Assembly (NCBI GenBank): GCA_002067895.1
Contig: MVRE01000003.1
Location: forward strand, 1 to 64,000
Direction: 5' to 3'
DNA length: 64,000 nucleotides
Origin: Methanoregula sp. PtaU1.Bin051
GTDB lineage: Archaea > Halobacteriota > Methanomicrobia > Methanomicrobiales > Methanospirillaceae
The position numbers and the translations under genes were made by a program. Each line of letters begins with the position of its first letter. The stretch's first letter is position 1. The notes under the pieces were generated by a model. That model searched no databases and had not been told where the DNA came from. It saw only the letters and a program-made list of their open reading frames with translations. This document shows positions 1 through 64,000 of this stretch, piece by piece.

Positions 1-543
1 ATTTTCTTGCTTTCAGGGATTCCCCGAACTTTCTTTTCAAGACGGAGAACACAGTTTCGACCTTATTCCGTTGATAGTATAGTTCCGGATCGAACAACAC
101 CCTCATTCTTCGGCGGTAATAACCGGAGAGACGTTTTCGTTTTCGATCCCGGATCGGGATGAGCGAACAAGAGTTCAGCGTATCCCGGATGAATCGACAG
201 CGGTACAGGGTATTTTTTCACCCCAGTCATAGAACAATTTCATGAGCCGGTTCAGTAACCGTGTGAACGTGAATGATCGGATCCGGTGACAGAACTTATG
301 GATCGTCGTGAAATGAGGTACCTGATCGAGATGGATTTTTTCCCGGAGAGAGTCCATGATCTCGACAAGTTCTGTTGTGTCCCGGTAATCTTCAGTAAGA
401 TACTCTTTCAGGAGAAGAAGAGTGAGTAACTGGTGCTGGTTATAGGTTCTTTTCGAGAACTTTGATGAGTAAAGGGGGATTCGGGAATTCCGGATCACAC
501 CGGAGGATAATTCAACAAACCTGATATACCGGTTTGCTGACAT
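1..543 (-). pseudogene. Transposase remnant with internal deletion (copy A)
   Basis: The reading frame opens at 543 with MSANRYIRFVELSSG and matches the copy B transposase through the segment ending DWGEKIPCTAVDSSG. It then stops at 175. Downstream, in another frame, the sequence resumes with a block equivalent to the C-terminal part of copy B (NKVETVFSVLKRKFG, about 75-1 on the minus strand). The central part, equivalent to about 245 bp of copy B around the HYYS...RTGKTRKRF and MDKGYD motifs, is missing and the junction is out of frame. The product cannot be an active DDE transposase. Confidence 0.85.
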
Positions 544-551
544 TAATTCGT

Positions 552-586
552 CTCCTTACGTCGTATGAGCATACCAATGTAAGGGG
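552..586 (-). promoter_or_regulatory. Hairpin covering the transposase Shine-Dalgarno (copy A)
   Basis: On the minus strand the arm CCCCTTAC (586-579) can pair with GTAAGGAG (559-552), with one C-A mismatch. This buries the GGAG ribosome-binding motif just upstream of the ATG at 543. An inner GTAT/ATAC pairing supports the stem. The same fold with different bases is present in copy B at 21805-21845. Confidence 0.55.
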
Positions 587-662
587 GCACTACCTTAGAT
601 CTTTTGGTCACTGTTTTACGTCAGTTAGCTTAGCATTTCTACAGAGCCAAACTAACCTGATC

Positions 663-710
663 ACGTATCCGAAGAATTGATAACTAACGTATCCGAAGAA
701 TTGATAACTA
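663..710. repeat. Perfect 24-bp tandem direct repeat (2 copies)
   Basis: Bases 663-686 and 687-710 are identical 24-mers beginning ACGTATCCG and ending TTGATAACTA. They sit between the insertion-sequence end at 648 and the marC start at 723. They may be a duplicated regulatory site or a by-product of insertion-sequence activity. No clear TATA box is visible between the repeat and the start codon. Confidence 0.85.
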
Positions 711-722
711 CCGTGATTTTCT

Positions 723-1322
723 ATGGCGGATCTCCTTGCCGGTGTCATCTACTCGTTCGCTGCTCTCTTTATTATTCTCGATCCGTTGTTGAGCGTCCCC
801 ATATTTGCAGCGATGACCAAGGGGCAGGCACCGGCTGAGGTCCACCGGCAGGCATTCATCGCTATTGCCGTTGCCGGCGGGTTGATGTACCTGTTCCTCA
901 TCTTTAATACGTACATCTTCGAGATCCTCGGCCTGAATCTTCCCAGTTTCCAGATCGCCGGGGGGATCCTGCTCTTTATCCTCGGCATCCAGGAAACCCT
1001 CGGCATCGATATCGGGAAAAGCAAGGAGCATTCGACAACGCCGGCCGGGGTGGTTATCGGCACTCCTCTTCTATGCGGGCCGGGGGCGATAACAACAGTA
1101 ATGCTGTTATCCAACAGCTATGGTATCCTGATCCCGTTTATTGCAATCTCTCTTGCCCTGATCGCGACTTGGCTGATCCTTTATTATGCGACCGTCATCC
1201 AGAAAACCCTGGGAGATGTCGTTACAGATATCATGGGAAAGATACTGGGCATGTTTCTCGCTGCAATCGCCATAAAGATCATCTACTCTGGTATCATAGC
1301 GTTAAGTCTTATTGTTAAATGA
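723..1322 (+). CDS. MarC family integral membrane protein
   Basis: This 199-residue protein is almost entirely hydrophobic, with about six membrane segments (roughly residues 5-30, 42-62, 68-90, 108-128, 134-156 and 172-196). It has the family's paired motifs: DPLLSVPIF near the N-terminus and CGPGAITTVMLL at the start of the second half, which suggests an internal two-fold repeat of three helices. Length is typical of MarC (UPF0056). The family was once linked to antibiotic resistance, but its transport substrate is not established. The ATG at 723 has no obvious ribosome-binding site and lies 12 bp after the tandem repeat. It is not in an operon with the minus-strand genes that follow. Confidence 0.85.
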   Translation: MADLLAGVIYSFAALFIILDPLLSVPIFAAMTKGQAPAEVHRQAFIAIAVAGGLMYLFLIFNTYIFEILGLNLPSFQIAGGILLFILGIQETLGIDIGKSKEHSTTPAGVVIGTPLLCGPGAITTVMLLSNSYGILIPFIAISLALIATWLILYYATVIQKTLGDVVTDIMGKILGMFLAAIAIKIIYSGIIALSLIVK

Positions 1323-1414
1323 CCTGCCGTGGTTTCTTCAGTAAAATTATATTCGGGCAAGATGCAGGGATTGACAATCTCCGACAAAAGGGATCGAATA
1401 TGCCAGGGGCGGAA

Positions 1415-2308
1415 TCACTTGTTTTTCAGGAGTGAGTAGACTTCTATCATATGATGCGGATGGTACCGCAGTTTGGCTTCCCGCAGGCCGGAAACACCCA
1501 GATCGCTTTCACGATTGATGAATGGAAAATCCCGTGAAAGGACAGCCGCAGTCTCAGCATTGATTGCCTTATAAATCCCTTCACAGTCCGGAAGTCCCTT
1601 CTCGAAATGCACAAGTGCCGTATCAGTATTCAGGGGTTCATATAACGACAGGGCGGCAATCGTTTTATCGACCCGTATGATAAGGCCTGACAGATCCAGT
1701 TCATGAATATTGTCGATGGCAAAAAAGACCGCTTCTTTCTCATGCGCAAGGACAGGATCGCCCTCGCATTCTTTCCACTCACACCACTTAATAAGAAATT
1801 TTTTTACTTCATTGCGATTCTCTTCCGTCAGCATTTCAACGGCATAAGCACAGTTTTTCCGAAACTTATTCAGCTGGCGCCGAAGAGTCAGATACCTGCC
1901 CCCGGGAAGCATGGCAAGATCCTGAGCTCGGTAAACATACTCGAAATGATTGCGATCCGGGGCAATCTCAAGCTCCGGACAGAGAGATCGTAACCGGACT
2001 GCTGATTCGAGATCGATGAGAACGACGGGTTCCTCATCACCTTCATTTAATGCAAACCGGATGAGGGCTTTTGTAAGATCCGGATCCTCCGGCCCGATAG
2101 GGAGGCGGAACCGCGTCTTCCCGTCAATTGTACTGGATAAAATAACAGACCCGTTAATTACAGCATACCGGTAGTGGGCATAATGGTTCCAGCAGACCAT
2201 GTTTGTAAACGTATTGTCGCTGTGTACCTGAGGATAGACGGCATAATGTTTTGAAAAAAAGGCCTTGTCCTGAAGTGTCACCGGGACGAAATCTTCAGCT
2301 GAAATCAT
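1415..2308 (-). CDS. DUF2156 (phosphatidylglycerol lysyltransferase-like) protein
   Basis: A protein of about 297 residues resembling the DUF2156 family, a tandem acetyltransferase-like fold related to the aminoacyl-transfer domain of MprF/LPG synthases. Family-like elements include the central HFEYVYRAQDLAMLPGGRY segment followed by an RRQLNKFRKN stretch, and a late FINRESDLGVSGLREAK region. There are no membrane helices, so it is probably cytosolic; the substrate is unknown. The frame is open to an ATG at 2374, but I prefer the ATG at 2308 (MISAEDFVPV) because the longer form would overlap the acetyltransferase by 80 bp. It is the last gene of the ribosomal-protein supercluster and overlaps the preceding gene by 14 bp. 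Confidence 0.75.
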   Translation of the reverse strand: MISAEDFVPVTLQDKAFFSKHYAVYPQVHSDNTFTNMVCWNHYAHYRYAVINGSVILSSTIDGKTRFRLPIGPEDPDLTKALIRFALNEGDEEPVVLIDLESAVRLRSLCPELEIAPDRNHFEYVYRAQDLAMLPGGRYLTLRRQLNKFRKNCAYAVEMLTEENRNEVKKFLIKWCEWKECEGDPVLAHEKEAVFFAIDNIHELDLSGLIIRVDKTIAALSLYEPLNTDTALVHFEKGLPDCEGIYKAINAETAAVLSRDFPFINRESDLGVSGLREAKLRYHPHHMIEVYSLLKNK

Positions 2309-2738
2309 GTTGGCTATCCTGTTCATAGAGGAGGGGGACAAAGCCCTCCATCTTTTTAAATCCGAGTTTTTCATAAAATTGCTCGCAACCGGGCTGGGAA
2401 ATTAGCCCGATCCATCCAAGGCCCCGCTGTTTACATGCTCCAAGCAGCTCCGAAACGATCCTGTTCCCGATCCCGCATTTGCGATATTCGGGGAGTACGA
2501 CAAGATCCTGAATATAACCATCAGAAATGCCATCGGAGATCACTCTTCCCATACCTACGGCTTTATTTAAGGTCGTATCGACTGCAACGGCAAAAAGGAA
2601 GCTTCCGGAGATAAGATCAGGAATGCCCCTTTCATTATAACCTTCTTTCCACCAGCCACCAGCCCGATATAACATAACGATCTGGCGACTATCCCATTCT
2701 TTGACAAGCCGTATGTCAAGATGACGTGGTTGGAACAT
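2295..2738 (-). CDS. GNAT family N-acetyltransferase
   Basis: This is a 147-residue single-domain GNAT protein. The acetyl-CoA binding motif is seen in VVLPEYRKCGIGNRIVSEL (motif A with an R/Q-x-x-G-x-G/A-like loop), preceded by a beta-strand IQDLVV and followed by the C-terminal CEQFYEKLGFKKMEG segment typical of the fold. The acceptor substrate cannot be predicted. The frame stays open to 2804 inside cmk, but the ATG at 2738 avoids overlap and is preceded by a GGGTA stretch. It lies 22 bp after cmk and overlaps the DUF2156 gene, which suggests co-expression with the supercluster tail. Confidence 0.8.
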   Translation of the reverse strand: MFQPRHLDIRLVKEWDSRQIVMLYRAGGWWKEGYNERGIPDLISGSFLFAVAVDTTLNKAVGMGRVISDGISDGYIQDLVVLPEYRKCGIGNRIVSELLGACKQRGLGWIGLISQPGCEQFYEKLGFKKMEGFVPLLYEQDSQHDFS

Positions 2739-2760
2739 GGGGACTGAGTACCCTTTCTTG

Positions 2761-3303
2761 CTACGAGGGGGTCGGCTTCTGTAATCCGGCGATCGCCGTA
2801 TCAACTATCCTGCCGAGCCCTCCAACATCCCAGTGTTCCGAGTTGAGTATCATATGGTAAATGGAGAGATCGTTGATGTCGATGTTGTAGTAGGTCCGGT
2901 ATCTCCCTGCTTCGCAACGCTCCCGTTCGAGCGTGATCTTCTCCGCGGTCTGAATGTCATCGACTTGGTCTCGGGATACAATCCGGGTAATCCGGCAGCT
3001 GATAGGGGCAAAAAGCCAGAGCTTCAGTTCGGCGTTATCTACCATCCAGCCGGAGAGACGTCCTTCAACCACGATGTTATCACGGTCCGATGCAATTTCC
3101 TTCTGCCGTTTATCGATCAATTTATCGAAGGTGGGATCCTGTTCGGCAAGCCTGCCAAACTCAGCGAGCCCCATGTTGTGCTCCTTTGCAAGCTGCCGGA
3201 ATACTTCCCCGGCTGATATCATGGTAAAACCGTGACGTTCTGCAAGATAGCGGGCAAGTGAAGTTGTCCCGCTGCCGGGCAATCCGCTCACGGTAATCCG
3301 CAT
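2761..3303 (-). CDS. cmk: Cytidylate kinase (archaeal type)
   Basis: The enzyme phosphorylates CMP and dCMP using ATP. At 180 residues it is the short archaeal/Gram-positive form. Residues 7-13 form the P-loop GLPGSGTTS; DRDNIVVEGRLSGWM and the later LERERCEAGRYRTYYNIDIND region are typical of Cmk, including the lid and the substrate-binding arginines. It starts one base inside the stop of the preceding EMC3-like gene, so the two are probably translationally coupled. In archaea cmk commonly closes the spc-type cluster after secY and adk, as here. Confidence 0.92.
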   Translation of the reverse strand: MRITVSGLPGSGTTSLARYLAERHGFTMISAGEVFRQLAKEHNMGLAEFGRLAEQDPTFDKLIDKRQKEIASDRDNIVVEGRLSGWMVDNAELKLWLFAPISCRITRIVSRDQVDDIQTAEKITLERERCEAGRYRTYYNIDINDLSIYHMILNSEHWDVGGLGRIVDTAIAGLQKPTPS

Positions 3304-3914
3304 CAGATTCCCCCGATATTCAAGGCTTTCCGAATTACCTGACTAAGTGTTAATGAACAAATCATGTACCAAATAATCCATGCGGGAATGACCCAGAGCA
3401 CTGGATCATTCAGGTTATGAAGTCCTGAATATGGTAAAGTTATAGTCGCATCAATCTGGCTCAGGCGGTAGAGGAGCCAGAAAAAGATCGGGACAGTCAG
3501 GACGAGGATATATGCCATGGGTTTGAACTGCTGCTGGGAGATCTCAAGCTGTTCGCGCATAACCCGGTCTTTTTTGGCATCCAGCTTCTTGATCCTCTTC
3601 TCATCTTGAGAGAGCTGGGCCTCGCGGTATTCTTTCTGGAATTCCTTCATTCGTTCCTGAACCTCGGTCATCCGTTCGTAATCAATGGTATATTTCTGTA
3701 TGATCGATGAATAGAGGCCGGTTATTGCAGAGAGGATCACGATGAGGATAAAGAACGGGATATGGAAACCGATAACGAGAGGGGCAAAGACGGTATCGAT
3801 CGCCTGACCGACACCCACCTTAAGTGGTTCGATACTATAAGCGATCATCATCAGCATCATCATACCGAATGCTATGATGAGCCCGTACTTCTCCCAGATC
3901 TCCCCCATTCCCAT
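3303..3914 (-). CDS. EMC3/TMCO1-family (DUF106) YidC-like membrane insertase
   Basis: A membrane protein of 203 residues with an N-terminal helix, a helix near residues 50-75, a long charged coiled-coil-like hairpin (about 80-130, rich in E, K, R and Q) and two C-terminal helices (about 135-155 and 175-195). This is the layout of DUF106 proteins, the archaeal relatives of YidC/Oxa1/Get1/EMC3 that insert membrane proteins. Its position right after secY and adk is conserved in Euryarchaeota. I take the ATG at 3914 (MGMGEIWEKYG), just after the adk stop at 3919, rather than the longer open frame to 3980, which would overlap adk. Confidence 0.87.
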   Translation of the reverse strand: MGMGEIWEKYGLIIAFGMMMLMMIAYSIEPLKVGVGQAIDTVFAPLVIGFHIPFFILIVILSAITGLYSSIIQKYTIDYERMTEVQERMKEFQKEYREAQLSQDEKRIKKLDAKKDRVMREQLEISQQQFKPMAYILVLTVPIFFWLLYRLSQIDATITLPYSGLHNLNDPVLWVIPAWIIWYMICSLTLSQVIRKALNIGGI

Positions 3915-3918
3915 AAAG

Positions 3919-4488
3919 TCACCTAAGAACGGCGGCCATATCCTCGGCACCGCGGTCGAGAAGGAAATCGGCATTGACAATGATCTTGATGGTACATCCG
4001 GTCAGCATAGCGTAGGATGCGGCAATCGCCCGGTTGAATTGCTGGTGCTCGGCAATCGCCCTGCTGCCTTCCTTGTCCCGGCTCCGCGTCTCATCGGTAA
4101 GCCGGCGCATCAGGATCTGGTCATCATCGGTCTCAACGAGGACGATGGTATCGGGCATAATCTCGCGAAGTACCCATTCTGGCAGACCGGCAAGATAACC
4201 CTTCGGCGTCTTGACCGATGCATGCGTATCGATCAGCACATTGCCCTGAATTTTAGCTACCGCCTGTGCTGCATGCTGTTGCAGGCGTTTCTGGACCTGA
4301 CGATCGAGTGTACGCATCTGGTCTCGGTCCTTGACGACACCTTCAGCCTTCGCGACATCGAACATGAACGTACCAAAATTGATAGACTGGTATTCGATAC
4401 CCTCTGCCTTGAGCTTCTTGAGCGCTTCGTTGACAACGGTTGTCTTCCCGACACCCGGTACACCGGTGATGATAACCTTTTTTCCCAT
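3919..4488 (-). CDS. adkA: Adenylate kinase, archaeal AdkA type
   Basis: A 189-residue kinase interconverting AMP+ATP and 2 ADP. The N-terminus KKVIITGVPGVGKTTVVNEA carries the P-loop (GVPGVGKT). The rest follows the archaeal AdkA family rather than bacterial Adk: LIDTHASVKTPKGYLAGLP (AMP-site region) and LVETDDDQILMRRLTDETRSRD (lid arginines). It lies between secY (17 bp gap) and the YidC-like gene, in the order usual for methanogens. Confidence 0.93.
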   Translation of the reverse strand: MGKKVIITGVPGVGKTTVVNEALKKLKAEGIEYQSINFGTFMFDVAKAEGVVKDRDQMRTLDRQVQKRLQQHAAQAVAKIQGNVLIDTHASVKTPKGYLAGLPEWVLREIMPDTIVLVETDDDQILMRRLTDETRSRDKEGSRAIAEHQQFNRAIAASYAMLTGCTIKIIVNADFLLDRGAEDMAAVLR

Positions 4489-4505
4489 ACTTCACAATCC
4501 TGCAG

Positions 4506-5939
4506 TTATTCCTTACCAAAGAACGTCCGCATAAACGGGTACATCTCCATAATCTGCTGGCTTGCTATCTCCTCATAGAGGCGGTACGTTATGCTGACCG
4601 TCAGCAGGAGCCCTGTACCGCTGACAGCCCCGATTACACCGAAGAGGTTGGCGACAACACTCAGTATACCGATGAAGACACCACCGATAATTGTGACCTT
4701 GGGGATATACCGGTCGAGATACTTTTCCAGTACCTGCGGGTTACGGCGGTAACCGGGAATTGACATACCAGAGAGCTGGATCTGCCGGGCGACGTCCTTG
4801 GAATCGAGCCCGGCCGTTTTGATCCAGAATAACGCGAAGATTGCCCCCCCGACCACCATAAATGTGATATCGACGCTAAGACGTAATATGACCTCCCATG
4901 CGGGATGTCCGAGATCGGTTGCCCACCACATCCAGTCCGAAGGTCCGTTGATAGGAGCAAGGAAGTACATAAGACCACTGACAGGTTGCTGCCCGTTAAA
5001 TGTGCCAAAAATGGTTATTCCGATATTCGAGAGAAACATCCCCACCATCTGGATGTTTGCCTGCAGGACACGGACAAGGATCATCGGAAGTACGCTGGCG
5101 TAAATTAATTTTACTGGAAACCTTGCACGCGCCCCCCGGACCTGTGCATGGGCAAGCGGGATTTCGATTCTGGTTGATTCTACATAAACGATGATTAAGA
5201 AGATCGCGATGGTTGTTACAAAAGCAAGGATATCCTTACCAAAATACTGGATATAACTGGCACCGTCAAGACCGATAGCAACAAGGCGGGGGAAAAAACC
5301 AACTGGATATGGATCTGATACCGGGGCCCAGTTTATGAACCCGTTGACAAGCGCCTGTGATATACCGGCAATGATGAACAGACCGACACCGGACCCGATA
5401 CCCCATTTTGTTACGACCTCATCCAGGAGGAATACCAAGAAACCCCCGATACAGATTTGGATAAAGATGAGCAGGGAGACAATGAACATATTCCCCCCGA
5501 AAAAGCTAGCCGCAACTGCAGGATCAGGAGTCATGAATCCACCGACAAGGTTTGGGGCGGCCTCGATCACGATCATAACCATGATCAGGACCTTCTGGAG
5601 CCCCATGTACATGACCTGCCCTCGCGTTTCGCTGGTATCGATATGGAGGATGTCTGCACCTTTGAGGAGCTGCAGGACGATAGATGCCGTCACAATCGGC
5701 CCGATACCAAGGTGGACAATTGAACCATAGGCTCCGCCAAGCAGGGCTCGATAATAGTTGAATATATCCTGTCCACCTGAGCTTAGACCGAATACTGGAA
5801 TGTTTGTCAGTGCAAAATACAGAATAAGGACCGCCAAGGTCCACAGCAGCTTGTTCTTGAAATGGACATGTCCTTCAGGGCTCTTGACTGCGGGCATCGC
5901 AGCGAGCAGGGGTTCCATTCGATCCAGCAGATCTCCCAT
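4506..5939 (-). CDS. secY: Preprotein translocase subunit SecY
   Basis: The pore-forming subunit of the Sec translocon, 477 residues with about ten membrane helices. Typical features are the N-terminal VKSPEGHVHFKNKLLWT segment before helix 1, a plug region including GGQDIFNYYRALLGGAYGS, the first cytosolic loops with DTSETRGQVMYMGLQKV, and the RARFPVKLIYASVLPMILV segment before helix 7. The last helices end in MEMYPFMRTFFGKE. It follows uL15 by 25 bp, the standard place in the spc operon, which couples translocon and ribosome synthesis. Confidence 0.96.
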   Translation of the reverse strand: MGDLLDRMEPLLAAMPAVKSPEGHVHFKNKLLWTLAVLILYFALTNIPVFGLSSGGQDIFNYYRALLGGAYGSIVHLGIGPIVTASIVLQLLKGADILHIDTSETRGQVMYMGLQKVLIMVMIVIEAAPNLVGGFMTPDPAVAASFFGGNMFIVSLLIFIQICIGGFLVFLLDEVVTKWGIGSGVGLFIIAGISQALVNGFINWAPVSDPYPVGFFPRLVAIGLDGASYIQYFGKDILAFVTTIAIFLIIVYVESTRIEIPLAHAQVRGARARFPVKLIYASVLPMILVRVLQANIQMVGMFLSNIGITIFGTFNGQQPVSGLMYFLAPINGPSDWMWWATDLGHPAWEVILRLSVDITFMVVGGAIFALFWIKTAGLDSKDVARQIQLSGMSIPGYRRNPQVLEKYLDRYIPKVTIIGGVFIGILSVVANLFGVIGAVSGTGLLLTVSITYRLYEEIASQQIMEMYPFMRTFFGKE

Positions 5940-5964
5940 GGTTACACCAAAAAATGCGGGGGTG

Positions 5965-6393
5965 TCAGATGACCTGAGCCTTTCCGCCCATCTTTTCGAT
6001 CTTTGCCTTTGCCAGTTCGGAGAATGCCGGTGCGGAAATATTCAGTTTCCTGCTCACCCTGCCGGTGCCCAGCACCTTTTCGATGCCGATGTCCGTAATA
6101 TTAACAGAGACCGCATCCCCCTCTTCTTTTGCTACACCCTGAGCAAGGAGGGAAGGTACAATCTGGTCAATGGTTCCGATGTCCATGGTCGTAACGGTTT
6201 CCCGCGTCTGGTTGACGAAACCGTTCTTGCCATAAACCGGCCCCCCCATGTCGAGATACCACTTAACAAAGTGGTGGGCATTAATTCCGGCGCGTCCCCT
6301 GCCGCCCCGGTTACCGGCACCGCGACGGTTTTTGTGAGTGCCACCACCGCATGTGCGTGAGCCCCGGTACTTTGATCGTTTATTGGTTGGCAT
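5965..6393 (-). CDS. rpl15: 50S ribosomal protein uL15
   Basis: This 142-residue protein has the Gly/Arg-rich N-terminal tail of uL15 ([21 protein letters not shown]) that threads into 23S rRNA, then a globular C-terminal half ending with the [11 protein letters not shown] element. It lies between uL30 (6 bp upstream) and secY in the conserved spc order. The archaeal form has the [20 protein letters not shown] insert between tail and domain. Confidence 0.95.
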
Positions 6394-6399
6394 CCGTAT

Positions 6400-6861
6400 T
6401 CACCTCATCTTATAGAGTAGAGTATTGATCTCCTGACCATAATAGCCAAGCGCTCCCCCCTGCGGAAATGTGCGTTTGGTCGTTTTGTACCCTTTACGTG
6501 GGGGATGAAGACGGAGTACAGGTTTGAGACCAGGGATATCGCGAAGTCGGCACTCCCCGCTTGCAAGCGCCTTTGCGAAATCGGCGATGCTGCCAAATGC
6601 CGAGTTTGACTTGACATATTCATCGGTCAGTGCCGAGTCCCCCATGACACGTCCACGCGTACGTAATAGCGTTTCGATTGTCGCCGCATCGATTTCACCA
6701 TATGCAACGTAATCCTTGACCTTTCGGATCATACCGAGGTTCTCGGGTGTATCCGGCACCAGAACGCAATGATTGATATGGTGGAGACGGAGCATCTTGA
6801 GGGTATCCTTGATATCCCGCCGGGTGTTAACCACACCTCGTACTTGAATGACGGCGTACAT
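6400..6861 (-). CDS. rpl30: 50S ribosomal protein uL30
   Basis: At 153 residues this is the long archaeal/eukaryal L30/L7 form. The N-terminal uL30 fold [21 protein letters not shown] is followed by LRLHHINHCVLVPDTPENLGMI. The C-terminal extension contains LRLHPPRKGYKTTKRTFPQGG, which contacts rRNA. Its start overlaps the uS5 stop by one base, so the two are likely translated together. Confidence 0.95.
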   Translation of the reverse strand: MYAVIQVRGVVNTRRDIKDTLKMLRLHHINHCVLVPDTPENLGMIRKVKDYVAYGEIDAATIETLLRTRGRVMGDSALTDEYVKSNSAFGSIADFAKALASGECRLRDIPGLKPVLRLHPPRKGYKTTKRTFPQGGALGYYGQEINTLLYKMR

Positions 6862-7478
6862 TATGGCGCACCCCCGATTCTTGTCATATTCGTTTGTTTT
6901 AGGGCGTTGAATGTGGCCTTGGCAAAGTTGATAGTCGTTCGGGTCTGTCCACGGGCGAACGTCCAGGCATCCTTGATTCCGGCAAGCTCAAGCACCTTTC
7001 TGCTTACTTCTCCGGTCACGAGCCCAATCCCCTGCGGTGCCGGTTTGAGGGTTACCCGGACACTGCCTGCGGTTCCCTGCACCTCCATCGGGATTGAGTG
7101 GGTTACATCACAGCCGCATTCCCAGCTGCCACATCCCCTCCGTACCTTGATAAGATTCATCTTGGCCTTCGTTATTGCCTTCTTGATCGCATCGCCGACC
7201 TGTACGTCCTTTCCTTGTCCGAAACCGATATATCCGTTCCGGTTCCCGACAATGACAACCGCGCGGAACTGCACCCTGCGTCCGGAGTCTGTCATCCGCT
7301 GCATCATTGCGATGTCAAGAACCTCGTCTTCGAGATCAGGGAGAAAGGCATCAACAATCTGGGGCTCCTTAATCGGGCGTCCGCTTTCGAGTACCTGATC
7401 GATATTCTTGAGCTCACCGTTTGCGACAAGTCTGCCAAGACCGGTGACCGGGCGCCACTCTTCCTTTTCGTATGCCAT
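6861..7478 (-). CDS. rps5: 30S ribosomal protein uS5
   Basis: At 205 residues this is the archaeal uS5. The N-terminal double-stranded RNA-binding-like domain carries [25 protein letters not shown], and the C-terminal domain has [28 protein letters not shown]. The intervening [11 protein letters not shown] cysteine-containing segment is a feature of archaeal and eukaryal homologues. It adjoins uL18 directly and overlaps uL30 by one base. Confidence 0.95.
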
Positions 7479-8003
7479 TTACACCAGCTCCTTTTTTATA
7501 GCGTCTGCCACCTGTACGACATTCTTCACCAAATCGCCGGCACTCTTATTGTATGCTGCGATATGTGCACCTTTGGTTCGTGCATCATCGGGCAAAATTT
7601 CCTCCCCATGGGGTACATTGAACCCGGCCTCGATAGCTCCCTTTAGTGCTGCAAAAACACGTGCTCCCGGGGTTGCACGGGCAAGTCCGATATCGAGTAC
7701 TGCTCCTTCATATTTTGATTTGCGTGCCTTTACTCCAAAGAGCAGGCCGGTAAGGTAGGCAGCAGGAGTGCTGGACAGTGATCCTTTATAACCAAATTCA
7801 GCCAGCTCGGATGAGTTTGCCGCAACTAGCGTCCTGTCCCCGTCCATCTCCGCGGTGACGAGCTGGATAATGATATGCCGGTTGGTCTTCCTGACCACCA
7901 TACGTGGGACATCGGCGACAACCAGCTTCGTGCGCTGATAATAATCGGTCTTGCCCTCTCTTCTCCTGCGGTAAGGGACAAAGTATCGGGATCCTGTTGC
8001 CAT
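7479..8003 (-). CDS. rpl18: 50S ribosomal protein uL18
   Basis: This 174-residue protein binds 5S rRNA in the central protuberance. It has the archaeal uL18 N-terminus with YFVPYRRRREGKTDYYQRTKLV, the middle RKTNRHIIIQLVTAEMDGD, and ATPGARVFAALKGAIEAGFNVPHGEEILP at the C-terminal end of the domain. One base separates it from eL19 upstream, and it abuts uS5 downstream. Confidence 0.95.
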   Translation of the reverse strand: MATGSRYFVPYRRRREGKTDYYQRTKLVVADVPRMVVRKTNRHIIIQLVTAEMDGDRTLVAANSSELAEFGYKGSLSSTPAAYLTGLLFGVKARKSKYEGAVLDIGLARATPGARVFAALKGAIEAGFNVPHGEEILPDDARTKGAHIAAYNKSAGDLVKNVVQVADAIKKELV

Positions 8004-8004
8004 G

Positions 8005-8457
8005 TTACTTCAGCCTCCCCGCAAGAATCTCCAGTTGTGCTTTCATGTGGGCGACACTCCGGAACTGCCCTCCCGCTGCCTTTCGGTATAATACGCGGTA
8101 CATGTGTCTGTCGATTGTGCCTGCATCGCGAAGTGCAATGAGTGCTTTTCTTATGGCCCGTATTTTCTGAATCCATGCTCGTTTGTTGGAGTTCCGGGCA
8201 CCTGCCGCACCCTTCCTGCGACCGGGGCCTTTGCGGTGGCCGTATGATCGTTGTGCAATCTTCGCCCGGGCCCTGCCACGGCTCACCCCTTTCTTCTGGA
8301 GTGCCTTGATCGCACCGTCAGCGACAAGTCCGCGGAGGTCTTCGCGGGAAATCGCATTCTCAATATCGGCAAGCCGCTCAGGATCGAACCAGACGCGGTT
8401 AACGCCGCACTTGAGGATTGAGGCCACGATACGTTTCTGGCTAGCGAGATCACTCAT
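8005..8457 (-). CDS. rpl19e: 50S ribosomal protein eL19
   Basis: A 150-residue basic protein found only in archaea and eukaryotes. The N-terminal domain SDLASQKRIVASILKCGVNRVWFDP leads into the Arg/Lys-rich helix RGRARAKIAQRSYGHRKGPGRRKG and a C-terminal helix with IRKALIALRDAGTIDRHMYRVLYRKAAGG. The start overlaps the eL32 stop by four bases (ATGA), which indicates translational coupling. Confidence 0.95.
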   Translation of the reverse strand: MSDLASQKRIVASILKCGVNRVWFDPERLADIENAISREDLRGLVADGAIKALQKKGVSRGRARAKIAQRSYGHRKGPGRRKGAAGARNSNKRAWIQKIRAIRKALIALRDAGTIDRHMYRVLYRKAAGGQFRSVAHMKAQLEILAGRLK

Positions 8458-9236
8458 TGCTCTTCACCTCCTCTTTCAATTTCAGTCTTTTTCTTTGATT
8501 TTCCCGTTGGTTTTGAGGTAGTTTTTTTAGCCGGTTTTGATTCTTTAGCCGGTTCTGCCTTCGCCTTAGGTGTTTTTTTGGTTTTTATTTCTGTGACAGT
8601 CTCTGCCTTGGGTTTTGATACTTTTTGTTTTGTCTCTTTCGGTAGCTGTTGTTCAGGCTCGGCCGCTTTTTCCGGTTTTTTCTTCTGGGATGACGGTTTT
8701 GTATCTTTCTTTACCTCTTCTTTCACCTTTGGAGGTTCTGCCTTTTTCTTAACCGCTGCAGGCTTCTTTGACATCTTCTCCTGTGTCTTCTTGGGAGCCG
8801 ATTCCTTTGCTTTTTCTTCTGCCGGTTCAGGCTCCCCCTGCCTCGTCACGGGTTTTGGTGCCTTTGCATTCAAAACCTTAAGACCGGCGGATATCGCCTT
8901 CTCCTGAATTATAGACCTTTTGCGGTTTCCGACGGTGGCTGCAATCCGCACAGCCTGAGTTCTAGGATCGAGTCCTTCAAGATCATCACCTGAATGGACA
9001 AGCACTTCGAAAAATCCGCTCGGGTGCATACCCCTCACGTCGATCGGACTGCCGAATCCCGGCTTGGGAAGATTACCTTTTGCCTTCTTTTGCCTGCGCT
9101 GTTTGTTATGCTGCCCGCGGGGTTTTCTCCATGAATCGGAGATCTGGGGTTTCTTACCGAAGCCGTCGCGTTTGAACCTGGCACCCTTATTCATGCGGAC
9201 ACGGATTAATCGTCTAGTTTCATCTGCCATCTGCAT
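8454..9236 (-). CDS. rpl32e: 50S ribosomal protein eL32 with a long Lys/Glu/Pro-rich C-terminal tail
   Basis: The first ~130 residues are a normal archaeal eL32, with FKRDGFGKKPQISDSWRKP, GFGSPIDVRGMHPSGFFEVLV and a C-terminal VRIAATVGNRKRSIIQEKA segment. From about residue 130 to 260 the protein continues as a low-complexity tail of repeated KK, PK, AEP and EK runs with almost no hydrophobic residues, so it should be disordered and strongly charged. Archaeal eL32 usually ends near 130-150 residues. The tail is in frame, uninterrupted, and overlaps the eL19 start by four bases, so it is not a misread stop. Its function is unknown; rRNA contact or a surface extension are guesses. Confidence 0.92.
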   Translation of the reverse strand: MQMADETRRLIRVRMNKGARFKRDGFGKKPQISDSWRKPRGQHNKQRRQKKAKGNLPKPGFGSPIDVRGMHPSGFFEVLVHSGDDLEGLDPRTQAVRIAATVGNRKRSIIQEKAISAGLKVLNAKAPKPVTRQGEPEPAEEKAKESAPKKTQEKMSKKPAAVKKKAEPPKVKEEVKKDTKPSSQKKKPEKAAEPEQQLPKETKQKVSKPKAETVTEIKTKKTPKAKAEPAKESKPAKKTTSKPTGKSKKKTEIERGGEEQ

Positions 9237-9760
9237 CAGCCTCTCTGGACGATAAAAATCCCATCTTGGAAAACCCGCGGGTCGCGGTTCCGGATATGCG
9301 TGGCATGTTCAATATTTGCTGCGGAGTTCCCGACCAGCTCACGGTTGATGCCGGTCAGGATAACTTCATCGCTACTCAATTTTGCAGTAACTCCCGGTTC
9401 AATCTGCGCATAACGGGCTTTCTTTTCACCAAGGAAATTATTGATCTCGAGCCGGTTACCCTGAAGTTTAAGCTGGATCGGGAAATGGCTGTACACCACT
9501 TTCATGTGGTATTCGAACCCCTCTGTTACTCCTTTGAACATGTTCTTGGTATGGGCTTCAAGGGTACCTACCATCGCTACGATCTCTTTTCTTTTAGACT
9601 CTGTTGCGATTGCAATTTCCTGACCATCAGTAGAGACGCTGACCTGAGGGAACCGTATATTGCGTATAAGCTCCCCTTTAGGACCCGTCACCCTGAGTGT
9701 CGTGGCGTCTACTTGGACTTTGACTTTGTCAGGAATCCTGACCTTGCGTATTGCTGCCAT
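9236..9760 (-). CDS. rpl6: 50S ribosomal protein uL6
   Basis: This 174-residue protein has the duplicated uL6 fold. The first half begins RKVRIPDKVKVQVDATTLRV and includes GPKGELIRNIRFP; the second half includes YAQIEPGVTAKLSSDEVILTG and the typical NIEHATHIRNRDPRVFQDGI near the C-terminus. It lies near the factor-binding site of the large subunit. The start is 9 bp after uS8 and the stop overlaps the eL32 start in a TGATG junction. Confidence 0.95.
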   Translation of the reverse strand: MAAIRKVRIPDKVKVQVDATTLRVTGPKGELIRNIRFPQVSVSTDGQEIAIATESKRKEIVAMVGTLEAHTKNMFKGVTEGFEYHMKVVYSHFPIQLKLQGNRLEINNFLGEKKARYAQIEPGVTAKLSSDEVILTGINRELVGNSAANIEHATHIRNRDPRVFQDGIFIVQRG

Positions 9761-9769
9761 TGTTGCACC

Positions 9770-10162
9770 TCAGTAGACGTACCCGAGCAGCTCCCCACCA
9801 ATTGCTGCTTTTCGGGCCTGCTCGTGTGATAACACACCGCGAGATGTCGAGAGCAGTAGGAGCCCGAAGTTCTTGCCCGGGAGGTACTGTTTCTCCCAGT
9901 ATTCCATCTCATCGAGTTTAACCGAAAACCGTGGCGTTATCGCGCCGCAGTTATTGATTTTTCCTGATAAGTGTACTACCAGTTGGCCACCCCGGCCATC
10001 TTCAATATACTCGAAACCTTTGATATAGCCTGCTTCCTGCATGATGCGGAGCATGGCGCCGAGAAGCTTGCTTGCGGGTTCTATTATACACTCTGACTTT
10101 CCGGTATCACCAGCATTCTTGAGAGTGCACATCCCGTCTGCTATTGTATTCAAACGTGTCAT
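9770..10162 (-). CDS. rps8: 30S ribosomal protein uS8
   Basis: A 130-residue primary 16S rRNA-binding protein. [18 protein letters not shown] opens the N-terminal domain, and the C-terminal domain ends with [18 protein letters not shown] (the STSRG.. motif contacts rRNA) and GGELLGYVY. In related systems uS8 is an autogenous repressor of the spc operon; no clear uS8-like site was identified here. Confidence 0.95.
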
Positions 10163-10174
10163 TCCTGTTCACCC

Positions 10175-10330
10175 TCAGCTCATCTTTTTAAAGCCCATCT
10201 TAGGCGCCCATTCTCGGAAACACTGCCGGCAGAACATGATGTGATACCTGCGCACAAGTCCCTGCTTGCGCCCGCACATCTTGCACTCATTCGCACCACG
10301 ACCGTATTTCTTCTTCCTCTCTCCTGCCAT
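10175..10330 (-). CDS. rps14: 30S ribosomal protein uS14, zinc-binding type
   Basis: This is a 51-residue gene. It translates from the ATG at 10330 as [17 protein letters not shown] and ends KMGFKKMS. Four cysteines in two CxxC pairs (CKMC and CRQC) form the zinc ribbon of the C+ form of S14. Its start overlaps the uL5 stop by one base and it is followed 12 bp later by uS8, the conserved order. Confidence 0.96.
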
Positions 10331-10836
10331 CAGCGCACCTCTACCTGATAATGCTGCTTGAGAAACGCTATTGCGTCCAGTTTATTTACGCGCTGTCTCG
10401 CAGGGAGCTTTTTCTGTTTCATGCGGCGGCGCGTAATTCTGATGCCCTTTCGTTCGAGCACGACGTTGATATCCATTCCATAGATACCAATCTGCGGATC
10501 ATACGACATTCCTGGATAATCTGTGTGCTCTTCGATACCGAACGAGAAGTTACCAGTCTTGTCAAACTGATTGTCGAACAGGATCCTGTCGATGATCCCC
10601 AGTGACATCTTGATGAATTCCTGCGCAGGTTTTCCCCGGAGTGTCACTTTGCAGCCGATCGGTGCCCCTTTCCGGACAGAAAATGCCGGCTGCGTTTTCT
10701 TGGCAATCGTCCTGACCGGGGTTTGCTTGGTTATCGTCTTCATGATCTCTTCGGCTTTGACGAGCTTTTCACCGCTCTCGCCGACACCCATGTGGACGAC
10801 GACCTTATCGATGTAGACATCACGCATCGGGGTCAC
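10330..10836 (-). CDS. rpl5: 50S ribosomal protein uL5
   Basis: This 168-residue 5S rRNA-binding protein has [20 protein letters not shown] near the N-terminus, the [23 protein letters not shown]-type core (a P/A-x-F..RKG..IG signature) and archaeal ending with [19 protein letters not shown]. The frame opens at a GTG (10836) whose bases overlap the eS4 stop and which has GGGATTGA 8 nt upstream; the ATG at 10827 is the alternative. Confidence 0.94.
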
Positions 10837-11558
10837 TGTTCAATCCCCCACTTGGAAAGTGCAGGCGTCTTCCTACCAACCATATAGATATATGGCGTGA
10901 TTGTGTCGAATCTAGCTTTTGTCGTTTCGTCTTCGAGAATCACTCTGTTAGGTACACTGCCTGGAACCTTTGCGATATCTACGATTCTGGCAACCTTACC
11001 TGAGTGCTTGCCACCGGTAACCATCGCCATATTACCAACAGCGAACGGGAAGTGATCGATAATCTTGAACCTGTTTTCAGGTTCAAGGGATATAACAACA
11101 GAATCCCCTGGCTTATAAGTATTGTCGGCAAGGATATTCGCGCCATAGCGGAGATTCAACTGAACTTTACCTCCGGACACAATTGATTTATTCCTGATCT
11201 TGCACAACCGGGTCTTCGCCGATTCGGCATCGATCTCAATTGAGACATGGCGTCCATCCTTGTCCCGGAGGATACGGTAATATTTCCCGATCTTGGGCAT
11301 TGCGATGATATCAAAAATGCCAATCCCCATCTTCGGGTTCCTGCAGGGACGCCCGTTGATGATAACGTCTTTCTGTGAGAGGATCTGCTTGACCTCTTTC
11401 ATGTTCTTCGCAAAGCCCATCCGGTCCCGCAACCAGACAGCAATAGGCAGCGCATTTGCATTGTGCGGGCCCGCTGATGTCTTGATGACAAACTTTGTAG
11501 TCTTCTTTGCGATATGCCATGAGTCCGGAGCATTAAGACGCTTCAAATGGTCTGACAT
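10833..11558 (-). CDS. rps4e: 30S ribosomal protein eS4
   Basis: A 241-residue archaeal/eukaryal-specific small-subunit protein. After MSDHLKRLNAPDSWHIAKK comes an S4-type RNA-binding segment (KEVKQILSQKDVIINGRPCRNP), then the central eS4 domain and a KOW motif near VTGGKHSGKVARIVDIAKV. It lies between uL24 and uL5 as in other Euryarchaeota and its start overlaps the uL24 stop by one base. Confidence 0.95.
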   Translation of the reverse strand: MSDHLKRLNAPDSWHIAKKTTKFVIKTSAGPHNANALPIAVWLRDRMGFAKNMKEVKQILSQKDVIINGRPCRNPKMGIGIFDIIAMPKIGKYYRILRDKDGRHVSIEIDAESAKTRLCKIRNKSIVSGGKVQLNLRYGANILADNTYKPGDSVVISLEPENRFKIIDHFPFAVGNMAMVTGGKHSGKVARIVDIAKVPGSVPNRVILEDETTKARFDTITPYIYMVGRKTPALSKWGIEQ

Positions 11559-11923
11559 TATTTCTCCTCCTCAAGTTTTTCCTCACGGCGTTTATCATTT
11601 AGATTCAGCTTGGTGATTTCGGCCTTGGAAGCATCAACGACGCGGGGTACTTCCGTACCATCTGCTTTTGTTGACGAGACGCCATGGACAATTAGTTTTG
11701 CACGGCCAACATCAACCGCATCTACAACACCTTCCTCACCGGAAAAGTCCCCGCGAGTCAGCTTAACTGTATCCCCTTTTACTACTCGCAGGGTTTTTTT
11801 ACCGTACTTCTCCTTCAGCCCTGAAGATAACGGGGCATTTAAAAAACGTGTCTTCTCGTGCGATGGGGCATTAAAGCGCGCTTTTCTCTGCTTGCGCGGC
11901 TGTTCACTCGTAACTCGTACCAT
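11558..11923 (-). CDS. rpl24: 50S ribosomal protein uL24
   Basis: The 121-residue protein starts MVRVTSEQPRKQRKARFNAP and carries the KOW motif VKGDTVKLTRGDFSGEEGVV (residues about 50-70), the RNA-binding core of the uL24 assembly initiator. A longer open frame extends to 12130 but would overlap uL14; the ATG at 11923, 10 bp after the uL14 stop, matches the family N-terminus. The last residues are charged (NDKRREEKLEEEK). Confidence 0.94.
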   Translation of the reverse strand: MVRVTSEQPRKQRKARFNAPSHEKTRFLNAPLSSGLKEKYGKKTLRVVKGDTVKLTRGDFSGEEGVVDAVDVGRAKLIVHGVSSTKADGTEVPRVVDASKAEITKLNLNDKRREEKLEEEK

Positions 11924-11933
11924 TTCCCCCACC

Positions 11934-12332
11934 TCACACGATGATTGTTGCCATGGATCCGAGTTTTGGGAACCGTTCTGCCACTTCACGGGCAACCGGT
12001 CCTTTGATCTCAGTTCCCTTGGGTTCGTTCTTTTCATCGACAACGACAACGGCATTATCTTCAAAGGAGACCCGCAGGCCGTTGGGTCTGCGCATCTCTT
12101 TCTTTTGCCGGATAACAACCGCCCGTACAAGCTTACGGCGCATATCGGGAGTACCTTTCTTTACGCTCACGGTGGCAATATCCCCAAGCCCCATCTTTGG
12201 CTGGCGCCTCCTGACACCGTGATAACCGAAGACCGAAACGATCTGGACGATACGTGCACCGGTATTGTCGGCGCATGTCAGTTTGGTGCCGGTAGCGAGT
12301 GCACGCGGGGTTCTTGACTGCTTTGCCTTCAT
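11934..12332 (-). CDS. rpl14: 50S ribosomal protein uL14
   Basis: A 132-residue protein at the subunit interface. It starts [20 protein letters not shown] and contains [14 protein letters not shown], the uL14 signature [17 protein letters not shown], and [20 protein letters not shown], ending GSMATIIV. The frame is open further upstream, but the ATG at 12332 fits the archaeal N-terminus and overlaps the uS17 stop by four bases. Confidence 0.95.
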
Positions 12333-12655
12333 GGTTTGTGCACCTCCACAACTACAAACGTGGTGCTCTTGGAGAGAGGGCGGCATTCTGCAATACTGAC
12401 CATGTCGCCAACCTTCGCTTGGATGCAAGGTGGGTTATGTGCATGGATCTTGGAACTGCGTTTCTCATACCGCTTATATTTTCGGATGTAGTGCAGGTAG
12501 TTTCGTGCTACCACGACTGTTCCCATCATTCGATCGCTCACGACCTTACCGGTGATCACCTGGCCGCGCACCGGTAAAGTGCCGTGGAACGGACAATTAA
12601 CGTCCTTGCACTCCTGTTGCGGGGCAGGGACGTCCAATCCTATGTTTCGTGCCAT
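12329..12655 (-). CDS. rps17: 30S ribosomal protein uS17
   Basis: This 108-residue archaeal uS17 has a short cysteine-bearing N-terminal extension ([12 protein letters not shown]), then the OB-fold with [37 protein letters not shown] and [20 protein letters not shown], the signature of the family. It follows the RNase P component gene by 21 bp. Confidence 0.95.
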
Positions 12656-12676
12656 TATAGTATCCTCTTTCTTTCT

Positions 12677-12943
12677 CTAATGCAGGCTGATCCGTTTTTC
12701 AGGTGCCAGTGTAAATACTGATCCATCGATCTCAACTACCCGGTTTCCCTTTATGTTAAACCGGAATATGCTATGCGGTTTGGGGATCCGTTTAATCCCA
12801 GACGTCGTTTCTATGGCAAGCATATTTTTTGTCTCATCGACGATGCAACCAGATAGTCCTCTGTAGGAGGGGTTGCTGGCATCAGCTACCAGAACATCAA
12901 GCCCAATGAGTTCACGGGCCAGTATGTTCCGGAGGTCAATCAT
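12677..12943 (-). CDS. rnp1: Ribonuclease P protein component 1 (Rpp29/Pop4 homologue)
   Basis: An 88-residue subunit of archaeal RNase P, which matures the 5' ends of tRNAs. The Sm-like Rpp29 core is seen in LIGLDVLVADASNPSYRGLSG, IVDETKNMLAIETTSGIKRI and PKPHSIFRF. It overlaps the uL29 stop by four bases. In many archaea an eIF1/SUI1 gene lies between uL29 and rnp1; here there is no room for one. Confidence 0.93.
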   Translation of the reverse strand: MIDLRNILARELIGLDVLVADASNPSYRGLSGCIVDETKNMLAIETTSGIKRIPKPHSIFRFNIKGNRVVEIDGSVFTLAPEKRISLH

Positions 12944-13143
12944 GCTGCTCTCCTACGATTCTGCTCGGTCATCATTCGCGCAACAGTTCTGCGCAGTTCA
13001 CGGATATGCCCCGGGTTCTCCGTTGCACCTCCGGCACTCACCTTGCCATAATGCTGGACAAGTTCCATACGTAGCTTGCCCATCTGTTCTTGTAATTCGA
13101 CATCAGAAAGCTGCCTGACATCGCGTGCCCTGAACAGTGCCAT
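12940..13143 (-). CDS. rpl29: 50S ribosomal protein uL29
   Basis: A 67-residue helical hairpin protein by the exit tunnel. It reads MALFRARDVRQLSDVELQEQ then LRMELVQHYGKVSAGGATENP and RIRELRRTVARM-type helix 2 (here HIRELRRTVARMMTEQ). It starts one base inside the uS3 stop and overlaps rnp1 by four bases. Confidence 0.95.
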   Translation of the reverse strand: MALFRARDVRQLSDVELQEQMGKLRMELVQHYGKVSAGGATENPGHIRELRRTVARMMTEQNRRRAA

Positions 13144-13835
13144 TATTGTTCCTCCTCCCTGAGATCATCAGGGAGAGCTGGTTCAATATCGACCTCTTCG
13201 CCGATATTTGTAACCGTGACTTTCTGTACGGGCTTTTTCTCCTGTTCTATAACCTCGAAGTGGTCAGGGAGCTTCGCTCCGGCCGGGACAATTTTAACCT
13301 GCACGCCGATAACACCGAGTTTCTTAATTGCGACTGCATAGCCTTTTTCAACGATCGTGTTGCTCGGTTCACCGCAGTGTTTGATGTACCCTTCAGTGAA
13401 TTTCTGGGTCCGCGCACGCGCCCCTGTCAGTTTGCCGGCAATGACAACTTCGCAGCCCAGTGCCCCGGAATCCATGACCCGGCGTAAAATGCTGGTACCT
13501 GCCTTGCGGAAATACCAACCGCGTTCAAGAGCGTTGGCAAGTCTTTCAGCCATGATCTGGGCATTGAAGCTGGGTTCCTTGACCTGCTGGACCTCGATTT
13601 GGGGGGACTCCACATTGTATTTCTGGGCAAGGTCTTGGGTCAGCTGCTGAACGAGTTTCCCCCCTTTGCCAATAACGATGCCCGGCTTTTCAGCAAAAAT
13701 GGTGACCTGGGTTCCGAGTGGCGTTCTTGCGATGTCCATACCCCCATATCCTGCCCGCTTAAGCTCCTTCGTAAGATACTTTTCGACTCTGGCTTTCCGG
13801 ACGCCTTCAGCAATAAATTTCCTCTCAACTGCCAT
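13143..13835 (-). CDS. rps3: 30S ribosomal protein uS3
   Basis: This 230-residue protein guards the mRNA entry channel. The N-terminal KH domain is evident from FAEKPGIVIGKGGKLVQQLT (GxxG = GKGG), and the C-terminal domain includes GCEVVIAGKLTGARARTQKF and VGVQVKIVPAGAKLPDHFEV. The last 35 residues are acidic (EEVDIEPALPDDLREEEQ). It overlaps uL22 and uL29 by one base on each side. Confidence 0.95.
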   Translation of the reverse strand: MAVERKFIAEGVRKARVEKYLTKELKRAGYGGMDIARTPLGTQVTIFAEKPGIVIGKGGKLVQQLTQDLAQKYNVESPQIEVQQVKEPSFNAQIMAERLANALERGWYFRKAGTSILRRVMDSGALGCEVVIAGKLTGARARTQKFTEGYIKHCGEPSNTIVEKGYAVAIKKLGVIGVQVKIVPAGAKLPDHFEVIEQEKKPVQKVTVTNIGEEVDIEPALPDDLREEEQ

Positions 13836-14305
13836 TACGAAACCTCCCGAGCGATGACTTCAATGTTGACGGTCTCGTGCACTTTTGGTGTTGCCCGCCC
13901 CATTGCACGGGGAAAGACCGCTTTCTGAGCCCGTCCCCGGTTTGCCGAAACGTGTACGATCTTAAGATTTTCTGCATCAAGACCGAGATATTCGGCATTC
14001 TTCTTGACGGATTCAAGCAGCCGGATATATGTTTTGGATGCTTTTACTGGATATCTCCCCGCATCCCAGTTGTCCGAGAGACCGCGCTTGTGGGCCACGT
14101 TCCGGTTGAAACGCCTGAACGGTATCGCTTTCTTGAGTGCTATTACATCATTGAGATATGCGATTGCATCATTGATTCGCTTGTTCCGAATGAAGCTGGC
14201 AATCTCAATTGAATGTTTTGGGGAGATCGAAGCTTCATTGATCTTGCCGCGGGCATACATGTCGCCTTCGAATTTTCTGGAATATTCAATACGTGCCATG
14301 TCCAT
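13835..14305 (-). CDS. rpl22: 50S ribosomal protein uL22
   Basis: A 156-residue protein lining the exit tunnel. Family features include [21 protein letters not shown], the loop-proximal [20 protein letters not shown] and the C-terminal [21 protein letters not shown] take the ATG at 14305, which overlaps the uS19 stop (TGATG); an in-frame GTG at 14308 and an ATG at 14299 are alternatives. Confidence 0.94.
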
Positions 14306-14733
14306 CACTTCAAGGGAACATACTTGCTCGACCGCGTCGCACCAATACCGGCAGAACCGTGGGTGACCTTCTTTCTGGTGAGTGCGAACTCTCCAAGATA
14401 GTGGAATACTGATTCCGGCTGGAATTCGACTTTGACGAACTCCTTGCCGTTGTAGATTTCGATAGTTCGCCCAATCATCTCCGGCATAACAATCATCTCA
14501 CGAAGGTGAGTACGGATCTTCGGGTCGTTATCACGGATCTTGCTCATCAGCGTCTCCTCTCCACGGGAGAGCCCACGCATTACTTTACGGCGTGCACGCG
14601 CCGGCATGAGAGGCAGGAGATCGTTAATCCCCATCGCTTTCAGCTCGTCAATTTTATAGCCACGGTAGGTGAATTCTTCACGCCGCCGCGGCATTCTTTT
14701 CTGGATTTTTCTTGGTGCTGCCACACTGATCAC
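14305..14733 (-). CDS. rps19: 30S ribosomal protein uS19
   Basis: A 142-residue archaeal uS19. The conserved RNA-binding part is [40 protein letters not shown] and [20 protein letters not shown]. The N-terminal half ([20 protein letters not shown]) is the archaeal/eukaryal extension. It overlaps the uL2 stop by four bases. Confidence 0.95.
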
Positions 14734-15455
14734 TTCCTGCTCTTACCTGTTTTACGCGCAGCCACATGTCCAACAGTCCTGCCCGGGGATGTGCCACGTG
14801 CGACCGTTTTGGGCCGGCCTGCATGCTGGTGACCCCCTCCACCGAACGGGTGATCGATGACGTTCATAGCAACGCCACGGACGCGAGGCCAGTTTGAGGC
14901 CGAATTTCTCATCTTATGATATTTCGTTCCTGCTTTAACGAAGGGCTTCTCAACACGCCCGCCGCCGGCAACGATTCCGATTGTCGCACGGCAGCGCGCA
15001 TTGAACCACTTGGTTTTACCGCTCGGCATCCTCACGCCGACACGACCCTCGCCCTTATCAACAACGATAGCCTGAACGCCACTTGAGCGAACGAATTTTC
15101 CGCCATCGTTTGGACGTGCCTCTATATTACAGATGTACGAACCGGTCGGGATGCTCCCAAGAGGCAGGGTGTTGCCGTTCCTGACCTCAATATCCGTACC
15201 CCATGCAACAGTATCTCCTAGACCGAGGCCCTCGGTAATGAGCATGTACACTTTTTTCCCGTCTTCAAGCCTGACGAGTGCGATCGGTGCATTCCGGGCT
15301 GGATCGTGTTCGATATCAATAACCAAACCCGATATTGTTGTCGTGCTGTTACCGATATGCCTCAAATCGGCCTTATATCGGTGGGATGGCACACGGTATG
15401 CCGGACCTCCTTTTCCTCTGCTCTGTGTTGTAATACGATGTCCCATGGTTCCCAC
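14730..15455 (-). CDS. rpl2: 50S ribosomal protein uL2
   Basis: A 241-residue protein required for peptidyl-transferase centre assembly. It shows MGHRITTQSRGKGGPAYRVP at the start, an OB-like and SH3-like central pair, and the catalytic-region motif GVAMNVIDHPFGGGGHQHAG with the conserved histidine, ending [17 protein letters not shown]. It directly abuts uL23. Confidence 0.96.
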   Translation of the reverse strand: MGTMGHRITTQSRGKGGPAYRVPSHRYKADLRHIGNSTTTISGLVIDIEHDPARNAPIALVRLEDGKKVYMLITEGLGLGDTVAWGTDIEVRNGNTLPLGSIPTGSYICNIEARPNDGGKFVRSSGVQAIVVDKGEGRVGVRMPSGKTKWFNARCRATIGIVAGGGRVEKPFVKAGTKYHKMRNSASNWPRVRGVAMNVIDHPFGGGGHQHAGRPKTVARGTSPGRTVGHVAARKTGKSRK

Positions 15456-15704
15456 CTACATAATACCAAGCCTGCTGAGAATCTCCTCAGCAGCTTTTTC
15501 GTTCTCAAAGCTCACAATCGCCTTTTTCTGTCCGTGAGTGTTCATCAGGGTGCGAACATCTGCAACTTTTTGTTCAAATGCCTTCTCGATTTCGCGTTTG
15601 ATCTCGGTTTTTGTTGCATCCCGGCTGACAAGGAACTGGAGTTTATTCTGACTTTCCAGTTGTACCATCGCCTTTTCAGTAACAAAGGGATACTTCAGGG
15701 TCAT
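15456..15704 (-). CDS. rpl23: 50S ribosomal protein uL23
   Basis: An 82-residue exit-tunnel protein that docks SRP and nascent-chain factors. It reads TLKYPFVTEKAMVQLESQNK followed by LQFLVSRDATKTEIKREIEK and VADVRTLMNTHGQKKAIVSF, the family core. The start overlaps the uL4 stop by four bases. Confidence 0.95.
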   Translation of the reverse strand: MTLKYPFVTEKAMVQLESQNKLQFLVSRDATKTEIKREIEKAFEQKVADVRTLMNTHGQKKAIVSFENEKAAEEILSRLGIM

Positions 15705-16450
15705 GGAATTCCTCCCAAGCGCAGGAGTGCTCCTTCAGTCCATATAGTCAGCCTTCCTGCCTGCATTCCGGGTGCTAGGTGTTCAACATTCAGCTGATTG
15801 ATAGTGACTACATCAACACCAGCCAGATTCCGCGCGGATCGCAACGGATTGTTCGAAGTAACAATCAGAAGGCTTTTACGCTGTTTGTATTTCCTGCCAC
15901 GCATCTTGCCTCGCCCGGCACGAACCTTGCGGCTTTCTTTCGCGCGTTCGATATCCTTGTAAACACCGGCTGCCGTTAGGGCGGTAATAACGTCCTGTGT
16001 GCGGCTTAAGGTTTCGAACTTGTCTTCAAAGATAACTGGAACCGCACCATCGAAGATATGCCCGCGACCTCGAACAAGATCCTCACGGATACTTGCCGCA
16101 ATGGCTGAACGAAACGCCTTCTGTTTCTCTTTCTGGTTGATCTCCTTTATTAGAACCTTCGCAACAACCGGAGGGTGTGCCTCACGACCCCCTCTTGCTT
16201 GAGGTACTTTTGCTGCCCGTGAGCCATTCTTAATACGCGGCACATGCGATGCACCACGCCCGCTTCCCCAGCCGACTGCTGAAGAGCAGATGCCCGCATA
16301 GGGGTATGTCCCGTGGGGCTGACGCCGGGTGCTCTGGAGGGCAAGAACTGCCTTTCTGATAAGATCGGGCCTGTACTCCTCCGAAAACAGGGTGGGAAGA
16401 TCAATGTCGCGTGCAACTTGGCCTTCTAGTGTCCTGACTTGTGCTCTCAT
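15701..16450 (-). CDS. rpl4: 50S ribosomal protein uL4
   Basis: A 249-residue archaeal uL4. Typical segments are LPTLFSEEYRPDLIRKAVLA, the tunnel-loop region GRGASHVPRIKNGSRAAKVP with ARGGREAHPP, and RAGRGKMRGRKYKQRKSLL before the C-terminal SARNLAGVDVVTINQLNVEH. It begins 7 bp after uL3. uL4 is an autogenous repressor in some bacteria; the leader upstream of uL3 here is unusually long and structured. Confidence 0.95.
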   Translation of the reverse strand: MRAQVRTLEGQVARDIDLPTLFSEEYRPDLIRKAVLALQSTRRQPHGTYPYAGICSSAVGWGSGRGASHVPRIKNGSRAAKVPQARGGREAHPPVVAKVLIKEINQKEKQKAFRSAIAASIREDLVRGRGHIFDGAVPVIFEDKFETLSRTQDVITALTAAGVYKDIERAKESRKVRAGRGKMRGRKYKQRKSLLIVTSNNPLRSARNLAGVDVVTINQLNVEHLAPGMQAGRLTIWTEGALLRLGGIP

Positions 16451-16457
16451 CTCTGCA

Positions 16458-17471
16458 TCATCCCTGTTTGCTCTGAACGCTCACATGCTGAATTGCCGGC
16501 GTTCTTATTACGTGTTCACCTTGTCGGGTTGCTGGACGGATCCGCACCAGCCTCTTGACAGGACCTGGGATAGATCCCTTGACCAGAACATAGGGATTTT
16601 TAATTACCCCGTAATGGAGAAAACCTCCAGAAGGTGTAATCTCTTGCCCATTCTCGCCAATCTTGAGTATTCGCTTGTTGAACTCGGTGCGCTGCTGGTA
16701 CCCTAACTGTCCAATCTGGGGGACTTCCCAGCGGATGTGATGGGGGTTCCATGGGCCAAGTGTGCCAACATGACGTTCCTTGCCACCGCGGGAGTGTTTT
16801 CGCTTGCGCAGCATAACGCCCCAGCGTTTTACGGCACCCTGCGTACCTTTGCCTGTTGTAATCGCTGTAATATCAGCATATGTCCCCATCTGGATTACAC
16901 TGGTAAGTCCGATCTCTTTACCAAGCAACCCGGTAATAAACGCAAACTGCTTGTCAAGAGTCCCGCCTGCGACTTTGATCTCCATCAGGTCCGGGACTTT
17001 CTTTGGTACACCAGAAATCGTTACCGGCTGGGTATACATGAGTGCATACAGCTCGGTGACCTTTCCTGCGGCGATTGCATCGGAAAGCTTCTGTATTGCA
17101 GATTCCGTGTCGGATTTCTTAGGCATCGATATACGGCGGCTGAGAACTCCGTCAAGCTGCCCTGCCCAGACCTCTGTAAGCGCATGCCTGCCATACGTGT
17201 CTTTTGTATATGCACGGACAGCAGCGACTTTCATTGCCGGCACTTCGATAATGGTTACAGGCACCATAATCTCCTTACCTTCAGTCGGACTGTCCTTATG
17301 GTCATCAACCATAATGACATGTGTCATGCCTACTTTGTATCCGGCGAATCCCTGCAGGACCGGCGTTCCGTCATATATCGGCCAGGACTGGTATTTCGGG
17401 ATGGGGCCTTTGGCCCGCTTTCTGGGGCTGAATGCAAGCGATCCCCTGCGTGGCCTGTTTATCTTTGGCAT
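16458..17471 (-). CDS. rpl3: 50S ribosomal protein uL3
   Basis: The first gene of the operon, 337 residues, the full archaeal/eukaryal length. The N-terminus [20 protein letters not shown] and the motifs [37 protein letters not shown] and [20 protein letters not shown] are diagnostic. It has a GGATTGATG ribosome-binding region before the ATG. About 520 nt of non-coding sequence separates it from the nearest good promoter, at 18013-18035. Confidence 0.96.
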
Positions 17472-17660
17472 TTGTTCATCAATCCTTTAATGCGTGTAGG
17501 TTGGTTTGTTTGGTACGAGATTCATTTTCATCCGAGAATTCGTACTTTGTGTACGTTGATTGAAAAGCCAACGTGCGATTCAGATTAATCACTGCGGTTC
17601 GGGAGGGAACGGAGGGATTATTTCATTAATACCGGTTCATTGATCTTTGTCCCGTTTCTT
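17472..17660 (-). other. uL3 leader segment, no gene seen
   Basis: This stretch between the candidate RNA (17661-17992) and uL3 holds no convincing ORF. On the minus strand it contains small inverted repeats: ACGTTG/CAACGT near 17555-17577 and CGTAC/GTACG near 17541-17557. No clear TATA box is seen close to uL3, so the operon is probably transcribed from the upstream promoter through this leader, or from a weak local promoter. Confidence 0.5.
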
Positions 17661-17992
17661 GCAGTGCTGCCGGTCTGACCGGCACTGCGATCTCGCGAAA
17701 GAAGATCCTGATTGTAGTGCGTTCTCATGATACTCTCAGGTATCCTAAGAAATGGGCTCGTCATACAGACGTTCGCCCGTCACTGGCATCAGATCCCACT
17801 CTGTCAGCCCGTTGTGACGAATCACAACTCCTTTCTCGGGTCATTCCCCACTATCGATATAGTTGGGACACACCAATCGGAGATCTCCAGCGGCAGACTT
17901 GGATGATTGTTCTTCCATACAGGTCTACCGCCAACAGGTACTAGGAATCCTGACCAGATTCCCGAACTTGCGAGCAGATCTCCCTATCGGTT
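17661..17992 (-). ncRNA. Candidate structured RNA or operon leader upstream of uL3
   Basis: About 330 nt on the minus strand can form a series of strong helices. P1 pairs 17976-17991 with 17872-17886 (14 bp plus a small bulge) and encloses a GGAATC/GATTCC hairpin (17944-17962) and a 9-bp stem (17923-17931 with 17890-17898). Downstream are hairpins at 17845-17868 (ATCG loop), 17811-17828 (GTTGTGA/TCACAAC with a TTCG tetraloop), 17754-17778 (GGGC/GCCC over CGTC/GACG), 17729-17744 (GATAC/GTATC), 17689-17707 and 17661-17688 (CCGG/CCGG inside GCAGTG/CACTGC). No ORF here has a recognisable protein. The predicted transcription start from the TATA box at 18013-18027 coincides with the first base of P1. 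It lacks SRP RNA and RNase P RNA signature motifs. It may be an independent RNA or the 5' leader of the uL3 operon. Confidence 0.6.
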
Positions 17993-18012
17993 CTTAAATA
18001 TTGCATAAAAAA

Positions 18013-18035
18013 GAATATAAATATATGCTCTCTGA
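18013..18035 (-). promoter_or_regulatory. TATA-box promoter for the candidate RNA / uL3 operon
   Basis: The minus strand carries CATATATTTATATTC (18027-18013) with a purine-rich AGAGAG just upstream, as in an archaeal BRE. A start 25-27 nt downstream would fall at about 17990-17994. The TATA core is nearly symmetric, so weak transcription in the plus direction is also possible, but no plus-strand gene follows. Confidence 0.6.
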
Positions 18036-18100
18036 AAAAAAGAGATTCGAGAATAAGTATTTACAAATTAATAGGATTTGTCCTTTCTAGCACCTTTTCA

Positions 18101-18505
18101 TCAACTGAAATATATCTCTCCTGTATTGGTGATATATACCTCAACGGGTTCACTCAGGCATCGGGCTTTGTAACTCTTGGGTCTCGAACTTCGCAGGTGG
18201 TTGATCAGTGAGATCGTATCATAATTTACTTTAATATTTATTTTTTCAGCTTCTGCGAAGATTATAGTTGGTATTTCAAAGAGATCTGTTCCCGGAGCAA
18301 GCGTACAAAGATGTGTCGAATCAAGGGTATAGAGAAATTCCAAGGTTTCTTTTGCTCTCCGGATATTTTCCATTGCAGATTTTTCAATAGTGCAGACATT
18401 CGCTTTTGAGGTTTCTATAATATCGGCAATCTGCTGTTGGGTAAGACCCTGTTTACGGTACCTCAGCACCTCCCTTTGCCGTTCCGTGAGCAGCCCATCT
18501 TTCAT
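18101..18505 (-). CDS. Tfx-family DNA-binding transcriptional regulator
   Basis: A 134-residue protein with an N-terminal helix-turn-helix: LTERQREVLRYRKQGLTQQQ then IADIIETSKANVCTIEKSA and MENIRRAKETL. This is the layout of Tfx, first described in a methanogen as a regulator of molybdenum formylmethanofuran dehydrogenase genes; the C-terminal domain is shared by the family. The frame stays open to 18574, but I prefer the ATG at 18505, because a TTTAAAT box about 35 bp upstream suggests a short-leader transcript starting there. It is divergent from mtd, so it is a candidate regulator of that gene; this is inference from position. Confidence 0.85.
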   Translation of the reverse strand: MKDGLLTERQREVLRYRKQGLTQQQIADIIETSKANVCTIEKSAMENIRRAKETLEFLYTLDSTHLCTLAPGTDLFEIPTIIFAEAEKINIKVNYDTISLINHLRSSRPKSYKARCLSEPVEVYITNTGEIYFS

Positions 18506-18649
18506 ATTAACTACTCGTATATCAGGATTTAAACACTTTTCGTTAACAGTTACATCATAAGCCCGAATTATCATTTTGGGTGGATCGTGACTGCATTCAA
18601 GCTTCCAAATTATTAACCGTTATACGTCGGAAAATGACAATTCACAACG

Positions 18650-18671
18650 TTTATATGACCACTGGGTCATA
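18650..18671 (+). promoter_or_regulatory. mtd promoter with overlapping 7-bp inverted repeat
   Basis: A TATA-like TTTATATG (18650-18657) lies about 50 bp upstream of the mtd ATG. Overlapping its downstream edge is a perfect inverted repeat, TATGACC (18654-18660), ACTG spacer, GGTCATA (18665-18671). A protein bound there would block the preinitiation complex. A GAGGTG ribosome-binding site follows at 18693-18698. Confidence 0.65.
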
Positions 18672-18704
18672 ATATCGTGTTACAACAAAAAAGAGGTGTA
18701 AAAG

Positions 18705-19544
18705 ATGGTTGTTAAAGTCGGAGTTGCCAAATTGGGCAATATTGCAAGCGGCGTTATGGCCGAGCTTCTTCTTGATGAGAGAGCAGACCGTGAGGACATG
18801 CAGACATTCATGGCCACCAGCGGAACAAAACTCCAGCCGGAAGATATTGACCGTGTCGTCTCCAACATGAAGGCATGGAAACCGGACTTCTGTATCGTTG
18901 TCTCCCCCAACGGCGTCCTACCCGGGCCGACCGGTGCACGAGAGCAGCTAGCAGCAGCCGGTATCCCGGTAATTGTAATTACCGATGATGTGACCACCAA
19001 GAAAGAGTGGGAGGGTATCAAGAACAGCAAGTTCGGCTACATCATCATGAAGGCCGACTCCATGATCGGTGCCCGCCGAGAGTTCCTCGATCCCGTAGAG
19101 ATGGCAGACTACAATGGCAACCTTGTGAAGGTGCTCGCACTTACCGGCGCATTCCGGAAACTGCAGGAAGCAGTCGACAAGGTCATCGACCAGGTCAAGG
19201 CCGGTAAGAAGGGCGATGCCCTCGAGCTCCCCAAGATCGTCATGACCACAGACAAGGCCGTCGAGGGTGAATTCACCAATCCCTACGCACTTGCAAAGGC
19301 TCGCGCTGCCTACGAGATCGCAATGGCCGTCGCAATGGTCAACGTCAAGGGCTGCTTCATGACAAAGGAATGGGAGAAATACATCCCGATTGTCGCCAGC
19401 GCCCACGAGATGATGAAGATCGCAGCTAAATTGTGCGACGAAGCCCGTGAGCTCCAGAAGGCTGGCGATGTTATCCTGCGCAAGGCCCACAAGAAGGACG
19501 GCGTGCAGGTAGCCAAGACCAAACTGGTTGCAAAATTCGATTAA
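18705..19544 (+). CDS. mtd: F420-dependent methylenetetrahydromethanopterin dehydrogenase
   Basis: The enzyme reduces methenyl-H4MPT to methylene-H4MPT with reduced F420, the fifth step in CO2 reduction to methane. The 279-residue sequence is characteristic: [20 protein letters not shown] at the start, [20 protein letters not shown], and [17 protein letters not shown] for the cofactor region. The gene has a strong ribosome-binding site (GAGGTG), a strong TATA box, and codon use skewed to C-ending codons, as expected for an abundant enzyme. A 12-T run follows the stop at once. Its divergent neighbour is a Tfx regulator and mer lies close by. Confidence 0.97.
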
Positions 19545-19545
19545 A

Positions 19546-19560
19546 TTCTTTTTTTTTTTT
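19546..19560 (+). terminator. Poly-T terminator after mtd
   Basis: Two bases after the mtd stop codon an uninterrupted run of about twelve T residues (19549-19560) follows, a typical archaeal intrinsic termination signal. Confidence 0.8.
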
Positions 19561-19589
19561 CACTGCGTAATCTGGTAGGTCTGATTCCG

Positions 19590-20519
19590 TTACAGCCGGT
19601 TGCCCCGATAATAAGGACCCAGATCTTCCGGCAGCGTAAGAATGACCGGTTCAAGATGGAGCCTTTCCATGAATGCCGAGTCGCTGGTTGAATTCGGGTT
19701 GGGATTGATACGGGAGATAAAAGAGCAGAATGCTGAGTAATTCCGGTTATTCCGTTTTTTTTCAAAAAAGATCGACATATTAAACGAATATGTCCCGAGT
19801 TTCCGGTAGAACGATATCACCGACAGCAGGTCCCGTGCCAGCTGGTCGATATAGCTCCCAGCCTCTTCAATACCTGCCACAGGAAGAATACCCCGTACCT
19901 CACGTTCTCCTATGGGCACGGCATGGGCATGCCAGAAAATTTCGTCATTGAAAAGATACCTTTCCGAGTCTTGCTCCTGCTCCTGAATCGCCTGCCAGTA
20001 GGATTTTCCGTGTTTTCTCCTGTACTGCCTGCTGGCATCGATATACAGTTTCGCGAGCGGGGACGGCCTGCGATCCGAGAGTGCCTGCATATGAGGATGG
20101 ACAAGACTGGCCCCGGCGGATGGTAAAAAATTCCAATTGATACTGGCATAACCATCAAATCTCCGCAAGGTATCGAACTGTGCTGAAAGAGCATCAGCAA
20201 TCTGTTTACGGGAGAAACGGGTTGCGAGATGTTCCCGGGAGATGACGGTTACGGTATGCCATTCAGCAAAGGGGAACAGGTTCGGAAAAGTAACACTTTC
20301 TCCCCGGATTACCCGCTTGTTATCGGAAAAGACCGGGGTAACGGTTTCGACCTGATCGGGACAAAACGGGCAGTCCAGCGCAGCTGGGAGAGCTATTACA
20401 TCCTGATTAATGTGGCGTTTAACACGTTCAGGACTTATCTTGCAACGAAGTCCGGTATACAGTTCTGTTCGTTCCTGCAACACCCCATTAGTAACAGGAA
20501 TTTTTCGTACCGTAAACAT
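19590..20519 (-). CDS. GalT-like nucleotidyltransferase (HIT superfamily)
   Basis: A 309-residue protein related to galactose-1-phosphate uridylyltransferase. It carries a CPFCPDQVE zinc-type motif (about residue 50), FPNLFPFAEWHTVTVISREH, and the catalytic GASLVHPHMQALSD with the HxH-type active-site histidine (VHPHMQ). Family members transfer UMP or AMP between sugar phosphates and nucleotides through a histidine intermediate. The sugar cannot be told from the sequence. The start is uncertain: ATG at 20519 or 20525, or a TTG at 20537. It is convergent with mtd and follows mer on the same strand. Confidence 0.82.
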   Translation of the reverse strand: MFTVRKIPVTNGVLQERTELYTGLRCKISPERVKRHINQDVIALPAALDCPFCPDQVETVTPVFSDNKRVIRGESVTFPNLFPFAEWHTVTVISREHLATRFSRKQIADALSAQFDTLRRFDGYASINWNFLPSAGASLVHPHMQALSDRRPSPLAKLYIDASRQYRRKHGKSYWQAIQEQEQDSERYLFNDEIFWHAHAVPIGEREVRGILPVAGIEEAGSYIDQLARDLLSVISFYRKLGTYSFNMSIFFEKKRNNRNYSAFCSFISRINPNPNSTSDSAFMERLHLEPVILTLPEDLGPYYRGNRL

Positions 20520-20644
20520 ATCCATCCTGATGAACAATGAGAGAGATGGTATGATAGCACTTTTGCATATCCGGATGTTGTTCAGGATCAGAGTAAAAAA
20601 GAGAGAGTGAGTGAGATTCCAGTTATACAGGAACTGGGGCGCGC

Positions 20645-21631
20645 TCAGACAACGTACTTGCCGAGGAGGCGGATTGAGTTGGTCATGTCGGGACCGAGCG
20701 GTGAGCCGAAGATGATCTGGGTAACTCCTGCCTTTTTGAGCTCATCGCACTTCTGCTTGACCGTCTCCGGGGTTCCCGCGATTGTGAATGCGTCGATCTC
20801 CTTGTCTCCGACAAGTTCTCCGACAGTCTTGAAGTCGAACTTCCCGAGGGCTGCCTTGATCTTGTCAACATTGCCGAGGTCGAGGCCGTGGCGCTTGAGA
20901 AGGTCTGGCGGGGAGCCGGCTGCGATGAACGCGGCAACAATCTTTGCAGCATTGCGTGCCTTCTTGACATCCCGGTCGATCGACATAGCGGTGTAGGCCC
21001 CGACATCGAATCCCTTCTTGCCGACTTTATCGCAGGCGGCCTTGATGATCGGGATAGCGACTTGGAAGTCCTTGGGATTGGATGCATTGATGAGTGCACC
21101 GTCGCCGACCCTACCAGCGAGATCAAGAACCTTGGGGCCCTGAGCGCCGACGTAGACCTGAATGCCCTTCTTGCCCGGGAGATTGACACCGGTCAGCTTG
21201 GCACCCTGGTACTTGAAGAACTGCATGTCAGGGGTCTTGACTTCCTCACCGGCACAGAGTTTCCTGATGACAGTGATTGCTTCCTCGAGCCGGGCAACCG
21301 GCTTCTCTGCAGCGATAGAAAGCTTCGGGAGCGTAGAAAGATCGCCAGGTCCGATACCCAAGACTGCGCGCCCGTCTGAGATCTCGTTGAGCGTGCAGAT
21401 GAAGGAGGCCATAGCGGCCGGGGTGTCCGTGAATGAGTTCATGATACCCGGGCCCATCTTCAGGGTGGTTGTTGCCTGTGCAATTGCGGCGAGAGTCGGG
21501 TAGCAGTGGCGGTTGTTGTAGTGGTTTGTGATCCATGCAAAGTCAATGTCTTTGGATTCAGCAAGTTTACAGAAGTTGACAACCTGCTTCACATTGACAT
21601 TTCCAGGTACAAATTCAATTCCATATGACAA
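20645..21631 (-). CDS. mer: F420-dependent methylenetetrahydromethanopterin reductase
   Basis: The enzyme reduces methylene-H4MPT to methyl-H4MPT with F420H2, the step after Mtd. The 328-residue sequence has the luciferase-like TIM-barrel features of Mer: SYGIEFVPGNVNVKQVVNFC, FAWITNHYNNRHCYPTLAAI, KMGPGIMNSFTDTPAAMASF and VLGIGPGDLSTLPKL. The start codon is TTG at 21631: the well-placed GAGGTGA at 21639-21645 leads to it and no in-frame ATG lies nearby. Its TATA box is at 21668-21677. An insertion sequence has landed about 110 bp upstream. Confidence 0.96.
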   Translation of the reverse strand: MSYGIEFVPGNVNVKQVVNFCKLAESKDIDFAWITNHYNNRHCYPTLAAIAQATTTLKMGPGIMNSFTDTPAAMASFICTLNEISDGRAVLGIGPGDLSTLPKLSIAAEKPVARLEEAITVIRKLCAGEEVKTPDMQFFKYQGAKLTGVNLPGKKGIQVYVGAQGPKVLDLAGRVGDGALINASNPKDFQVAIPIIKAACDKVGKKGFDVGAYTAMSIDRDVKKARNAAKIVAAFIAAGSPPDLLKRHGLDLGNVDKIKAALGKFDFKTVGELVGDKEIDAFTIAGTPETVKQKCDELKKAGVTQIIFGSPLGPDMTNSIRLLGKYVV

Positions 21632-21667
21632 GGCTTGTTCACCTCATTGTGTATTACCGTATACGCC

Positions 21668-21740
21668 CTTAAATAAATTATCATTTAACGTTGAGCATCC
21701 CCGTCGTTCTTTTTACTCGGCAAATAAAAAGAATTTGCCG
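21668..21740 (-). promoter_or_regulatory. mer promoter and upstream 8-bp inverted repeat
   Basis: The minus strand shows TTTATTTAAG (21677-21668), giving a start near 21646 and a very short leader. Further upstream is a perfect inverted repeat, CGGCAAAT (21718-21725) and ATTTGCCG (21733-21740) around an A-rich spacer. Its distal arm overlaps the target duplication of the insertion sequence. Confidence 0.6.
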
Positions 21741-21743
21741 AAT
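21736..21743. repeat. Target-site duplication, left copy
   Basis: TGCCGAAT directly abuts the left end of the insertion sequence and is repeated exactly at 22744-22751. Confidence 0.92.
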
Positions 21744-21804
21744 GGCTCTGTAGAAACCCTTTTCCAAAATAGTTGTACCGAAGATCGAAAGATCTAAGAT
21801 ACAA

Positions 21805-21845
21805 TGCCTCCTAACCTTGTTATGCTACTAACATATCAGGAGGCA
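21805..21845 (+). promoter_or_regulatory. Hairpin sequestering the transposase Shine-Dalgarno (copy B)
   Basis: TGCCTCCT (21805-21812) is perfectly complementary to AGGAGGCA (21838-21845), which contains the ribosome-binding site for the GTG at 21851. An inner GTTA/TAAC pair extends the fold. Copy A keeps the structure with a different sequence. Confidence 0.65.
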
Positions 21846-21850
21846 AAATA

Positions 21851-22743
21851 GTGTCAGCAAACCGGTATATCAGGTTTGTTGAATTATCCTCCGGACTGAT
21901 CAGGGATTCCAGAGTTCCCCTCTATTCCTCAAAATATTCCAGAAAAACCTATACCCAACACCAGTTACTCATCCTCCTTCTCCTGAAAGAGTATCTTGCA
22001 ACAGACTATCGGGATACTGTTGAACTTATTGAGACCATGGATGTTCTCAAGGATAAGATCAACCTCGATGAAAGCCCTCATTTCACGACGATTCAAAAGT
22101 TCTGTCAACGGATCAAATCATTTACTTTCACCCGGTTACTGAACCGACTGATGAAAATGTTCTATGACTGGGGTGAGAAGATTCCCTGTACTGCTGTCGA
22201 TTCATTCGGGTTCACCAGCTCTTATGCCAGTCATTATTATTCCTGAAGAACCGGTAAGACCAGAAAACGGTTCCTGAAAACATCAATCTCTGTCGACACT
22301 GATCTACAGATCATCACCGGCCTGAAAATCTCCCGGCATCCGGTTCATGATATCCATCATGCCGAGAAACGCCTCAGACAATGTCATCGTACCAAACATT
22401 CTGATCTCTACGTCATGGACAAAGGATACGACTCCGAAAAAATTCATGAAGTAATCAATGATATCCTGAACTCGTCATTACTTATCCCTGTCAGAAACCG
22501 AAAACGGAAACGTATCTCCGGGTTTTACCAAAGACGGATTGCTCGTACGTTCGATGATGAAAAATATCATCAGAGAGACAAGGTCGAAACGGTATTCTCC
22601 GTCCTGAAAAGAAGATTCGGGTAGCACTCAAAGCCCGAAAATACCGACTCCAGGTCAAGGAGATCAAAATCAAGGTGATCCTCTACAATATCTCAAGAAA
22701 GATTTCTCTCTTGCTGCTACTTATTGAGGAATTCTACAGAGCC
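21851..22743 (+). pseudogene. IS5-family transposase, disrupted (copy B)
   Basis: Translation from GTG 21851 gives MSANRYIRFVELSSGLIRDS and stays open to HYYS at 22243, where a TGA interrupts the conserved HYYS-RTGKTRKRF segment. The same frame then resumes through MDKGYDSEKIHEVIND and VETVFSVLKRRFG to a TAG at 22622. Comparison with copy A shows a single missing base there; the shifted frame continues VALKARKYRLQVKEIKIKVI and stays open past the right end of the element. The DDE-type core (D in MDKGYD, E in the VETVFSVLK helix) is still recognisable. At least two lesions, so inactive. Confidence 0.88.
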
Positions 22744-22751
22744 TGCCGAAT
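22744..22751. repeat. Target-site duplication, right copy
   Basis: TGCCGAAT immediately follows the right terminal repeat of the insertion sequence and matches 21736-21743 exactly. Confidence 0.92.
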
Positions 22752-22892
22752 CGCAACCCTAATCCCTATGATATCCAGAAGTATCGATTTAGCTGGTTAT
22801 TATGACAAATCATATAAGATATTGAAGAAAGAAGACCCAATAGTATATCATAATGATCCGGGACTTTCCGGCATAACTAGATAGGATAGATA

Positions 22893-25058
22893 ATGAGGAT
22901 TCTTGCACTTGGGCTTGGCGGAGCAGGAGGCAGGATTGTTAACCAGCTCTATCAGGCTGACCGTCGCAGTAGTAAAGTGGCCTGCGTACAGGCCCTTGTT
23001 GTCGATGTTGATAGCGATTCAATCGCCAAGCTGAGCAGTCTTCCAGATAAATCGAAGATCTTTTTTCCATCCTTTGATCTTGCTCATAATGATGAGATGG
23101 ATTCAGAAAAGGCTGCAATGATCGAGATATCCGAAATCACTTCGAAGGTTCAAACAATGGCAGGGGGGGAGACCGATGCCATTTTTCTCTTTGTCGGCCT
23201 TGGCGGGACCATGGCAGATGCTGCACCCAATATCATTACTGCCCTTCGTGCATCAATGACGGAACCGATCTTTGCACTGGTGACTCTTCCGTGTTTATCA
23301 GAGGGTAAACGTATCTCAGCGAAAGCCGCTGACGATATCGAGATGATAGCCCCTCTTCTGGATGGCGTGATTATTTTTGACAACGAGACGTGGCATAAAA
23401 AAGTGAAAGTTTCTGAGAGGATCAGACCGTCGACCAATAAGGGAGTTGCATCATTATTCGGACTGACGAAGAAAAAAGAGCCGGAACTTTCACCTACGGA
23501 AAGGATGTACTTGCTCCTAAATGATGCAATCGTACGGAGGATTAGCCTTATCCTTCGTGCCGGGGAGTTCAGAGCTGATGGGGGACTGGATCTCGCTGAG
23601 GTCGTACTCGACTCAGGTGAAGTATTGAACACCATGCGAGGCATGGGTTTCATCACCATAGGGTATGCAGTTGAGCAATTGCCCACTCATCCGTTTGATT
23701 TCCTTGGACGCCTGCGCCCGTCAGGTTATTTGACCGATGAACATATGAAAAAAGCTTCGAGGATTATCGACCTAGCAAAACAGGCAATCTATCATGAAGT
23801 TTCAGCACCCTGTGATATCACAAGCGCACATAAAGCGCTTATCCTGATTGCGGGACCGTCCCACGAGCTCTCGATGAAGGGTTATATGACCGTGAGAAAG
23901 TGGATCGACAGGAGCATTGCCGGACTTGAGACACGGTCCGGCGACTATCCGGTCACGAGCACAAAATTTGTTGCTATTATCATTATGCTATCTGGCCTCG
24001 AAAATATCCCCCGTCTTCAGGAACTCAAGGAAATCCGGGCCCATCTCAGGGCTCATGTGGCTGAACCCGCTCGTATATCGGAAATATCGGATTATTCGGA
24101 TACAGCTCCTTCAAACGTCTCAGGAAAGATAATGAGGGATGAGATGATAACCCTGCCTTCAGAAAAAAAGAGACCGGTGTTTTCAGGCCAGCCGTCACTC
24201 CACCCCAGAACAAAGTATGATGATTCTATCTCGCCCTCTTCACGAGTTACATCAGCTAACCGCATTAAACACTCCCCGGCGATGCACGGTTCTGCAGGAG
24301 CTGAACAACCTGAAAAATCAACAATTACCAAAGGAGCCGGAGTTCAAGATTCGGGGATTAAAAAACACATTCACGGGAGATCAGCGATAACAGTTAAAGA
24401 AGGGAGAGACAGATTGCGGAAAGAACCCGCTGTCGTACCTGATACTGAGCGCCGTAGAATAGAACTCGAACTTCAGAAACAGCGGGAATTGGCAATTCAG
24501 GGAATCCGGGAACCTGATCGCCATGAAACGAGAGTCCAGAGGAGCGGGAGTGATTCTCCCAAGAAACAGGTTGGCGCCGAAATACCGATGGATGGAGCAG
24601 CAATACAAAAATCCCAGATAAAACAGGTTATCGTAAAAAAACAGATGGCAAAAAAAGTGATAATACATAAAAAAACAGGCCTCAAGGATGAAGACACCTC
24701 AATGGATACAATCCATGAAGGTTCACCGTTCCCACAAGAACCTGCTCCTCATGAGAGCGGATCCTCTGGTCAGACGGTACCTGAGCATGCAACTACCGAA
24801 CTTCTCGATACTTGGATCCGACAAGTAGCGGGTCAGAAGAAAAGATACCGTAATGAAGAGAGTGAGGCACTTCGAATAGGAAATACTCTTACGGTTGCAC
24901 GCGACGATGCGTTGTTACATACCGACCTAAAACGTGAAAAACCTGGAAAGGAGAATCATGACAGGATCGCTGACTCCTATACCCCCGCTCAGCCTCAACC
25001 GAACAGACTTTCTGAAAAAAAGCAGAGGAATACCCAAGATGAGGACGACCACCCATAA
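22893..25058 (+). CDS. Divergent FtsZ/tubulin-superfamily GTPase with long disordered C-terminal tail
   Basis: A 721-residue protein. Residues 1-400 look like the FtsZ/tubulin fold: MRILALGLGGAGGRIVNQLY at the nucleotide-binding start, FLFVGLGGTMADAAPNI in place of the GGGTGTG phosphate loop, LVTLPCLSEGKRISAKAADD matching the VTLPF-SEGKRR region of FtsZ, and GGLDLAEVVLDSGEVLNTMR at the position of the catalytic T7 loop (normally NxDxxD, here GxDxxE). Residues 400-721 are charged, rich in K, R, E, P and S, with no clear domain. It is not a standard FtsZ1, FtsZ2 or CetZ, since the signature glycine loop is degenerate. Role unknown; membrane remodelling or cytoskeleton is a family-level guess. 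A weak GGAT site precedes the ATG. The nearest upstream sequence is the insertion sequence. Confidence 0.8.
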   Translation: MRILALGLGGAGGRIVNQLYQADRRSSKVACVQALVVDVDSDSIAKLSSLPDKSKIFFPSFDLAHNDEMDSEKAAMIEISEITSKVQTMAGGETDAIFLFVGLGGTMADAAPNIITALRASMTEPIFALVTLPCLSEGKRISAKAADDIEMIAPLLDGVIIFDNETWHKKVKVSERIRPSTNKGVASLFGLTKKKEPELSPTERMYLLLNDAIVRRISLILRAGEFRADGGLDLAEVVLDSGEVLNTMRGMGFITIGYAVEQLPTHPFDFLGRLRPSGYLTDEHMKKASRIIDLAKQAIYHEVSAPCDITSAHKALILIAGPSHELSMKGYMTVRKWIDRSIAGLETRSGDYPVTSTKFVAIIIMLSGLENIPRLQELKEIRAHLRAHVAEPARISEISDYSDTAPSNVSGKIMRDEMITLPSEKKRPVFSGQPSLHPRTKYDDSISPSSRVTSANRIKHSPAMHGSAGAEQPEKSTITKGAGVQDSGIKKHIHGRSAITVKEGRDRLRKEPAVVPDTERRRIELELQKQRELAIQGIREPDRHETRVQRSGSDSPKKQVGAEIPMDGAAIQKSQIKQVIVKKQMAKKVIIHKKTGLKDEDTSMDTIHEGSPFPQEPAPHESGSSGQTVPEHATTELLDTWIRQVAGQKKRYRNEESEALRIGNTLTVARDDALLHTDLKREKPGKENHDRIADSYTPAQPQPNRLSEKKQRNTQDEDDHP

Positions 25059-25067
25059 CCGAATAAC

Positions 25068-26018
25068 TCAGTTCTTTTCAATTACCTTGGAAAACGGGAT
25101 GTTTCCGGCCCCGATTTCAGTTTTTATATCAATACCCTGTTCAACGGTATTTCCGATAAAATTCAGCCCGCTGAAAGCCACGATCGAAAGGCGGTATGGA
25201 TTTGGAGGGAGATTGAATACCTGATTGCCCATAGTAACTGGAAATGCAAAACCGCACTTCTTCATTGTCTGAATCGTTCTTTTAACATTTTGCAGGGCAG
25301 AGGAAGGCACTTCTCTTACATTGGCAAGCGCAATACCTGATTTTGTCCGGCAAAAGTTTGAGATCGAGGTAAGGCCGGACGATATGAACAACTCCAGTGG
25401 ATCGATTGTTGTACCGCGATATCCTATCAGGTCAACGAACCGTTGCGGGGAGCCCTCGGATATCTGCAGCCTCCCCCCAAAGGCCATTCTGACAGGGATA
25501 CCATTTCTCTGAAAAACCCCATCCATTGAGATGCTACATACCGTTATAAGTCCTGCAGAACCATGAGGTATCCGCGGATCATGATCGACAATCCGATAGG
25601 AAGAGAAAAAACCGCAACCCGTCGCCACGACTTCATCGAAGGTTTTCTGGACCTGATCGAGTGATTCTTCGGGCACGATAGAAAGATTATAGGCAACATC
25701 CCCGGTGCTGGTCTTCGGATCAAATGTACTCCTGTAAGCCAAGCGCTCAAGTTTTGAGATGATAAATCCGATGCGATCATCGACGAGGGCACTATCTGTT
25801 TCCTGAAATCCTGAAGGTGTAAGGACCCGTCCTTGGTTTCCAATCTTTTCGGTAAAACCCATGGCATCAAGATAGCTTAGGTAATACTGGACAGCCCGGT
25901 CGCTCAGGATAAAACCCCGCTCGGCCATGAGTTCCGAGAGACGCTTTGCTCCCATCGGTTCTTGGTGGTCTTTGAGTATCCGGAGGATTTCGATATATTT
26001 GCGTTCGGTGCGAATCAT
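25068..26018 (-). CDS. NrpR-like transcriptional repressor (winged helix plus one NRD/DUF128 domain)
   Basis: This 316-residue protein has an N-terminal winged helix (residues about 5-65: YIEILRILKDHQEPMGAKRL then RAVQYYLSYLDAMGFTEKI). One NrpR regulatory domain follows (about 80-316, with VGDVAYNLSIVPEES-like and GSAGLITVCSISMDGVFQRNG segments). NrpR represses nitrogen-assimilation genes in methanogens and is released by 2-oxoglutarate. The single-domain architecture matches the NrpRI type of Methanosarcina rather than the two-domain NrpR of Methanococcus. It is convergent with the FtsZ-like gene (9 bp apart) and directly downstream of dut. What it controls here is unknown. Confidence 0.85.
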   Translation of the reverse strand: MIRTERKYIEILRILKDHQEPMGAKRLSELMAERGFILSDRAVQYYLSYLDAMGFTEKIGNQGRVLTPSGFQETDSALVDDRIGFIISKLERLAYRSTFDPKTSTGDVAYNLSIVPEESLDQVQKTFDEVVATGCGFFSSYRIVDHDPRIPHGSAGLITVCSISMDGVFQRNGIPVRMAFGGRLQISEGSPQRFVDLIGYRGTTIDPLELFISSGLTSISNFCRTKSGIALANVREVPSSALQNVKRTIQTMKKCGFAFPVTMGNQVFNLPPNPYRLSIVAFSGLNFIGNTVEQGIDIKTEIGAGNIPFSKVIEKN

Positions 26019-26020
26019 TC

Positions 26021-26458
26021 CTATCGTGCCCCTACAACACCTTTGCTATCCTGGTACCGCCCTCCATACAGGCGGTCTCCACCTCTCACTTCATGAAGCA
26101 CCATCTGCACAACCCGTTCGTTATGCTGAATCTCAAGGTCAACATCGCCGAAGTTTGTCAAGCAAAGGGTTAATTGTCCACGGAATCCGGGATCGACAAA
26201 GCCTCCACCTAGGAGAATGCCCTTTCTCCCGAATGACGAACGACAACGGAGTGTCCCGGCAAGATCTTCCGGAAGCTCAACCCATTCAAGGGTCGGCAGA
26301 AGGGTGCACCTTCCCCGGCTTAGGAGCAGGTCTTCTCCGGCGCGGAGGTCATATGATGCGGGCTGCTGGCATTCGTCACTGTAAGGACGGATGACGAGAT
26401 TTCCTGGCTGAGAGCCATGGGCAAGACGCCGGCGGATTTCAGTTCCGGACAGGATCAT
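26021..26458 (-). CDS. dut: Probable dUTPase (dCTP deaminase family, archaeal dUTPase subfamily)
   Basis: A 145-residue trimeric-fold protein of the dCTP deaminase/dUTPase superfamily. It shows PASYDLRAGEDLLLSRG, the LRCRSSFGRKGILL motif with the conserved RSS-x-x-R, and GGGFVDPGFRGQLTLCLTN. In true dCTP deaminases the last motif carries a catalytic glutamate (as in TLE or VLE); here that position is cysteine (TLC), so deamination is unlikely and dUTP hydrolysis is the better call. It removes dUTP and supplies dUMP for thymidylate synthesis; a thymidylate synthase gene lies 10 kb away. It sits 2 bp upstream of the NrpR-like gene, probably in one transcript. Confidence 0.82.
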   Translation of the reverse strand: MILSGTEIRRRLAHGSQPGNLVIRPYSDECQQPASYDLRAGEDLLLSRGRCTLLPTLEWVELPEDLAGTLRCRSSFGRKGILLGGGFVDPGFRGQLTLCLTNFGDVDLEIQHNERVVQMVLHEVRGGDRLYGGRYQDSKGVVGAR

Positions 26459-26467
26459 CCATTAGTG

Positions 26468-26510
26468 TTTCTGGTAAAAACACTTAATAACTTTTGATGT
26501 AAACCAGAAA
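26468..26510. promoter_or_regulatory. Inverted repeat between dut and tRNA-Arg
   Basis: TTTCTGGT (26468-26475) and ACCAGAAA (26503-26510) are a perfect 8-bp inverted repeat 27 bp apart. They flank an AT-rich stretch (ACTTAATAAC) that is in place to serve as the tRNA promoter and lie just before the dut start. Confidence 0.4.
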
Positions 26511-26513
26511 GAC

Positions 26514-26585
26514 GGATCCATGGGGTAGAGGATATCCTCTTGGGCTTCGGACCCAAGGACGCGGGTTCGATTCCCGCTGGGTCCG
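26514..26585 (+). tRNA. tRNA-Arg (TCG)
   Basis: The acceptor arms GGATCCA (26514-26520) and TGGGTCC (26578-26584) pair with one T-G wobble, followed by discriminator G. The anticodon arm is TTGGG-CTTCGGA-CCCAA with anticodon TCG. The T arm is GCGGG-TTCGATT-CCCGC. CCA is not encoded and no intron is present. Confidence 0.95.
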
Positions 26586-26663
26586 CTAGTTTTTGCATTC
26601 ATTCAGCTGTTGGCCCGAAAAGATGTTTGATGAAAATCGATGGGAAATGTTTTTCATACTTGT

Positions 26664-29600
26664 TTATTCGAGTTTGATGTACGCCTTTCCTTGGGCACCG
26701 ACAGTTACCGGGGCCAGTAGGGTCTCCCGGTCATTGGGGGCATCAGGAGCGCTTGCGTCGACGCGTATGAGATAACCTCCGGCAGGCAATGACCGGACGT
26801 CTAGATTGGAGTAGTCAACTACCGCCGCCTTGGTGACAAAATTTGTATCAAAAAGCGTCCACGTATTACCTCCGTCGGAAGAATATGACACTCTCTCGGT
26901 AACCATAGAATCGCCAGTATATGCAATGTTCCATTCCAGAGGCATGAAGTCTGTAATAACACCGGCTTTTGTGCAGCGGAGGTTAGAGACGTCCAGAGAT
27001 GCTGATACCGTTGCAGTGTTTGTCAGGTTGGGGACAACGGTGATAAAAGTATGCGGGAGCGTCAGTGTCGATGAGCCACCATTCATGCTGATGATAGATC
27101 CTGGACCAAAGATGTCAATCGTTCCATTCACGTTTTCGGCGACACGGAAACGGAATTTTGTTTCCCATGTCTGATTGATCGATATATTTCCGGCATTGAA
27201 ACTAAGCTTGGTGTCGCTGTTCCATTCATTCGTCTGGTTGAAGCTGTACGGGTAGCTGGAATAATTCCCGATAAGGGGTTCCACATCGGCATATGACGAA
27301 GGTATAAGAACCGGTTCGGGCAATGGCGATGCTGTTTTATTATAACTGTTTACCCATGTTGAGACCGGCTTTTCATACACATAGGTCAATAGGGTCTTAC
27401 CATCAGTCGTGGTTGTCTCATTATTATAGGTGATATTGATATTTTGGAATGAAAGTTCCATGCTGGTGTCCACACTCGCTTCGGTTCTCAGCGCGCCAGC
27501 AATCTCTGTATATACATCGGCAATATCCGTTGACGATGCCCAGAAGTATTTGCCACCAGTGCCTTCTGCCAGTATCTCGAGTGTCTCCCTTCCACCGGAA
27601 GAGATATCGCTTCCGTAGGCAATGGAATAAATGGTAATTCCGTTATTCTTAGCATAATTCGACATATTCTGGTTACTGGTTGTGCCGGTACCCAGACCCG
27701 CGTATTGATAATAATTTTGTGTGAGATCGCCATATGATGTCGCAGTATTGGTGGAACCGGTCCCCCGTGCTAGAGGATCGCCATAATAGTTATAGTCCCC
27801 GTCAGAGAGAAGGATTATTGCTTTAACACTATTTGACCTTCCATGGGCAATCATTTCGTTGATGGCTGTAAATAAGCCCTGTCGCATCGGTGTCCCGCTA
27901 TAGGGGATTATTCTGTTGATTGTATCACTGATTGTCGTTGGCGAATTCGTAAGACCACTGTCGAGCGTTGCATAGTCGCTATATGTGTGTTTTCCCGGGC
28001 TGTCTGAAATACCACCCGGATAATTCGCGGCTATATAGGCTGCATCATCGGTAGTAGTTGTATCAGTTCCCGGACCCAAATAGGGAACGCCCCAGTTTTT
28101 ATACGAGACTGCCTCGGCAAGGCCTTTCTGGCCAAACGATACAAGTCCGATATAATCACGGATAAAACTCATGCTCCCGACAAACTCGTTCTCGGCATTC
28201 ATGACTTCCACCATCCGGTCCGGATTATCGTACATCATGCTGCCGGAACGATCAGTACAGAGAATGGCATCGATCGGTTTTGGCCGAAGAGCCCATCCGT
28301 CACCGATCAATTCGATATGCACGTCAAAAGTTTCATTTGGCGTAACGACAGCCGGACTCACGCTCGTCCGTACGCGGAGATAAGGATAATTTTTAAAGGT
28401 GACGATAACAGATCCTGTCGAACTGCCCCACTGGGCGAGAATCGTTGCTGTTCCACTGGCAGTCTCGTTGTAATCTACTCCAGAGGTGGGAAATGCACCA
28501 GGATAGAACGGGACGATCGCGTTGCCATCTGCATCTGTTATCGCTGTCGCGCTTGTCTGGTAAGATGTTGACGAGAATGATGGCAGAGAGGTTAATGGTG
28601 TTACACTTGTAGATGATGAGATAGTGAAAACAACAGTTTCGTTGGGAACCCCGTTGCCTTTAATATCCATTACTTTACCGATTATCGATCCGGCCTCGGC
28701 ACCGGGAACATCCCAGCTTGCCATCGTTTCAGGATTTGCTGCAACCAGCATATTTGTTGGTTCGGTGTTGACGAATTCGGCATTAAGGTAAACGATCAGA
28801 CTGCTGTTGTCTACAGCAATCGCCGAAAGAGTATAAGTTCCGGCCGTGTCCTTTGGTCCGTATGTTGCCAAGATTTGTCCCAACGAGTTACTACGAAGCA
28901 GTTCTGATTCACCAATCGATGAATTAACCCATATCGTGCGGTTTCCCGCAGGATTGCCAAATGAGTCGTAAAGTATGTACTGGAGGTAGAATTTATCAAT
29001 ACCATTTGCATACACATAGGGCTGCGGAGTAATATCACCGGTCATTGAATACGGAATACCTTCGGAAACACCGACAATCGTACGGTACCTTTCAGCACTT
29101 GGTATGCTTCCCAGTGTTCCCATGTATATGATGTTATCCCCAGAAACGGTGTCAACTTTACAGATCACAGAAACCGTACCTGCTCCATTCACCGGTAATG
29201 TGATCGAAGCAGGATATCCGATACCGTTGTAGAATCCCGCTCCACCAAGAGGCGAGCCGACAACAAGGCTGATATTTTCCCTGATGTTCCGGTCATCAAC
29301 AGGATTGCCCCACTTGTCTTTGATGTCGATCGTGATCGGCGTTGTTGTATTTACGATGACCTCTCCGTCATAATCCCAGACTGTTGTATAAGGGGTATCA
29401 TGATCGATTTTCTGAGTATAGGTATACTGCATGGCAGGAATTGTTGCCGTAATATTAACAGAACCGCTCTTGGAACTTGCCTTAAATGTTGCCGACGCTT
29501 TACCATCCAAATCGGTGTTTTGTTGAAGGGGGGTCAAAGTTCCGTAAACAGGATCAACGACAGAGAAAGTGACAAGTGTTGTATCGGGTACACTGCATGA

Positions 29601-29774
29601 ACCACTGGAATTTGTAATATATGCCGTAAGAACTGAAGTATCGACAGTGTTTGCGACCACCCATTCTTTACTGCTCGTGAAGTTTACGATTTTATCACCG
29701 ATACAGGCAGCCGATGCGGCCGTAATGGCAAGGGCTAACGCCAATATAATGAGCGGCACCACTTTCCATGACAT
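26664..29774 (-). CDS. Secreted surface protein with Ig-like repeats and a von Willebrand factor A domain
   Basis: A 1036-residue exported protein. The signal peptide covers about residues 1-24 (MSWKVVPLIILALALAITAA). At least four Big/invasin-type Ig-like repeats follow (to about residue 470), each with an N-P-V/A-x-N-like turn such as DKWGNPVDDRN, DSFGNPAGNRT and DIKGNGVPNETV. A vWA domain (about 490-790) has the metal-binding motif CTDRSGSM, a threonine in SGTPMRQGL and an aspartate in LLSDGDYN. The C-terminal region is beta-rich, with no anchor helix or PGF signal, so it may stay attached through other proteins. The ATG at 29774 is chosen to start the signal peptide. Own promoter at 29812-29825; adhesion or cell contact is likely. 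Confidence 0.82.
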   Translation of the reverse strand: MSWKVVPLIILALALAITAASAACIGDKIVNFTSSKEWVVANTVDTSVLTAYITNSSGSCSVPDTTLVTFSVVDPVYGTLTPLQQNTDLDGKASATFKASSKSGSVNITATIPAMQYTYTQKIDHDTPYTTVWDYDGEVIVNTTTPITIDIKDKWGNPVDDRNIRENISLVVGSPLGGAGFYNGIGYPASITLPVNGAGTVSVICKVDTVSGDNIIYMGTLGSIPSAERYRTIVGVSEGIPYSMTGDITPQPYVYANGIDKFYLQYILYDSFGNPAGNRTIWVNSSIGESELLRSNSLGQILATYGPKDTAGTYTLSAIAVDNSSLIVYLNAEFVNTEPTNMLVAANPETMASWDVPGAEAGSIIGKVMDIKGNGVPNETVVFTISSSTSVTPLTSLPSFSSTSYQTSATAITDADGNAIVPFYPGAFPTSGVDYNETASGTATILAQWGSSTGSVIVTFKNYPYLRVRTSVSPAVVTPNETFDVHIELIGDGWALRPKPIDAILCTDRSGSMMYDNPDRMVEVMNAENEFVGSMSFIRDYIGLVSFGQKGLAEAVSYKNWGVPYLGPGTDTTTTDDAAYIAANYPGGISDSPGKHTYSDYATLDSGLTNSPTTISDTINRIIPYSGTPMRQGLFTAINEMIAHGRSNSVKAIILLSDGDYNYYGDPLARGTGSTNTATSYGDLTQNYYQYAGLGTGTTSNQNMSNYAKNNGITIYSIAYGSDISSGGRETLEILAEGTGGKYFWASSTDIADVYTEIAGALRTEASVDTSMELSFQNINITYNNETTTTDGKTLLTYVYEKPVSTWVNSYNKTASPLPEPVLIPSSYADVEPLIGNYSSYPYSFNQTNEWNSDTKLSFNAGNISINQTWETKFRFRVAENVNGTIDIFGPGSIISMNGGSSTLTLPHTFITVVPNLTNTATVSASLDVSNLRCTKAGVITDFMPLEWNIAYTGDSMVTERVSYSSDGGNTWTLFDTNFVTKAAVVDYSNLDVRSLPAGGYLIRVDASAPDAPNDRETLLAPVTVGAQGKAYIKLE

Positions 29775-29811
29775 GGCAAATTCCCCGGGATTGAATAATT
29801 GCAATTCTTGT

Positions 29812-29825
29812 TATTTATATGTTTC
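29812..29825 (-). promoter_or_regulatory. TATA promoter of the vWA surface-protein gene
   Basis: The minus strand reads ATATAAATA (29820-29812) preceded by GGAAAC, an archaeal BRE/TATA pattern, about 40 bp upstream of the start at 29774. Confidence 0.6.
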
Positions 29826-29896
29826 CTTTGATCAAAAATCGGATTGTAAGTTTTATTCGGATAATTCTCAATAAAAAGCAGTAATTTATGATAGGA

Positions 29897-31288
29897 TCAG
29901 ATTTCATTCCGTCTTACAACATGCCTGCCCGGCTTATTACTTATATGCCGGATAATTGCAAATACCAGTAATACACCGATAGCACCAATAACGATCAACC
30001 CGATGAAACCCCAGTCAATGTTTCTCTCCAAGATTATCGTAGTGGATGATGTTGTATTGCCAATGATTACGGAATTCCGTACTGATACAGACTGGTATCC
30101 ATCCTTTTGTACGGTAATATTATTAACGGCATTGTACTTGACCAGTGTTGAGACCTCCCCGTTTTCACTGGAAAGACCGAGATCCTTACCGTTTACATAA
30201 ACCAAGGCTCCCGGTATGACTTTCTGGTCTTTATCCTGAACGAAAATTGTCAGGTTCACCTCTTCGTAGGGGAGGTCAATCGTGAACTCATCCCCCTGTT
30301 TGGATATGGTGATCGTCTCTTTCTGTGTTGCGTATCCCGGCTTGCGTACTTCCAGCTGGTAGGAGCCGGATGTTATTGTCCCCATCGTATATTTTCCATA
30401 CTTGTCAGTATAACCTGCAACTGCGTTATCAAGGTACACTGCTGCTCCTTCAACAGGCAACCGGTTTTCATCGTAAACGGAGATAAACGCACCTATAGGA
30501 ACCTTGGATATCTGGACGGTAAGAAGGGCTTCATCCACACTTATGGTTTTTCGTTCAACAAATGACTGGTATCCATCTTTTTTAACCTCAATGACATAGG
30601 GGTTCCCGCGGTCGATCTGAAGAATCAGGAAGCCCCGTGCATCCGTCTTTCCCCTCACTTCGGAGTCTATATATACGGCAGCGTCCTGCACGGGATTGTT
30701 GTCCTTATCGGTCACGATAATGGAAAACCGGTCACTCCTCATGAGCCAGTACTGCACAGCCTTGTTCTCTGTTCCGATCTCGATAGAGTTCAGCACTTGC
30801 GATTGGTAGGACGGTGCACTAATGGCAATATCATAGACGGTATTTGCTGTAACAGCATAGCTTACAAGCCCGTTACTGTCGGTCTTTTTTATATCTGTTG
30901 CATTATTGGTGGTCAGTTTGACTTCCGCGTTCGGTATCATCTCGAATGAATCGGAATCGTAAAGCTGCACCTTGAGAACAAGGGTTTTCCGGGTCATATT
31001 GACCAGAAGAGAGGTGACATTCATACCGACTGTGTCTTCCCAGTCTTCATACCCCACCTTCGTGACCCGGAGGTCCAGATCGGCAATCCCGCTATGAGTA
31101 ATCAGGATCGTACCACTGCTTGTCGTCCTGCCTATATTGACATTGTCAAGATATACAGTGGCCTGGGGGATAGTTGTATTATCCAGTACGTCCTGCACAG
31201 TGACCTGCAGGTCCGTCGCCTGTGCTGAGCCACAGAGCAGGATTAGCAGAAGCAGCGCAGGAAGGATGCGATATAAATGTTTATACAT
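29897..31288 (-). CDS. Membrane-anchored PEGA / carboxypeptidase-regulatory-like repeat protein
   Basis: A 463-residue protein with a signal peptide (MYKHLYRILPALLLLILLCG), a lumen-side array of about five beta-sandwich repeats, and one C-terminal helix (WGFIGLIVIGAIGVLLVFAI) followed by a basic tail, so it is anchored with a short cytoplasmic end. The repeats share a pattern with PVQDAAVYIDSEVRGKTDAR, PVEGAAVYLDNAVAGYTDKY and VIPGALVYVNGKDLGLSSEN, as in PEGA or CarboxypepD_reg-like domains. It starts at the ATG at 31288 behind GGGGAGGAT. It lies 40 bp after deoA on the same strand. Likely a cell-envelope component. Confidence 0.8.
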   Translation of the reverse strand: MYKHLYRILPALLLLILLCGSAQATDLQVTVQDVLDNTTIPQATVYLDNVNIGRTTSSGTILITHSGIADLDLRVTKVGYEDWEDTVGMNVTSLLVNMTRKTLVLKVQLYDSDSFEMIPNAEVKLTTNNATDIKKTDSNGLVSYAVTANTVYDIAISAPSYQSQVLNSIEIGTENKAVQYWLMRSDRFSIIVTDKDNNPVQDAAVYIDSEVRGKTDARGFLILQIDRGNPYVIEVKKDGYQSFVERKTISVDEALLTVQISKVPIGAFISVYDENRLPVEGAAVYLDNAVAGYTDKYGKYTMGTITSGSYQLEVRKPGYATQKETITISKQGDEFTIDLPYEEVNLTIFVQDKDQKVIPGALVYVNGKDLGLSSENGEVSTLVKYNAVNNITVQKDGYQSVSVRNSVIIGNTTSSTTIILERNIDWGFIGLIVIGAIGVLLVFAIIRHISNKPGRHVVRRNEI

Positions 31289-31328
31289 AGGTAAATATCC
31301 TCCCCTGCTCGTATTTAGGGGCATCGGT

Positions 31329-32855
31329 TCAGAATTCCCGTCCTGACGGGATTCGATCCAGAAGCATTCCTTCAACGAGAACAGGCATGAGCCTGCGTCC
31401 CTCTTCCAGTGCCTTCTGGAGCCTCCAGCTTCGATCTGCATAGATCGTAAACAAGGGTTCCCCGGCCTTAACCGGTGTCCCTTTCTTTGCATGGAGAAGG
31501 ATGCCGGCACCGGTATCGTGGGGAGCTCCCGCAATCCGGGCGAGCGTGATTAAGGATTGATTGTTCATTCCGATCACGTATCCCGATGCAGGGGCATTAA
31601 CTACAAACTGGTGCTCTCCGGGAGCAATGTCGTTTGATGTGACATCCGGGTTTCCTCCCTGGATCTCGATGATCCTGCGGAATTTTTCGAGCGCTTTTCC
31701 CTTCACAAGCAGGTCCTGTGCCATGAGGGCTCCAGTGCCCTGTGCAGCCTTTCCTGATATCTCGAATGCGATCCCGGCAAGGGCGATGCTTTTCTGGATG
31801 AATGAATTGGGTTCTTTCGCCCCTTCGAGGACCCTGAGCGCCTCCATTACTTCAAGTTTGGGGCCTATACTGTGCCCGACAGGGATATCACCGAATGTAA
31901 GGGCGCATTCGACCCGCATGTTGAGCCGTTCTCCCAGCTCGATGAATTCCCGGGCAAGTTTTCGTCCATCCTGCATGGTAGGAACCTTTGTATGTTCACC
32001 GACAGGGATATCGATGACAACGAGGTTTGCTCCGACGGCATACTTCTTTGCCATGACGCTTGCCAGCATCTGGCCGCGGGCATCGATCCTGAACGGGTAT
32101 TCCTGAAGGATAATTCTGTCGTCGGCCGGGGCTATATTTGTTGCACCGCCCCAGACAATGACTCCCCCGGCCTTCTCTGTCATCTGCTGGACCTCCGCGG
32201 CAGAAAATTCGACCGGGGCCAATACTTCCATGAGGTCGGCAGTACCCCCGGCACCGGTGATGGCGCGGGAGCTGGTCTTGGGAATCTTAAGCCCGCTAGC
32301 AGCAATCAGCGGGACAACAAGCAGCGAGATCTTGTTTCCGGGCACACCGCCAATGGAATGCTTATCGACAATTGGTTTTGTGGCGAACTTGATCTGCTCA
32401 CCGGTCTCAACCATCGCCCGTGTCAGGTGTTCCACTTCGTCCATGTCCATCGGGTTGATGTATGAGGCTGTGATGAATGCCGTGAGCTCTGCAGGTGAGA
32501 TGTCATCATTAACAACATCCCGCACGATGGTAAGCGTCTCCTCTTTGCTTAACCTGCCGCCATCCATTTTCTTCTTGATGTATTCTAAGGATGCCGGCCT
32601 TCCGGCCTCGCGTATCTCGACCCCTCCCCCGTCAGTTACCTGCAGTCGCTCGTTGGTTATGGCGTATATGCCGGCAGTCCCCTGCCGCGCAATTGTCGAT
32701 GTTGTGTCAACGAACGCCATCGCCGAAATCCCGTTTGCCGGGTTAATCACCTGAACCCGGTCGCCATCAAGAACACCGATACTGCGGGCATCAAGCCGGT
32801 TGAGCAGGACACCCCGTTTTGCAATGTCCAGAAGTTTTACGCTGAATTTTACCAT
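31329..32855 (-). CDS. deoA: AMP phosphorylase
   Basis: The enzyme releases adenine from AMP to give ribose 1,5-bisphosphate, the first step of the archaeal route that feeds nucleosides into type III Rubisco. The 508-residue length and the N-terminal ~85-residue domain ([20 protein letters not shown]) separate it from bacterial thymidine phosphorylase. The catalytic core shows [20 protein letters not shown] (phosphate site), [36 protein letters not shown] and [14 protein letters not shown]. The C-terminal alpha/beta domain ends near the stop. Neither Rubisco nor the isomerase gene is in the window. A TTTAAGG box near 32922 may be its promoter. Confidence 0.93.
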
Positions 32856-33007
32856 TGGCTGATCGCTCCTGCATCTCTTACCGATTCTGGATCTTTGTAA
32901 GGGAACTATCGAGCGCCGGCCTTAAATGCCCTCTGGATGCCCGATTCAGCAACAAAATGTATGAAATCAGAACATACCGTCAGGGATTTGTGCTGTCCTG
33001 ACTGTAT

Positions 33008-33023
33008 CAAAAAAGAAAAATTT
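33008..33023 (-). terminator. Poly-T terminator after the S-layer-like gene
   Basis: Just past the stop at 33037 the minus strand reads AAATTTTTCTTTTTT, a T-rich tract of the kind that ends archaeal transcripts. Confidence 0.65.
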
Positions 33024-33036
33024 AGGAGTTATCTGT

Positions 33037-36000
33037 TCAGTGCCGGCGTACGACAAGGAACGCAACTGCACCGAGACCGATCAGGGCGATAAACGCACCA
33101 AAGCCCGGCTGTGTCGGGGTCTTGGCGGGTTCTGCCGTGGTCGGGACTGCGGTTGTCGCGGCCGTTGTCGGGGCGGCCGTTGTCGGGGCGGCCGTTGTCG
33201 GGGCTGCAGTCGGGGCAGGGCCTTCAAGGACGTTGAACAGTGCAGTGCCGGTTGCTGCCGGCTGCTGGCTGACACGGTTTGCAGTCACAAGGTACTCGTC
33301 CGGTTTGAACGTTGCTGCGTCAACATCGAACGAGAGCTTGTTCATGCCTGTGTCGCCCTTCGCGACTTTCACGACACCGGTTGCACCACTGAACTCACCG
33401 CTCTGGCTCTTTTGAGTCGGCTTGAATGATGATGAATAGACTTCGAAGAGAACTTCGTCGTCAACTGCAAGGTTGGTCTGTGCGGTGATGGTGAACTTGT
33501 CACCAACATGGCGGTCGCCGATCGCGTCAATCCGGATTACAGGTGCTTCGACCAGGAACTGGAGCTTGGTGTAGGTATCGTCGACGTTCGGGTCGTTGAT
33601 GCCCTCAACCAGTGCTTCGGCTGCGTCAGATCCCTGGAGACTGCCGGTACCGCGGAGCAGGAAGATATCCTGACCTGCGCCACCAATACCACCAGCACCG
33701 GAACCGGACTGCAGGTTGCGTACGTATCCGTTGCCGCCTGGCGGGTCGCCGTTATAGACGATATCGAACTGGTCGTTCTGCATCGGGTGCTGGATGACTA
33801 CGAAGTACTGTCCGGCTGCCATGTTCTGGGTCGTTGCCTCGCGGACTTCGAACTCGAAGCTCGCGTCTGCATTAACACCGGTTGTGGTACGGGTCGCATA
33901 GTTCTTGCCCATGATCCACATGGCTACACCGGGGCCGGGCTTGCCTTCGGCAGTGCCGCGGACGAACAGCTTGTCACCCTGTGCGACGGTTGACTGGGAG
34001 ACCGTTGCCGAGACGAACGGCTTCTTGATGATGATGGAAACCGTGCCGTATGCAACGTTCTGCAGCTGGTTAGCCTGGTTCGGCCAGCTCACTGCATATA
34101 CCGTGTAGGTACCTGCATCGAGTGCCACCGTTGCCGTGCCCCAGCGGTAGTCCCAGGTGTGGTCGGCATTGACCGGGCGGACTGCAAAGCCTGCTGCCTG
34201 TGCGGTAGCCGGCGTTGCGGTCAGAATCTGGGCTGCTGCTGATCGCGGGTCGGTGTTGGTCATACTGGCACCAGTTGCCCACAGGTTGGGCCCGGTGATG
34301 TACACGTATGTGTTCTCGGTCTCGGTGTTGGTACCGGAGAACTTGACCTCTTCGCCAAGGTAGTAGCTGCCGTCACCGGATGCGGTGATGGTGACTGCGC
34401 CCTTCTCGACCTTGACGCTGACTTCATCGCTGAAGAAGTTGGCCATCTGCGGGTTCAGTCCTGAACCGCCTGCGGCAGTCTCGGTCGCGTTCTCGACACG
34501 GAACGTGTAGGTCTGTGCCTTGGTGTTGTTCGTGGTCACCCACTGGACGGTGCGGACACCGTTCTCATTGGTCTTGATCGCACAGTAATAGAACGAACCG
34601 TTATACGGAGCGCGGCCTACCTGTCCCCAGACGGTCGGGCCAGTAAGCTGGAGACCACTTGCGGCGTTTACTCTCGGCTGGATCTGCTTGTTCTGCGGGA
34701 CATACATGTTGCCCCAGGTGTTATCCCCAATACCCGAGATTGCTGCTGCATCTCTTGAATCAACCCATGGTGCAGTGTCGTTGTACACGCCTGCCTGGAA
34801 GGGTGATACCATCGGTGCCTGGTCGTCAAAGCCGCCGAGCATCGAGGTCGTGCCCTTGACCCAGACCCAGTAGATCGTGTTCGGTCTGCCGGTGACGGTC
34901 AGCGAGAACGCATTGCTGCGGACTACGGTGTCCTTGTCGGATTCGATCTTGACCGAGTCCGTGACGAGCTGGATGGTCTTTGCTTCTGAGACCGTCTTGC
35001 CTGTGTAATCGGCACCTGCGTTCTTGTACATGTCCTTCATCGTGTTCAGGTTCCACTCTGCGGTGATGGTGTAAGTACCAATCGGGTAGTAGCGCTGGTT
35101 GCTGTTGTCAACGGCGCCAGTCTGCCAGTTGAAGTTCTGTGTCGGGCCGCCGCCATTGATCAATGTACCGGATGTGGCTGTTCCCTGGCCGGTCGTGTTG
35201 CCCCAGAACCAGTTGATGTTGTCCACATACAGGTTGGTCAGCGGGATTGCTGCCTGGAACGCACCGGTTGAACCGTTATACAGGTTCGAGAGCGTTGCGC
35301 CGGTCGGGGTCTTGACCTTGATGTCGATGTAACCCTGCGGTGACCGGTTACCGACCCAGAAACCGCTCATGTTGTAGCCGTAGTAGGTGCCGTTCCACGT
35401 CATCTGTTCGATGTTAACCTGTGTTCCGCCTGCTGCGGGATCTTTCAGGTTGCCCCAGAGCGGGTTGAAATGGGTATACTTCTGTGCATCGTCATCGGGA
35501 CCGCCAGCGCCAGCCGAGGCCGAGGGCCAGAACCGGTTGTAGCGCGGGGTGAGGACGGGGTACCCGTTCGTGTCGACACGGAATGTCAGCCGGGTGCCGG
35601 AAACGACGTTCTTGCCTGAGACTTCCTTGTTCTGTTCAAGGTCCCAGACCTTAATGTCGAGCGTCGGGTCGAATACATACATGGCTACCGGCGAGTTGAA
35701 GATTGCCTTGCCATATGTGTAACAGTACCAGTTACCGGTCCTTGACTGGAAGTCCGTCGGGTTGACGTAGAAGCTCCAGTTGGTTGCTGAGATATCAATG
35801 ACCTTTTCAGGGGTCGTTGAGTCAATGGCGGCAGTGCTCGGCCACCATGCGATCATCGGCTGGGTGAGAGCGTTGGTCATCCTCGAAAGGTTGAGCTGGT
35901 TCTCACCAATAAAGACCGTAGTGCCTGGAGGCAGACCGTAAGTCGACACGTTGGCGGTAAGACCTGCGGATGCGGGCATTACAGCAACGAGGAGAAAAAC

Positions 36001-36039
36001 GGCCAGTGCAACCAGTGCAATAGTCAGTCGCTTAGTCAT
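33037..36039 (-). CDS. S-layer-like surface glycoprotein with PGF-CTERM anchor
   Basis: A 1000-residue secreted protein, probably the main S-layer subunit. A signal peptide (MTKRLTIALVALAVFLLVAV) is followed by an N-terminal region typical of Methanomicrobiales S-layer-like proteins (DUF3821-like, including GLPPGTTVFIGENQLNLSRM). Several beta-rich repeats come next, two of them recognisable from YYLGEEVKFSGTNTETENTY and TVAQGDKLFVRGTAEGKPGP. The linker at about residues 940-975 is a run of PTTAA units. The end, QPGFGAFIALIGLGAVAFLV then VRRH, is a PGF-CTERM signal (PGF, one helix, basic tail) processed by an archaeosortase. Codons are strongly biased to C-ending ones, and GGAGGA lies upstream of the ATG, both consistent with high expression. 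Confidence 0.88.
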   Translation of the reverse strand: MTKRLTIALVALAVFLLVAVMPASAGLTANVSTYGLPPGTTVFIGENQLNLSRMTNALTQPMIAWWPSTAAIDSTTPEKVIDISATNWSFYVNPTDFQSRTGNWYCYTYGKAIFNSPVAMYVFDPTLDIKVWDLEQNKEVSGKNVVSGTRLTFRVDTNGYPVLTPRYNRFWPSASAGAGGPDDDAQKYTHFNPLWGNLKDPAAGGTQVNIEQMTWNGTYYGYNMSGFWVGNRSPQGYIDIKVKTPTGATLSNLYNGSTGAFQAAIPLTNLYVDNINWFWGNTTGQGTATSGTLINGGGPTQNFNWQTGAVDNSNQRYYPIGTYTITAEWNLNTMKDMYKNAGADYTGKTVSEAKTIQLVTDSVKIESDKDTVVRSNAFSLTVTGRPNTIYWVWVKGTTSMLGGFDDQAPMVSPFQAGVYNDTAPWVDSRDAAAISGIGDNTWGNMYVPQNKQIQPRVNAASGLQLTGPTVWGQVGRAPYNGSFYYCAIKTNENGVRTVQWVTTNNTKAQTYTFRVENATETAAGGSGLNPQMANFFSDEVSVKVEKGAVTITASGDGSYYLGEEVKFSGTNTETENTYVYITGPNLWATGASMTNTDPRSAAAQILTATPATAQAAGFAVRPVNADHTWDYRWGTATVALDAGTYTVYAVSWPNQANQLQNVAYGTVSIIIKKPFVSATVSQSTVAQGDKLFVRGTAEGKPGPGVAMWIMGKNYATRTTTGVNADASFEFEVREATTQNMAAGQYFVVIQHPMQNDQFDIVYNGDPPGGNGYVRNLQSGSGAGGIGGAGQDIFLLRGTGSLQGSDAAEALVEGINDPNVDDTYTKLQFLVEAPVIRIDAIGDRHVGDKFTITAQTNLAVDDEVLFEVYSSSFKPTQKSQSGEFSGATGVVKVAKGDTGMNKLSFDVDAATFKPDEYLVTANRVSQQPAATGTALFNVLEGPAPTAAPTTAAPTTAAPTTAATTAVPTTAEPAKTPTQPGFGAFIALIGLGAVAFLVVRRH

Positions 36040-36167
36040 TTGTTCTTTCCTCCAAATCTAACATCATACATTCACAAGCCGCGAACCGTTCGACAGATGC
36101 CGAAAAACGATTCTGCGAGCCCGATACTCCGTTTGGGACGGAATATGACTGAATATTTGTAAAAGAG

Positions 36168-36236
36168 CTAATATATCTTTTGTGGTCAGTTTCCGGCAGT
36201 AAACTGGCAGTGATTTCGGCCCAGTTTGCCGAAATC
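36168..36236 (-). promoter_or_regulatory. S-layer gene promoter with two upstream inverted repeats
   Basis: On the minus strand a TATA-like AAAGATATATTAG (36180-36168) lies about 130 bp upstream of the start. Immediately upstream are two inverted repeats: CAGTTT/AAACTG (36187-36192 and 36201-36206) and the perfect 9-bp GATTTCGGC/GCCGAAATC (36212-36220 and 36228-36236) with a 7-bp spacer. The arrangement looks like regulator sites next to the BRE. The predicted leader is about 110 nt. Confidence 0.6.
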
Positions 36237-36465
36237 TGCTTAAATCTCTGGTTTAGGGTTGGAGCATACTGCCCGTTTTTTTGGGCTTTCTTTGTTAAGC
36301 TCTATACTATACACTAACAAATTACGCGCATAATTACTTTATTAATGTACATATTTGTACACTAAATATTTGGCAATAATTCACAATATATGAACAGAGT
36401 CTCAATTAAGACGGAGATAGATCTTGCTGGTGCTGTACTGTTTTCCTAGTTTAGAACTTAGATGA
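36237..36465. other. AT-rich intergenic region, no gene seen
   Basis: No convincing ORF. It contains a GCCC/GGGC stem with a T-rich loop (36271-36286) and a palindrome-pair TGTACA-TATT-TGTACA (36346-36361). Either could be a terminator or regulator site, but neither is tied to a specific gene. Confidence 0.4.
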
Positions 36466-36549
36466 ATTATAATTTATCTGTGCATGCGGTAACTACTAAG
36501 CGGATCTACCGTCTCAGGGCATCTGCCTGAGCTCATTTTTTTAGGAGGA
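36466..36549 (+). promoter_or_regulatory. Promoter, terminator-like hairpin and ribosome-binding site ahead of the small ORF and thymidylate synthase
   Basis: ATTATAATTTAT (36466-36477) is a good TATA box. The predicted start near 36497 gives a ~55-nt leader. It contains a perfect hairpin CTCAGG/CCTGAG (36513-36518 and 36526-36531) followed by seven T residues (36536-36542), and AGGAGGA (36543-36549) directly after the T run. A terminator-like element right before the ribosome-binding site suggests attenuation, but that is inference. Confidence 0.6.
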
Positions 36550-36552
36550 CTC

Positions 36553-36693
36553 ATGTTCTATCCCCTGTTCCGGAAACTGGACAGGGGCCTTCACGGCACA
36601 TCTTCCGCTTTATTGATGCGGTTTGGTTATGGGGCAGGAGGGGTAGCGATTTTGTTCCGGCACCTTTACATGTCATACCCTCACCATGAATAA
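36553..36693 (+). CDS. Small 46-residue ORF coupled to thymidylate synthase
   Basis: The ATG at 36553 follows AGGAGGA by 3 bp. The frame encodes MFYPLFRKLDRGLHGTSSAL then LMRFGYGAGGVAILFRHLYM and ends SYPHHE at a TAA only 2 bp before the thymidylate synthase ATG at 36696. That gene has no ribosome-binding site of its own, so its translation probably depends on this ORF. The peptide is basic and hydrophobic without a clear domain. It could be a leader peptide or a small protein; I do not recognise a family. Confidence 0.5.
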   Translation: MFYPLFRKLDRGLHGTSSALLMRFGYGAGGVAILFRHLYMSYPHHE

Positions 36694-36695
36694 TC

Positions 36696-37421
36696 ATGAG
36701 AGTGATCCGGGCACCTGCAATCGGGAAGGCACACGAACTGGTTGTACAGATGATACTCGAGAAGGGATGGGTGCTCCGTACCGAGGACAATGAGGCGACC
36801 ATCGAGTTCGAGGAAGTTGCACTGCAGGTTGACAACCCTCTCGCTGACCCGATGGCAAGCCCGCACTCCAGGTTCCAGCAGAAGTTCCTTGAGAAATACG
36901 CGCACGATCTCCTGAACGGCTCGGCATCTTCCTTCGAATACGACTACCATGGCAGGCTCTTCGACTGGGGGGAGCGGCTCAGCACGGGTGGGCAGGATGT
37001 GCATATCGACCAGATCGATTATATCGTAAACAAACTGAGGCAGTCCCCGAACAGCCGGAGGGCGATCGCGATCACGTGGAATCCGGTTATTGATGAAAAA
37101 CTCGCTGACTGCCCCTGCCTCCAGCTCGTACAGTGTGTTGTCAGGGACGGCAGGCTTAATATGCGGGTGATCTTCCGGAGCAATGACATGCTGACAGCTG
37201 CCGGCGCCAACATGTACGCACTTGTCAGGCTCCAGAAATCCATCGCGAACCAACTTAATATTCCCTGCGGAACCTATACCCACATCTCCCTTGTACCGCA
37301 CATCTACTACCTCAGGGACATGCATGACATCGAACCATTTTGCGGGAAAGGAACACTTATCAGGCCCGTCATGGATGTCTGCCGGGCATGCGGGGGTTGC
37401 GGGAGGGCAGAGAAGTCCTGA
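36696..37421 (+). CDS. thyA: Archaeal thymidylate synthase (ThyA-like)
   Basis: A 241-residue protein of the archaeal ThyA-related family (the MTH774 type), which methylates dUMP to dTMP, probably with a methanopterin-type cofactor. The active site is DCPCLQLVQC with the nucleophilic cysteine, followed by RVIFRSNDMLTAAGANMYAL, which holds the Arg, Ser, Asp and Asn for dUMP binding. SRRAIAITWNP is the second phosphate-binding arginine region. The C-terminus ends with a CRACGGCGR cysteine cluster, which may bind a metal and is not a general ThyA feature. The start is 2 bp after the small ORF and lacks a Shine-Dalgarno sequence. Confidence 0.9.
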   Translation: MRVIRAPAIGKAHELVVQMILEKGWVLRTEDNEATIEFEEVALQVDNPLADPMASPHSRFQQKFLEKYAHDLLNGSASSFEYDYHGRLFDWGERLSTGGQDVHIDQIDYIVNKLRQSPNSRRAIAITWNPVIDEKLADCPCLQLVQCVVRDGRLNMRVIFRSNDMLTAAGANMYALVRLQKSIANQLNIPCGTYTHISLVPHIYYLRDMHDIEPFCGKGTLIRPVMDVCRACGGCGRAEKS

Positions 37422-37486
37422 GCGATCCGGGAAATCTTCTCCGTCACCTTAATTAAGCAACAACAGTAAAAAATAAGAGGAAACGC

Positions 37487-37559
<73 letters not shown>

Positions 37560-37608
37560 TTGTTGGTTTTCCTGTTTTACGGTCTTATATTTCTCATATA
37601 ACCATTTT

Positions 37609-38349
37609 TTATGCGATCAAGGCGGAGAACAGGGTGCAGATGAGAATGGATCCGAAGGTCCCCGACCCCCCGATGCTGATCTGTCGAATCCCTGAACGGA
37701 CACCTTTCCAAAGTGAAAATATCAGTGTTCCGATAAGAATCCCCATTGTTCCACCTGAAAACGCGGTTACCGCGGCAGCAAGTCCGGCCCCACCAGTGAA
37801 AAGTATACCGCAGGCCAGAGCAGCAAGAGCCGGAAGGAACAGGGGGGCACGGATCCCCCATTCAGGTATGATCTTTACAGATACGATGACGACGATAGCG
37901 ACAGCGGCAATACATCCTGCCAGAGGGAAGATAAACTGTCCGGGATTCAGCCGATTCATCTCATGCAGCAGGTAAACCGAAACGGCGAGCGGGATGAGCG
38001 CGCCGCCAAGATTGAGCGAGACCGTTATCAGGGATCGCTCACCATGGATCGGCTCACCAGTAAACGCATCGAAGACCATATGTACAGGAGTGCCATCATG
38101 TCCGCCCATACGTGGAACTGTCCAGATCGGGATATTGATGAGGTAACCGATCACCATAAGGATGATAACACTGACAGCTTCCACCCATGTGAAACCAAGC
38201 CGCGAGAACGCAGCACCGGCAAGGCCGAGTATCAGCAGGGGGATAAGAATGATAATGAGTAAGACAACGAGGCCAAGTGCAATAATAGGCAGGGCACCCG
38301 GCCCGTTGATCCGGAATATACCATTCATCCCAGTTCGCACCCCGTTCAT
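37609..38349 (-). CDS. DUF1614 family membrane protein
   Basis: A 246-residue hydrophobic protein with about seven helices. The conserved DUF1614 features are a region after the second helix with LINIPIWTVP and the loop GERSLITVSLNLGGALIPLA. The C-terminal part has GGAGLAAAVTAFSGGTMGIL and a final ISIGGSGTFGSILICTLFSA segment. The function of DUF1614 is not established. Its start overlaps the flpA stop by four bases, so it is the last gene of a nop5-flpA-DUF1614 operon. The ATG at 38328 is an alternative. Confidence 0.8.
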   Translation of the reverse strand: MNGVRTGMNGIFRINGPGALPIIALGLVVLLIIILIPLLILGLAGAAFSRLGFTWVEAVSVIILMVIGYLINIPIWTVPRMGGHDGTPVHMVFDAFTGEPIHGERSLITVSLNLGGALIPLAVSVYLLHEMNRLNPGQFIFPLAGCIAAVAIVVIVSVKIIPEWGIRAPLFLPALAALACGILFTGGAGLAAAVTAFSGGTMGILIGTLIFSLWKGVRSGIRQISIGGSGTFGSILICTLFSALIA

Positions 38350-38948
38350 CCTTTCCTGCAGATAACAGCAGCATGGTCATGGTGGTATGGCTCGAGCCAT
38401 TCGCTTGCCATGATCTCAAATCCCCTGTCTTCCAGCTCGGCCTTCGTTTCATCGAGCACAGCTTCGGGTTCTCTCCTTACATCAATACTCCGGGTCTTTA
38501 GCATCAGGATCAGAGTTCCACCGCTTTTTAAGAACACCGAATTCCGGAGCGCGATGGCTGCCTGATCAGGCTGTGCAACATCCTGATATAATAGGTCGAC
38601 CTCTTCGACAAGAGATGCGTATGCCTCAGGCTGCGCCGCATCGGCCATGATCGGGACAACATTCTTACGTCGCCGCGAGACTTCCAGCAGGTCCTGCATC
38701 GGGCGTGGCGCTACCTCGACTGCATAGACAACCCCGACATAATCCGCCACGTGAGATACCGTCGTTCCATGCGCTGCGCCAAGATAGAGCACCCGCATAT
38801 CTGGCGCAAGCTCGATCCTTTTGCGCTTGTAACAGAGGGCGCCAAGTTTGCTCCGGTACGGATCCCAGACCCGTGCATTACCGAGCATCCGCTCACCGTA
38901 GACTCCTCCCTCTCCCCTTGACACCAGCACGCCATCGATCCAGATCAT
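38346..38948 (-). CDS. flpA: Fibrillarin-like rRNA/tRNA 2'-O-methyltransferase
   Basis: The catalytic subunit of box C/D RNPs, using SAM to 2'-O-methylate rRNA and tRNA at guide-selected sites. The 200-residue sequence has the SAM site MRVLYLGAAHGTTVSHVADY (motif I, residues about 52-70), VYAVEVAPRPMQDLLEV (motif II), and DLLYQDVAQPDQAAI with the catalytic aspartate. The C-terminus ends in YHHDHAAVICRKG. It overlaps nop5 upstream by four bases, the normal pairing, and works with Nop5 and L7Ae (not in this window). Confidence 0.95.
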   Translation of the reverse strand: MIWIDGVLVSRGEGGVYGERMLGNARVWDPYRSKLGALCYKRKRIELAPDMRVLYLGAAHGTTVSHVADYVGVVYAVEVAPRPMQDLLEVSRRRKNVVPIMADAAQPEAYASLVEEVDLLYQDVAQPDQAAIALRNSVFLKSGGTLILMLKTRSIDVRREPEAVLDETKAELEDRGFEIMASEWLEPYHHDHAAVICRKG

Positions 38949-39805
38949 AGCACATTCCCTGCAGCGTCAATCTTTGTTTGTGCATTCTCAAGAAATTCTG
39001 GAACTGCAACACCGCGGTACAGGTCGAGACGTGCCGCAATGGCGAGTTTTGCGGCTAGTGTACGGGCGACCTTTCCCCGGACTTCCGCAGGTGCGTTATG
39101 CACACGCCGGTGCTGGAAGATAATCCCGTGCTTGGGGGGGGGGGTGCCTGAGCGGAGGTGGGAGAAGAGTGAGGTCCGTGCACCGAGCACCTGTATTGCG
39201 CTTGCCGGCAGCCGGGCGAGGGGGGTCAGGCCCCCGGCATGGAACATGAGCCGGGCGGCTACGAGCCCGCCGAGAAGCGCGCTGCAGTTGGGCATGACAT
39301 CTCCTGCCAGATCCGACACTTCTCTTGCGAGTGCGGTCCGGGTCGCCGACAACCTTTCGATGTCGGCAGCCATCCGCGATATCGCTCCTCCTCCCCTGCG
39401 GGAAATGGTCTTCATGAGGGTTCGGGGGGGTTTCCTGCGGTACTTGCGGGAGAAGGACGGGTGGCTCACCTGGTACCAGTCCACGGCACGGCCGGTTAAG
39501 AGGTTGATTACATTGTCCATCTCGTCGAGGGTGCCGACCATCTGGTGCAGGGCCACATCTTTTTTCCGGTACTCCTCTGCGATCCTGCGTTCCGCAAGCA
39601 GCATGCAGACACCGCGCAGTTTTCCGATATAGTCCTCCCGGTCCCTGCATGTACCGCAATCTGCAGCGGACTGCCATTTGAGCGGGATAAAACTGTCCAT
39701 CTCAATCCGGAGGGATCGGACACGTTCCGCGATCGCAGCTGTATCCCCCTTGAACGGTCTGCATCCATCGTCTCCCACATCCCCGAACCAGTAGGACTGC
39801 ATCAT
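38945..39805 (-). CDS. nop5: Nop5 (NOP56/58 homologue), box C/D RNP scaffold
   Basis: A 286-residue scaffold that binds guide RNA, L7Ae and fibrillarin. The central coiled-coil region includes ALHQMVGTLDEMDNVINLLT and LVARRLMFHAGG-like packing (here LVAARLMFHAGGLTPLARLP). The NOP domain carries GARTSLFSHLRSGTPPPKHG then IIFQHRRVHNAPAEVRGKVA and RLDLY. A run of 11 C residues in the coding strand (39134-39144) encodes part of the TPPPK stretch. The start overlaps nothing upstream; flpA follows with a four-base overlap. Confidence 0.94.
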   Translation of the reverse strand: MMQSYWFGDVGDDGCRPFKGDTAAIAERVRSLRIEMDSFIPLKWQSAADCGTCRDREDYIGKLRGVCMLLAERRIAEEYRKKDVALHQMVGTLDEMDNVINLLTGRAVDWYQVSHPSFSRKYRRKPPRTLMKTISRRGGGAISRMAADIERLSATRTALAREVSDLAGDVMPNCSALLGGLVAARLMFHAGGLTPLARLPASAIQVLGARTSLFSHLRSGTPPPKHGIIFQHRRVHNAPAEVRGKVARTLAAKLAIAARLDLYRGVAVPEFLENAQTKIDAAGNVL

Positions 39806-39846
39806 AGGAATCTAAGCGACTTGCAGGGTATAAACCAGTAGGCCGT

Positions 39847-41061
39847 TCAGGCCCCCGCAATTCCAAATGAATACAGGATGACCGGCACCATGATGGCACC
39901 CATGCAGTACATCCTCGGCACGTTGACTAGCGGAGGGACGAGGCCAAGCAGGGCGGCAAGGAGCAGTATGAACATGCCGAAGGGACCTGTCAGGATCATG
40001 CTGATTGCGACTACGAAAACGATAACTGCCCTGTTCAGCCATTTCGAATCAACACCGCTCAGCCGTTGTGCCGATGTCGAAAGGCCTATGGTTATAACAT
40101 ATGCGGCGCATGCGGCAAGGACTCCCGCTACGAAAAGTCCTGTCGGCGAGGGCATTGGTATGGATGAGAGCGCCACCATGACGCCGTTACGCATCCTTGA
40201 CAGTGCGAAAAGCGCTGCAAGGCCGATGAACGCATTTGCAGTATTTGCAGCACTCGTGGCAAGGATGTACATGCGCCGTTCCTTCGTATATCCGATCACT
40301 GAAGCGAGCACGCCATTTGCGGTTGCGTTCGAGAGCCCGGGCAGCCAGCCGACTGCAATGCCGGCAGCGGTACCGATAACCGATCCTTTCGCAACAGATT
40401 TGCTCTCGAGGGAGATCCCCTGATACTTCTGGGCAGGGACCCTGCCCTGCGAAGCAGTCGCAAGGACAGATATCCCGAACAGGCCTGAAAGAAGCGGCAT
40501 CAGAAGCGCACTCTCCCCGCTTATGCTGTGCCAGCCGAGATAGCCATAGGAAAAGGTGAATATGCCGAGTATTCCGGAACAGGTAAAAATTGCGAGCGCC
40601 CAGCCCGGCGCCTCGCTTGTAACGATCATATAACCGATGACCGCAACGATGAGAAGACCGATCCCCCAGTCAAGAGCCGGCTGGATGGCCGGCAGAATCA
40701 GGTAACAGAGGATTGAAAGGGGGACTGCAAGAACAATCGCACAGGCGCTCCCGAGCGCGGCGATCCGCACCGCTTCCTCCCCGTTTCCCTCGAGGCAGAG
40801 TGCATGGGCAGGGAGCACAGCCAGTGCAGTGTCGGCGTCAGGGATGCCGAGGAACGTGCTCGGGATGCTGTCGACAAACGTATGGGTGATCAGGGCGGCA
40901 AACAGTGCGACCCCCAGAGCAAGGGGGCCGATTGCGGCGAGAAGAACAACCTGAAGGCTGATCAGGACACCGGCAAGGGTATTTGCGTGGATGCCGGGGA
41001 GGATCCCGCTCACCGTGCCGAGAACCACTCCCAGAAGCGTCCCGATCAGGATCTCAATCAT
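39847..41061 (-). CDS. TctA-like (DUF112) membrane permease
   Basis: A 404-residue protein with about ten membrane helices and the TctA-type permease signature GTVSGILPGIHANTLAGVLI near the start, then DSIPSTFLGIPDADTALAVL and GTAAGIAVGWLPGLSNATAN, which repeat the GxxPG motif of the family. TctA is the large permease of tripartite tricarboxylate transporters in bacteria, but TctB and TctC are not seen nearby, as is usual for solitary archaeal DUF112 proteins. Substrate unknown. The ATG at 41061 (MIEILIGTLLG) fits the first helix; the frame is open to 41106. It is divergent from hemD. Confidence 0.82.
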   Translation of the reverse strand: MIEILIGTLLGVVLGTVSGILPGIHANTLAGVLISLQVVLLAAIGPLALGVALFAALITHTFVDSIPSTFLGIPDADTALAVLPAHALCLEGNGEEAVRIAALGSACAIVLAVPLSILCYLILPAIQPALDWGIGLLIVAVIGYMIVTSEAPGWALAIFTCSGILGIFTFSYGYLGWHSISGESALLMPLLSGLFGISVLATASQGRVPAQKYQGISLESKSVAKGSVIGTAAGIAVGWLPGLSNATANGVLASVIGYTKERRMYILATSAANTANAFIGLAALFALSRMRNGVMVALSSIPMPSPTGLFVAGVLAACAAYVITIGLSTSAQRLSGVDSKWLNRAVIVFVVAISMILTGPFGMFILLLAALLGLVPPLVNVPRMYCMGAIMVPVILYSFGIAGA

Positions 41062-41139
41062 TAAAAGAACATGAGGGACGGCACGGATAAAGGATCCGAA
41101 ATGCAAACCGTCATATCGTTACCGGGTAATATTCCTGCA

Positions 41140-41832
41140 ATGAAGATTGCGATCACCCGACTTGCCGGGAAAGAGGGCAGCGATCCCGAACGCTGCAGGC
41201 GGTTCGGTCACGATTGCTACAGTGTCTATCCCCTCAGATCCGCAATCCGGGAAGATATAGTCGACGCATTCGTGGATGCTGTCGACCGGAACACGTTCGA
41301 TTGTATTTTTTTCACCAGTGCGCTGCCCGCCACGATCATCGCCCCCCGGCTCAACCGTTTTCCCCGTGTGATTGCAATCGGTCCGCGGACAGCGGCAGTC
41401 CTTCAGCAGTACGACATCGAGTGCGAGACGCTGAAAAGTTTTTACTCGAAGGACTTCGTCCCCTACTTGGGGGAATGGATCTCCGGCAAACGGATCGGGA
41501 TCCCAAGAGCTGATGTACCCAACCCCGCTCTGATGGAAGCGATTAAGGATGCAGGTGGGATTGCAGAAGAATTCCGGTGTTACGAGCTCACGCCGACAGA
41601 AGAGCCCCTTTGCCTGACAGCGGCCGATGCCCTCCTCTTCACGAGCGCGATGTCCTTTGAAAAAGCGGTCTTCGCACCCCGCCCTGAGCTACTCATCATG
41701 GCGATCGGGGAAGTAACCGCGGAAAAGATGCGTAGAGCCGGTGTTGAGCCGGGTGTTGTCGGCGACGGATCGCTTGAAGGGACGCTTATAGCATTGAACA
41801 CATATTTGAGAAGAAGAACTTCCTCGGGGTAA
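41140..41832 (+). CDS. hemD: Uroporphyrinogen-III synthase
   Basis: A 230-residue two-domain protein that closes the tetrapyrrole ring in the route to cobamides, F430 and sirohaem. The overall HemD pattern is visible: KIAITRLAGKEG, the CIFFTSALPATIIAP strand-loop, IAIGPRTAAVLQQYDIE, KRIGIPRADVPNPAL and the C-terminal ADALLFTSAMSFEKAV with IMAIGEVTAEKMRRAG. Sequence conservation in the family is low. I start at the ATG 41140 because it aligns with the family start. It is followed 2 bp later by the cbf5 reading frame, likely one operon. Confidence 0.87.
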   Translation: MKIAITRLAGKEGSDPERCRRFGHDCYSVYPLRSAIREDIVDAFVDAVDRNTFDCIFFTSALPATIIAPRLNRFPRVIAIGPRTAAVLQQYDIECETLKSFYSKDFVPYLGEWISGKRIGIPRADVPNPALMEAIKDAGGIAEEFRCYELTPTEEPLCLTAADALLFTSAMSFEKAVFAPRPELLIMAIGEVTAEKMRRAGVEPGVVGDGSLEGTLIALNTYLRRRTSSG

Positions 41833-41834
41833 AT

Positions 41835-42779
41835 GTGGCGTCAGGGATGAAAAAATCGGGGATCTGGTCCGGATCGGGACTTATCGTTATCGACAAACCA
41901 CGCGGGCCATCGAGCCACCAGGTGACTGCATGGGTAGGAAATATGCTCGGCTCCCATACCGGCCATTCAGGCACCCTCGATCCGCAGGTATCTGGAGTCC
42001 TTCTCGTGATGCTCGGGAACGCCGTCAGGCTCGCCCCCCTCCTGTTGCAACATGAGAAAGAATACGTCTGCCTGATGCGCCTGCAGGGTGATGTCAGCAA
42101 GGAAAAGCTCGGGCAGGTCTTCCAGGACTTCACCGGCAGGATCTACCAGCGCCCTCCAAGAAGGAGTGCGGTCAAACGTAGTCTTCGGATCCGGACGGTT
42201 CACAGTATCGAGATCCTGAGCACAGACGGCAGGCTCGTCCTGTTCCGTGTCCGGTGCGATGCTGGCACATATATCCGGTCGCTCTGCCACCACATCGGCC
42301 TCGCGCTCGGTGTCGGTGCGCATATGCAGGAACTTCGGCGTACAAGGTCGGGAACGTTCACCGAATCCGATGCGCACACGCTCCACGAGCTGAGCGATGC
42401 ATGTGACAGTGCCCGTCATGGGGACAGTACTGCACTGGATGCAATGATTCTGCCGGTCGATAAGGCCGTGCCTGATCTCCCGAATGTTGTGATTCGGGAC
42501 ACGGCAGTCGATGCAATCTGTCACGGGGCACAGCTTGCAGCAGTAGGAATCACCCGTTGCGATCGCTTCGGTAAAGGTGATTCAGTTGCCGTAATGACCG
42601 GAGCTGGGGGCTTTGTCTGCCTAGGAAAAGGGCTGGTCGCATCATCGGATTTCTCCCCGGGCGATACCGGTATCGTGATTGCGCCGGTAGTAGTCTTCAT
42701 GAAGCCCGGGACATATCCCAAAGGCTGGAAAAAAGATTCGGAAAAAGCCGGGCAGGGGCAAGTGCAGTCCAAGAGATAG
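41835..42779 (+). CDS. cbf5: tRNA/rRNA pseudouridine synthase Cbf5 (H/ACA RNP catalytic subunit)
   Basis: A pseudouridylase of the TruB family that acts with H/ACA guide RNAs and alone on tRNA U55. The 314-residue protein has GLIVIDKPRGPSSHQVTAWV and the catalytic motif GHSGTLDPQVSGVLLVMLG with its aspartate, then YIRSLCHHIGLALGVGAHMQ with the second active-site segment, and a C-terminal PUA domain (about 220-300). The GTG at 41835 is preceded by CGGGGT and the ATG at 41847 is an alternative. Cbf5 usually sits at the end of the spc supercluster in archaea but is elsewhere here, downstream of hemD. Confidence 0.93.
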   Translation: MASGMKKSGIWSGSGLIVIDKPRGPSSHQVTAWVGNMLGSHTGHSGTLDPQVSGVLLVMLGNAVRLAPLLLQHEKEYVCLMRLQGDVSKEKLGQVFQDFTGRIYQRPPRRSAVKRSLRIRTVHSIEILSTDGRLVLFRVRCDAGTYIRSLCHHIGLALGVGAHMQELRRTRSGTFTESDAHTLHELSDACDSARHGDSTALDAMILPVDKAVPDLPNVVIRDTAVDAICHGAQLAAVGITRCDRFGKGDSVAVMTGAGGFVCLGKGLVASSDFSPGDTGIVIAPVVVFMKPGTYPKGWKKDSEKAGQGQVQSKR

Positions 42780-42819
42780 CATTAAAAAATAACCGGCCAA
42801 AAGATAGGATACACTTTTT

Positions 42820-42903
42820 GCTGAGGTAGTCTAGCGGTAGGGCGCAGGCCTGGAAAGCCTGTGGTGCGAAAGTGCCTCGGGGGTTCAATTCCCCCCCTCA
42901 GCG
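42820..42903 (+). tRNA. tRNA-Ser (GGA)
   Basis: Class II tRNA with long variable arm (GTGCGAAAGTGC). Acceptor GCTGAGG and CCTCAGC pair (42820-42826 and 42896-42902), discriminator G. Anticodon arm CAGGC-CTGGAAA-GCCTG, anticodon GGA. T arm GGGGG-TTCAATT-CCCCC. Confidence 0.95.
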
Positions 42904-42948
42904 TCTCTATCGAAACCCAGTCGGTCTACAAGTATTATTGCCTATTCT

Positions 42949-43539
42949 TCAGGTACAGGTATTTCCTGCAGCCTGTCCCGCTTCAAACGCCTTCACGTTG
43001 ACATCGATCGTCTTTTTCGGCACGGATCTTCTCACAGCCTCAAGGAGCGATTCGGGTTTAAGCGGCATCAGGCGGGATGCGGCACCCAGCATTACTACGT
43101 TTACCGAGAGTGGGTTTCCTGCATCCCGTGCGATCTGCTCAGCGTCGAGAAGGCATAGCCGGTGTTTTTTCAGCGACCCGATAATTGCATCTTCGCGCGG
43201 CGCTTCGAGATTCTGCATGAAAACCGATGTCGGCAGGACGAGGTGGCTGTTCGTAACGATTGTACCGTCCTGTTTCAGGTAATGGGAATATCTCAGGGCC
43301 TCCAGAAGATCGAAGGATATTAGCAAATCGGCAGTTCCTTGCGCTATCAGCGGGCCGTATTTGCCGTCGATCCGGATATGGCTCTCGACAGATCCTCCCC
43401 GCTGCGCCATGCCATGGGTCTCCGCACCTTGGACATGCCGTTTCTCGATCAGACAGGCTTCGCCGAGGATGTTGGAGGCGAGGATCGTCCCCTGCCCGCC
43501 GATGCCAACGATCAGGATATCGAAACCGGCCTTCTTCAT
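42949..43539 (-). CDS. iorB: Indolepyruvate ferredoxin oxidoreductase, beta subunit
   Basis: The gamma-domain-like subunit (196 residues) of the thiamin-dependent enzyme that oxidatively decarboxylates aryl pyruvates from aromatic amino acids. The GIGGQGTILASNILGEACLI motif, RHVQGAETHGMAQRGGSVES and VNVVMLGAASRLMPL are characteristic. The start is the ATG at 43539 (MKKAGFDILIVG), overlapping the iorA stop by four bases. The two genes form an operon on the minus strand. Confidence 0.93.
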   Translation of the reverse strand: MKKAGFDILIVGIGGQGTILASNILGEACLIEKRHVQGAETHGMAQRGGSVESHIRIDGKYGPLIAQGTADLLISFDLLEALRYSHYLKQDGTIVTNSHLVLPTSVFMQNLEAPREDAIIGSLKKHRLCLLDAEQIARDAGNPLSVNVVMLGAASRLMPLKPESLLEAVRRSVPKKTIDVNVKAFEAGQAAGNTCT

Positions 43540-45308
43540 CGCTTCACCTCCCGTACGATAGCTCCGGCAGGACAGAGCCTGGCGCATACTCCGCACCCGC
43601 TGCACAGGTCGTTGATGACAGCTTTCTCTTCCGCTGTACGCTCGATGGCAGGGCAGCCGAACTTTATACAGGTGCCGCAGGCCGTGCAGGTGTCGGGGTC
43701 GACCATGTATCTGCCACGCTTTATTCCGGCACGCCGGGCAGTGATCACGCAGAGCTGCTTTGCGATGATCACCTTGACCCCTTTGCGGGACTTTGCCTGC
43801 TTAAGGATCTCCATTGTACCTGTGATGTCATAAGGGTCGACCGTTTCCACGAAGGTCACGCCACAGGCCCGGCAGATCGCTTCCAGCGAGACCGGGATAC
43901 TTTCCAGCCCGCAGGCAGTAAGTCCGGTATTCGGGTTCGGCTGATGGCCGGTCATAGCCGTAATCCTGTTGTCAAGGATCACGACTGTCATATCCGCTCC
44001 GTTATAAACGGCGTTCATAAGTCCCGGGATACCGGTATGAAGGAACGTCGAGTCGCCGATCGTGCAGATGACATCGTGCGGTTCCCCGCTTTTCGCAATC
44101 CCGCTTGCAACCGTAATAGATGCACCCATGCAGATCGTCGTATCAACGACACCGAGCTGGAGACCCAGCGTGTAACAGCCTATGTCGCTAGGGTAGATGG
44201 CGTCTTTGTACACCCTTTTTATTGCATAGAACATCGCACGGTGCAGGCAGCCGGCACAAAGGATCGGGGGGCGCACTGGCAGGTTCGGGACCGGGACAGC
44301 ATCGGGATACGGGTTTTTCTTCAGGACTCCGGCCTTCACCATAATCCCGGCGACTACCGGAAGTGACAACTCCCCTTCATAGGGTACATACCCGTCCTTT
44401 TTGCCATGCACCGGCATGTTTCCTGCAACCTGGCGCACCTGTTCCTCGATCTCAGGTGCAAGCTCCTCGATTACGAGAACGGATTCATGCTTACGGACGG
44501 CTTCCTTTAACCATGATTCATCGATCGGGTATGCCCCGATTTTCATGACCGAGACAGTATCGGGAAGGATCTCCTGAACATAACTTGCTGCAATCCCGCT
44601 TGCCACGATCAGCTTCTTCCCCCTGACAGAACATGTGTTGTAACCAAGTTCCACAAGCCGTTTCTTGACTGCGGATTGTTTCTCGTTAAGTTTCTTGTGC
44701 AGGATCCGGGTATGTGCGGGAATCACGACATACTGCCGCGGGTCCTTTTTGAACTCCGCCTTCCGGGCAGAGGATATAATATTCCCCAGTCTGACATCCC
44801 CTTTCGAATGGCAGATCCGCGTTGTCGGCCGGAAGATCACGGGAAGGCCAAGCTCCTCAGAGAGAGGAAATGCGTCGCGAACCATATCGTGGGCTTCCTG
44901 TATTGTCGATGGATCGAGACACGGAAGTTTCGCGAAATGCGCGTAACACCGGCTGTCCTGTTCATTCTGGGAACTGTGGGCAAACGGATCGTCAGCGCTC
45001 ATGATAACGAGCCCTCCGGTGACACCTGTATAAGCGCTTGTCATGAGGGGATCGGCCGCAACGTTTAGCCCGACATGTTTCATCGTGCAGAGTGCCCGTA
45101 TCCCGCACCATGCCGCTGCAAGGGCATTTTCAAGCGCGACCTTTTCATTGACCGACCATTCGATATAATACGATCGCTCTTTTTGCGACCGCAGCACATC
45201 GATCACTTCCGAAGATGGCGTACCGGGGTAGCCGGTCACGAAATCCACCGGGGATTCGAGGCACCCGTGGGCAATCGCTTCATTTCCGAGGAGATACCGT
45301 TGTTCCAT
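43536..45308 (-). CDS. iorA: Indolepyruvate ferredoxin oxidoreductase, alpha subunit
   Basis: The large subunit (590 residues) combines pyrimidine- and phosphate-binding thiamin domains. Order: GYPGTPSSEVIDVL (N-terminal thiamin domain), MKHVGLNVAADPLMTSAYTG, a middle domain, LCAGCLHRAMFYAIKRV and SDIGCYTLGLQLGVVDTTIC (diphosphate domain), with GDSTFLHTGIPGLMNAVYNG carrying the Mg/diphosphate Gly-Asp-x-x-x region. The C-terminus has two ferredoxin clusters: CTACGTCIKFGC and CSGCGVCARLCP. Start at ATG 45308 (MEQRYLLGNEAIAHG); the upstream ATG is less likely. In methanogens it can also run in the aryl-pyruvate-forming direction. Confidence 0.94.
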   Translation of the reverse strand: MEQRYLLGNEAIAHGCLESPVDFVTGYPGTPSSEVIDVLRSQKERSYYIEWSVNEKVALENALAAAWCGIRALCTMKHVGLNVAADPLMTSAYTGVTGGLVIMSADDPFAHSSQNEQDSRCYAHFAKLPCLDPSTIQEAHDMVRDAFPLSEELGLPVIFRPTTRICHSKGDVRLGNIISSARKAEFKKDPRQYVVIPAHTRILHKKLNEKQSAVKKRLVELGYNTCSVRGKKLIVASGIAASYVQEILPDTVSVMKIGAYPIDESWLKEAVRKHESVLVIEELAPEIEEQVRQVAGNMPVHGKKDGYVPYEGELSLPVVAGIMVKAGVLKKNPYPDAVPVPNLPVRPPILCAGCLHRAMFYAIKRVYKDAIYPSDIGCYTLGLQLGVVDTTICMGASITVASGIAKSGEPHDVICTIGDSTFLHTGIPGLMNAVYNGADMTVVILDNRITAMTGHQPNPNTGLTACGLESIPVSLEAICRACGVTFVETVDPYDITGTMEILKQAKSRKGVKVIIAKQLCVITARRAGIKRGRYMVDPDTCTACGTCIKFGCPAIERTAEEKAVINDLCSGCGVCARLCPAGAIVREVKR

Positions 45309-45440
45309 GATCCCAGTCCTGCTCTGTACCATTACTTGGGGCAATACCGGCTCTTGTAGTTAACGAGATCGTGAAAAGGGGAATTCACAACCTATAAAAA
45401 CTCCGGTGGGATAAGTAATAGGGTACATCGCCGAAAATTC

Positions 45441-45514
45441 GGGCCCGTAGCATAGCCCGGTGGTGCGCCCGGCTGATAACCGGGAGGTCATGAGTTCGAA
45501 TCTCATCGGGCCCA
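45441..45514 (+). tRNA. tRNA-Ile (GAT)
   Basis: GGGCCCG (45441-45447) pairs with CGGGCCC (45507-45513), discriminator A. Anticodon arm CCCGG-CTGATAA-CCGGG with anticodon GAT; T arm ATGAG-TTCGAAT-CTCAT. No encoded CCA. Confidence 0.95.
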
Positions 45515-45574
45515 TCCCCATCTTCTTCTTGTTTTACGTATTTTGATATAGTCACGATGCACAAAATTGTGGAT

Positions 45575-46048
45575 ATGGATAGAAATTACATAGTCCCCCT
45601 GATTGCGGGATTGCTACTTTTCGGCATCATTTTTTTTATTGATTACAATTATTTTCAGGATCTTTATTTCAGCGGCATTACCCTCATCATTCTCGCCGTT
45701 CTTGGAATGTCTTTCTTTATCATGCAGGATGCAAAATCCCTCCCCGAGATCAGCGTCTTTCTTGAGGATAATGCAAAAAAGGTGGTCGTAATAAACCGGG
45801 GGAATGATACGGCATACAAGATCCATGTAGCCCTTGTTCCGCACAATATCGAGTTCGATGTTGCATCGCTCGGTGCTGATGCACGGCACGATCATGTTCT
45901 GGCAACGATGCTTCCCGAAAGCAAAGTGATTGTCACGTACCAGAATGCCAAGGGAACAGAATACTCGAAGACAACGAGGCTCTCAGCACTCGATACGGGA
46001 GACGATGACCTGTTAAAACCGATGTTTCCTCTCTTCCGCTGGAAATAA
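45575..46048 (+). CDS. Hypothetical membrane protein, two N-terminal helices
   Basis: A 157-residue protein not matching a family I recognise. Two helices at about residues 6-24 (PLIAGLLLFGIIFFIDY) and 30-50 (SGITLIILAVLGMSFFIM) are followed by a soluble beta-rich domain, presumably cytoplasmic or external depending on topology, with ISVFLEDNAKKVVVINRGND and YKIHVALVPHNIEFDVASLG. The latter half resembles a beta-sandwich of the kind seen in CARDB-like or COG1361 proteins, but that is a guess. It follows the tRNA-Ile gene. I start at the ATG at 45575; the ATG at 45557 is an alternative. Confidence 0.6.
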   Translation: MDRNYIVPLIAGLLLFGIIFFIDYNYFQDLYFSGITLIILAVLGMSFFIMQDAKSLPEISVFLEDNAKKVVVINRGNDTAYKIHVALVPHNIEFDVASLGADARHDHVLATMLPESKVIVTYQNAKGTEYSKTTRLSALDTGDDDLLKPMFPLFRWK

Positions 46049-46052
46049 TTTT

Positions 46053-46589
46053 TTAAGATTGTTGTTTTTCTGCAAATATGAACGCGAGCGTTGCATCGAG
46101 AGCGGCGATGAGCGCCTCCTCCCCTTTCAGGTAATCATGCATGGCCTTGTACAGCATGTATATCGGGTCATAGCCATACAATTCTAGAACCGTTTTTACA
46201 TCGAGGACATTCAGGTACGAGTCCGTAACCAGTTCATCAGAGCTGTACATAATCTCGTAGAATTTTCCCTCCTCTGAAAGCAGGCAGAACTGGTCTGTTA
46301 CCTTCTTTGCAGGATTGTCGGGACGGAATTGAACCGGATCTGTCTTTCCCAAAATTATCATTTTCTTTTCATAGTACCGGGTATCGTAAAGTTCTCCCTT
46401 GGTATCCTGCTTACCCTTCTGTAGCAGGGTAATTCCGATCGATTTTACAACGGGAATTGCTTTTTCTGCCATCCGTTCGAGGAGCATGGCATCGTTTGCT
46501 TTGATCAAATCGGATGTCCCGGTTATCTTATCTTTGCCTTCTTCGATCTTTTTAATGATTTTGCTAAATCCGGTTTCAATCTCATCCAT
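46053..46589 (-). CDS. Conserved-looking hypothetical protein
   Basis: A 178-residue soluble protein that I do not recognise. The N-terminal quarter (ETGFSKIIKKIEEGKDKITG) is a charged helix; the rest mixes helices and strands, with DTRYYEKKMIILGKTDPVQF, QFCLLSEEGKFYEIMYSSDE and an LDVKTVLELYGYDPIYMLYK segment. No membrane helix, signal peptide or catalytic motif stands out. It is convergent with the preceding membrane protein, whose stop lies 4 bp away. Confidence 0.6.
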   Translation of the reverse strand: MDEIETGFSKIIKKIEEGKDKITGTSDLIKANDAMLLERMAEKAIPVVKSIGITLLQKGKQDTKGELYDTRYYEKKMIILGKTDPVQFRPDNPAKKVTDQFCLLSEEGKFYEIMYSSDELVTDSYLNVLDVKTVLELYGYDPIYMLYKAMHDYLKGEEALIAALDATLAFIFAEKQQS

Positions 46590-46744
46590 AATCCAGAACT
46601 CCCCAATCGGCCTGACAAATGCCAGGGAATATTCTGCTCCTATCGGTTATAATTACTGGCAATACCCGGAAACAGGATATCTGGATTGCCTGAAAAAACT
46701 GTTCCAGATGTGAAACCTAAATATCGCACATATGATATGATGAT

Positions 46745-48019
46745 TCATTTTTCAGCAATCTGGAATTTTTCCCGCACGTCAACGCATTCCCCTTTAAGGT
46801 AGTATCCTGTCTGTTGTCGTATCTCTGCAATACCGGTTGTGCCATAGGGCATGTCTACCGGTAGTACGATTCCCAGATAGGATGGCGTTCTCGCCAGCAC
46901 GGACCCACTCCTGATCTTTTCAGTGACAACAAATGGAACCCTGTTGCCGGTATAGCGGGCATGGATCGCATGATAGATCTCTTCAGCGCATGCCTGCATG
47001 AGGCGGGAGCGTTCCTTTTTTATCCCGTCAGGCATATCCGTCAGTGTAAATGCCATTGTACTCGGCCTGCGGGAATACCGTGTAATGTTCACCTTATTGG
47101 CCTGCAATCTCCTAAGAAGCGCCAGCGACTCCGAAAAATCATCTTCATTTTCTCCAGGAAACCCGACAATCATATCTGTTGCTATGGTGATACCGGGATA
47201 CTTTCTTCGGAATGCTGCTACAATCTGTTCAAAATCTTCACATTGGTATCCCCTTCCCATCAGGCGCAGGACTCTGTCCGAACCGGATTGGACCGGGACA
47301 TGGATGAATTTAAAGATCTTCCCTTCCGAGAATGCTTCAACAAGGTCATCAAGGATATCGAGCATCGTGGCCGGGTTCATCATTCCCACGCGTACGAAAA
47401 ACCGTCCGGCAAGCTCCCCAATCGCACGTATAAGATCCGGCAGAGTCTCCCCATGATCACGGCCCCACCCACTTACGTCTTGGGCTGTGAGCTGGATCTC
47501 AACAGAACCCGTTTCTGCAAATGCCTTAACACGGCCCAGAATTTCAGAAAGAGGTGCACTCTTTAAGGGACCCCGTGCTTTTCTGGCAATGCAATATGTA
47601 CATGTACTGTTGCATCCTTCCGAGATCTGAATGATCGCGACTGGGTCTGGAGTGATTGTACCAATCCGCCTGTATTGTTCCCGAATGTCTGTATGGGGGA
47701 TAAACCGGGGGCTGCAGATGGCAAGGATAGCCCCCTTCTGCACATCAGGCAGGCAGCCGGTAATGTAGAGATCCCTGCCATTAAAACGGGAGAGGCGACG
47801 GAGCATCCGCCGTTCGGTCTGGCCAACAACAGTGCAGGTATTAATGATTATAGCATCCGCTTCTTCATCCGTGGCTGTCCGTGTGCAGGAATGGTGTTTC
47901 AGGATCTCCCAGAGTTTCTCGGAATCCCCGAAATTATAACGGCACCCGTATGTCTCGATATATACCCGTTTACCGGAAAGGGTCTCAAGCCATGTATTTT
48001 TGGTATCCTGTCGCTGCAT
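46745..48019 (-). CDS. tRNA t6A37 methylthiotransferase (MtaB/CDKAL1-like)
   Basis: A radical-SAM enzyme of 424 residues that adds a methylthio group to t6A37 in ANN-decoding tRNAs (archaeal e-MtaB type). The N-terminal UPF0004 domain holds three cluster cysteines in ETYGCRYNFGD, INTCTVVGQTE and TGCLPDVQ. The radical-SAM cluster is CNSTCTYCIARKARG (CxxxCxxC). The core contains FIHVPVQSGSDRVLRLMGRG and ATDMIVGFPGENEDDF. A C-terminal TRAM domain runs from VVTEKIRSGSVLART. Start at ATG 48019 behind a GGTG element; a TTG at 48031 is an alternative. Confidence 0.9.
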   Translation of the reverse strand: MQRQDTKNTWLETLSGKRVYIETYGCRYNFGDSEKLWEILKHHSCTRTATDEEADAIIINTCTVVGQTERRMLRRLSRFNGRDLYITGCLPDVQKGAILAICSPRFIPHTDIREQYRRIGTITPDPVAIIQISEGCNSTCTYCIARKARGPLKSAPLSEILGRVKAFAETGSVEIQLTAQDVSGWGRDHGETLPDLIRAIGELAGRFFVRVGMMNPATMLDILDDLVEAFSEGKIFKFIHVPVQSGSDRVLRLMGRGYQCEDFEQIVAAFRRKYPGITIATDMIVGFPGENEDDFSESLALLRRLQANKVNITRYSRRPSTMAFTLTDMPDGIKKERSRLMQACAEEIYHAIHARYTGNRVPFVVTEKIRSGSVLARTPSYLGIVLPVDMPYGTTGIAEIRQQTGYYLKGECVDVREKFQIAEK

Positions 48020-48151
48020 CTGGTACACCAACTATGGATGGTCGCGTGTCAAACGTCTTTCTTTCCTAAATTAGTTTGTGTATCCAAAAAAAGTGAATCG
48101 GGGGGATTGCCAGCATAATACTTAATCAGTCACATCTACTATCTGTAAACA

Positions 48152-48910
48152 ATGATCCGGATCGGGCTCATCGGATGCGGCAATATCGGGCGCATTATCG
48201 CAGAGCATGCAACGAATGTGAAGATCGTTGCTCTCTTTGACAAATATTATGACCGGGCACAGGATCTAGAAAAGAACACTGGGGCAAATGCTTTTTCAAA
48301 ATTTGATTCCTTCATCTCGGGGGACTTCGATCTAGTCGTAGAGGCTGCATCGGTTAATGCTGTCAGCATGTACGGCGCGGAAGTGCTTTTACACGGGAAG
48401 GATCTTGTCATCATGAGTGTCGGAGCTCTTGCAGATCCCCAGTTCCGTGAAAACCTAAGGGAATCGGCACGGGCCCGTGCGCGCAGGATCTATATCCCGA
48501 GCGGGGCAATCTTCGGCCTTGATAATCTCAAGATCGGTCGTATATCCACAATAAAAAAACTCCTCCTTCGTACAGTCAAAAGCCCTGCATCGCTCGGGGT
48601 GGATGTACGGGAGCGACGCCTGATTTTTTCAGGAAAAGCCCACGAATGCATCAAGGCATTTCCGAAAAACGTAAATGTCTCCGTTGCCATGAGCCTTGCA
48701 GCCGGGAGGGATACGGATGTGGAACTCTGGGTGGATCCGGCAGTCGAAAGCAATATACACGAGATGTTCATCGAGGGGGATTTCGGCGAAACCTGCATCA
48801 GGGTTAAAAATGTCCCGAGTCCTGATAATCCTGCGACAAGTTACCTTGCAGCACTCTCAATACTCTCCCTACTGAACAACCTTGATGATCCGATAATTGT
48901 GGGAACATAA
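48152..48910 (+). CDS. nadX: L-aspartate dehydrogenase (NAD synthesis)
   Basis: A 252-residue enzyme that converts aspartate to iminoaspartate with NAD(P), replacing NadB in NAD synthesis. The Rossmann N-terminus IRIGLIGCGNIGRIIAEHA, DLVVEAASVNAVSMYGAEVL, and the PSGAIFGLDNLKIGRI region with conserved catalytic-loop residues identify it. The C-terminal motif VSVAMSLAAGRDTDVELWVD follows. nadC starts 20 bp downstream; nadA is not in the window but is expected. A TATA-like ATAATACTTAATC lies before the start. Confidence 0.93.
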   Translation: MIRIGLIGCGNIGRIIAEHATNVKIVALFDKYYDRAQDLEKNTGANAFSKFDSFISGDFDLVVEAASVNAVSMYGAEVLLHGKDLVIMSVGALADPQFRENLRESARARARRIYIPSGAIFGLDNLKIGRISTIKKLLLRTVKSPASLGVDVRERRLIFSGKAHECIKAFPKNVNVSVAMSLAAGRDTDVELWVDPAVESNIHEMFIEGDFGETCIRVKNVPSPDNPATSYLAALSILSLLNNLDDPIIVGT

Positions 48911-48929
48911 TCCGGAGGGCTCAAGCAGT

Positions 48930-49766
48930 ATGGTACCTATCGAATACCTCTTGAATTTCCTGAAAGAAGACATCCCATTTGGGGATATTACTACGAATTC
49001 CATTATACCGGATACAACGTGCCGGGCAGTTATCACTACTGAAGAGCCTGCCGTTATTGCCGGCCTTGAGGAAGCCGGAGTTCTTTTCCGGTATCATAAA
49101 ATAAATGTCGGAACCACAGTGGTGGACGGGTCTACAGTCAGATCCGGGGATGTCGTCCTTATTCTGCAGGGAGATGCTAGGACGATTCTCACCCTCGAGC
49201 GGACTGCCCTGAATATAATCGGCCGTATGAGCGGGATTGCGACAATGACCCGCAGGTATGCTGAAAAAGTGCATAATGTTCGGCCATCATGCCGTGTTGC
49301 AGCGACCCGTAAAACATGTCCCGGTTTCCGCATACTTGACAAAAAAGCGGTTCAGATAGGCGGCGGGGATCCTCATCGCTGGAGTCTGAGTGATAGCATC
49401 CTGATAAAGGACAATCATCTGGCGCTGGTCAGCCTTAAGGACGCAATAGAGCGGGCAAAAGCTTGTTCCTCGTATCATATTATCGAAGTCGAGGTCGCTT
49501 CCCGTGACAATGCTGTTGAGGCTGTAAAAGCTGGTGCGCATGTGATAATGCTGGACAACATGAGCCCTGATCAGGTACATGAGACCGTCAGTTCCCTGAA
49601 AAAAGAAGGCGTTCGGGATCGTGTCATGTTAGAAATATCCGGTGGCATCGATGAGGACAACATTCTCCGTTATGCTTCAGAAGATATCGATGTCATCAGC
49701 ATCGGGGCCCTGACCCATTCCGTAAAAAACATTTCTGTCCATCTCGATATTCATCCGCAGAAGTGA
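48930..49766 (+). CDS. nadC: Nicotinate-nucleotide diphosphorylase (carboxylating)
   Basis: The enzyme turns quinolinate and PRPP into nicotinate mononucleotide. The 278-residue sequence is typical: FLKEDIPFGDITTNSIIPD at the start, ILTLERTALNIIGRMSGIAT, RVAATRKTCPGFRILDKKAV, GGGDPHRWSLSDSILIKDNH and IEVEVASRDNAVEAVKAGA. The ATG at 48930 is chosen over the longer frame to 48897 because it leaves nadX intact and fits the family length. Confidence 0.93.
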   Translation: MVPIEYLLNFLKEDIPFGDITTNSIIPDTTCRAVITTEEPAVIAGLEEAGVLFRYHKINVGTTVVDGSTVRSGDVVLILQGDARTILTLERTALNIIGRMSGIATMTRRYAEKVHNVRPSCRVAATRKTCPGFRILDKKAVQIGGGDPHRWSLSDSILIKDNHLALVSLKDAIERAKACSSYHIIEVEVASRDNAVEAVKAGAHVIMLDNMSPDQVHETVSSLKKEGVRDRVMLEISGGIDEDNILRYASEDIDVISIGALTHSVKNISVHLDIHPQK

Positions 49767-49810
49767 AATAATTGAATTAAACATTTGCTTTTTCGGATAC
49801 AGTCTCATGC

Positions 49811-50191
49811 TTATACAGCATCTGAATTTCTGTTGATGGTGATATCAGATGCAGCCGTGACTGCGATCTCCTTTTTACCCTGAAACGTCTGCACGGTTCC
49901 AATGACAGTGATATTTGTTCCTCTGGATAATGCAAGGCCGGCAGTAATCTGGTTGGGAATGAATATCGTACGGTTTTCAAGATCCAGAATTAAGTGTCCC
50001 CCGTTTCGGGTTACCGATATCCTGTCAACAGAGCCGGATACGATCACAAGCTCTCCATCAGCAGTATTATCAGAATAAGGTACGGCAAACGGGCGTTTTC
50101 CAATATAATCGAGAATGAGATGGGCCGCAATAACGCCGCCAGAAACCAGAAGCAGTAAAAGGATAGCCAGACGTTCCTGTCGCCCGAACAT
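49811..50191 (-). CDS. Membrane-anchored OB-fold protein
   Basis: A 126-residue protein with one N-terminal helix (AILLLLLVSGGVIAAHLIL) as signal anchor, then an OB-fold-like domain of the nucleic-acid-binding type: GELVIVSGSVDRISVTRNGG, HLILDLENRTIFIPNQI and ITVIGTVQTFQGKKEIAVTA. Similar small anchored OB-fold proteins occur in methanogens, but no function is known. It is divergent from the HTH gene at 50264. Confidence 0.65.
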   Translation of the reverse strand: MFGRQERLAILLLLLVSGGVIAAHLILDYIGKRPFAVPYSDNTADGELVIVSGSVDRISVTRNGGHLILDLENRTIFIPNQITAGLALSRGTNITVIGTVQTFQGKKEIAVTAASDITINRNSDAV

Positions 50192-50212
50192 GCATATTGT
50201 TAGATTTTTCTG

Positions 50213-50255
50213 CTTTAAAACTGAGCGATAGATTGATGTGTTAACAGTGTTAACA
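50213..50255 (+). promoter_or_regulatory. HTH operon promoter with twin palindromes TGTTAACA
   Basis: A TATA-like CTTTAAAAC (50213-50221) is followed 18 bp later by two copies of the palindrome TGTTAACA (50239-50246 and 50248-50255), one base apart. The second ends 8 bp before the ATG at 50264. The predicted start of transcription falls in the repeat, so a bound protein would repress. Confidence 0.65.
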
Positions 50256-50263
50256 TAATTACC

Positions 50264-50506
50264 ATGTATTCGCCACTGCCGCCGTCATCCAAGACGGTGC
50301 TCCAGATACTTGATTCCGGTGGTGCAATGACCCACAAGGATCTTGTAAAGAAGAGCAAGCTGGCCCCGCGGACTGTCCGGTACGCGCTGAAAAAACTGAA
50401 AGAGCGGCACCTGATCATCGAGAAGTTCAACTTCAAGGACGCCCGCCAGATCATCTATCAGAACAAAACACAGCAGACGAACCCGGCCCCACAGGCCTGC
50501 GCATGA
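50264..50506 (+). CDS. Winged-helix transcriptional regulator
   Basis: An 80-residue protein that is almost entirely one winged helix (ArsR/MarR-like): LPPSSKTVLQILDSGGAMTH, KDLVKKSKLAPRTVRYALKK and LKERHLIIEKFNFKDARQII. It lacks a sensor domain. The next gene, also a regulator, starts in its last codons (four-base overlap), so the two form an operon behind the twin-palindrome site. Autoregulation is plausible but unproven. Confidence 0.8.
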   Translation: MYSPLPPSSKTVLQILDSGGAMTHKDLVKKSKLAPRTVRYALKKLKERHLIIEKFNFKDARQIIYQNKTQQTNPAPQACA

Positions 50507-50820
50507 AACACGAACCCTGCCTCCTGATCCACTGCGATATACTGGTGAGGAATGTACTGCCGGGTATGCGTGCAGAGATGGTCTCACGCCTTGTCAACAA
50601 CCGTGGTCTGTCACAGAGCGAAGCCGCGAGAAGGCTCGGAGTGACTAGGGCCGCCATCTCCCAGTACGTCAACAGGAAGCGGGGGAACAGCGATGTCCAG
50701 TTTTCTTCCGAGATCAATGCTATCATCGACCGCTGGGCTCATGCAGTAGATACCGGAGAGAGTGATATTACCCTCTGCGATGTCTGCAAATGCGCTAGAA
50801 AAAAGTTTTGCGCTTTCTGA
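50503..50820 (+). CDS. XRE-type HTH regulator with C-terminal cysteine cluster
   Basis: A 105-residue protein. The HTH spans about residues 30-60 (GLSQSEAARRLGVTRAAISQ then YVNRKRG). The N-terminus holds a CLLIHCDILVRNVLPGMR segment, and the C-terminus has LCDVCKCARKKFCAF with four cysteines, suggesting a bound metal or Fe-S cluster and redox or metal sensing. This combination is seen in a small group of archaeal predicted regulators. It overlaps the preceding winged-helix gene by four bases. Confidence 0.78.
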   Translation: MKHEPCLLIHCDILVRNVLPGMRAEMVSRLVNNRGLSQSEAARRLGVTRAAISQYVNRKRGNSDVQFSSEINAIIDRWAHAVDTGESDITLCDVCKCARKKFCAF

Positions 50821-50866
50821 TACCAGAACATTACAATTTTATCGGTCGTAATTCATTTGAGACAAT

Positions 50867-52534
50867 TCAGAGATGCCTGCGTCTGAACAGGTACAGACCG
50901 ATAAGCAGCAATACGATGAGTGCAAGCCCCGCATATTTGAGCATTTCCGGGCCGCGATCCAGACGCGGCGCCTGCGGCTGCCAGTCGTCTTCGAAGACCT
51001 CCCGGAAGTAATAAGCTGCACCGGAATGGTGGATAATAACACCAGCCTCGCGGTTGAAGTTCGGGGAATTGCTGTTCCAGTTGATACTGGAAACCAGTAC
51101 GCTCCGGTTATCGACAATCACGCCTTTGTTATGGATTTTTTCAATGTTGTTTAAGTCTAGCTCTGCACATCTCGCTTCGAGAGGGAGTCCTTCTCCTGCC
51201 GCAATACGGTTAATGAGGGCGGCCATCTCATCGTTATCCTTTTCGTCTTCAGTATTGTACCAATAGGAATCGAGCAGCACCCGGACATGAACTCCGCGGC
51301 GAGAAGCATCGATTGCTGCAGCAAGGTATGGATTCAGCGTTGTCGCAGTCTCGTTTGTGATATATGCCTGTTCGATCTCGATCGATTCCTGTGCGCTATT
51401 AATGAGTTCTAGGATCTGTGAGCTTGTATCAGGCGAGATAACCGGACTGACTGTTGCCCCAAAAAAACGTTGTGGTGGAAATTCCGGAACGTAGGTAATT
51501 GAAGGGGGAAGTTCAGCCGGGCCTGCAACTCCTTTAATCGGGATGCTATTCTTCATCCGTACATCTGAAAGGAATATGTCCTCAAAATATGCTGCAAGTT
51601 CAGGATCTTCGACATATACGCCCCATCCGCGGTTGCCCTTAAAACCGATCGGTGGGATTCCGCTTGCCTTGAAATTCTCACTGGTTAGGAGGACACCTTT
51701 CGCATCAATGACTGCATACTTGGCATGATTGAACCGGTATGGGGCCTTTATTTTGTTCACTTCTGCCATCTGGTATACGGGGATCTCATTCTGATTCAAA
51801 GAGTATAGAACCATCTTTTCTTCGCTACTGATCCCGCCAACCGGGCCGCCTTCCACAAGCACCAGAACATCAGCACCGCGATTCTTGGCATCGATGAGTT
51901 CTTCTGCAATAGTCGTGCTCGTGAATTCATAGACATTGACGTGGATGCTCCTTTGCGCCGAAGCAAGTACAGAAGCGAAAACCCCCTCGCTGCTGTCAGG
52001 AGAGACGAATGCCGTAACCGATACATCATTAAATGTTGCCGGAATAAAGCGCGACTGTCCGATAAAGAGTGGCCGTTTGTCCCAGATCCCTTCTTCGAGA
52101 TAATGGATCTGACCTTCTCGAGTCCTAACGTCGGCAGGCCATGAAACCTGCTGGATTAAAGTGCCATCATTATACAGCATCAGCTCATCTCGGGAATTTG
52201 CCATCCTGAGCTTATCTCCTGAAATTACATCGGGGACTACAGACGAGGTATCGTACCACTCAAAATCCGGTAATTGTCCGTGGGTCTCTTTAAATGCAAC
52301 CGCATTCCGGGCAATAACAAACTTTCCCGTGGCAACCGTTCCTAGAGGAAACCGGAAACCTCCCTCGCCATCTGATATCGTGACCTCATTGAGGGCACCG
52401 GAGCCGGACAGGACAATATATTCGTCAGCGTCATCGGAAAGATACGGATCCGGGCAGAATTCCGTAATCTGAAACGCGCAGCAGGGAACGACGAGAAATA
52501 AAAGGATAACGAAAATCCTGATCCATTTCATCAA
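50867..52534 (-). CDS. Surface phospholipase D-like protein with lamin-tail domain
   Basis: A 555-residue exported protein. Residues 1-20 are a signal peptide (MMKWIRIFVILLFLVVPCCA). An N-terminal lamin-tail-like beta domain (about 20-125; ITEFCPDPYLSDDADEYIVL) is followed by two PLD domains. Their HKD-type motifs are FNHAKYAVIDAKGVLLTSEN (about 270) and KIHNKGVIVDNRSVLVSSIN (about 465). A C-terminal helix (YAGLALIVLLLIGLYLFRRR) anchors it. Both HxK motifs are present (HAKYAVID and HNKGVIVD). The activity could be a lipase or a nuclease outside the cell. Confidence 0.86.
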   Translation of the reverse strand: MMKWIRIFVILLFLVVPCCAFQITEFCPDPYLSDDADEYIVLSGSGALNEVTISDGEGGFRFPLGTVATGKFVIARNAVAFKETHGQLPDFEWYDTSSVVPDVISGDKLRMANSRDELMLYNDGTLIQQVSWPADVRTREGQIHYLEEGIWDKRPLFIGQSRFIPATFNDVSVTAFVSPDSSEGVFASVLASAQRSIHVNVYEFTSTTIAEELIDAKNRGADVLVLVEGGPVGGISSEEKMVLYSLNQNEIPVYQMAEVNKIKAPYRFNHAKYAVIDAKGVLLTSENFKASGIPPIGFKGNRGWGVYVEDPELAAYFEDIFLSDVRMKNSIPIKGVAGPAELPPSITYVPEFPPQRFFGATVSPVISPDTSSQILELINSAQESIEIEQAYITNETATTLNPYLAAAIDASRRGVHVRVLLDSYWYNTEDEKDNDEMAALINRIAAGEGLPLEARCAELDLNNIEKIHNKGVIVDNRSVLVSSINWNSNSPNFNREAGVIIHHSGAAYYFREVFEDDWQPQAPRLDRGPEMLKYAGLALIVLLLIGLYLFRRRHL

Positions 52535-52648
52535 AGACCGGTTGACCGGTACAACCCATATAACCCGATGGTTCGCTCACGGGAACTGCCCTATGCAATC
52601 TTTTAATGGTCAGAAGGCGATAGTATAGGAACTGACTGGAGAACATAC

Positions 52649-52810
52649 ATGGCAGATAAGAAATGTACATCATGCAATGCCCCGCTCGCTGAAGAAGGGG
52701 CGACCAAATTTGGCTGCCCGTCATGCGGGGCGGAGATTAAACGGTGCTACCGTTGCAGGGAGCAGAGCATCCCGTATATATGTACAAAATGCGGATTTAC
52801 AGGGCCGTGA
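52649..52810 (+). CDS. Small Zn-ribbon RNA-binding-type protein (COG2888-like)
   Basis: A 53-residue protein: starts MADKKCTSCNAPLAEEGATK and has four CxxC pairs (CTSC, CPSC, CYRC, CTKC), so probably two zinc ribbons. It is the small archaeal protein usually encoded directly upstream of aEF-1beta, as here (stop 4 bp before the next ATG). It is predicted to bind RNA or ribosomes. Ribosome-binding site GGAG precedes the ATG. Confidence 0.9.
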   Translation: MADKKCTSCNAPLAEEGATKFGCPSCGAEIKRCYRCREQSIPYICTKCGFTGP

Positions 52811-52814
52811 TGTT

Positions 52815-53072
52815 ATGGGCAGCGTCGCCGTTATTGTCCGGGTGATGCCGGAATCCCCCGAAGTAAACTTCGAAGATCTCAAACGATCGCTGAAGGCCAA
52901 ACTGCCCGGCATTCAGGACATCATGGAAGAACCGATCGGTTTTGGTTTGAAAGCACTCAAGCTTGCTGTAGTCGTCAACGATGCCGGAGGCGAAACTGAT
53001 GCGATTGAACAGTCACTCAGCTCGGTTCCTGGTGTCGAAAGGGCTGAGATTGTCGAAGTAACCCTGATGTGA
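52815..53072 (+). CDS. ef1b: Translation elongation factor aEF-1beta
   Basis: The guanine nucleotide exchange factor for aEF-1alpha. The 85-residue protein starts MGSVAVIVRVMPESPEVNFE and shows the ferredoxin-like fold with EPIGFGLKALKLAVVVND and VPGVERAEIVEVTLM at the end. The ATG at 52815 lies 4 bp after the Zn-ribbon gene and is the conserved start; longer frames upstream are out of family. Confidence 0.94.
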   Translation: MGSVAVIVRVMPESPEVNFEDLKRSLKAKLPGIQDIMEEPIGFGLKALKLAVVVNDAGGETDAIEQSLSSVPGVERAEIVEVTLM

Positions 53073-53100
53073 CCGGGTACTTTTCCTCTCTCAATCAAAT

Positions 53101-53118
53101 CTTTTTTTTTACAAAAAA
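53101..53118 (+). terminator. Poly-T terminator after aEF-1beta
   Basis: A nine-T run (53102-53110) follows the stop at 53072 by about 30 bp, with an A run directly after that could serve the converging mdh gene on the other strand. Confidence 0.6.
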
Positions 53119-53130
53119 CGATTCACATCG

Positions 53131-54078
53131 TTAAGGATTGAGATTTGACAGGACTTTCTTGGTGATAATGCGGATTTTTTCGACAGATTCCTGAAATGCC
53201 ATCACTTCCGACTCGTCAATTCTGATTGGGATGGGGAATACTCCATCACGGTTGATACGCGCGGGGACACCGATACAGACATCTCCGATGCCATGAACTT
53301 CAGCCCGGATGTATGCTGACACTGTGAGGATTCGGTTTTCATCACCGAGAACTGTCTTTACAAGTGATGCGATGGCTTCGCCAGGCCCATAAACCGTCGA
53401 TCCCTTGTTCCTGATGATTGCCTCACCGCTGCTTTTAACCGAGTTGATAAAATCCTGAACCGGAAGGTGGGCGAAAGCAGGAAGGTTCGAAATCTTGATA
53501 CCGCCAATTGTGGTAGCCGACCAGAGTGGCACCAATGAATCACCATGTTCACCAATGATGCGGGTATGCACCTCACTGACATGGACTTTGAAGTATGCAG
53601 CGATAAGCGACTTAAGTCGCATCGAGTCAAGGTGGGTTCCGAGCCCGAATACCTGGTTCTGCTTCATCCCGGAGTATTTGAGGGCAACACAGGTCATTAC
53701 GTCCACGGGATTTGTCACGACGAGGATCTTGGAATCCGGAGCAATAACACCGATAGTCTGTGCAATTGGTGCAATGATATGGGCATTTTCAAGAGCTAGA
53801 TCGATACGTGTTTGTCCCGGTATCCGTGGAGTGCCTGCAGTTATGACGAAAATATCAGTATCAACAGACTCCTTTAAATTAGTAGTCCATCCGATGTTGA
53901 TATCCGTGCCTCTAGCGGCAAACGAATCGATCAGATCCTGAACAATTCCCTGAAGCAGTGCATTCCGACCTTCCCGCCCATAAAGCAGTATTTCATGGAC
54001 ATGCGGGTTATTGGATATCGCATGGGCAGCATAGCTGCCGACGTTGCCGGTCGCACCGATAATCGTGACTTTTGACAT
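53131..54078 (-). CDS. mdh: Malate dehydrogenase (LDH/MDH family)
   Basis: This 315-residue enzyme interconverts malate and oxaloacetate with NAD(P). The cofactor loop is VTIIGATGNVGSYAAH, the active-site loop AGTPRIPGQTRIDL carries arginine where lactate dehydrogenases have glutamine, so malate is the expected substrate. The catalytic histidine lies in IIGEHGDSLVPLWS and VTNPVDVMTCVAL binds the cofactor. It likely serves the partial reductive TCA branch. Its ATG lies only 12 bp after the end of the SRP RNA gene, with no ribosome-binding site and no well-spaced TATA. Confidence 0.92.
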   Translation of the reverse strand: MSKVTIIGATGNVGSYAAHAISNNPHVHEILLYGREGRNALLQGIVQDLIDSFAARGTDINIGWTTNLKESVDTDIFVITAGTPRIPGQTRIDLALENAHIIAPIAQTIGVIAPDSKILVVTNPVDVMTCVALKYSGMKQNQVFGLGTHLDSMRLKSLIAAYFKVHVSEVHTRIIGEHGDSLVPLWSATTIGGIKISNLPAFAHLPVQDFINSVKSSGEAIIRNKGSTVYGPGEAIASLVKTVLGDENRILTVSAYIRAEVHGIGDVCIGVPARINRDGVFPIPIRIDESEVMAFQESVEKIRIITKKVLSNLNP

Positions 54079-54090
54079 AATTTTATAGAG

Positions 54091-54403
54091 TATGGGGACG
54101 CGTCATCGGTCGACAGTACGTGCCTGAATTCACCAGGATATCCGTCCTCCGCCCCGTTACCCCATGGGCGCCGGATGTCTGCGGTAAGTCTGCTCCCTTC
54201 CGGGCCTGAACCGGTCCCCGCAGCAACAGGTCGCCATTCCCTCCGGAATATTGATCCCTGTCCATCGACCTCATGGGACGAGGTTTCAACGTCAGGATGC
54301 CCCGGATCCGGCAGGTCGTTGCGGCCTTCGTCAAACTTCGCCCCCCGCGTACCGACGGTTTCGGGTTGCAGGTGACGCCGAACCACCCGGGCTAGTCCCC
54401 ATA
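54091..54403 (-). ncRNA. ffs: Signal recognition particle RNA (7S RNA)
   Basis: About 313 nt. The 5' end (TATGGGGAC, 54403-54395) is complementary to the 3' end (GTCCCCATA, 54099-54091), closing the RNA as in archaeal SRP RNA. The conserved helix 8 core is present, reading GGCCCGGAAGGGAGCAGAC on the minus strand near 54200, with the GGAA tetraloop and the asymmetric A-rich loop that bind SRP54. The 5' domain contains the GGTTCGGCGTC-like helix 3/4 region. It works with SRP19 and SRP54 in co-translational targeting. The promoter is weak by eye; an AGCTTTTTTGA lies at the right distance. Confidence 0.93.
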
Positions 54404-54487
54404 TAACTATACCCACCCGCTCAAAAAAGCTTTGTACTAGGAGAGACCATAATGCGGATTGCTAAACCCCGTCGTAAAAAAACCAGA

Positions 54488-55516
54488 TCAGGGTATAAAT
54501 ACAGTACCCCCGACTTTATCCTGCCATTCCTTTATTATAGCCGCAGTTGTAATGCGATCATTCTTATCAAAGAGATCGATAACTGAGAGGGCCGGTTTTT
54601 CTCGCAGTACATTGCCAAGAAGACGGAAATCGCCTTGATAGACCTCGATCATCTGGTCGCCTTCCGTCTCAGCAATTCTGACGGGCTCTTTTGCGACCGG
54701 GTGCATCTGCATCTCTTCGAATTGCTCAAAAATCCTGATTTTGGAAAAATGAAGGTACTTCCGATTAACCTCAAGGTTGAAGGCCGACCAGAACGCAGAT
54801 GCATACCAGGCATCGTTCAGGATAACCTGTGGAACGCCAAGACATGCCGCGGCAATTCCAAGTGTCCCCGCACCACAGCAGGCATCTACGAAACTGTTCA
54901 CCGGGGGGGTGCCTATGTACTTTTCCACTGACTGAAGTTTCGGGTCGTTTCCTCTCGGGAACTCTATATGGATCAGGGACTGCTGCTTGTATATCACCAG
55001 CGGACCGGTCTTCAGCGGGAAAACATCAGCCCGGACATCGCAGCCGGCAAGCAGCTCATAGACCTGTGGAATTGCATTAAGATCCGCTCTCGCAAGACCG
55101 GGGACAAAATTACCGGTCTTTACAACCCCCCGGATCTCCGGGATCTCCGCAACTATCCGCTCAGCGGTTTTTTTCGTCACCTTCTTCGAAAGGAGGACGA
55201 GCGATCTCTCTGGTAAAAAAGGTGGCCGTTCGACGGCAAAGCCCGGGTGGATCAATGGTGAACCTACAAAAAACAGCGGGTCAGTCCGCTGGAGGTTTCC
55301 TTCCTCAACCATGATGACGTACATATGCGCAAAGACCTCATCAATGAACCGTTTGCCACATACACAGGGAAGTTCATACGATAGATCAGGGAGGGGGGCC
55401 CTTTTATCTATAGGGCGGATGCTGCAGCTGGAGCAGGGCTGAAAAACCGTAGGGAGAATCGAGACAATCTCTTCAGCCGACCTGACGCAATCCATCTCAC
55501 AGACGGGGCACTTCAT
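54488..55516 (-). CDS. SAM-dependent methyltransferase with N-terminal Zn ribbon
   Basis: A 342-residue protein. The N-terminus MKCPVCEMDCVRSAEEIVSI has CPVC-x-x-x-C, then CSSCS and CVCG, giving a cysteine-rich metal-binding region (about 1-55). The C-terminal part is a Rossmann methyltransferase with motif I NSFVDACCGAGTLGIAAACL (about residue 210) and a later VIDLFDKNDRIT segment. This resembles archaeal predicted RNA methylases but the substrate is unknown. The gene is followed by the SRP RNA gene on the same strand. Confidence 0.75.
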   Translation of the reverse strand: MKCPVCEMDCVRSAEEIVSILPTVFQPCSSCSIRPIDKRAPLPDLSYELPCVCGKRFIDEVFAHMYVIMVEEGNLQRTDPLFFVGSPLIHPGFAVERPPFLPERSLVLLSKKVTKKTAERIVAEIPEIRGVVKTGNFVPGLARADLNAIPQVYELLAGCDVRADVFPLKTGPLVIYKQQSLIHIEFPRGNDPKLQSVEKYIGTPPVNSFVDACCGAGTLGIAAACLGVPQVILNDAWYASAFWSAFNLEVNRKYLHFSKIRIFEQFEEMQMHPVAKEPVRIAETEGDQMIEVYQGDFRLLGNVLREKPALSVIDLFDKNDRITTAAIIKEWQDKVGGTVFIP

Positions 55517-55654
55517 ACACCTTGCTATAACCTGTGGTCAAGAAAATGTTTCTATACAATCTTCCCGTTACCGGGTACGGCAATGCGGGAACAAGCATGT
55601 TGGATGGATACGCCCCGCATTCCTCCGAATGCGAACAGAAGCCAGAAAAGTAAA

Positions 55655-55729
55655 TGGGCCCGATGCGATTCGAACGCATGACCGCCCGGTTATGAGCCGG
55701 GCGCTCTAACCAGACTAAGCTACGGGCCC
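55655..55729 (-). tRNA. tRNA with CAT anticodon, probably tRNA-Ile2
   Basis: Acceptor GGGCCCG/CGGGCCC with discriminator A, identical to that of tRNA-Ile(GAT) at 45441. Anticodon arm CCCGG-CTCATAA-CCGGG, anticodon CAT. T arm ATGCG-TTCGAAT-CGCAT. Because its acceptor and anticodon stems match tRNA-Ile(GAT), I favour tRNA-Ile2 (C34 modified to agmatidine, reading ATA) over elongator Met. Annotation as tRNA-Met is the alternative. Confidence 0.9.
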
Positions 55730-55738
55730 GAATAAAAA

Positions 55739-55811
55739 CGCCGCCAACAGGACTCGAACCTGTGACATTCTGGTTAACAGCCAGACACTCTACCAACTGA
55801 GTTATGGCGGC
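55739..55811 (-). tRNA. tRNA-Asn (GTT)
   Basis: Acceptor GCCGCCA pairs with TGGCGGC, discriminator G. Anticodon arm TCTGG-CTGTTAA-CCAGA with anticodon GTT. T arm ACAGG-TTCGAGT-CCTGT. It is 9 bp upstream of the CAT tRNA on the same strand, probably one transcript. Confidence 0.95.
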
Positions 55812-55920
55812 AAAGGCCGATTGCCTTATTAGATTCTTTGTAAGGATTTTTAAAGGTAACTCTTGGCCTTTCGGACTATATTCCTGCCTGTTGATCAATA
55901 ATAACACTGGGACGACCGGT

Positions 55921-56208
55921 TTATCCGGTTCTTGACACTCCGGTCTTCATATTATTGAGGAGCCAGATGAGGTCGTCGATATCCGTATCAAGACCCTGTA
56001 AAAGGTCCATTGCTTTCCCTGTGGCAACCGCCCCATCGGGAGATGCCCGGATGTACCCATACTGTTCCAGCACATGAAGGGAATACCGTATACGGTGAGA
56101 CGGCCGGTCAAGCATTTCGGCAAGCTTCATGATCCCGATAGGCTGGTTATTGACAACCGCTCTTGCGACATCGAGGTGCCGGCTGAGCAGTTCGATCTCT
56201 TCCTTCAT
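55921..56208 (-). CDS. Small winged-helix-like predicted regulator
   Basis: A 95-residue protein with an HTH (about residues 20-60): VVNNQPIGIMKLAEMLDRPS, HRIRYSLHVLEQYGYIRASP, then a C-terminal helix GLDTDIDDLIWLLNNMKTGV. It resembles small archaeal predicted regulators of the winged-helix class. Start at ATG 56208; the frame is open to 56220. It follows the 81-residue membrane protein by about 40 bp, probably in one transcript. Confidence 0.72.
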   Translation of the reverse strand: MKEEIELLSRHLDVARAVVNNQPIGIMKLAEMLDRPSHRIRYSLHVLEQYGYIRASPDGAVATGKAMDLLQGLDTDIDDLIWLLNNMKTGVSRTG

Positions 56209-56250
56209 CTTCCTGATCATGATTCGTTCCCGCCTGCCCCGGTTACCTGT

Positions 56251-56496
56251 TCAATCCGGGTTTCCTGATACGGTGTGTTCATCGAGCCATGCTTTCGTTG
56301 TGTGATAATTCCGCATGAACGTGACAATAATGGCAATATCGATAAGACTTAGTACAGCAACCAACAGCACCCTGTATGCCTCAGGAGCAAGAATGCCCGC
56401 TATCACTGTTACTGCAATGAGAATAATTACAGCATTGAGATGCAGTACCAGACGATAAAATTTCCATTTCCACTGCTCTTTGGTTTCCGCATCCAT
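56251..56496 (-). CDS. Small two-helix membrane protein
   Basis: An 81-residue protein with two hydrophobic helices (about 18-36 NAVIILIAVTVIAGIL and 41-61 RVLLVAVLSLIDIAIIVTF) and short charged ends. No family recognised. It is divergent from the peptidase at 56558 and lies upstream of the HTH gene on the same strand. Confidence 0.65.
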   Translation of the reverse strand: MDAETKEQWKWKFYRLVLHLNAVIILIAVTVIAGILAPEAYRVLLVAVLSLIDIAIIVTFMRNYHTTKAWLDEHTVSGNPD

Positions 56497-56557
56497 TACA
56501 CATACGTCACTTCCATGATAAAAGTACTTGACGTTTTACCGCACAGACTGATGTACC

Positions 56558-57685
56558 ATGGATGCACTCGACAAGGTCATCGAAGCTGCCGGTGCTGATG
56601 TATACCTGATGTATGCCTCGTCTCAAGACCCGGATATCCGGTACCTGACTGGGTTTACGACCAGCGACCCGTTCGTATACTTCAAGAGGAGGAATGATCG
56701 GGGGACCGTTATTGTATCCCATATGGAAGCTGCGCGTGCCGCGCGCGAATCAAAGGCCGCTGTTATGACCCGCACATCTGCTGGACTCCCGGAAATTCTC
56801 AAAAGGGAGAGCAATCTCTGGAAAGCAACAGCGATGATGATTGCCGGACAGGTTGGAGGGAAGATCCTTGTGCCGCCAACATTCCCCTTCGCACTTGCAC
56901 GGGCCCTCTCAGAAACCTGTACCATCATTGTAGATGAAAACGGGCTTGCATCCTTAAGGGCGGTGAAAAGCCCGAAAGAGATCCGCTTTATCCGGCAAGT
57001 CCAGAAGTGCACTGAACAGGCCATAGATACAGCGATAACGATGATACGGAGATCCAGGGTGAAGAGCGGAAAGTTATCCCTTGGTAATAAACCCCTCACA
57101 TCCGAGCGGGTCAGGTCGGAGATGCACAAGACACTCATAGGGCTGGAATGCCGCACTACCGATACCATTGTCGCATGCGGGAAAACCGCCGCAATACCCC
57201 ACGCTGTCGGGAACGGACCGCTTTTTCCTGATGAACCGATCGTTATCGACCTCTTCCCGCAGGATGAGAAGACCGGTTATTACTCGGACATGACGAGAAC
57301 CGTTGTCAAAGGCGAGGCGGTACCGGAGATTCGGGATATGTATGAAGCGGTAACAGAAGCGCACGACCTGGCAGTATCCGAAATAAGGGCCGGCGCGATC
57401 GGGGCAGAGATTCACCAGAGTGTCATCGAATTCTTCTCGGACCGTGGATATGGGAACGGGACGAAAGGATTTGTCCACAACCTCGGTCACGGTGTCGGTA
57501 TCGAAGTGCATGAGGCTCCTTCCCTCGGCCCTTTCGGCGGCAAACTCTTGGCTGGCAATGTTATAACAATCGAACCGGGACTTTATTACCCGAAGATTGG
57601 TGGTGTACGCATTGAGGACATCGGCATGGTCACTGCACGGGGTTTTAACCGGTTTACGAATTATCCGCGGGAGCTGGAACTCTGA
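56558..57685 (+). CDS. M24 family aminopeptidase (Xaa-Pro dipeptidase type)
   Basis: This 375-residue cytosolic metallopeptidase has an N-terminal creatinase-like domain (about 1-140) and a pita-bread catalytic domain. Metal ligands are seen in VIDLFPQDEKTGYYSDMTRT (two Asp), FVHNLGHGVGIEVHEAPSLG (His), NVITIEPGLYYPKIGGVRIE (Glu), and VRIEDIGMVT (second Glu). It probably removes X from X-Pro peptides. Its last base overlaps the start of map, another M24 enzyme, in a TGATG junction. Confidence 0.9.
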   Translation: MDALDKVIEAAGADVYLMYASSQDPDIRYLTGFTTSDPFVYFKRRNDRGTVIVSHMEAARAARESKAAVMTRTSAGLPEILKRESNLWKATAMMIAGQVGGKILVPPTFPFALARALSETCTIIVDENGLASLRAVKSPKEIRFIRQVQKCTEQAIDTAITMIRRSRVKSGKLSLGNKPLTSERVRSEMHKTLIGLECRTTDTIVACGKTAAIPHAVGNGPLFPDEPIVIDLFPQDEKTGYYSDMTRTVVKGEAVPEIRDMYEAVTEAHDLAVSEIRAGAIGAEIHQSVIEFFSDRGYGNGTKGFVHNLGHGVGIEVHEAPSLGPFGGKLLAGNVITIEPGLYYPKIGGVRIEDIGMVTARGFNRFTNYPRELEL

Positions 57686-58563
57686 TGGACGATTCGGTTC
57701 TTGACAATTACATAAGCGCAGGCCGGATCGCAGCTGCAATCCTCGCTGAGGGGGCAAAGATGATTCGAACCGACGCCTCGCTTCTCGAAACCGTAGATGC
57801 CGTAGAGGCAATGGTAGCAGAGCAGGGCGCCGGGCTCGCATTCCCTCTCAACCTGTCGATCAACGAGGACGCAGCGCACGATACGGCATCTCTCGGAGAT
57901 TCCCGTGTTTTCGAACGCGGTGATGTGATCAAGCTTGACCTCGGTGTCCACCTTGACGGCTATATCGCCGATACGGCGACTACTGTCGACCTGGGAGCCA
58001 ATGCTCTCCTCATCGAAGCCTCTGAACAGGCGCTTTTGCACGCGATTGACATAGTCCGTCCGGGGGCTACTGCTGGCGAGCTCGGGACTGCCATCCAGTA
58101 CGAGATTGAGCGCCGGGGATTCAAGCCCGTCAGCAACCTGACCGGCCACGGCCTAGGGGGGTATACAATCCACTGTCCTCCGACAATCCCCAACATCGGT
58201 TTGAACGGCGGGCCAGTCCTCGAAGAAGGCATGGTCTTTGCTATCGAGCCCTTTGCAACGACCGGAACCGGTCGCGTCAGTGAAAAGGTAAAAAAGGAAA
58301 TCTATTCTCAGATTTCAAACAAACCGGTCAGGATGCCGGCAGGGCGTAAGATCATGGAGCAGATCCGCGACCGCCGCGGTCTCCCGTTTGCACGCCGCTG
58401 GTTACATGATAAAAAAGCAGATCTTGCACTCCCTGTCCTCGTTCGATCCGGTAATCTTCATGTTTACCCGGTCCTTTCAGATACTGCCGGATCCCTCGTT
58501 TCCCAGCATGAACACACCGTGATCGTGACAGCCGACGGATGTATCGTCACTACCCGGCGATGA
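57685..58563 (+). CDS. map: Methionine aminopeptidase, type II
   Basis: The enzyme removes the initiator methionine. The 292-residue archaeal type II form shows the metal-site residues in DVIKLDLGVHLDGYIADTAT (two Asp), the HGLGGYTIH region (His), MVFAIEPFATTGTGRV (Glu) and SQHEHTVIV with the last Glu and His region. The insert typical of type II lies between about residues 190 and 255. It is translationally coupled to the upstream Xaa-Pro peptidase. Confidence 0.95.
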   Translation: MDDSVLDNYISAGRIAAAILAEGAKMIRTDASLLETVDAVEAMVAEQGAGLAFPLNLSINEDAAHDTASLGDSRVFERGDVIKLDLGVHLDGYIADTATTVDLGANALLIEASEQALLHAIDIVRPGATAGELGTAIQYEIERRGFKPVSNLTGHGLGGYTIHCPPTIPNIGLNGGPVLEEGMVFAIEPFATTGTGRVSEKVKKEIYSQISNKPVRMPAGRKIMEQIRDRRGLPFARRWLHDKKADLALPVLVRSGNLHVYPVLSDTAGSLVSQHEHTVIVTADGCIVTTRR

Positions 58564-58607
58564 GATAACCTTATTCATTTTTACGTGAAATATTCTGAGT
58601 TACAACC

Positions 58608-59897
58608 ATGAGCGGCGATGCTGACACCCTGCGCCTTATGGAGGTCATTCTTACCGCGGAGATCTTCAACAGGTACCCGGAACTGGATATCAGTGACTTA
58701 ACGCCAGCATGCCGGGAGATCTTTACTTCTGGCGGAGCGGGGGGACCTGCCGCAATCAAACGCCCTGTTGCAATCAGTGACGGTACGGCAAAACGTACCC
58801 TGGGAATCCCGGATGCCCACACATATCTCTCCAGTAATCCATTTGTCACATTCGAGGAATTCGGCCAGCGCATTAAGGTAACGACACTGGAACCGGCAGC
58901 ACTGTGGTTCCTGAACCAAGGGGGGAAAGACCTGATCGCAAAGAACCCGGCCCTCGCATTTTATTTCGAGCGGATCGATTCAGTCGGGATTTCATATGCA
59001 GCGGTTAAAGCTACAAACCCGCCTTTCGAGGATACCAAGGTATATCTCGATGCCAAGGTCTCATCGCTTATCGCCGAGGACGAGAAGTTACGAGGCGCTC
59101 TCGATCTTGTTATCCTGAGTGCCCCCGAAGAGGTGGAGCAGCATCTGGATGATCTTGTCTGCTCACCCGACCAGCTCCGGATTATAACCAAGATCAACCA
59201 TGCACTTTCGCACCGGGACATCCTGCAGTGGCACAGGATCTATGAAGTGGGAAAACTCCTTTTTGTCGGTCCGCCCGGTACCGGTAAGACTTCGCTTGCT
59301 CTTGCCATGTCCCGTACCCTCCATATGCCTGTCCTTGAGGTCAGGCTCTCGATGATTACCTCGCAGTATCTCGGCGAAACTTCCAAGAATATTGACAGGA
59401 TCTTTGAACTGGCAAAGAAGATCTCCCCATCGATCCTTTTCATCGACGAATTCGATTTTGTCGCAAAGAGCAGGGTTACTGATGACCACGGGGCCATGAA
59501 ACGCGCTGTCAACGCGCTTTTGAAAAACATCGACAGGATAAGCCTTGTGAAGAACGGTGTGCTCCTCATCGGCGCGACGAACCACCCCCAGCTCCTTGAC
59601 GAGGCAGCATGGCGGAGGTTCGATGAGGTTGTCGAATTCGCCCTGCCGGATGAAGGCATGCGAATCGAGATTTTAAGAAAGGTCACAGCCTCGATTCCAT
59701 GCCGTTTCGATCATGCCGAGCTAGCACAGGAAACGGAAGGATTCTCGGGGGCAGACCTCCGGCTGATGGTGAAGGAAGCGCTGCTCTCCGCGTTCATGGA
59801 GCACCGCACTGAAATAAACCGCGATGATATCGATAAAGGCATCATGATGGTCAGGAACCGAGATGCGATCCGGCGCCTGAACTGGTTACAGGCATGA
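58608..59897 (+). CDS. AAA-family ATPase
   Basis: A 429-residue protein with one AAA module. The N-terminal ~215 residues are helical and family-specific. The Walker A is LLFVGPPGTGKTSLALAMSR, Walker B is ILFIDEFDFVAKS, the sensor 1 region is LIGATNHPQLLDEAAWRRFD with the arginine finger, and a C-terminal helical lid has GFSGADLRLMVKEALL. It resembles FtsH/Cdc48-type AAA modules without a protease or second ATPase domain. The partner is unknown. Its stop overlaps the start of the MBL-fold gene by four bases, so the two may act together. Confidence 0.85.
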   Translation: MSGDADTLRLMEVILTAEIFNRYPELDISDLTPACREIFTSGGAGGPAAIKRPVAISDGTAKRTLGIPDAHTYLSSNPFVTFEEFGQRIKVTTLEPAALWFLNQGGKDLIAKNPALAFYFERIDSVGISYAAVKATNPPFEDTKVYLDAKVSSLIAEDEKLRGALDLVILSAPEEVEQHLDDLVCSPDQLRIITKINHALSHRDILQWHRIYEVGKLLFVGPPGTGKTSLALAMSRTLHMPVLEVRLSMITSQYLGETSKNIDRIFELAKKISPSILFIDEFDFVAKSRVTDDHGAMKRAVNALLKNIDRISLVKNGVLLIGATNHPQLLDEAAWRRFDEVVEFALPDEGMRIEILRKVTASIPCRFDHAELAQETEGFSGADLRLMVKEALLSAFMEHRTEINRDDIDKGIMMVRNRDAIRRLNWLQA

Positions 59898-60616
59898 AGG
59901 TCACGCTGCTGGGAACTGGGGATGCAATCGGGACTCCCAAGATCGGCTGTACCTGCCCGCAATGCAAGCGGGCAAAGGAGGAAGGGATCGCTCGGTTGCG
60001 CACATCGCTCCTTCTCGAGAGCGAAGGTCGCAATATCCTGATCGACAGCTCACCGGATCTCCGGCAACAGCTTCTCTTAAATGGGTCCCCGAAGATCGAT
60101 GCCGTCATCTGGACCCACGGCCACTATGATCACTTCATCGGGTTCGGCGAGTTTTACCGTGTCCAGAATATCCCCCCGGTCTATGCCGCACCGCCGGTCA
60201 TGAGTTATTGTGCAGGTTTATTCCGGTTCCTCTCGTTCGAAGAGCGCCCCGTCAAACCGTATGAACCCTTCGAACTATTCGGTAGCACAATCACTCTCTT
60301 TCTTGTCAAACATCCTCCTGCTTATACCTGCGGGCTCCTGATAGAATCGGACGGAGTGCGGATTGGGTTTACTTCAGATACAAACCCGGATATTCCGGAA
60401 AAGAGCCTCAAACTGCTCGGGAATCTCGACCTGTTCCTCGTCGATGCACTCGTCCCTTCGGGAATCAGGATCCCCAAGCACATGAATTACCTTGACGCCT
60501 GCACGCTTGCACAGACACTTACCCCTGCCCAGTTCCGGTGCGTACATACCAGCCATCTCCTCTCATGGGACCTCCCCCACATCGGCATGGATGGCGAGAC
60601 CTTTACATTCTCGTAG
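59894..60616 (+). CDS. MBL-fold metal-dependent hydrolase (PhnP-like)
   Basis: This 240-residue metallo-beta-lactamase-fold protein begins MKVTLLGTGDAIGTPKIGCT, with a Cys-rich CTCPQCKRAKEEG segment typical of the PhnP-like group. The metal motif THGHYDHFIGFGEFY is HxHxDH (HGHYDH). Further ligands are in VKHPPAYTCGLLIES, FTSDTNP and HTSHLLS. Substrates of this group are cyclic phosphodiesters; the substrate here is unknown. It overlaps the AAA ATPase gene by four bases. Confidence 0.87.
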   Translation: MKVTLLGTGDAIGTPKIGCTCPQCKRAKEEGIARLRTSLLLESEGRNILIDSSPDLRQQLLLNGSPKIDAVIWTHGHYDHFIGFGEFYRVQNIPPVYAAPPVMSYCAGLFRFLSFEERPVKPYEPFELFGSTITLFLVKHPPAYTCGLLIESDGVRIGFTSDTNPDIPEKSLKLLGNLDLFLVDALVPSGIRIPKHMNYLDACTLAQTLTPAQFRCVHTSHLLSWDLPHIGMDGETFTFS

Positions 60617-60673
60617 TACCCTTTTTCCGTCAACCCATACCTTAATACTTTACTGCTCCCCAAAGATAGGTGC

Positions 60674-60940
60674 ATGATTGTAAAGGTACTCGAGCTGGAG
60701 ACCAATAAGGCACGGCTTGTCATCCAGGGTGAAGGCCATACGTTCATGAACGCCCTGACCGATGAGATCCTCCGCGACCCGGGGGTCGATGTTGCCAAGT
60801 ATACCATAGAATTCCAGTTCTCTGACCCGGAACTCCTTGTCACGACAAAAGGCAGGAAGGACCCTCTTCTCGTTATCCGTGACGCCTGCAAGAGGCTCTC
60901 AAAGAGCTGCGACAAACTGATTAAAGGCCTTGAAAAATAG
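60674..60940 (+). CDS. rpoL: DNA-directed RNA polymerase subunit L
   Basis: The archaeal Rpb11 homologue (88 residues), which with subunit D makes the polymerase assembly platform. It has the typical MIVKVLELETNKARLVIQGE, GHTFMNALTDEILRDPGVDV and VAKYTIEFQFSDPELLVTTK, then a C-terminal helix. A TATA-like region precedes it and a T run follows the stop (60941-60951). Confidence 0.96.
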   Translation: MIVKVLELETNKARLVIQGEGHTFMNALTDEILRDPGVDVAKYTIEFQFSDPELLVTTKGRKDPLLVIRDACKRLSKSCDKLIKGLEK

Positions 60941-60962
60941 TTTTTTCTTTTCAACATTGGTC

Positions 60963-61577
60963 TTATTGCAACCGTTCGGTGAATGCAATCGACCCGGAGA
61001 TCCGGGTGATCTTCACCCTGACTTTCTGGCCGGGTTTTGCGTTTGCCACGTAGATGATATACCGGCCCATCTTGACAACTCCATCACCTCTCCGAGAGAG
61101 AGACTGGATCTCCAGGTCTACCTCAGATCCTTCTTCAAGATTCTCCGATACGGGTTCTGCCCGCGCCTTACGCTTTTTGACCGGGCGATGCCCCCCGCAG
61201 GCATCACACCGGAGCAGGAGGATCCGGTCATCCTTGACAAGCCTCGTGTCAGGCCTCCCGCATTCGGAACAGATCACGTAGTCATCCACATAATTCTTGA
61301 TGATCGCTTTAATTAAAGGAATCTCGAACTTGCCATTGAAAATAGCCCGGTTCGCATCGATCTTGCCTGATGTGCCCAATTCTCCCAGCAGGTACTTCAT
61401 CAAATGGTCCCGGTCCCGCCGAACCTTATCAGCAATCTCTGCAAAATTTTCCAGAATTGTCGTTTTACCCTCGATATATGCCTTGGCCTCCGGAACCACG
61501 AACCGCTCCGAGTCCCCGCTCACTTCAGTAATTGAGGAATACGCTTTTTTTAAGAGGTTTTCATAGGGGTTGGTCAT
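60963..61577 (-). CDS. Translation initiation factor aIF2 beta fused to a TRAM domain
   Basis: A 204-residue protein. Residues 1-140 are aIF2beta: [38 protein letters not shown], then the central [18 protein letters not shown] and the zinc ribbon [20 protein letters not shown] with RCDACGG. Residues about 145-204 form a TRAM domain ([20 protein letters not shown] ... [20 protein letters not shown]), an RNA-binding OB-like fold. aIF2beta with TRAM is known in methanogens. Start at ATG 61577; the frame is open upstream to 61637. It is convergent with rpoL. Confidence 0.9.
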
Positions 61578-61695
61578 CGTATATATAGAGGGGCGGTACA
61601 ACCAAAAGGTTTTCCCAGCACTGTCACGAGCAGACAATGGCCTAAAAAACGTGTATACAGGAGATATTTTGTAACTTTACATCACATAGCTGATC

Positions 61696-64000
61696 ATGAC
61701 TTCTTTTATCCACCGGATAGAAGTCCGTTATAAATCCGATCCCCGGATAAAATCCAGAACGGACAGGATCCGCTCTCTGGGATTTCCTGTTACCGAAATA
61801 CATCTCATCGATATCTATACCATAGCCACGGGTGTCAGGGACTTTTCTCCTGATGAACTGGCACAGATTGGTGCACAACTCATCAATCCCGTTATACAGG
61901 AATACACCATCGATTCGGCGACACGGGCGGATTTCGATTATGCAGTCGAGGTGGGGTATCTCCCCGGAGTCACCGATAATGTCGGCACGACTGCAAAACA
62001 GACAATCGAGGATTATTTTTCTTTTCGGTTCAAAGAGGGTGAATCGGTCACAAGCTCGAACCTTTACCTTGTTTGCGGCACCCTTTCTACAGATTCGTTA
62101 CAGAAGCTTGCAACGACGCTTGCAAATCCACTTATAAACAGGGTCCATATTAAAACGAGATCCGAATACGGCACTAAGGGCATGGATCCTTTCGTGCCAC
62201 ATGTCAATCTTAACGAACTTCCGGTTGCAGAGACTGTTGATCTCGACCTGCCGGATCCCGAGCTTGCAAAGCTGGGAAAAGAAGGGATCTATGACCTTGT
62301 CACGCAGCACCGGAGAGGACCGCTTGCCCTTGATCTTGCCCAGCTGCATACAATCCGAAACTATTTCTCAAAAAAAGGGAGGAGGCCGACGGATGTCGAG
62401 CTTGAGTCCCTTGCTCAGACCTGGAGCGAGCACTGCAAGCATACAATCTTCGCATCTGCAATGGACGACGATATCCCAAACGGCCTCTACAAATCGTGCA
62501 TTCAGGCCGCCACTAATAAAATCCGCGAGGAGAGAGGAAAGGATGACATCTGCGTATCAGTTTTTTCGGATAACTCCGGCGCGATCATCTTCGATGACAC
62601 ATATCTGGTAACGTATAAAGTGGAGACTCACAACTCGCCGTCCGCTCTGGATCCGTTTGGTGGTGCCCTTACCGGCATTGTCGGGGTGAACCGGGACACT
62701 ATCGGGTTCGGTCTCGGTGCAAAACCGTGCCTTAACGTTTACGGCTACTGCACGGGCGATCCGGATACCAATCCAGAACTGTTCCGGGGGAAAAACAGGG
62801 TAAACCCCACCCTCTCCCCCCGGCAGATCCTAGACGGGGTTGTCCGTGGTGTCGGTGTCGGCGGAAACTGTTCGGGCATCGCAACGCCGCAGGGCTGGTG
62901 CTATTTCCATGAACGGTATGCCGGAAAACCACTCGTGTTTGCCGGAACCGTAGGAGTGATCCCGCGGGAACATGCCGGCAGGAAGCTCTTTGAGAAGCAG
63001 GCAAAAGCCGGCGACCTCATCGTCATGGTGGGGGGCCGCGTGGGAAAGGACGGCATCCATGGTGCTACATTCTCTTCAGAGCCACTTGACCCGCAAAGCC
63101 CGGTCACTGCAGTCCAGATCGGGGATCCGATCACACAGAAGAAATTCTCCGATGTTATCGTAAAGGAAGCACGCGATCTCGGACTGTACCGCAGCATTAC
63201 GGACAACGGGGCTGGCGGCCTGTCCTGCTCTGTTGCAGAGATGGCGAAGGAATGCAACGGCTGCCACGTAGTTCTCGATTCTGTCCCGCTGAAATATCCC
63301 GGGATGGCACCATGGGAGATCTGGATATCAGAGTCACAGGAACGTATGACGCTCGCGGTCCCGAAGGAGAGCCTTGAGGAATTTATGGATCTCATGCAAC
63401 GGCGGGAAGTCGAGGCTACGGTAATCGGCACCTTCACGGATTCCGGAAAATGCGTAGTTACGTGGCATGGTACAGTCGTTATGGACATGGACCTTGACTT
63501 CCTGCATGACGGCCTGCCGAAGAAACACCTGAGAACTACACCGATAAAAAAGACCTACCCGGAGCCGCAAGATGTTTGCCCGGCACGACTGGATGAGATA
63601 ATCCTCTCCATGCTCCGGAGGAAAAACATCTGCTCAAAGGAGTTCATTTCTACCCAGTACGACCATACCGTGCAGGGCGGCCATGTGCTCGGCCCGGTTC
63701 AGGGCAGGGGAAGGGTTCAGGCGGCTGCGACCCTGACAAAGGTTGTCCTGGGATTGAAGAAGGGGGTAGGGTTGTCGCAGGGCCTGTTTCCTTCATATTC
63801 GGAGATTGACCCGTACCTCATGGCAGCCGCAGGGATCGATACTGCAATCCGTGGTCTGATTGCGATTGGAATCCCTCTCGACACCATTGCTCTTCTCGAT
63901 AACTTCTGCTGGTGCTCGTCCGATGATCCCGGAAGGCTCTGGCAGCTGAAGCGGGCTGCACAGGGTTGTTATGATTTTGCGATTACGTTCGGCACGCCGT
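61696..64000 (+). CDS. purL: Phosphoribosylformylglycinamidine synthase, PurS-PurL fusion (runs off window)
   Basis: The gene opens at ATG 61696 with MTSFIHRIEVRYKSDPRIKS, a PurS-like domain (about residues 1-85), and continues as PurL to the window edge without a stop (768 codons visible). PurL motifs include the conserved SEHCKHTIFASAM, the nucleotide loop VETHNSPSALDPFGGALTGI, GVNRDTIGFGLGAKPCLNVY, and VGGRVGKDGIHGATFSSEPL. A later metal-ligand region ITDNGAGGLSCSVAEMAKEC is present. PurS and PurL are usually separate small genes in archaea; a fused form occurs in several methanogens. No glutaminase (PurQ) domain is seen in the visible part. It makes FGAM in purine synthesis. Confidence 0.95.
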   Translation, partial: MTSFIHRIEVRYKSDPRIKSRTDRIRSLGFPVTEIHLIDIYTIATGVRDFSPDELAQIGAQLINPVIQEYTIDSATRADFDYAVEVGYLPGVTDNVGTTAKQTIEDYFSFRFKEGESVTSSNLYLVCGTLSTDSLQKLATTLANPLINRVHIKTRSEYGTKGMDPFVPHVNLNELPVAETVDLDLPDPELAKLGKEGIYDLVTQHRRGPLALDLAQLHTIRNYFSKKGRRPTDVELESLAQTWSEHCKHTIFASAMDDDIPNGLYKSCIQAATNKIREERGKDDICVSVFSDNSGAIIFDDTYLVTYKVETHNSPSALDPFGGALTGIVGVNRDTIGFGLGAKPCLNVYGYCTGDPDTNPELFRGKNRVNPTLSPRQILDGVVRGVGVGGNCSGIATPQGWCYFHERYAGKPLVFAGTVGVIPREHAGRKLFEKQAKAGDLIVMVGGRVGKDGIHGATFSSEPLDPQSPVTAVQIGDPITQKKFSDVIVKEARDLGLYRSITDNGAGGLSCSVAEMAKECNGCHVVLDSVPLKYPGMAPWEIWISESQERMTLAVPKESLEEFMDLMQRREVEATVIGTFTDSGKCVVTWHGTVVMDMDLDFLHDGLPKKHLRTTPIKKTYPEPQDVCPARLDEIILSMLRRKNICSKEFISTQYDHTVQGGHVLGPVQGRGRVQAAATLTKVVLGLKKGVGLSQGLFPSYSEIDPYLMAAAGIDTAIRGLIAIGIPLDTIALLDNFCWCSSDDPGRLWQLKRAAQGCYDFAITFGTP

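Follow-up and report, generated by a model that had tools for sequence, protein, structure and literature searches.

The window, the whole 64,000-nucleotide stretch of DNA analysed here, carries on its minus strand a ribosomal-protein operon whose first gene is uL3 (rpl3). Ahead of this gene, beyond ~190 nt of weakly conserved sequence upstream of its start at 17471, lies a segment of ~330 nt with predicted helices (minus strand, 17661-17992; Table 1). Directly upstream of this leader, a Tfx-type DNA-binding protein is encoded on the minus strand at 18101-18502 (PF14601 TFX_C, E 1.8e-30), and Tfx-like sequence is also found upstream of the leader in several relatives. A sequence-only reading had proposed that the segment forms an undescribed structured RNA, either free or a leader of the uL3 operon, and the helices that it named (a closing helix, a UUCG hairpin at 17811-17828 and a nested helix at 17754-17778) are all found where it placed them. 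The TATA box that it reported at 18013-18027 is likewise present as a TATA-like stretch (TATATTTATATTC, near 18013-18025). In relatives, a T/A-rich TATA stretch occupies the matching position, ahead of a conserved GGAAGCC 5' end. The transcription start of the leader is predicted to lie near 17992.

Table 1. Features of the uL3 leader region in the window.
Feature	Position	Strand	Basis
TATA-box-like promoter element TATATTTATATTC	18013-18027	-	Sequence
5' domain: two hairpin arms enclosed by closing helix P1 (17976-17991 with 17872-17886)	17871-17995	-	Covariation in alignment A3
Variable hairpin linking 5' and 3' domains	17847-17868	-	Single-sequence fold and RNAalifold consensus, 42 relatives
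UUCG-capped hairpin GUUGUGAUUCGUCACAAC	17811-17828	-	Sequence
Extended core element (121-position model R1)	17684-17810	-	R1 match and covariation in alignment A1
Rfam RF03135, L4-Archaeoglobi r-leader	17708-17792	-	cmscan 41.9 bits, gathering score 34.5
GGGC/GCCC stacked over CGUC/GACG	17754-17778	-	Sequence
3' hairpin GCAGUGCCGGUCAGACCGGCAGCACUGC	17661-17688	-	Sequence inspection only
uL3 (rpl3), at the head of the downstream operon for ribosomal proteins	16458-17471	-	PF00297, E 1.5e-85

The RNA structure at 17661-17992 is genuine. The 340-nt strand has a folding energy of -130.3 kcal/mol, whereas its shuffles average -106.7 kcal/mol (z -4.09), and 0 of 100 shuffles equaled it; the comparative support is much stronger. 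In alignment A3 (35 sequences), which covers the 5' domain, 88.2% of cells are paired compared with 79.7% in shuffles, two-sided changes number 109 compared with 45 and occur at 17 of the 34 pairs, and covariation is 0.287 compared with 0.152 in shuffles and at most 0.124 in slid controls. For the 3' domain (alignment A1, 47 mainly frame-free sequences), the corresponding values are 87.3% and 77.6% for pairing, 154 and 51 for two-sided changes, and 0.321 and 0.163 for covariation, with slid controls at or below 0.140. Compensatory changes, for which the sequence-only reading had suggested a check, are thus found in both halves across Methanoregulaceae, and its claim of a structured RNA of ~330 nt on the minus strand stands on both the folding energy and the covariation in the two domains. 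A phylogeny-aware simulation that tested every column pair in the whole leader gave a marginal result (top pairs at E ~1), with the top four pairs all lying within the structure. As this simulation is too weak alone, we relied on counts of pairs set against slid controls. By sequence inspection only, a hairpin comparable to the 3' hairpin, (C)CGGUGCAC(A/G)CCGG, is found in relatives, intact genes included.

The claim that the RNA is undescribed held only in part. An Rfam scan, which had been named in advance as a way to refute novelty, matched the known family RF03135 in the 3' third of the leader (41.9 bits), and this rules out a wholly undescribed RNA. The RF03135 model spans only 85 nt of the leader. 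Its discoverers, Eckert and Weinberg (2020, PMC7247131), placed RF03135 in Archaeoglobi, ahead of rplC-rplD-rplW-rplB, graded it as borderline and named L4 as its ligand by precedent only. Covarying pairs were added to the family in Rfam 15. In the window, the match lies in a non-coding leader with covarying stems, ahead of the uL3/uL4 operon, so that the same genes (rplC, rplD, rplW, rplB) follow the 85-nt core as in Archaeoglobi. The RNA described here differs from the named family in its host, which belongs to Methanomicrobiales rather than Archaeoglobi, and in its size of ~330 nt, with an additional 5' domain and conserved flanks around the core (GGGCUGACA..GG.GGAUCUGA on the 5' side and UCAGGAUCU.UUCGCGAGAC on the 3' side). 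SRP RNA and RNase P RNA, which had already been judged absent from the locus, are ruled out: no RF01857 match occurs there, and RNase P has no match at gathering score and none at the locus with E up to 5. An archaeal SRP RNA (RF01857, 189.5 bits) lies elsewhere in the window, at 54092-54402 on the minus strand.

RF03135 alone was matched in 57 of 108 Methanoregulaceae genomes. The extended element, by comparison, is present essentially throughout the family in the region ahead of uL3, where 88 of the 94 true leaders examined match a sequence profile (most strongly, a few weakly) and the other six, all from genus g15, were recognised through a pattern and sequence inspection. We built the covariance model R1 from alignment A1, leaving members outside the family out of the building, and with it the class yielded the element in 174 of 185 genomes and the phylum sample in 213 of 392. 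The window's own genome has a single copy (89.7 bits, E 3.6e-19), and there is one copy per genome elsewhere with the exception of G099, a fragmented assembly with two copies near contig ends. An RF03135 match on contig C24 of G025 (E 6e-4) is probably spurious, the genuine element of that genome being on C12, and three bacterial matches to the hairpin pattern (L064, L082 and L086) look like chance. The control genome of Methanosarcina acetivorans has neither an RF03135 nor a PF02598 match, so some lineages can do without the element.

All placed copies of the element have uL3 downstream, including 20 of 20 loci fetched from outside the family, in which the distance is 192-458 nt. This linkage bears on whether the RNA might be a free non-coding RNA, for example a small RNA processed from the leader, that lies upstream of uL3 only by chance. 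Its large multi-domain fold, its own promoter and the ~190 nt of weakly conserved sequence before uL3 would suit a free RNA. Against this, uL3 is linked to it in every placed genome, no genome has a second locus, and in other lineages the RNA belongs to the mRNA of the gene that precedes uL3. We therefore regard a free RNA as unlikely; of the two roles that the sequence-only reading had offered, leader of the uL3 operon is the probable one, given the uL3 linkage and the single copy.

At most of the 20 loci from outside the family, the element lies within the open reading frame that precedes uL3. This host gene encodes a SPOUT-type methyltransferase of the PF02598 family (Methyltrn_RNA_3; E 3e-50 to 7e-57), whose relatives in the PDB include MTH1 (1k3r) and human C9orf114, and its frame is open for 254-345 amino acids in 32 loci from other lineages. 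Within the PF02598 genes of relatives, the coding sequence matches RF03135 with 42-75 bits, which includes the highest scores of this model, and the top scores come from lineages with proteins reading GSDGRVRVNCGLQHP. Where the gene is intact in relatives, the counterpart of the RF03135 segment is a homologous stretch of PF02598 codons that spells GSD..WVDVG..SP..VRI, with GGAUCUGA read as GSD, GGGUGGACGU as WVDV and GUCAGGAUC as VRI. Similarly, the segment of the UUCG hairpin encodes VV..HN in intact genes, its coding counterpart being REGVVLKHNGLTD in L194 and REGVVLSHNGMID in L192. In contrast to intact PF02598 genes, the window retains no PF02598 match and the frame is lost. The 3' half of the leader descends from PF02598 coding sequence, the gene itself having been lost; this gene was the ancestral host of the 3' domain. 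Neither this homology nor the RF03135 match had been recognised in the sequence-only reading. The overlap with coding sequence in other lineages, in which the Rfam type 'Cis-reg; leader' is inaccurate for many RF03135 matches, and the methyltransferase itself find no mention in the main text of PMC7247131.

Given a leader that is demonstrably a coding relic, and an Rfam family whose own matches often fall, in many lineages, on coding sequence, the conservation could be leftover coding sequence of a decaying pseudogene and the RNA functionless. The pairing argues against this. The helix GAUCUGA/UCAGGAUC (GGAUCUGA/UCAGGAUC) includes GGAUCUGA, which is also part of the PF02598 reading frame in relatives. 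In the frame-free leaders of genus g13, a paired change has turned CUGA/UCAG into GUGA/UCAC. Two-sided changes such as this one preserve pairing in leaders that have no frame. The covarying stem structure is also present in a set of coding sequences, and intact genes already show more pairing than synonymous codon choice would give. In synonymous-codon shuffles, which preserve each protein and its codon use, 35 coding sequences gave 91.5% paired compared with 66.2% in shuffles (maximum 69.5% of 500); these sequences had been found with R1 and so are biased toward structure. When 46 genes were instead picked by PF02598 alone, the closing helix was 82.3% paired compared with 61.2% (maximum 68.0% of 2000). 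The third base of a Ser/Pro codon pairs with the first base of an Arg codon in 44 of 44 of these genes, when 28% would be expected, and several codons are nearly frozen (TCG in 45/46, AGG in 41/46, CCT in 30/30 and TCT in 14/14). Synonymous conservation is highest at codons 121-180, with most of the gene near background, and some outer helix pairs are not above expectation (G3-I2, p 0.46). The fold is thus kept beyond the protein's requirement while the gene is intact. Together with the covariation in frame-free sequences and the presence of the element in 174 of 185 genomes despite probably repeated gene loss, these shuffle tests make an ordinary pseudogene very improbable. In family f9 (L184, L185 and L246-L285), the closing helix reads CCTGAC/GTCAGG, with Pro replacing Ser, so that the codons differ and the pairing is kept; in this family pairing is often kept where R1 found nothing.

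Of the 185 genomes of the class, only three (G112, G188 and G189) retain an intact PF02598 gene. The window's genome (G000) has no PF02598 match and a broken homologous frame, and the homologous frame is broken in the other class genomes as well. Searches with intact proteins returned decayed matches with stops and frame changes in the relics (for example L196, E 2e-5; L208, E 4e-4). Two loci, L208 and L209 (in G190 and G191), retain partial protein homology with stops; they look like cases of recent PF02598 decay and like intermediates between gene and leader. Intact genes and relic leaders are alike in promoter and 5' end, with a TATA stretch and then TTTAGGAAACCGTTATGGGGTTATC, and a T/A-rich TATA stretch also precedes the intact methyltransferase gene at L206/L207. 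On a uL3 tree, the genomes with intact PF02598 fall in two families, among gene-lacking relatives. A single clade of all gene-lacking genomes is rejected on this tree (p 5e-5), which makes several losses probable, and several independent losses of PF02598 are the most likely history; a single loss followed by regain in two lineages is the less likely alternative.

The element lies inside the PF02598 gene in most lineages, as would be expected if the RNA controlled the methyltransferase itself by autoregulation rather than the ribosomal-protein operon. The element is nevertheless retained in Methanomicrobiales that have no PF02598 gene at all, and such autoregulation is accordingly highly improbable. 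Since the RNA persists without the PF02598 enzyme, it does not need this enzyme as a partner in this class. Its survival beyond the enzyme and its constant position close ahead of uL3 make action in cis on the ribosomal-protein operon the most likely role.

We favor with good confidence the reading that the leader is a cis-regulator of the uL3-uL4 operon that was once dual-coding and is now non-coding after the death of the gene. The leader would be the 5' leader of the uL3-uL4-uL23-uL2 operon, comprising two structured domains that begin ~25 nt past the TATA box, and its 3' domain extends RF03135. Across most of the phylum, the RNA is embedded in the PF02598 frame ahead of uL3, with pairing and protein both under selection; in Methanomicrobiales, the protein frame has been lost, probably several times, but promoter, 5' end and RNA element have all been retained. 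An operon product would then bind the fold and lower downstream expression. The structure, the homology, the selection on pairing, the loss of the frame and the linkage to uL3 are established by the data, and the transcription start, the ligand and the direction of regulation are predictions. The bacterial S10-operon L4 leader precedes an operon encoding L3 and L4 and is controlled by an operon product. Both this leader and the one in the window lead an operon with L3 and L4, a likeness of genomic position alone, and by bacterial precedent the ligand may be uL4, acting as a repressor of the operon. A point against action in the lineages with an intact gene is that ribosomes would open a structure within a translated frame. 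Mimicry of 23S rRNA as a ribosomal-protein binding site was rejected: local alignment of the leader to 23S rRNA was no better than shuffles and the best model match scored only 7.1 bits, the comparison having used the 23S rRNA of G033 because the window's own assembly lacks one.

For RF03135 as a family, we likewise think it likely, if with slightly more reserve, that it is a dual-function element, a ribosomal-operon cis-regulator lying, across the phylum, within the upstream methyltransferase gene, which has outlived the repeated death of that gene to become a conventional non-coding leader in Methanomicrobiales. Ribosomal-protein leaders are normally regarded as non-coding. Here, one RNA fold can be traced from a protein gene that still works to a leader without a frame, and the presence of both states in close relatives provides a natural experiment that separates RNA selection from protein selection and shows how a regulatory RNA can arise from a dying gene. 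The overlap also explains why RF03135 matches fall in coding sequence, and the borderline L4-Archaeoglobi prediction is now much firmer.

The distal leader between uL3 and the structured domains (17471-17660, minus strand) contains a short TCTCGGA-like motif, which recurs in many relatives ~100-150 nt ahead of the uL3 start, and may include a further small element.
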